From the IMG/VR virus record IMGVR_UViG_3300043399_000034, positions 1 to 20,348 of that record: DNA of 20,348 nt; one strand, written 5' to 3'. The translations under genes and the position numbers were made by a program. This stretch comes from a virus. The notes under the pieces were generated by a model. It searched no databases. It was not told the origin of the DNA and was given only the letters and a program-made list of their open reading frames with translations. Of the stretch, positions 1 to 20,348 are shown in pieces (the stretch's first letter is position 1; the number at the start of each line of letters is the position of its first letter).

Positions 1-1
1 A

Positions 2-64
2 CTTAGATGGCAATGTCAAAAATGCGTGGAAGAGAACTATGGCAAAGAAATCAGCAATAAGTGA
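2..64 (+). CDS. C-terminal end of an upstream gene (partial, tentative)
   Basis: An open frame enters from the left edge and stops with TGA at 62-64, overlapping the start of the small terminase gene by 26 bases. Its 20 visible residues include a CxxC pair (CQKC) followed by an acidic and lysine-rich tail, as seen at the end of small phage zinc-ribbon proteins. The adjacent frame is also open from base 3 into the terminase gene, so this assignment is uncertain. Function cannot be given from so short a piece. Confidence 0.3.
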   Translation, partial: LRWQCQKCVEENYGKEISNK

Positions 65-515
65 CCAAGACTGGGATAGGATTAGAAGCGAATATATCTC
101 TACAAATATTAGTATTAGAGAAATCGCCGACAAATACGAATGCTCCGCAGATGCGCTTGAGAAAAGGGCAGGGCGTGAACAATGGACAGAGCAACGAAGA
201 AAAATGTCCGCAGAGGTCCAAGCCAAGGCGGATGCTGAGATTGCTGAGAGAAGAGCGCAAATGCTTGTTGAGTTCAATGAGCAGGACCTAAGCGTTGCGA
301 AAGCTCTGCGCAATCAAATTAAGAACCATATTAACGATGCAATCCAAAAGGGTGAGGCACTCAGCACGCATGACATTAGAAGGTTGGCCAGTGCGGCCGC
401 TGATGCTCAGAAGATTGGTAGATTGGCTCTTGGGGTAAGCACTGCAAATAATGAGGTTACTGGAGTCAATGGTCAGCCATTTGTGCCATTCCTAAATGTA
501 AACTTTGTTGATTAA
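39..515 (+). CDS. terS: Terminase small subunit
   Basis: This 158-residue protein is the likely DNA-recognition subunit of the packaging motor, binding the phage packaging site and handing DNA to the large subunit. Residues about 22-48 read as a helix-turn-helix (ISIREIADKYECSADALEKR), followed by a charged, Ala/Glu-rich helical region (52-130) suited to forming the oligomeric ring, and a short hydrophobic tail. The start at 39 has a GGAAGAGA Shine-Dalgarno just upstream (28-35). Its stop overlaps the next start as TAATG (513-517), coupling the two terminase subunits. The identification rests on the N-terminal HTH, the size and the position directly before a clear large terminase; small terminases diverge too far to name the family more closely. 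Confidence 0.85.
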   Translation: MAKKSAISDQDWDRIRSEYISTNISIREIADKYECSADALEKRAGREQWTEQRRKMSAEVQAKADAEIAERRAQMLVEFNEQDLSVAKALRNQIKNHINDAIQKGEALSTHDIRRLASAAADAQKIGRLALGVSTANNEVTGVNGQPFVPFLNVNFVD

Positions 516-1702
516 TGTCAGATGTAGATTACCCACGCAAGTATCAGGCTCTATTTAAGCCGAGCCGATACAAAGTCTATTATGGTGGCCGAGGCTCTGC
601 TAAGTCATGGAACTTCGCTAGAGCCTTATTAACCATCGCCCATAGCAATTGTATTAGGGTGCTATGTGCTAGAGAGTTGCAGAACTCAATCAAGGATTCC
701 GTTCACAGACTATTATGTGACCAAATAGAGCGCATGGGCTTAGGCGCACACTTTACGACAGTCAATAATGAGGTTAGAGGCATCAATGGGAGCTTATTCC
801 TATTTGAGGGCTTGAGGCATAACGCCAATAAGATTAAATCGCTTGAGGGCATTGATTACGCATGGGTGGAAGAGGCCGAGAAGGTAAGTGCTAATAGTTG
901 GGAGATATTAGTGCCGACAATCCGTAAGGAAAAATCTGAGATATGGATTAGCTTTAACCCTGCCGATGAGTATGACCCGACTTATCAAAAGTTTGTAATG
1001 AATCCGCCTGAAGATTCAATTATTCAAAGAGTATCGTGGCGTGATAACCCTTGGTTTCCTGAAACTCTAAAAAAGGAAAAGGATTACCTTGCAAGAGTGG
1101 ACCCAGATGCTTATGCCCATGTTTGGGAAGGCGAAACAATAAAACATAGTGATGCTCAGGTATTGTCTAATAAATGGATTATTGATACATTTAATGATAT
1201 TGATTTAGGCACTCCTTATTATGGAGCGGACTGGGGATTTGCCACAGACCCAACAGTATTAGTTGAGTTCTATATTAAAGACCGCACCATGTATATTAGG
1301 CGTGAGGCTTATGGATTAGGCATTGAAACTGTAGATTTGCCAACGCTATTCAAAAAGATACCTAATGCGGAGAAATATAATATTAGAGGTGATAGTGCAA
1401 GACCTGAGATAATTTCTCACTTAAAGCGGCATGGATATCCTAGAATTGAATCTGCTAAGAAATGGGCAGGTAGCGTTGAAGATGGAATTAGTTGGCTTCG
1501 TGGCTTAGAAAAGATTATCATACACCCTGAGTGCAGGAATACAATTGATGAAGCTAGATTGTGGTCGTATAAGACTGATAGATTAACAGGTGATGTATTA
1601 CCTGTATTGGTTGATAAGCATAACCACTGTTGGGATGCTATCAGATACGGAGCGCAACCAATGATTAAACCTGCAAATAAATTAATTATGGAATGGGCAT
1701 AA
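515..1702 (+). CDS. terL: Terminase large subunit (ATPase and nuclease)
   Basis: This 395-residue packaging motor has an N-terminal ATPase and a C-terminal RNase H-like nuclease. The Walker A motif is GGRGSAKS at residues 24-31 and the Walker B/catalytic acids are in YAWVEEAE at 115-122. ISFNPADEYDP (145-155) is the usual coupling segment of PBSX/Terminase_3-type subunits. The nuclease acidic residues are visible as D239 (YGADWGF), D293 (RGDSARPE) and D374 (CWDAIRYG), so the enzyme looks intact and full length. It powers DNA translocation into proheads through the portal encoded next and cuts the concatemer. The start overlaps the small-subunit stop by one base, and the stop overlaps the portal start. 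The packaging strategy (cos or headful) cannot be read from this sequence. Confidence 0.97.
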   Translation: MSDVDYPRKYQALFKPSRYKVYYGGRGSAKSWNFARALLTIAHSNCIRVLCARELQNSIKDSVHRLLCDQIERMGLGAHFTTVNNEVRGINGSLFLFEGLRHNANKIKSLEGIDYAWVEEAEKVSANSWEILVPTIRKEKSEIWISFNPADEYDPTYQKFVMNPPEDSIIQRVSWRDNPWFPETLKKEKDYLARVDPDAYAHVWEGETIKHSDAQVLSNKWIIDTFNDIDLGTPYYGADWGFATDPTVLVEFYIKDRTMYIRREAYGLGIETVDLPTLFKKIPNAEKYNIRGDSARPEIISHLKRHGYPRIESAKKWAGSVEDGISWLRGLEKIIIHPECRNTIDEARLWSYKTDRLTGDVLPVLVDKHNHCWDAIRYGAQPMIKPANKLIMEWA

Positions 1703-2967
1703 TGGGAATACTAGATAAATTTTTTAACAGACCAGTAGAGCAAAAGTCTTACTCTGCTCCTCAATTATTAGTAGCCCAGTATGGCTCTGCACCTAGATTC
1801 AATGACTGGAACACAGAGCTTGCCATTAAAGAGGGTTATAAAAACTCTACATGGGTATTCGCCTGCGTTAAGCTCAGAGCAAGCTCAGTGGCCCAAGTGC
1901 CTTGGAAAGCAGAGCGTAAAACTTCAGATGGTTGGCAACATGAGCCAAGCTCAGACCTACAGAAATTATTGGACCGCCCTAATCCTGATATGGATAGAGC
2001 ATTATTCTTTAAATATGTTGTTCAGCACTTAGACCTTTCAGGCAATAGCTTTATCTCTAAAGTGCGTGCAGGCTCACAAAACTTGCCTAAAGAGCTATGG
2101 GTGCTAATGCCTAATCAGATTAGAGTTGAGCCTGACACTATTAGATTAGTTAAAGAATATATCTATAAGGGTTATGGCGAAAAGCGCATTCCGCCTGAGG
2201 ATATGATTCAATTTCTATATCCTGACCCATCAAATCTTTATTTTGGCGTTGCGCCTTTAATGTCAGTTGCTCAAGCAGTTGATATTGATAACGAGGCAGA
2301 AAGATTCCAAAAGGTATCATTACAGAATCGTGGCTTATCAGACATTCATTTTGAAGTGCCACCTGATGCGACTGCTGAACAAGTAGCGCAGATGCGTGAT
2401 ATTTATAATAATGCTCAAGCAGGCGGTAACAATGCTCGCAGGGCTTTATTCTCTAGTGCTAAAGCAACTCCATTAAATACAAGTGCGGCAGAATTAGACT
2501 TTATCAATTCTCGTAAGTTTGTTCGTGATGAGATTTGCTCTGCTTATGGAGTTCCGCCACCAATGGTAGGTAACTATGAGAGTGCAACACTCGCTAATAT
2601 TGAAACTGCTCGTCAAATATTTTGGCGTGACACTATTATTCCTTTGCTAGATGAATTGGAAACTAAGTTAAATATCTCATTAGCAGTAGACTTTGGTCCT
2701 GAATGGCGTATTAAATATGACACATCAAATGTGGATGCTTTACAAGAAAACTATACAGGCAAGGTAGATGATGCAGTAAAGCTATGGAATATGGGCTTGC
2801 CATTTAATGATATTAATGCCAAGTTGAAATTAGGCTTTGAAGATACCGAAAGCGGAGCAGTAGGATATTTGCCAAGTGGTTTATTGCCAACAGACTTTGA
2901 CCCATTAGATGCAACTGCCAAGGGTATGACTGCTGAAGAATTAGCCAAGTTGTCCTACGGAAAATAA
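1702..2967 (+). CDS. Portal protein, HK97 gp3-like (Phage_portal)
   Basis: This protein of about 421 residues would form the dodecameric portal at one capsid vertex, through which the terminase pumps DNA and to which the connector attaches. Its length and order of motifs fit the HK97/lambdoid portal family: an N-terminal MGILDKFFNR-type start, the stem-forming central part with LYPDPSNLYFGVAPL, and the late conserved segment EICSAYGVPPPMVGNYESAT followed by a long helix with ARQIFWRDTIIPLLDELE. I place the start at 1702, where ATG overlaps the terminase stop as TAATG, the same pattern as the previous junction. An ATG at 1693 adds only three residues and cannot be excluded. The stop overlaps the next gene, again as TAATG. 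Confidence 0.95.
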   Translation: MGILDKFFNRPVEQKSYSAPQLLVAQYGSAPRFNDWNTELAIKEGYKNSTWVFACVKLRASSVAQVPWKAERKTSDGWQHEPSSDLQKLLDRPNPDMDRALFFKYVVQHLDLSGNSFISKVRAGSQNLPKELWVLMPNQIRVEPDTIRLVKEYIYKGYGEKRIPPEDMIQFLYPDPSNLYFGVAPLMSVAQAVDIDNEAERFQKVSLQNRGLSDIHFEVPPDATAEQVAQMRDIYNNAQAGGNNARRALFSSAKATPLNTSAAELDFINSRKFVRDEICSAYGVPPPMVGNYESATLANIETARQIFWRDTIIPLLDELETKLNISLAVDFGPEWRIKYDTSNVDALQENYTGKVDDAVKLWNMGLPFNDINAKLKLGFEDTESGAVGYLPSGLLPTDFDPLDATAKGMTAEELAKLSYGK

Positions 2968-3731
2968 TGGCTAGAGGATTAACTACGCTAAATCGTAGGC
3001 GAGAGCTTGCGATGCAAAATGCTTTATTAGATAGAATTGCCGCAGGATTTGAAAGGTCAATTGCACGCATTATTAGTTCAACCATGAAGCAAGCGGTGGC
3101 TAAATATGTTAAAGATAATGCAAGCGTAGGCGTAGATGCAGTTGTATTACAGTCAATGCCAAGGCTAGAAAAGTTCTTAGCTGACCAATACCGCTTTATC
3201 CTAGTCCAATATGGAGAGCGCATCTTATCAGGATTAAAAAGCCATTCTCCTAATGTGCGTAAAGATTCTAATGATATTTTTATGCGTAAAGTGCAGGAAT
3301 ATATAGGCACTTGGTCATTAAATACATCAGAGCTAATAACTGCAACAACCATGAAGCAACTTCGCACTTTAATTAAGGATGGCGAGGTTGAAGGATTGGG
3401 AGTAAGTGAGATTGCAAGAGATATTAGACAGAAAATTCCTAGTATTAGTAATGTTAGGGCTAATACAATTGCAAGAACTGAAACTCATAGTGCCGCAGGA
3501 TATGCCAATGAAAGTGCCGCAGAGGCTACAGGACTTAATCTTAAAAAAGAATGGGTAGCATTTATTGATGGCAGAGAGCGAGAGGCTCATGCAGAGGCAG
3601 ATGGTCAAGTAGTAAACAGAGATGAAACATTTAGCGTTGATGGAGAGGAATTACAATACGCAGGTGACCCATCAGGAAGTGCAGGAAATATCATTAATTG
3701 CAGGTGCGTTATTCTTTACTTTGAGGAATGA
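2967..3731 (+). CDS. Phage Mu gpF-like head morphogenesis protein (MuF domain)
   Basis: This 254-residue minor head protein is of the kind that sits next to the portal and is co-packaged in small numbers (SPP1 gp7 / Mu gpF family). The C-terminal MuF domain is clear at about 125-250: ARTETHSAAGYANESA (169-184), a charged REAHAEADGQVV segment (206-216), and the closing GNIINCRC motif with two cysteines (240-247). The N-terminal half is helical and charged. The gene overlaps the portal stop as TAATG and ends 58 bases before the protease gene, the first real gap in the operon. No toxin-like C-terminal extension is present; some other MuF proteins carry one. Confidence 0.93.
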   Translation: MARGLTTLNRRRELAMQNALLDRIAAGFERSIARIISSTMKQAVAKYVKDNASVGVDAVVLQSMPRLEKFLADQYRFILVQYGERILSGLKSHSPNVRKDSNDIFMRKVQEYIGTWSLNTSELITATTMKQLRTLIKDGEVEGLGVSEIARDIRQKIPSISNVRANTIARTETHSAAGYANESAAEATGLNLKKEWVAFIDGREREAHAEADGQVVNRDETFSVDGEELQYAGDPSGSAGNIINCRCVILYFEE

Positions 3732-3789
3732 TTGCATTTATTTATTTAATTAGGCAAAATTGAACTAATAGAACGCCAATGAGGTAATT

Positions 3790-4488
3790 ATGAGTAAAAC
3801 TATGGAAATCAAAGCAATTGCTTTTGATGATTCACAAGTAAACATGGAAGAGCGAACCTTTAAAGGTTACGCATCAACTTTTGGGAATGTGGATGAGGTT
3901 GGCGATATTATCGAAGCAGGTGCTTTCGCTAAATCAATTCAAGAGCGTGGTCCTGAAGGCACAAAGCAAATTAAAGTATTATGGCAACACTATGAGCCAC
4001 TAGGAATGCCGACTGTCATGGTTGAAGATTCAAAGGGGTTATATGTTGAAGGTAAGATTTCCAAGACACGATTAGGCGATGAAGCTTTAGAACTAATGCG
4101 TGATGGAGTTGTTGATAGAATGTCTATCGGCTTCTCAATCCCAATGGGAAAGGCTCAATGGGATGATGCGATGCAAGTTCGCCGTATTAAAGAAGTTAAA
4201 TTATTTGAATTTAGTCCAGTTACATTCCCTGCTAATGAGATGGCAGTAGTAACAGGCGTAAAGAATCTTGAGCTTATTCGCCAATTAGCTAATGGCGGTG
4301 AGCTAAGTCAGGAAGAAATGAAAGCCTTGGCAGACATTCTTCCGCAGTTACAAGCACTCGTAGATGCAGGAGCCGAGATGAAGATTGAACTTAATCTCAC
4401 TCCAGATTCAGAAGAGCCGCTGATTGATGAGGACTTAATGAAGTCCATTGCCGATTTCGGCACTTTTGCTAAACACAGACTTTACTAA
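3790..4488 (+). CDS. HK97-family prohead (capsid maturation) protease
   Basis: This 232-residue serine protease (HK97 family, MEROPS S78) would digest the scaffolding delta domain of the capsid protein after prohead assembly. Recognisable parts are RTFKGYASTFGNVDEVGDII (22-41), the catalytic-His segment LWQHYEP (H67), the catalytic-Ser segment RMSIGFS (S112) and LFEFSPVTFPANEMA (138-152), which is the usual end of the protease core. Residues 165-232 form a helical, acidic tail likely to act in scaffolding or self-removal. The start at 3790 is preceded by GAGG at 3781-3784; an internal ATG at 3802 is a weaker alternative. It lies 14 bases before its substrate gene. Confidence 0.95.
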   Translation: MSKTMEIKAIAFDDSQVNMEERTFKGYASTFGNVDEVGDIIEAGAFAKSIQERGPEGTKQIKVLWQHYEPLGMPTVMVEDSKGLYVEGKISKTRLGDEALELMRDGVVDRMSIGFSIPMGKAQWDDAMQVRRIKEVKLFEFSPVTFPANEMAVVTGVKNLELIRQLANGGELSQEEMKALADILPQLQALVDAGAEMKIELNLTPDSEEPLIDEDLMKSIADFGTFAKHRLY

Positions 4489-4502
4489 AAAGGAAATAAG
4501 TC

Positions 4503-5675
4503 ATGGATATTAAAGAACTAAAAGGTCATTTTGACCAAGCCGCAGTAGAAATGAAATCTTTGGTTGAGCGTCAATCAGAAGAAATCAAAAAGCATGGCGA
4601 AACAACTGCCGCTACTGCCGCAGAAATGAAAACTGTTGGCTCACGCATTGATGCAATTCAAGCTGATTTAGAAGCATTCCAAAAGAAGGCTAACCATGTT
4701 GGCTTTGGCGCACAAGCTCCAGTAGCTAAATCATTGGGTCAGCAATTTGTTGATTCTGACGAATTCAAATATGCTTCAGAACGTGGTTTGAAGTCAGTAA
4801 ACCCAGTAACTCTTGGTGGTATGTTCCGTAAAGACATCACTTCAGCGAATGGTCCAACTCCACAAGCAATGCGCTTGCCTGAGTTCTATTCTCCGACCGG
4901 TGACCGCACTGCACACATCCGTAACTTCTTGAATGTTTCTTCTACACAATCTAATGCGATTGAGTATTTCGTTGAAACTTTCACGAACAATGCTGCCGCT
5001 CAAACTGCTGAATTAGCCGCTAAAGCTGAATCAGAGTTGGCATATGACTTGGTTTCAACACCAGTTCAGACTATTGCTCACTATGTTGTTGCTTCACGCC
5101 AAATCCTTAGCGATGCCGCAATGTTGCAAAACCAAATTGACAATCGTTTGACATATGGCTTGGCACTTAAAGAAGACCAACAGTTGCTATACGGAACTGG
5201 CTCAAGCGGTCAATTAGAAGGCTTGATGGTTAATGCTTCTGTTCAAGACGCAGGTGATGTTGCTTCAGGTGACAACCTTGTAGACCATATCCGTAAAGCT
5301 ATCGCACTTGCCGCAACAAGCGAGTATCTTGCAAACGGTATCATTTTGAACCCAACAGACTTCGCTAATATCGAATTGTTGAAGGGTGATGATGGTCACT
5401 ACATCTGGGCTAATGTAGCTCAAGGTGGCGAGCCACGCTTGTGGAGAGTTCCTGTCTATGAATCAACTGCTATGACTGCAGGCGAGTTCTTGCTAGGTAA
5501 CTGGAATCTTGGCGCAACATTGTTTGACCGTGAACAAGCTACAGTTCGTATCGCTGAGCAACACGCTGACCTATTTATCAAGAACGGTGTTGTTGTTCTT
5601 GGTGAAGAGCGTATCGCTTTGGCAGTATATCGCCCTGAATCGTTTGTTAAGGGTTCATTCAGCCCTGCGGCTTAA
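4503..5675 (+). CDS. Major capsid protein, HK97 fold
   Basis: This 390-residue protein would build the icosahedral head. Residues 1-65 are a heptad-like, charged coiled coil (the delta scaffold domain expected to be removed by the upstream protease). The remainder fits the HK97 capsid family: a flexible E-loop region around 105-140, the spine helix and P domain around 180-230 (ASRQILSDAAMLQNQID), then LLYGTGSSGQLEGL (228-241) and a closing segment ending RPESFVKGSF. AGGAAA at 4491-4496 gives a strong Shine-Dalgarno. Codon choice differs from the neighbours (more TTG for Leu, CGT for Arg, AAC for Asn), as expected for the most abundant product. Whether chains are covalently cross-linked as in HK97 cannot be judged here. 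The gene also holds three otherwise avoided restriction-type motifs (4781-4996). Confidence 0.97.
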   Translation: MDIKELKGHFDQAAVEMKSLVERQSEEIKKHGETTAATAAEMKTVGSRIDAIQADLEAFQKKANHVGFGAQAPVAKSLGQQFVDSDEFKYASERGLKSVNPVTLGGMFRKDITSANGPTPQAMRLPEFYSPTGDRTAHIRNFLNVSSTQSNAIEYFVETFTNNAAAQTAELAAKAESELAYDLVSTPVQTIAHYVVASRQILSDAAMLQNQIDNRLTYGLALKEDQQLLYGTGSSGQLEGLMVNASVQDAGDVASGDNLVDHIRKAIALAATSEYLANGIILNPTDFANIELLKGDDGHYIWANVAQGGEPRLWRVPVYESTAMTAGEFLLGNWNLGATLFDREQATVRIAEQHADLFIKNGVVVLGEERIALAVYRPESFVKGSFSPAA

Positions 5676-5685
5676 TGAGGTAAAT

Positions 5686-5711
5686 AATAGGGGGGAGCAA
5701 TCTCCCCTATT
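5686..5711 (+). terminator. GC-rich hairpin after the capsid gene, likely intrinsic terminator or mRNA stabiliser
   Basis: An inverted repeat begins ten bases after the capsid stop. AATAGGGG (5686-5693) pairs with CCCCTATT (5704-5711). An alternative fold pairs GGGGAG (5692-5697) with CTCCCC (5702-5707) around a CAAT tetraloop. The following TTATAT is only mildly U-rich, so termination is probably partial, which would lower expression of downstream joining genes relative to capsid. It could instead act as a 3' stabiliser. Confidence 0.6.
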
Positions 5712-5720
5712 TATATCCAA

Positions 5721-5936
5721 ATGCTAATTACATTAAATAAAACTTGTGTCCTCGGTAAAGCAGGACAACTTATCAATGTGTCGGTTTATAAAGCCAATGA
5801 ATTGGTAAGGCTTAAGTTGGCATCTGAATATATACCTGAGTTGGAAAGGAAGGTCATTAGACCTGAAACAAAGGTAATATCTCCTGAAACAAAAAGACGA
5901 GGCAGACCGCCAAAGGTGAGAGATGAATCCAATTAA
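5721..5936 (+). CDS. Small head-region protein with AT-hook-like tail, function unknown
   Basis: This 71-residue protein lies between the capsid and connector genes, where many HK97-like phages carry a short protein of the pattern 'beta strand, G-x-x-G, Val-rich strand, small helix'. Residues 1-40 fit that pattern. Residues 45-58 hold a tandem seven-residue repeat (VIRPETK, VISPETK), and 59-65 read RRGRPPK, very like an AT-hook core (GRP flanked by basic residues). No good Shine-Dalgarno precedes the ATG, and the hairpin at 5686-5711 ends nine bases upstream, so translation may be weak. The end overlaps the connector gene by 14 bases. The family position is inferred from location and size; DNA contact through the tail is a guess. 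Confidence 0.7.
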   Translation: MLITLNKTCVLGKAGQLINVSVYKANELVRLKLASEYIPELERKVIRPETKVISPETKRRGRPPKVRDESN

Positions 5937-6543
5937 TGGTTACGCACTAAAAGCAGGTGAAGCAATTTGTCCTGCTACTGAGCAAGACTTAAAAGACTAT
6001 TTGCGCATTGAAGATGAATCATGCGGTAGTCTTGAGTTCTACTTGGATGCGGCCAATAAGGCGGTCATTTCATTTTTAGGTCAAGCCCTAATCACTAACG
6101 AATATACATTGGTGTTTAATGGCTATCCATTTAGCGGCACTGCCACATTTGGCTTGAGCAGAGATACGACTGTATTTAAAGAGTGGATTGAGTTGCCATA
6201 CGCTAATTTGATTGATGTCGTGAGCGTAGAAGTATTAGATAATGATGATGGCACTGCAACACCTATTACATCTTCCGATTATCTATTAGACACATTCAGC
6301 TCTCCTGCTCGCATCAGATTCACCAATATGCCAGTGATGGGCCTTAAAGATAGGCTAAAAATCGTTTATAACGCAGGCTATGGCTCTGACACAGAAGATG
6401 TGCCTAAAGGTATCAGATTGGGTATTGTGCAGGTCGCAGGCTACCTATATGACCACAGAGGCGAGTGTTCTCCTGAAGAGGCCATTATGAAGTCAGGCGC
6501 AGGCATGGCATTGAATCCATATAGAGTTTTTACTAAGCTATGA
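5923..6543 (+). CDS. Head-tail connector protein (phiE125 gp8 / HK97 gp6-like)
   Basis: This 206-residue protein resembles connector subunits that form a ring under the portal and begin the head-tail joint. The N-terminal helix pair typical of the gp6/phiE125 gp8 group is visible (ATEQDLKDYLRIEDES at 18-33, then an Ala-rich helix with AVISFLGQAL). A beta-rich middle and a second helical part with IRLGIVQVAGYLYDHRG near the C terminus complete the pattern. AAAGGTGAG at 5912-5920 serves as ribosome-binding site inside the end of the previous gene. The stop overlaps the next start as ATGA. In an uninterrupted version of this operon that next gene would be the head-tail adaptor at 7025. Confidence 0.85.
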   Translation: MNPINGYALKAGEAICPATEQDLKDYLRIEDESCGSLEFYLDAANKAVISFLGQALITNEYTLVFNGYPFSGTATFGLSRDTTVFKEWIELPYANLIDVVSVEVLDNDDGTATPITSSDYLLDTFSSPARIRFTNMPVMGLKDRLKIVYNAGYGSDTEDVPKGIRLGIVQVAGYLYDHRGECSPEEAIMKSGAGMALNPYRVFTKL

Positions 6544-7029
6544 ACAAGGAATTTTTATTAAATTACATGAATGAGCATTTTAAATATTGCTCAGATGGAA
6601 ATTTTGTTTTAATAAAAAAACAATATAAAGGCAGTGTAATTGGCACACCTGTTGGATGGCTTCAAAAAAATGGATATTTAAGAATATCAATTAAAGGAAA
6701 GTTTTATCAGGCTCATAGATTGGTATGGTTGTTTCATAAAAAAGAATTGCCTTTATATGACATTGACCACATCAATGGAAATAAATCAGATAATAGAATT
6801 GAAAATTTAAGAGATATTAACCATAAATTAAACACTCAAAATATTTCAAAACCCAAAAAGAATAACGCACTGGGAATTTTGGGAGTAACAAAAGTTAAAA
6901 ATAAATTTGCATCAAACATATGGCTAAATGGTAAGCAAAAATATTTAGGAAAATTTGATGATATTGAACTTGCTGAACTCGTATATCAAGAGGCAAAAAT
7001 AAAATATCATGTGGGATATGTTTTATGAA
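6539..7029 (+). mobile_element. Homing-endonuclease insertion unit bounded by TATGAA direct repeats
   Basis: TATGAA occurs at 6539-6544 (connector stop/HNH start) and again at 7024-7029 (HNH stop/adaptor start). Deleting one copy plus the sequence between them recreates a single ATGA junction in which the connector stop codon overlaps the adaptor start codon, as at other junctions in this operon. The unit therefore looks like a seamless insertion into an ancestral connector-adaptor junction. The six-base match is short and partly forced by the ATGA overlaps. Confidence 0.55.
6540..7028 (+). CDS. HNH homing endonuclease with C-terminal AP2 domain
   Basis: This 162-residue protein is a free-standing homing endonuclease, not a morphogenesis protein. 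Residues about 57-100 form the HNH_3-type nuclease: HRLVWLFHKK (59-68), the IDHINGNKSDN core (75-85) carrying metal-binding and catalytic His/Asn, and the closing RIENLRDINHKLNTQN. Residues about 110-160 are an AP2-type DNA-binding domain (GILGVTKVKNKFASNIW, then KYLGKFDDIELAEL). Base composition is clearly more AT-rich than the flanking genes (long A runs, ATA/AAA codons), supporting transfer. It overlaps both neighbours by ATGA, so it is translated with the operon without disrupting either. Such enzymes cut the empty allele in co-infecting phages and spread by repair. Confidence 0.93.
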   Translation: MNKEFLLNYMNEHFKYCSDGNFVLIKKQYKGSVIGTPVGWLQKNGYLRISIKGKFYQAHRLVWLFHKKELPLYDIDHINGNKSDNRIENLRDINHKLNTQNISKPKKNNALGILGVTKVKNKFASNIWLNGKQKYLGKFDDIELAELVYQEAKIKYHVGYVL

Positions 7030-7369
7030 TATCAAATGCTGTGATATAACTCCTGCAAAGCTATCAAATAAGGTTCTATTACAAAGATTGGAGCTAACAG
7101 ATGATGGCGCAGGCGGCCAAAGCCGAGTATGGAAGGATGTTCATTCCGTATGGGCTTATATCGTTCATACAAGTGGCTCTGAGCGTTTTCAGAATGACCG
7201 ATTAACTGCTATTGCAAACTTTAGAGCTACTATTAGATTCAGAAATGATGTGAGCGAAGTTAATCGCATTGTATTTAAAGACAAGGCTTATCAGATTCGC
7301 AGTGTTAATAATATTGAGTTTAAGAATAAATTTCTTGAACTAATATTAGAGAATGGCGTGGCCACTTAA
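7025..7369 (+). CDS. Head-tail adaptor (Phage_H_T_join-like)
   Basis: This 114-residue protein has the beta-barrel pattern of head-tail joining proteins of the SPP1 gp16/HK97 gp7-like group: KVLLQRLELTDDGAGGQSRVW (residues 16-36, including the typical D-x-GG-x-W/V turn), then VWAYIVHTSGSERF, ATIRFRNDV and an IRSVNNIEFKNKFLEL ending. It would seal the connector and receive the tail. Its ATG is embedded in the stop of the HNH gene (ATGA), so it depends on translation through that inserted gene or on its own weak initiation. The family call is from motif pattern and position. Confidence 0.85.
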   Translation: MNIKCCDITPAKLSNKVLLQRLELTDDGAGGQSRVWKDVHSVWAYIVHTSGSERFQNDRLTAIANFRATIRFRNDVSEVNRIVFKDKAYQIRSVNNIEFKNKFLELILENGVAT

Positions 7370-7371
7370 TC

Positions 7372-7815
7372 ATGCGAACCTCATTCAAAATTGAGGGCGT
7401 AAAAAGCGTATCCGAGGCACTTACACGATTAGATGCTCAGGCCACCAATGATGTGCGTGATGTAATTAATTCAACTGCTCAGAATATTCGTAATACCGCA
7501 ATCCGAAGCATTAAAAACTCTCCTGCAAATGGTCGTGTATATCGTAACCATACCGCATCGGCAGAAGGCAATCCGCCAAGGACTGATACAGGTAGGCTTG
7601 CAAGCTCTATTGCAGTTGTTACTGATGAGCAGGCAAAGAGTTTAGAGGCAGAGATTGGTGCGTATGTTAATTATGCGGCCCATCTTGAATATGGCACTAG
7701 GAATATGGGAGCAAGACCATTTATGTTTCCTGCTTTAGAGCAAAACATGAAAGGTTATTTATCTAAGATGAAACAGGCTCTACAAAGAGCAATGGCAAGG
7801 ACTAAAGCAAAATGA
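7372..7815 (+). CDS. HK97 gp10-like tail completion protein
   Basis: This 147-residue protein matches the HK97 gp10 family found between the head-tail adaptor and the tail terminator. Visible features are the N-terminal helix with LDAQATNDVRDVINSTAQNI (residues 19-38), NPPRTDTGRLASSIAVV (62-78), the conserved YAAHLEYGTRNMGARPFMFPA segment (101-121, given here by its key residues E107, G109, T110 and P116), and a basic helical tail. It probably helps join or complete head and tail. It starts two bases after the adaptor stop and overlaps the next gene by ATGA. No clear Shine-Dalgarno is present, so re-initiation after the adaptor is likely. Confidence 0.88.
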   Translation: MRTSFKIEGVKSVSEALTRLDAQATNDVRDVINSTAQNIRNTAIRSIKNSPANGRVYRNHTASAEGNPPRTDTGRLASSIAVVTDEQAKSLEAEIGAYVNYAAHLEYGTRNMGARPFMFPALEQNMKGYLSKMKQALQRAMARTKAK

Positions 7816-8255
7816 GCATTGAATATCTAATCCAAGAAGCAATCTATGACAAACTCATAGGCGATATACCTTTGAAGGCGGCACTTGCTCCTAATGTGCA
7901 AGATGCAACCAAGGGAGCTATCTATGATAATGTGCCTCAAGCAGTTGATAGTGGCTCAGATAGTGTTTTCCCTTATATAACCATTGGGGATGACACGATG
8001 CTCGATTGGGATACTGATACAAGCCAAGGCAAAGAGGCCACATTAACGATTCATGTATGGTCAAGGTATCGTGGCCGCAAAGAGGTTAAAGAAATCCAAG
8101 GTATTATTTATGATGCTTTGCACCTTTCAAATTTAATTATTACTGGGTATCATTCAGTATTAATGCTGAGTGAATTCAGCGAAACATTGCTAGACCCTGA
8201 TGGATTAACAAGGCATGGGGTTCAGCGTTTTAGATTAATTGTAGAAAAGGAGTAA
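7812..8255 (+). CDS. Tail terminator/completion protein (DUF3168-like)
   Basis: This 147-residue protein matches the DUF3168 pattern, a fold shared with the lambda gpU-type tail terminators that cap the tail tube at the head-proximal end. Evidence includes an N-terminal helix (IEYLIQEAIYDKLIGD, 3-18), a PYITIGDDT strand (56-64), the WDTDTSQGKEATLTIHVWSR segment (68-87) with the family's typical 'strand followed by H-V-W-S', and a C-terminal QRFRLIVEKE strand. It starts within the gp10-like stop (ATGA) and ends five bases before the tail tube gene, whose Shine-Dalgarno lies in its last codons. Confidence 0.85.
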   Translation: MSIEYLIQEAIYDKLIGDIPLKAALAPNVQDATKGAIYDNVPQAVDSGSDSVFPYITIGDDTMLDWDTDTSQGKEATLTIHVWSRYRGRKEVKEIQGIIYDALHLSNLIITGYHSVLMLSEFSETLLDPDGLTRHGVQRFRLIVEKE

Positions 8256-8259
8256 TACT

Positions 8260-8646
8260 ATGGCGGCATCTAGTGGTCGTGAGTTATTGATTAAAAAAGG
8301 CGTAACAGTTTTGGCAGGTGTTCGCACAAAGACAGTTACTATCAACGGTGAGCCGATTGATGTTACTACTGATGATGATTCAGGATTCCGCACATTGTTG
8401 GCGGACCCTGCAACTCGCAGTATTGACCTTTCAGTTGAAGGCATTACTAAAGATGCGACATTGCGTGCTATCGTTGCAGGTGGTGGCTCACAAATGCTTA
8501 ATGATATTACCGTTGAGTATCCTGATGGTTCAGTTATTGCAGGTGACTTCTACCTAGTAAGCGTAGAAGAATCAGGCGAATATCAAGATGCAGTTACATT
8601 CACCGCATCATTACAGTCAAGCGGTGCATTCACTTATACTCCTTAA
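8260..8646 (+). CDS. Major tail (tube) protein, TP901-1 type
   Basis: This 128-residue protein would polymerise as hexamer rings into the flexible tail tube. The pattern fits the Phage_tail_2/TP901-1 major tail protein family: AASSGRELLIKKG (2-14), TKTVTINGEPIDVTTDDDSG (24-43, the typical 'NG-x-x-VDVTT-D-x-SG' strand-loop), the SIDLSVEGI strand, and a closing FTASLQSSGAFTYTP. AAGGAG at 8247-8252, at the end of the previous gene, is among the best ribosome-binding sites in the window, as expected for a high-copy protein. The codon 'optimised' look (CGT, GGT, TTG) resembles the capsid gene. Confidence 0.88.
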   Translation: MAASSGRELLIKKGVTVLAGVRTKTVTINGEPIDVTTDDDSGFRTLLADPATRSIDLSVEGITKDATLRAIVAGGGSQMLNDITVEYPDGSVIAGDFYLVSVEESGEYQDAVTFTASLQSSGAFTYTP

Positions 8647-8677
8647 TACTTAGAACCAACTCACAAGGAAAAGTATT

Positions 8678-9007
8678 ATGAGCATTTTTGAAGAAGTAAC
8701 TTTATCGTGGAAGGGCGAGGATTATAAGATTCCGCCCGATAGAATCATGGGTGCAATTGCTAAGATTGAAGATGTAATCACTTTAAAAGAACTAAGTGAT
8801 TTTGCAATCAAGGGTGATGCTCCAATGGCTAAGATGGCCATTGCTTATGCGACAGTTTTAAGATACGCAGGAGCAAAGGTTAATGAGGCCGAAGTTTATA
8901 GCGCAATGTTTGATGTAGGTAATAACACAAATATTCTTACCTGCATCAATGCTTTATTGACAATGATGATTCCGCCTAAAAAGGATGAAGAACTAAAAAA
9001 AGCGTAA
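8678..9007 (+). CDS. Tail assembly chaperone, unshifted product (lambda gpG analogue)
   Basis: This 109-residue protein lies between tail tube and tape measure, the constant place of the tail chaperone pair. It starts EVTLSWKGEDYKIPPDR (6-22), as in several short tail chaperones, followed by helices, and ends in a lysine-rich PPKKDEELKKA. AAGGAAAA precedes the ATG. Its last sense codons contain the A7 slippery run (8995-9001). Most ribosomes stop at 9005-9007 and give this short form; a fraction shift -1 and continue into the frame to 9195. The chaperone would coat the tape measure protein and recruit tube subunits; it is not expected in the finished virion. The family is inferred mainly from size, place and frameshift. 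Confidence 0.82.
   Translation: MSIFEEVTLSWKGEDYKIPPDRIMGAIAKIEDVITLKELSDFAIKGDAPMAKMAIAYATVLRYAGAKVNEAEVYSAMFDVGNNTNILTCINALLTMMIPPKKDEELKKA
8995..9001 (+). promoter_or_regulatory. -1 programmed ribosomal frameshift site (A AAA AAA)
   Basis: In the frame of the short chaperone the codons are CTA AAA AAA GCG TAA. This gives the canonical X XXY YYZ heptamer as seven A residues, two codons before the stop. A -1 slip leads to AGC GTA AAG and an open frame to 9195. No strong downstream pseudoknot or stem is obvious by eye. Confidence 0.85.
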
Positions 9008-9195
9008 AGCCTCAAAAGCTAACTGGCAAAGTCAAATTAGTGCATGAGGCTTATCGTATAGCGGTTGGAGTATGGGGGTGGCATCCATCTGAATTTTGGC
9101 GTATGCACCCCGAAGAATTTTGGTGGGCATTTTACGCAAAGACACCTGCTGAGATGCTTGTTGATAAGTGGGCTAATCTATATGAGAAACTGTAA
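9001..9195 (+). CDS. Tail assembly chaperone extension reached by -1 frameshift (lambda gpT analogue)
   Basis: The 64 codons from 9001 to 9192 are open in the -1 frame, have no suitable start codon of their own at the beginning, and fill the otherwise empty gap between the short chaperone and the tape measure. The fused product would be 172 residues: 108 from the first frame plus 64 here. The extension has a coding look, with VHEAYRIAVGVWGWHPSEFW and WRMHPEEFWWAFYAKTP, a tryptophan-rich pattern (W-x-P-x-x-FW ... TP-x-E) seen in short tail chaperones of the gene-transfer-agent type. Its stop is followed at once by the tape measure ATG (TAAATG). The first in-frame ATG lies about halfway through, so independent translation would lose the conserved part. 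The short form should dominate, with the fusion as the minor product. Confidence 0.87.
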   Translation, partial: SVKPQKLTGKVKLVHEAYRIAVGVWGWHPSEFWRMHPEEFWWAFYAKTPAEMLVDKWANLYEKL

Positions 9196-11025
9196 ATGAG
9201 TGAAGTCGGACAAATAACGGTAAAGATTGGTGCTGATACTTATGAACTGCAAAAGGGGATTGCTGATGCAAAAACCCAATTAACAGGCATGGAAAGGGCA
9301 TCAGGCGGAGTTCAATCTGCTTTAAATGCAGTGGCCGCAGTTGCCGCACTTGCCGCAGGTGCAATAGCAGTTATCGCAAAAAACTCAATTGATTCTGCAG
9401 ACAATTTAAATAAGATGTCGCAGAAGGTTGGCGTTGCAACTGAAGATTTATCCAAGTTGGCTTATGCCGCAAGATTATCAGATGTTGATATTAATGCCTT
9501 GCAACAATCATTTGTATTCTTATCTCGTGGACTCAGTGAAGCAAACCAAGGTAGCGGAAATGCTCTTGCAGGATTTAATGCGCTTGGTATTTCAATTAAA
9601 AATGTTGATGGCACTCTAAAAACTTCAGAGCAAGTATTATTTGAGGTTGCTGATAGATTTAAAAGCATTGAAGATGGAGCGCAAAAAACTGCATTAGCGG
9701 TGGCAATATTTGGTCGTGCAGGCGCAAATATGATTCCAATGCTCAATCAAGGCAGTGATGGAATCAGAGAAATGGGTGATGAGCTTGCCAAGTTTGGCGG
9801 AGTAGTCACAAGTCAATATGCCAAAGCGGCAGAACAATTTAATGATAATTTGACTAGATTAAACACAATCCTGTCAGGTATTAGCATGGCAACATTTGGG
9901 CCTTTAATTGAAGGATTAAATGCGAGCTTTGATGCGTTTGTAAAAACAGAAAAAGCAGTCCGTGGTTTGGCAACTGCATTTGGTAGCTTTTCATTAAGCG
10001 GTAAAGATGTTGAAGAGCCAACAATGGCTTTGGCAAAAACAGAAGAGGCCATCCTAAAAGTTAAAAGAACTATTGAGGCATTAAATCAATATCCAGTTTT
10101 AAATAAAGATGATTTATTTATTGCAAATCAGCAATTGACTTATTTAGAGGCAAGAAGTTTAGCTCTGCAAAATTTATTTAAGCAAAATGCAACATCGACA
10201 ATGGGAACTGAGCAAGCTCCTCAGATGGTTGATGCTAAGGCCGCTGAAACTTTACAAAAACAACAACAAGACTTAATGGCCGCACAAGCCGCAAGATTAG
10301 AAACAATATTGCAAGGCAATATGTCAGAGATTGAATTAGAGAAGATGAAATATGCCGAGCTATTAACTCAGCTTCAAATCTCTAAAGAAATGTTTGCGGT
10401 AGAAGAGGAAACTTATCGCCAATGGGAATTAGATTCATTTAATGCTCATCAGCAAAAGCTAACTGAATTAACACGCCAAGAAGCTAATAAGCGTATAGCC
10501 GAGCAACAAAGAGAATCACAAATGGTCAATGCGGCTCGTATGCAAACCGCAAGTTTGGCAGTTGGCTTATTGCAGACATTAGGGCAGAAATCAAAAGCGG
10601 CGGCTTTAGCGGCCATCGTTTTAAATAAAGGCTTGATGATTGCTCAAACTATTATGAACACTCAGGCGGCATCAATGCGTGCTATGGCAGAGCTTGGCCC
10701 AATTGCAGGTCCACCTGCGGCGGCGGCTATTCAGGCTATGGGTGCGGCATCCGTAGGTATTATCGGAGCGACAGGCTTATTAGAAGCAGGTGCGGCCATG
10801 AGTGGCGGTGGCGGTGGCGGCCTTGGTGGTGGCTCTACTGGAGCAACAAGCGTAGCCAATACAGTTAGAAATGCTGAGAATACTGCTCAGGGCGCAGGCG
10901 GTAGCTCAGGCACGACAGTCAATATCGCATTGCAGGGTAATACTTTCAATCGTGACCAAGTTCGTGATTTAATAACACAAATTAACGAAGTCATTTCTGA
11001 TGGCTCAACTTTGAGATTATCGTGA
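9196..11025 (+). CDS. Tail length tape measure protein
   Basis: This 609-residue protein is the internal ruler of the tail and is probably injected with DNA. The N terminus (ITVKIGADTYELQKGIADAK, 7-26) is the usual tape measure start. A hydrophobic helix follows at about 42-61, then a region with NLNKMSQKVGVATEDLSKLA (70-89) and FGRAGANMIPML, common to this family. Residues about 345-465 are a long charged coiled coil rich in Gln, Glu and Met. Residues about 475-535 are strongly hydrophobic (possible membrane-inserting segments), followed by a Gly run (536-546) and a Ser/Thr/Gly tail. At the often used 0.15 nm per residue the tail would be near 90 nm, a rough estimate. It is short for a siphophage and carries no peptidase domain. 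The stop overlaps the next gene as GTGA. Confidence 0.93.
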   Translation: MSEVGQITVKIGADTYELQKGIADAKTQLTGMERASGGVQSALNAVAAVAALAAGAIAVIAKNSIDSADNLNKMSQKVGVATEDLSKLAYAARLSDVDINALQQSFVFLSRGLSEANQGSGNALAGFNALGISIKNVDGTLKTSEQVLFEVADRFKSIEDGAQKTALAVAIFGRAGANMIPMLNQGSDGIREMGDELAKFGGVVTSQYAKAAEQFNDNLTRLNTILSGISMATFGPLIEGLNASFDAFVKTEKAVRGLATAFGSFSLSGKDVEEPTMALAKTEEAILKVKRTIEALNQYPVLNKDDLFIANQQLTYLEARSLALQNLFKQNATSTMGTEQAPQMVDAKAAETLQKQQQDLMAAQAARLETILQGNMSEIELEKMKYAELLTQLQISKEMFAVEEETYRQWELDSFNAHQQKLTELTRQEANKRIAEQQRESQMVNAARMQTASLAVGLLQTLGQKSKAAALAAIVLNKGLMIAQTIMNTQAASMRAMAELGPIAGPPAAAAIQAMGAASVGIIGATGLLEAGAAMSGGGGGGLGGGSTGATSVANTVRNAENTAQGAGGSSGTTVNIALQGNTFNRDQVRDLITQINEVISDGSTLRLS

Positions 11026-11813
11026 TTAAAATTCAAACAGGATTCAACCCTACAATTCCTCTAAGTCATTCTCGTATAGGCCATCAAACTTATACTAGAA
11101 CTGGCACTGCTACTGCATCTTCAGCGCAGGTTGATTTTCCTGCCGATGCTCCTCTTAATGAATTGACCTATGAGTTTTGGCGGCCAAATTTATTACCTGC
11201 TACATGGACTTTAGATGCAGGCTCAAGCGTATCTGCTAATTATTTTGGCATTGCGGCTCATACATTAGGCGCAAGCGGAAATACAGTAACGATTCAAGGG
11301 TCAAATGATAATATTACTTATACAGATATTGATTCTATTACTCCTAGCGATAACTCTCCAATTATGTTTTTATTTGCAAGCGCAAGCTATCGCTACTGGA
11401 GAATTAGCATTTCAAGCGGCACATTTCCTAGTATTGGCGTTATCTATGTTGGAACGGTCCTAGAAATGCTCAGACCTTGCTATGGCGGCCTAACTCCTAT
11501 CAGTTTAAGTAGAGATAGTGTAATCAGACCAAATCGCTCTGAGGGCGGCCAATGGCTTGGTAGAAGTGTTATCCGTAGTGGTTCATCCATGAAGGTTGGA
11601 TATGCCAACTTAGAAAATAACTGGGTTAGGACCACATTTAAAGATTTTATTGAAGATGCGGTTTTATACCCGTTCTTTTTCGCATGGCGGCCTGATAACT
11701 ATCCTGAGGATGTTGGATATGTTTGGGTTGGCGATGATATTAAACCTAGCAATATGGGCAGAAATAGCTTAATGCAAGTGAGTTTTGATATGTCGGGGTT
11801 ATCAAGTGAATGA
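11022..11813 (+). CDS. Distal tail-region protein with discoidin-like domain
   Basis: This 263-residue protein follows the tape measure, where distal tail proteins are encoded. It begins with GTG at 11022, overlapping the tape measure stop. Residues about 38-147 read like an F5/8 type C (discoidin-like) beta-sandwich: TWTLDAGSSVSANYFGIAAH (61-80), TVTIQGSNDNITYTDIDSI (88-106), then a SYRYWRISIS strand (122-131). The C-terminal half (from about 150) carries RSVIRSGSSMKVGYANLENN and FFFAWRPDNYPEDVGYVWVG, which look like phage tail adaptor sequence. I suggest a ring or adaptor protein at the tail tip with a built-in carbohydrate-binding-like domain. The exact family is not recognised; domain and role are inferred from pattern and position. 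Confidence 0.62.
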   Translation: MIKIQTGFNPTIPLSHSRIGHQTYTRTGTATASSAQVDFPADAPLNELTYEFWRPNLLPATWTLDAGSSVSANYFGIAAHTLGASGNTVTIQGSNDNITYTDIDSITPSDNSPIMFLFASASYRYWRISISSGTFPSIGVIYVGTVLEMLRPCYGGLTPISLSRDSVIRPNRSEGGQWLGRSVIRSGSSMKVGYANLENNWVRTTFKDFIEDAVLYPFFFAWRPDNYPEDVGYVWVGDDIKPSNMGRNSLMQVSFDMSGLSSE

Positions 11814-13566
11814 GTTTACGGTTGGTAGAACGCCACTCACATTAGTTCAGATTGACCAAGATTTTTGCAATCTGACTTATGGTGTTGCGCCTTGCACCGC
11901 ATCTAACCCATTAAATAAATGCTTTAATACTTATGCGACTTGCCAAGTTCAAGGCGTGTATGACAAAGGCGTTAAGACTATTACATTTGGCAAGCCTGAA
12001 TCTGATTTGCCTAGAGATATGAATATATTGCCAATGCTTACTTCGGTAACGACTGCGGCCACAAAGATTAACCCGACTAATGGCAATAGCAATATCAGCC
12101 CATTAGGTCAAAGAGCAGTTGCAACTATTACATTCCTAGATGCGCCATATAGCGATATGCTCACAGACCCATATAGAGCAGACCGCAGTTATATTCCTAT
12201 TAACAATGGCACATTTTGGACTAAGTGGTTAGTGCGAAATCCTTATTATCAGAATAGACCTATTAGGATTTATGAGGGATATTTAGGTCAAACTTTGGCA
12301 GAGATGCAAGTTCGCCACTATTTAATTGATACTATTACTGGGCCTGATTCAAATGGCAAAGTAAGCATTGTTGCTAAAGACCCATTAAAACTTGCCGATA
12401 GACAAAAATCACAAGCTCCTGCGCTTACTACTGGTGAATTAAATGCTGATATTGATGCAACTAAGACAACTATTACAGTTATTAAAGCACAGTTAGCAGA
12501 TTATCCGACAAGCGGAACTTTGCGTATTGATGATGAGCTAATGACTTATACAGGCAGGACCAATATCGGAACTGTTGATGATGTCATTATTCAATTCACA
12601 GGCATTACTCGTGGCACCGATGGCTCACAAGCTGATATACACGACACAGATTCTAATGTGCAGTTATGCCTAAGATATACAGACACGCAAGTATGGGATG
12701 TGGCTTATGACCTATTAACAACATACGCTAAGATTCCTTCCTCATATATTCCTTATGCCGATTGGAACGCAGAAGGAGCAGTATGGTTGCCACAGTTTAA
12801 TGTCAGCACTTTAATCACAGAGCCTACTGGCGTTGCAGACCTATTATATGAATTAATGGAGCAAGTCCTATTTTATATTTGGTGGGATGAGCGTGACCAA
12901 GAAATTAAATTAAGAGCTATTAGACCTATTATAGGAGATGCTCCTGTATTCACAGACGATAATAATATTATTGAAAACTCAGTTAGCTTTAGCACTGACC
13001 CTAAAAATCGAGTAAGCCAAGTATGGGTTTATTACAATCCACGCAATCGTGCAGAAGATGTTGATAACGCAAGCAACTATCAACAGATTGAGCTTCGTGC
13101 AGACTTAGATGCTGAAAGCGATAACCAATATGGAGAAAGTCGCATCCGCAAGATTTATGCAAGATGGATTCAGAATAACGCTCAGGCAATTAACTTAGCG
13201 GCAAGACTATTAGGCGCAAGTTTTAACAATCCAAAATATATTAAGATTAGAGTTGATGCTAAGGATAGGCAAATTTGGACTGCTGATATTGTGGACATTT
13301 ATAACCGCAATATCGTAAACTTCAATGGTGAGCAAGAATTAGAGCGGTATCAGATTCTTAGCGTTAATGAAGTGGTATCAGGCGAAGTTATTGAATACGA
13401 AATGCAGAAGTTCTTGTTTAGAGGAACACGCTTTGGATTCTATATGCTACCTGATGCACCTTTATATGTAGATGCAACACCTGAGCAAAGAGAATCGCCT
13501 TCAGGTTGGTATGCAGATAATTTAGGATTAATGCCCGATGGTTCAGAGGGTTGGGAATATCAATAA
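11806..13566 (+). CDS. Tail tip/hub protein with N-terminal four-cysteine motif
   Basis: This protein of about 586 residues is probably the central tail-tip (hub) component. Near the N terminus, C21, C30, C39 and C46 form an ordered set (C-x8-C-x8-C-x6-C) within FCNLTYGVAPC and KCFNTYATCQ. The middle contains TSGTLRIDDELMTYTGR, a motif often seen in siphophage hub proteins, and a WDVAYDLLTTYAKIP helix region. The C-terminal half carries YIWWDERDQEIKLRAIRP and a beta-rich stretch. I prefer the GTG at 11806, which overlaps the previous stop by eight bases and has CGGGGT at 11794-11799 as ribosome-binding site; a TTG at 11785 would add seven residues lacking family character. Function is inferred from size, cysteine motif and position between the distal tail and adhesin genes. 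Confidence 0.75.
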   Translation: MNEFTVGRTPLTLVQIDQDFCNLTYGVAPCTASNPLNKCFNTYATCQVQGVYDKGVKTITFGKPESDLPRDMNILPMLTSVTTAATKINPTNGNSNISPLGQRAVATITFLDAPYSDMLTDPYRADRSYIPINNGTFWTKWLVRNPYYQNRPIRIYEGYLGQTLAEMQVRHYLIDTITGPDSNGKVSIVAKDPLKLADRQKSQAPALTTGELNADIDATKTTITVIKAQLADYPTSGTLRIDDELMTYTGRTNIGTVDDVIIQFTGITRGTDGSQADIHDTDSNVQLCLRYTDTQVWDVAYDLLTTYAKIPSSYIPYADWNAEGAVWLPQFNVSTLITEPTGVADLLYELMEQVLFYIWWDERDQEIKLRAIRPIIGDAPVFTDDNNIIENSVSFSTDPKNRVSQVWVYYNPRNRAEDVDNASNYQQIELRADLDAESDNQYGESRIRKIYARWIQNNAQAINLAARLLGASFNNPKYIKIRVDAKDRQIWTADIVDIYNRNIVNFNGEQELERYQILSVNEVVSGEVIEYEMQKFLFRGTRFGFYMLPDAPLYVDATPEQRESPSGWYADNLGLMPDGSEGWEYQ

Positions 13567-13575
13567 GGAGTAGTA

Positions 13576-14358
13576 ATGGCAACTTGGACAAATATACCTA
13601 ACGCCAACTTGGCGGCAGGCGCACCTATTAGAAGCGTTGATACTCTTGCATTAAGAGATAACGCTATTGTGGCCAGTGGAGTTAGAGGGCAGGTTTTTAC
13701 ATCAAGCGGAACTTTTACAGTCCCTGCAAATGTGGAAGCAGTTAAAGTAACTGTTATCGGCGGTGGCGGTGGTGGCGGTAGAGGAACAGATGGTTTATCA
13801 GGTGGTGGTGGCGGTGGTGGTGGCGGTGTAGCTATTGAATACATCACAGGATTAACTCCATCTTCTAGCGTATCTGTAACAGTAGGTAGTGGCGGAACTT
13901 TTGGTGTTTCTGGTGGAACATCATCATTTGGTGCATTTTGTTCTGCAACAGGCGGTACTACTGGTGCTACTAGCAATACAACAAGTGCTGGCGGTACAGG
14001 AGGAACTGCAAGCGGTGGAAATTTGAATATGAATGGTGGTTCAGGTTCAGCTTCATTAGTTGTGGCAGATGCAACAGGAACTGAATGTTGGGTTGGTGGT
14101 GGCGGTGGAGGTTCAGGTGGTGCAAAAGGTGTTTCGGCAGTTAATGCAAGTTCTGTATACAGTACAAGCCTAGGATTTTCAACTGGAGGGTCAGGATTTT
14201 TTACTGGTGCTGGTGGTGCAGGAGGTATTTCTACTGGTACTCCAGGTAGTAACGCAGGGGAAAGTGCTACTGGCTTTGGTAATGGCGGTGGCGGTTCAGT
14301 TAGAAATATTGCAGGCGCGGGATCTGGAACTGCAGGCATAGTTATAGTTGAATGGTAA
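13576..14358 (+). CDS. Glycine-rich tail adhesin-like protein
   Basis: This 260-residue protein starts with a short non-repetitive part (1-40, ATWTNIPNANLAAGAPIRSV) that may dock to the tail. It continues with GQVFTSSGTFTVPANVEAVK (36-55) leading into VTVIGGGGGGGRG and repeated G-rich runs to the C terminus, which ends GIVIVEW. Glycine-rich phage proteins of this design include adhesins in which parallel polyglycine helices carry variable receptor-binding loops (the gp38-type adhesins of T-even-like phages). That comparison is by composition only. AAGGAG at 13565-13570 gives a strong ribosome-binding site. The 3' half (13955-14324) contains seven motifs that are almost absent elsewhere in the window, so this part was probably acquired recently. 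It is a good candidate for a host-range determinant. Confidence 0.8.
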   Translation: MATWTNIPNANLAAGAPIRSVDTLALRDNAIVASGVRGQVFTSSGTFTVPANVEAVKVTVIGGGGGGGRGTDGLSGGGGGGGGGVAIEYITGLTPSSSVSVTVGSGGTFGVSGGTSSFGAFCSATGGTTGATSNTTSAGGTGGTASGGNLNMNGGSGSASLVVADATGTECWVGGGGGGSGGAKGVSAVNASSVYSTSLGFSTGGSGFFTGAGGAGGISTGTPGSNAGESATGFGNGGGGSVRNIAGAGSGTAGIVIVEW

Positions 14359-14369
14359 TGGGTGAATAT

Positions 14370-14660
14370 ATGAAAAAAGCATTAATAGATACACAAACAA
14401 GCGTTTCGCATATTGTTTCTTGGGTAGAAATTCCTGATACAACCCCACAAAAATATGAAGCCGTATATGAAATTTATCCTAACTCAGCAAGAGTATGCGA
14501 AGTAACGGATACACCTTTTGAAGTTTATCCAACTTTAATTTGGGTTGATTGTGAAGATGAAGTTGTTGCAGACCAATATTATTACGACACAGAATCAAAA
14601 ACAATTAAGCCAGTAGAAAATGCAGAACCGCCTGCAACTGAAACTCCTATTGAGGAATAA
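14370..14660 (+). CDS. Small conserved phage protein, function unknown
   Basis: This protein of about 96 residues lies between the adhesin-like and fibre genes. It begins MKKALIDTQTSVSHIVSWVE, has YEIYPNSARVCEV, FEVYPTLIWVDCEDEVVADQ and ends in a Pro/Glu/Thr-rich acidic tail. Short proteins with a similar 'MKKALI ... W ... P-x-S-x-R-V-x-E-V ... L-x-W-V-D-C' layout are familiar to me from fibre regions of aquatic phages, but I know of no established function. Two ATGs lie upstream (14352, 14358); I chose 14370 because GGGTGA (14360-14365) is spaced correctly for it. A role in fibre assembly or attachment is possible from location only. Confidence 0.72.
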   Translation: MKKALIDTQTSVSHIVSWVEIPDTTPQKYEAVYEIYPNSARVCEVTDTPFEVYPTLIWVDCEDEVVADQYYYDTESKTIKPVENAEPPATETPIEE

Positions 14661-14662
14661 TT

Positions 14663-15003
14663 ATGCTTGCAGGACTATTAGATATTGAAATTGAGCAGGG
14701 TGCTACATTTAACTTGGTATTTTTATATCAAGATGAAAACGGTGATGCTATTAACCTAACAGGTATGACTGCTCGTATGCAATTACGCAGAACTTATAAT
14801 AGTCCTGATGCTTTATTATCACTCACAAACGCAAATGGCAGAATTATATTTGACCCATTCGCAGGAAAAATTACGCTATCAGTTTCAGCGACAGACACTA
14901 CTCCGCTTACAGGTTCAGGCGTATATGACTTAGAGCTAATTGATGGCTCTACCGTTAATCGTATTCTTGAAGGCTCATTTAAGGTTTGCGCTGAGGCAAC
15001 TAA

Positions 15004-15007
<4 letters not shown>
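14663..15007 (+). CDS. Small beta-sandwich fibre-region protein (BppU-N-like pattern)
   Basis: This 114-residue protein has the layout of small beta-sandwich proteins next to phage fibres: [20 protein letters not shown] (8-27), [15 protein letters not shown] (29-43), [15 protein letters not shown] (68-82), YDLELIDG (88-95) and a final FKVCAEATK. The same order of strands (quasi-Ig fold, 'L-T-G-x-T-x-x-M-Q-L-R' then 'Y-D-L-E-L') occurs in N-terminal domains of baseplate upper proteins, so it may connect fibre to tail tip. GAGGAA lies upstream of the ATG. It ends in an ATGA overlap with the collagen-like fibre gene, arguing for coupled synthesis of both. The structural comparison is by eye. Confidence 0.72.
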
Positions 15008-17423
<2,416 letters not shown>

Positions 17424-17424
<1 letters not shown>

Positions 17425-18473
17425 TGAAAATCGCAGTTTACGCAATCTCTCTTAATGAATCTAAATTCGTTGAGAGATTTTGCGCATCCGCTAAAGATGC
17501 AGATTTAATTCTTATTGCAGACACAGGCTCAAGCGATGGCACTCAGGCATTGGCTAGAGAACATGGAGCAACTGTAATTCAAATAAATATTAAGCCTTGG
17601 CGTTTTGATAAAGCTAGAGATGCTTCGCTTGCTTTAGTGCCTGCCGATATTGATGTTTGCATTTGCCTAGATTTAGATGAGGTTCTTGAAGAAGGTTGGC
17701 GAGAAGAGATTGAGCGAGTATGGACAGAAGGTGCAACTCGTATGCGTTATATGTTTGACTGGTCAAATGGCATTAAATTTTACTCTGACAAAATTCATGC
17801 AAGGAATGGTTATTTTTGGAAACACGCTTGCCACGAAACACTCACAAAAGAACTACGCACTCAAGAAAAATGGGTTCATACAGATAAACTTTTAATTAGC
17901 CATTATCCTGATGAAACAAAGAGCAGAGGCCAATATATGCCATTGCTCGAAGTTGCCAAGCATGAAGATTCTGCTTGTGAGCGCAACGCATTTTACTTTG
18001 CTAGAGAATTAGTTTTTACCTGCCAATGGGACAGGGCCATCATTGCATTAAAAGAATATCTCGATATGCCAAAGGCTTCATGGGATTACGAGAGAAGCTA
18101 TGCGATGAGATTGCTTGGCCAAGCATACGAAGCCAATGGAGATAATTTTAATGCGTATGTATGGCTCGTTAGGGCTTGCGCTGAAGCTCCAAACACTCGA
18201 GAAGGTTGGCTTGATTTAGCTAATTATGCTTATCGCTATGGCCAATGGGCAGAGTGCTATTCAGCAATTAAGAAATGCTTAAGTATTACAGAGCGACAGT
18301 TTGTATATACAAGCAATCCTCAGGCTTGGTCAGAGTTGCCTTATGACCTTGGTGCGATTGCCGCATGGAATTTAAATCTATTAGACGAAGCAAGGGTTTA
18401 CTCAAAAATCGCTTTTGAGCATAATCCTAATAATCCTCGACTAGAGGCAAACTTTAAATTGATGAGCGAATGA
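17424..18473 (+). CDS. Family 2-like glycosyltransferase with C-terminal TPR-like helices
   Basis: This 349-residue protein opens with a GT-A nucleotide-sugar fold: IAVYAISLNESKFVERF (3-19), the sugar-nucleotide motif ADTGSSDGT (32-40), PWRFDKARDASL (58-69), and the metal-binding LDLDEVLEEGW (82-92), the DxD equivalent being D83-D85. WKHACHETL (132-140) may supply acceptor-site residues. Residues about 185-340 are helix-turn-helix repeats of TPR type (ALKEYLDMPKASW, MRLLGQAYEANGDNFNAYVW, LDLANYAYRYGQWAECYSAI), often used for protein substrate binding. The start overlaps the stop of the collagen-like fibre gene, so the two are co-translated. I infer that it glycosylates a virion protein, most plausibly the fibre; acting on host surface glycans is the alternative. 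No signal peptide or membrane segment is visible. Confidence 0.88.
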
Positions 18474-18474
18474 T

Positions 18475-18708
18475 ATGAACTTACAGGATTTTTTCTTAAT
18501 GGGGTTAAGTTTAGCCTGTAGCGTATTGGGTTGGTTTGGCAGAGAATTATGGTCGGCAGTAAGCGCATTGAAATCAGACCTAAAAGAATTAACCAAAGAG
18601 ATTAATGAAAAGTATGTGCGTAAAGACGATTTTAGAGATTTTAAAACTGAGTTGATGAATGTCTTAAATCGTATTGAGCAAAAGCTAGACAACAAGGCGG
18701 ATAAATGA
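18475..18708 (+). CDS. Small membrane-anchored coiled-coil protein of the lysis cassette
   Basis: This 77-residue protein has one N-terminal membrane segment (about residues 6-23, FFLMGLSLACSVLGWFGREL) and a charged helical remainder with heptad-like spacing (LKSDLKELTKEINEKY, then RIEQKLDNKADK). It lies just before the holin and overlaps it by ATGA. The layout matches small lysis-region proteins of the haemolysin XhlA-like kind, which help holin function at the inner membrane. An i-spanin is less likely because no partner lipoprotein is visible. The start is the ATG one base after the glycosyltransferase stop. Confidence 0.72.
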   Translation: MNLQDFFLMGLSLACSVLGWFGRELWSAVSALKSDLKELTKEINEKYVRKDDFRDFKTELMNVLNRIEQKLDNKADK

Positions 18709-19097
18709 ATCCCCTAGACATTATTGCTATTGGCGGTAAGTTACTAGATAAAATCATTCCTGATAAGGATGCAAGGGATAAGGCCCAAGCGGTATTATTA
18801 CAAACCGCACAAGACCAAGATTTTCAATTATCTTTAGGTCAAATCGAAGTCAATAAAATAGAAACACAATCAGAGAGTATTTTTAAATCAGGTTGGCGGC
18901 CATTTGTAGGTTGGACCTGCGCATCAGCATTTGCACTGCACTTTGTAATTTTTCCAATTATTGACAAGATTATTGTTTCATTTGGTGGCTTGGCAGTGGC
19001 CATTCCATTTCAAATTGAGGCACTAATGACTGTATTGTTTGGCCTGCTTGGATTAGGTGGATTTAGGACATTTGAGAAAATCAAAGGTGTTAAATGA
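18705..19097 (+). CDS. Holin, 3TM family (GTA_holin_3TM-like)
   Basis: This 130-residue protein has an amphipathic, charged N-terminal half (DIIAIGGKLLDKIIPDKDAR, 5-24, then a Gln-rich helix), the conserved SGWRPFVGW signature (62-70), and membrane segments at about 67-86, 87-101 and 104-120. That order fits the 3TM holins found near gene transfer agent and phage endolysins. It would open inner-membrane lesions at a set time, releasing the endolysin encoded next, which has no signal peptide. It overlaps both neighbours by ATGA. Confidence 0.85.
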   Translation: MNPLDIIAIGGKLLDKIIPDKDARDKAQAVLLQTAQDQDFQLSLGQIEVNKIETQSESIFKSGWRPFVGWTCASAFALHFVIFPIIDKIIVSFGGLAVAIPFQIEALMTVLFGLLGLGGFRTFEKIKGVK

Positions 19098-19477
19098 ATT
19101 GGGATAAATACAAGCCATATTTTACAGAGGCCGAGTTTAAGTGCAAGCACACTGGCAAATGCGATATGAATGAAGAGTTCATGGATAAATTATTTGCTTT
19201 GCGGCATGAATTTGGTTATCCAATTATTATTTCATCAGGTTATCGTGATGTAACTCATCCAATAGAAGCAATTAAAAGCATTGCAGGAGCGCACACAACT
19301 GGTAGAGCTTGCGATGTATTAATTAGCGGAAGTGAAGCACTTTCTTTTTTACGCCTAGCATTATCAATGGGCTTTACTGGCATTGGCATTCAGCAAAAAG
19401 GAAACGCAAGATTTATTCATTTAGATGATATGCCTGCCAGTGCAAAATTTATTAGGCCAACGATTTGGTCATACTGA
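19094..19477 (+). CDS. Endolysin, peptidase M15 family
   Basis: This 127-residue protein is a single-domain zinc peptidase of the M15_3 type that would cut peptide bonds in peptidoglycan. The zinc ligands are visible: H67 in GAHTTGRACD, D74 in the same motif, and H109 in RFIHLDD. SSGYRDVTHP (47-56) precedes them, as usual, and CKHTGKCDMNEEFMDKL (17-33) is the typical N-terminal part. No signal peptide and no wall-binding domain are present, which fits holin-dependent release in a Gram-negative cell. The gene starts within the holin stop (ATGA). Its own stop lies where the next RNA hairpin begins. Confidence 0.9.
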   Translation: MNWDKYKPYFTEAEFKCKHTGKCDMNEEFMDKLFALRHEFGYPIIISSGYRDVTHPIEAIKSIAGAHTTGRACDVLISGSEALSFLRLALSMGFTGIGIQQKGNARFIHLDDMPASAKFIRPTIWSY

Positions 19478-19555
19478 ACAACTGCTAAGGTTCTGAAATG
19501 CCGTATCTCCTCGGCTATCAGAGGTAACGGAAGTGAGAACGCCTTAGTCGTTGTT
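19477..19555 (+). ncRNA. Nested long hairpin after the endolysin gene (structured RNA or composite terminator)
   Basis: Five helices nest in one 79-base element: AACAAC (19477-19482) with GTTGTT (19550-19555); CTAAG (19485-19489) with CTTAG (19543-19547); GTTCT (19490-19494) with AGAAC (19536-19540), leaving a GC bulge; CCGT (19501-19504) with ACGG (19527-19530); and CCTC (19509-19512) with GAGG (19521-19524), closing an eight-base loop. The outer helix is followed by TTAAAT, a weak U tract, so this is not a classical terminator. The asymmetric internal loops suggest a folded RNA. It separates the lysis genes from the next module. I do not recognise an Rfam class; the function is unknown. Confidence 0.5.
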
Positions 19556-19595
19556 TTAAATATAACTGTCATAAAACTAATGGAAACTCGGCAAA

Positions 19596-19937
19596 ATGAA
19601 ATTAGTTACGCCCAACACAATTTGCGCAGTTTATGAGATGCTGATTCAGCTTCCGCCATTCAATCGTTGGAATTTGCCGCCATCTCGTGAAGTTAATTTT
19701 GAAGTTACTAATGACCCAACTTGCTATGGCGAGTATGAGCCTGAGCCAAACACAATTAGAATATCATCGGCAAAAATAGGATTTTTAGATAATGTCACTA
19801 GGACTATGGCCCATGAAATTATCCATATGAGATTGTATTTAAAAGGTAGCAAAAGTTGGGATAAGCACGATGCAGTATTTAATAACTTATCTCACAAAGT
19901 AGCAACTCAACTGGGTTATGACCCCAAGGAACTTTGA
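19596..19937 (+). CDS. SprT-like zinc metallopeptidase
   Basis: This 113-residue protein carries the zinc-metallopeptidase motif MAHEIIHMRL (71-80; H73, E74, H77) and a later HDAVF (91-95) that may supply the third ligand, an arrangement like SprT/SprT-like families and related phage metallopeptidases. The upstream part has a beta-strand segment NTIRISSAKIGF (52-63). No signal peptide is visible, so it should act in the cytoplasm. It follows the 118-base gap containing the RNA hairpin, with only a weak ribosome-binding site (GGAAA at 19582-19586). Its stop overlaps the next start (TGATG). The substrate is unknown; a role in virion maturation or host takeover is speculation. Confidence 0.78.
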   Translation: MKLVTPNTICAVYEMLIQLPPFNRWNLPPSREVNFEVTNDPTCYGEYEPEPNTIRISSAKIGFLDNVTRTMAHEIIHMRLYLKGSKSWDKHDAVFNNLSHKVATQLGYDPKEL

Positions 19938-20348
19938 TGCCTAAAAATGTATCTGATGAAGAATTTATTGCTACTTGGCAAGAGCTACAATCACCTCAAG
20001 CAGTAGCAAACAAACTGGGCGTGGCAGTGCGAAATGTTTATCGCAGAAGAAATTATTTCGCAAGCAGAGGCTTTGATTTGCAAACAACAAATATATGTGG
20101 AAAAACAAAAATATTTGATAAAGCTCAGGTTGATGAAAATGTAAGTATTCGCTTAGAGGCCACAAGGCACTCAGTTCGCAGAGGAATCACAATTGAAAAA
20201 GGTAAAGTATTAGTATTTTCTGATGCTCATTTCTATCCTGATGATGAAACAACTGCATTTAGAGCATTGATTGAGTGCATCAAAGAGTTCAAGCCTGAGA
20301 TTATTATTTGCAATGGAGATGCTTTTGATGGAGCATCTATAAGTCGCC
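19937..20348 (+). CDS. HTH-metallophosphoesterase (5' part, runs off the window)
   Basis: An open frame starts with ATG at 19937, with AAGGA at 19926-19930 upstream, and continues past the right edge; 137 residues are visible. Residues about 18-40 form a helix-turn-helix (SPQAVANKLGVAVRNVYRRR). From about 90 the calcineurin-like phosphoesterase fold begins: VLVFSDAHFYP (91-101), giving the D96-x-H98 metal motif, and CNGDAFDG (125-132), giving the GD...D motif with D128 and D131. The remaining metal-binding motifs lie beyond the window. Fusion of a DNA-binding-like HTH to the phosphoesterase suggests a nucleic-acid substrate, but that is inference. Its start overlaps the metallopeptidase stop by one base. 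Confidence 0.87.
   Translation, partial: MPKNVSDEEFIATWQELQSPQAVANKLGVAVRNVYRRRNYFASRGFDLQTTNICGKTKIFDKAQVDENVSIRLEATRHSVRRGITIEKGKVLVFSDAHFYPDDETTAFRALIECIKEFKPEIIICNGDAFDGASISR

Follow-up and report, generated by a model that had tools for sequence, protein, structure and literature searches.

Unpurged avoided motifs in the exchanged glycine-rich adhesin head of a siphovirus-like virus

Our results suggested that the adhesin gene of the window carries an interchangeable receptor-binding head that was swapped, and that the hypervariable distal part of this head was imported recently. We give this reading a probability of roughly 0.7. The window is the whole stretch of DNA analysed here, a 20,348-base virus record with siphovirus-like head and tail genes: it encodes a terminase, an HK97-type capsid protein and tail proteins, with the adhesin and a collagen-like fibre after them. 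Head swapping is already well known, and the interesting part is the motif footprint of its recency. Swaps of receptor-binding heads are usually seen by comparing many genomes. The present one is visible in one genome because the rest of the genome is so purged of avoided motifs that a 400-base stretch of neutral density stands out. The closest relative with the adhesin locus, IMGVR_UViG_3300047476_000222 (R1 below), avoids these motifs too. The features of the locus are as follows.

11785-13566, + strand: left flank, tail-tip protein; 84% identity in R1, no avoided motif.
13576-14358, + strand: adhesin gene (260 aa), N-terminal anchor plus TNF-like/glycine-rich head; assigned from the ORF, Pfam PF21722, PHROG tail families and AlphaFold2/Foldseek.
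13576-13662, + strand: conserved N-terminal anchor, about residues 1-29; 25 of 27 residues common to R1, unrelated heads on it in other phages.
13663-13953, + strand: proximal glycine-rich/TNF-like half, replaced relative to R1; none of the six avoided motifs, against 2.9-3.8 sites expected.
13899-13960, + strand: conserved DNA block GGTSSFGAFCSATGG, candidate left crossover zone; common to about 25 phage groups in the blastn depth profile.
13955-14324, + strand: unpurged patch with seven avoided-motif sites; mostly hypervariable, DNA homology absent at 14059-14259, relatives of the distal half searched for and not found.
14316-14388, + strand: candidate crossover zone on the right, from the depth profile; conserved C-terminus (GTAGIVIVEW) and the beginning of ORF2.
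14352-14660, + strand: ORF2 (102 aa), a small protein predicted to be all-beta; found downstream of glycine-rich heads in other phages.
14663-15007, + strand: right flank, 114-aa protein; the R1 alignment resumes here with 83% identity.

Motif avoidance and the unpurged patch

The core motif set comprised GATC, GTAC, ACGT, CCGG, CGCG and CCWGG. The window contains four GTAC sites and one site for each of the other five motifs, whereas the dinucleotide expectations were about 61 (GATC), 37 (GTAC), 30 (ACGT), 26 (CCGG), 26 (CGCG) and 28 (CCWGG). When codon order was shuffled among synonymous codons, about 182-189 core-motif sites were expected in all genes other than the adhesin gene, and only 2 were present (ACGT at 4781 and CCGG at 4897). 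The remainder of the window is therefore at about 1% of the neutral core-motif density. Neither GATC nor ACGT occurs in four relatives (R1, L059, L091 and L092), which shows that the avoidance is common to the clade. Several palindromes being far below expectation in the window and in its relatives, this virus was classed as a restriction-avoiding phage. Such avoidance is widespread in prokaryotic viruses (PMC6286503), and the strong phage-wide depletion of short palindromes and 5-mers seen here is alike. The difference is that here the exceptions, not the depletion, are informative.

To limit hindsight, an independent motif list was derived from the four relatives only. It returned the same palindromes plus GCAGC, CCAGA, CCAGC, GACTC, GAGAC and GACGC. 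Altogether about 12 short motifs, these included, are avoided in the window and the four relatives, which suggests exposure of the clade to many restriction systems. A partial scan of the relatives' proteins turned up no DNA methyltransferase. In R1, a ParB-like gene stands beside a TET-associated glycosyltransferase (PF20691; L090, 7619-9159), whose family is associated with the modification of DNA bases.

The first-pass annotation of this DNA had counted ten exceptions to the avoidance and placed seven of them in one patch of the adhesin gene. All seven were found exactly where it had put them (GTAC at 13955, 13994, 14162 and 14237, CCAGG at 14242, CGCG at 14316 and GATC at 14321), while the total came to 9 for the six motifs and the tenth was not recovered. 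In the distal adhesin segment (13954-14355), the 7 core sites compare with 6.1-7.3 expected from codon-preserving shuffles, so the patch is at full neutral density and unpurged. The exposure-weighted chance that at least 7 of the 9 exceptions fall in this segment was about 1e-9 to 3e-9, a figure that carries no scan correction and refers to a motif list and a patch picked after looking. Under uniform placement, none of 2000 runs was as tightly clustered as the exceptions in the window. The relative-derived motifs that were off the earlier list gave a weaker repeat of the pattern, with 3 of their 12 window sites in the distal segment (P about 0.0025). One site of a relatives-only motif, at 13909, lies to the left of the patch.

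A glycine-rich protein, or the codon bias that goes with it, might have made these sites unavoidable, since GGT at Gly-Thr junctions makes GTAC and the adhesin gene has many GGT codons. The first-pass annotation had itself raised forcing by the amino acid sequence, and this does not apply. Elsewhere in the window the glycine codon before AC is GGC or GGA in 24 of 24 cases and never GGT, despite GGT being the commonest glycine codon, whereas in the adhesin gene it is GGT in 3 of 10 cases. Moreover, in L004, L011 and L031, three other phages that avoid motifs, the glycine-rich adhesins are wholly purged, with 0 avoided palindromes against 5.7, 4.5 and 4.3 expected, and CCAGG, CGCG and GATC are not products of Gly-Thr. 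Forcing by protein or codons is thus scarcely credible.

Foreign codon composition was also tried as evidence of import and was dropped. The third-position GC of glycine-rich heads (L002-L073) is mostly well under that of their own phage (ratio 0.4-0.9), and since such heads are low in GC3 in most phages, the low value of this head is not evidence of foreignness. The low values in such heads might come from a pool circulating among phages or from a constraint on coding.

A general rule that exceptions cluster in the adhesins of avoiding phages was dropped as well. Among the loci compared, a significant cluster was found only in the window, and R1 showed a weak tendency, its own head having 2 sites against 4.6 expected. 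As a separate observation on R1 (L060, L066), 6 of its 10 core-motif exceptions lie in the tail-fibre region (contig 30149-33552).

The exchanged unit and its anchor

The DNA of R1 aligned with the window at 72-83% identity as far as 13661 and, after a stretch without alignment, from 14663 on. The first 29 adhesin residues are nearly identical in R1, while the rest of its head and the small ORF that follows (88 aa, in the place of ORF2) are unrelated to those of the window. At the sequence level, this alignment shows a joint exchange of head and ORF2 (about 13662-14660) with respect to R1. Because the whole head of R1 and its next ORF are unrelated, the replaced unit is wider than previously thought. 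The first-pass annotation had held that only the distal part was exchanged, but the unit starts at about 13662 rather than at 13954, takes in the next ORF and ends at about 14660. What is restricted to the distal part is the absence of purging. Its expectation that the flanks should align while the 3' part differs was borne out, as both flanks align with R1 and the C-terminal part is entirely different. It had also described the 5' part of the gene as free of exceptions, and this agrees with the siteless proximal half, which gives a moderate contrast with the distal part (P about 0.01-0.02).

The proximal half has 70-71% protein identity to L002, L003, L011 and L012, all of which have unrelated N-termini and in which ORF2 also follows the head. 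The 3' part of the gene had been predicted to match a different phage lineage. This held for the proximal head (about 70%) and for ORF2 (50-58% protein identity), which match phages with unrelated N-termini. It did not hold for the distal half: a search for its donor gave none in a searched set that may lack the records very near the window, so that within-species variation would not be visible in it.

Homologues of ORF2 stand downstream of glycine-rich heads in L002, L003, L004, L011, L012 and others. ORF2 alone as query returned no relatives, though the loci found through the adhesin carry its homologues. It has 0 core-motif sites against 1.3-2.0 expected. Its structural model had no PDB match with E below 1 and no confident fold match. 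By analogy, we propose that ORF2 could be a head-specific assembly factor.

The N-terminal anchor is found with many different C-terminal parts. A survey with the anchor only returned about 40 viral contigs, mostly with non-glycine C-terminal parts, and the glycine-rich type was limited to the window and the group of L067, L070 and L073. In this sister trio, identity is 85-99% in most 100-base bins of the anchor start and the downstream gene but drops to 55-73%, with gaps, over most of the head, so the variation is in the same place as in the window. No isolate phage record carrying the adhesin was found, and one scan for prophage relatives in genome contigs gave one weak match only.

The gene had been called a glycine-rich adhesin of the receptor-binding kind, and profile and fold both agree. 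Gly_rich_2 (PF21722) was matched above its curated cut-off (52 bits versus 24.3, E 1.2e-13), with residues 42-260 covering profile positions 1-225 of 226. The AlphaFold2 model had a mean pLDDT of 82, and its top Foldseek match was the Pam3 fibre 7ypx (E 3.5e-7, about 24% identity), with moderate TM scores (TMq 0.52, TMt 0.54). From this family membership, we infer a role of the adhesin in receptor binding and host range.

Origin of the distal half

We propose that the short anchor would fix the protein to the tail tip, judging from its conservation. Behind it would stand the TNF-like and polyglycine head, whose variable tips may bind the host surface, and then the small cognate ORF. The neutral site density suggests that the source of the distal half (about 13955-14324) was a phage without the motif avoidance of the clade, and that the import was too recent for purging. 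The claim that the exchange was recent holds only relative to the purging rate. The likely route would be homologous recombination across conserved glycine-rich blocks. In the blastn depth profile, DNA homology is missing at 14059-14259 and reappears at 14279-14600. In the left candidate zone (13899-13960), a 46-base block is 83-89% identical in 11 phage contigs. In the right one (14316-14388), a 63-base block is 75-79% identical in L011 and L002 and about 59% identical in L004/L009. Such recombination might be aided by a Sak-type annealase like that of R1, which encodes SSAP_Sak, a YqaJ nuclease and SSB; L092 encodes YqaJ and SSB. By comparison with R1, the Sak gene of this phage would lie outside the window. 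Rad52-like recombinases, the Sak group included, drive phage mosaicism across diverged DNA, and the authors left it open whether fidelity is as relaxed in the Sak and Erf groups as in lambda Red beta (PMC3945230).

This exchange may have had two steps, in which the head was exchanged earlier and the distal half was swapped later between conserved blocks. A quite conceivable variant is that the complete head and ORF2 were imported once and that the proximal half and ORF2 lack sites by chance or through motif preferences of the donor. The breaks with R1 at 13662 and 14660 fit such an event, as does the joint occurrence of a glycine-rich head and ORF2 in other phages. However, the proximal half and ORF2 together have 0 sites where about 4-6 (4.2-5.8) were expected (Poisson P 0.003-0.015), so a single import needs some luck. 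In homologues from other phages, moreover, the avoided sites are as dense in the proximal halves (54 in 3105) as in the distal ones (66 in 3768). An earlier head exchange followed by a later distal swap is therefore slightly favoured over a single event.

The distal half might instead have diversified in place, with strong selection for new receptor-binding loops regenerating tolerated sites as a by-product. The segment is hypervariable in the sister clade and has no DNA homologue among the loci compared, and the search for a donor came up empty. But neutral density demands near-saturating change without counter-selection on the sites, while the same phage stays clean elsewhere, and in other avoiding phages the hypervariable heads are free of the sites that each phage avoids. 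We consider this explanation unlikely. A metagenome assembly chimera of two phages is less probable still and would be a surprise: the contig is an IMG/VR virus record and tail-tip loci are often variable, but the reading frame is unbroken from the anchor through the head, the order of anchor, glycine-rich head and ORF2 is the same as in the sister trio, and the patch is intragenic, lying between motif-free parts of the same gene and ORF2.

Known systems and motif loss as a clock

The nearest fold is that of the cyanophage Pam3 tail fibre gp24, which acts with the chaperone gp25 (PDB 7YPX; PMC9608196). Both proteins combine a TNF-like and a glycine-rich domain (TM about 0.53), while the N-terminal anchor of the window is different and the identity stays at about 24%. 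ORF2 gave no confident fold match, which leaves it at most a putative counterpart of gp25.

The adhesin also resembles the gp38 adhesins of T-even phages (T2, PP01 and Salmonella S16; PMC12892980, PMC6851490) in that glycine-rich motifs alternate with hypervariable segments, as seen in the alignment and in the variability of the sister clade. In gp38, these segments set receptor specificity (PMC12892980, PMC6851490). However, the window encodes a siphovirus tail tip rather than a long tail fibre, and the Pam3-like topology matches better; no gp38 similarity appeared among the PDB sequence matches or among the fold matches listed.

In the haloarchaeal HF1-group/Hafunaviridae (PMC8651126, PMC7230728), the hypervariable host-range locus likewise has a small gene after a glycine-rich adhesin, and palindrome avoidance is likewise extreme. 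These viruses differ in being archaeal, GATC and CTAG are completely absent from the isolates, and no unpurged adhesin patch has been reported for them. For gp38 adhesins and for haloarchaeal viruses, it is established that host range depends on segment variation in glycine-rich adhesins (PMC12892980, PMC8651126).

In the open-access papers searched, we found no case in which a local rise of site density back to neutral had served to mark a fresh receptor-binding import. Tentatively, and with some doubt, motif loss might serve as a clock: unpurged patches in heavily avoiding phages could mark the latest receptor-binding imports and rank exchanges by age, down to the scale of half a gene and with no need of the donor. 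If this approach generalises, exchanges would obtain relative ages, and a newly gained host-range part would seem to carry a cost, the return of restriction sites to the genome.

Outside the adhesin locus, the capsid protein gene (4503-5675) forms a mild second cluster, with 6 of the 10 non-adhesin exceptions to the extended motif list (the ACGT and CCGG sites given above and four more). An HNH endonuclease ORF (6540-7028, 27% GC) separates two genes that lie side by side in R1 and L059, and is absent from R1. This ORF may be an older insert, because it contains none of the avoided motifs.
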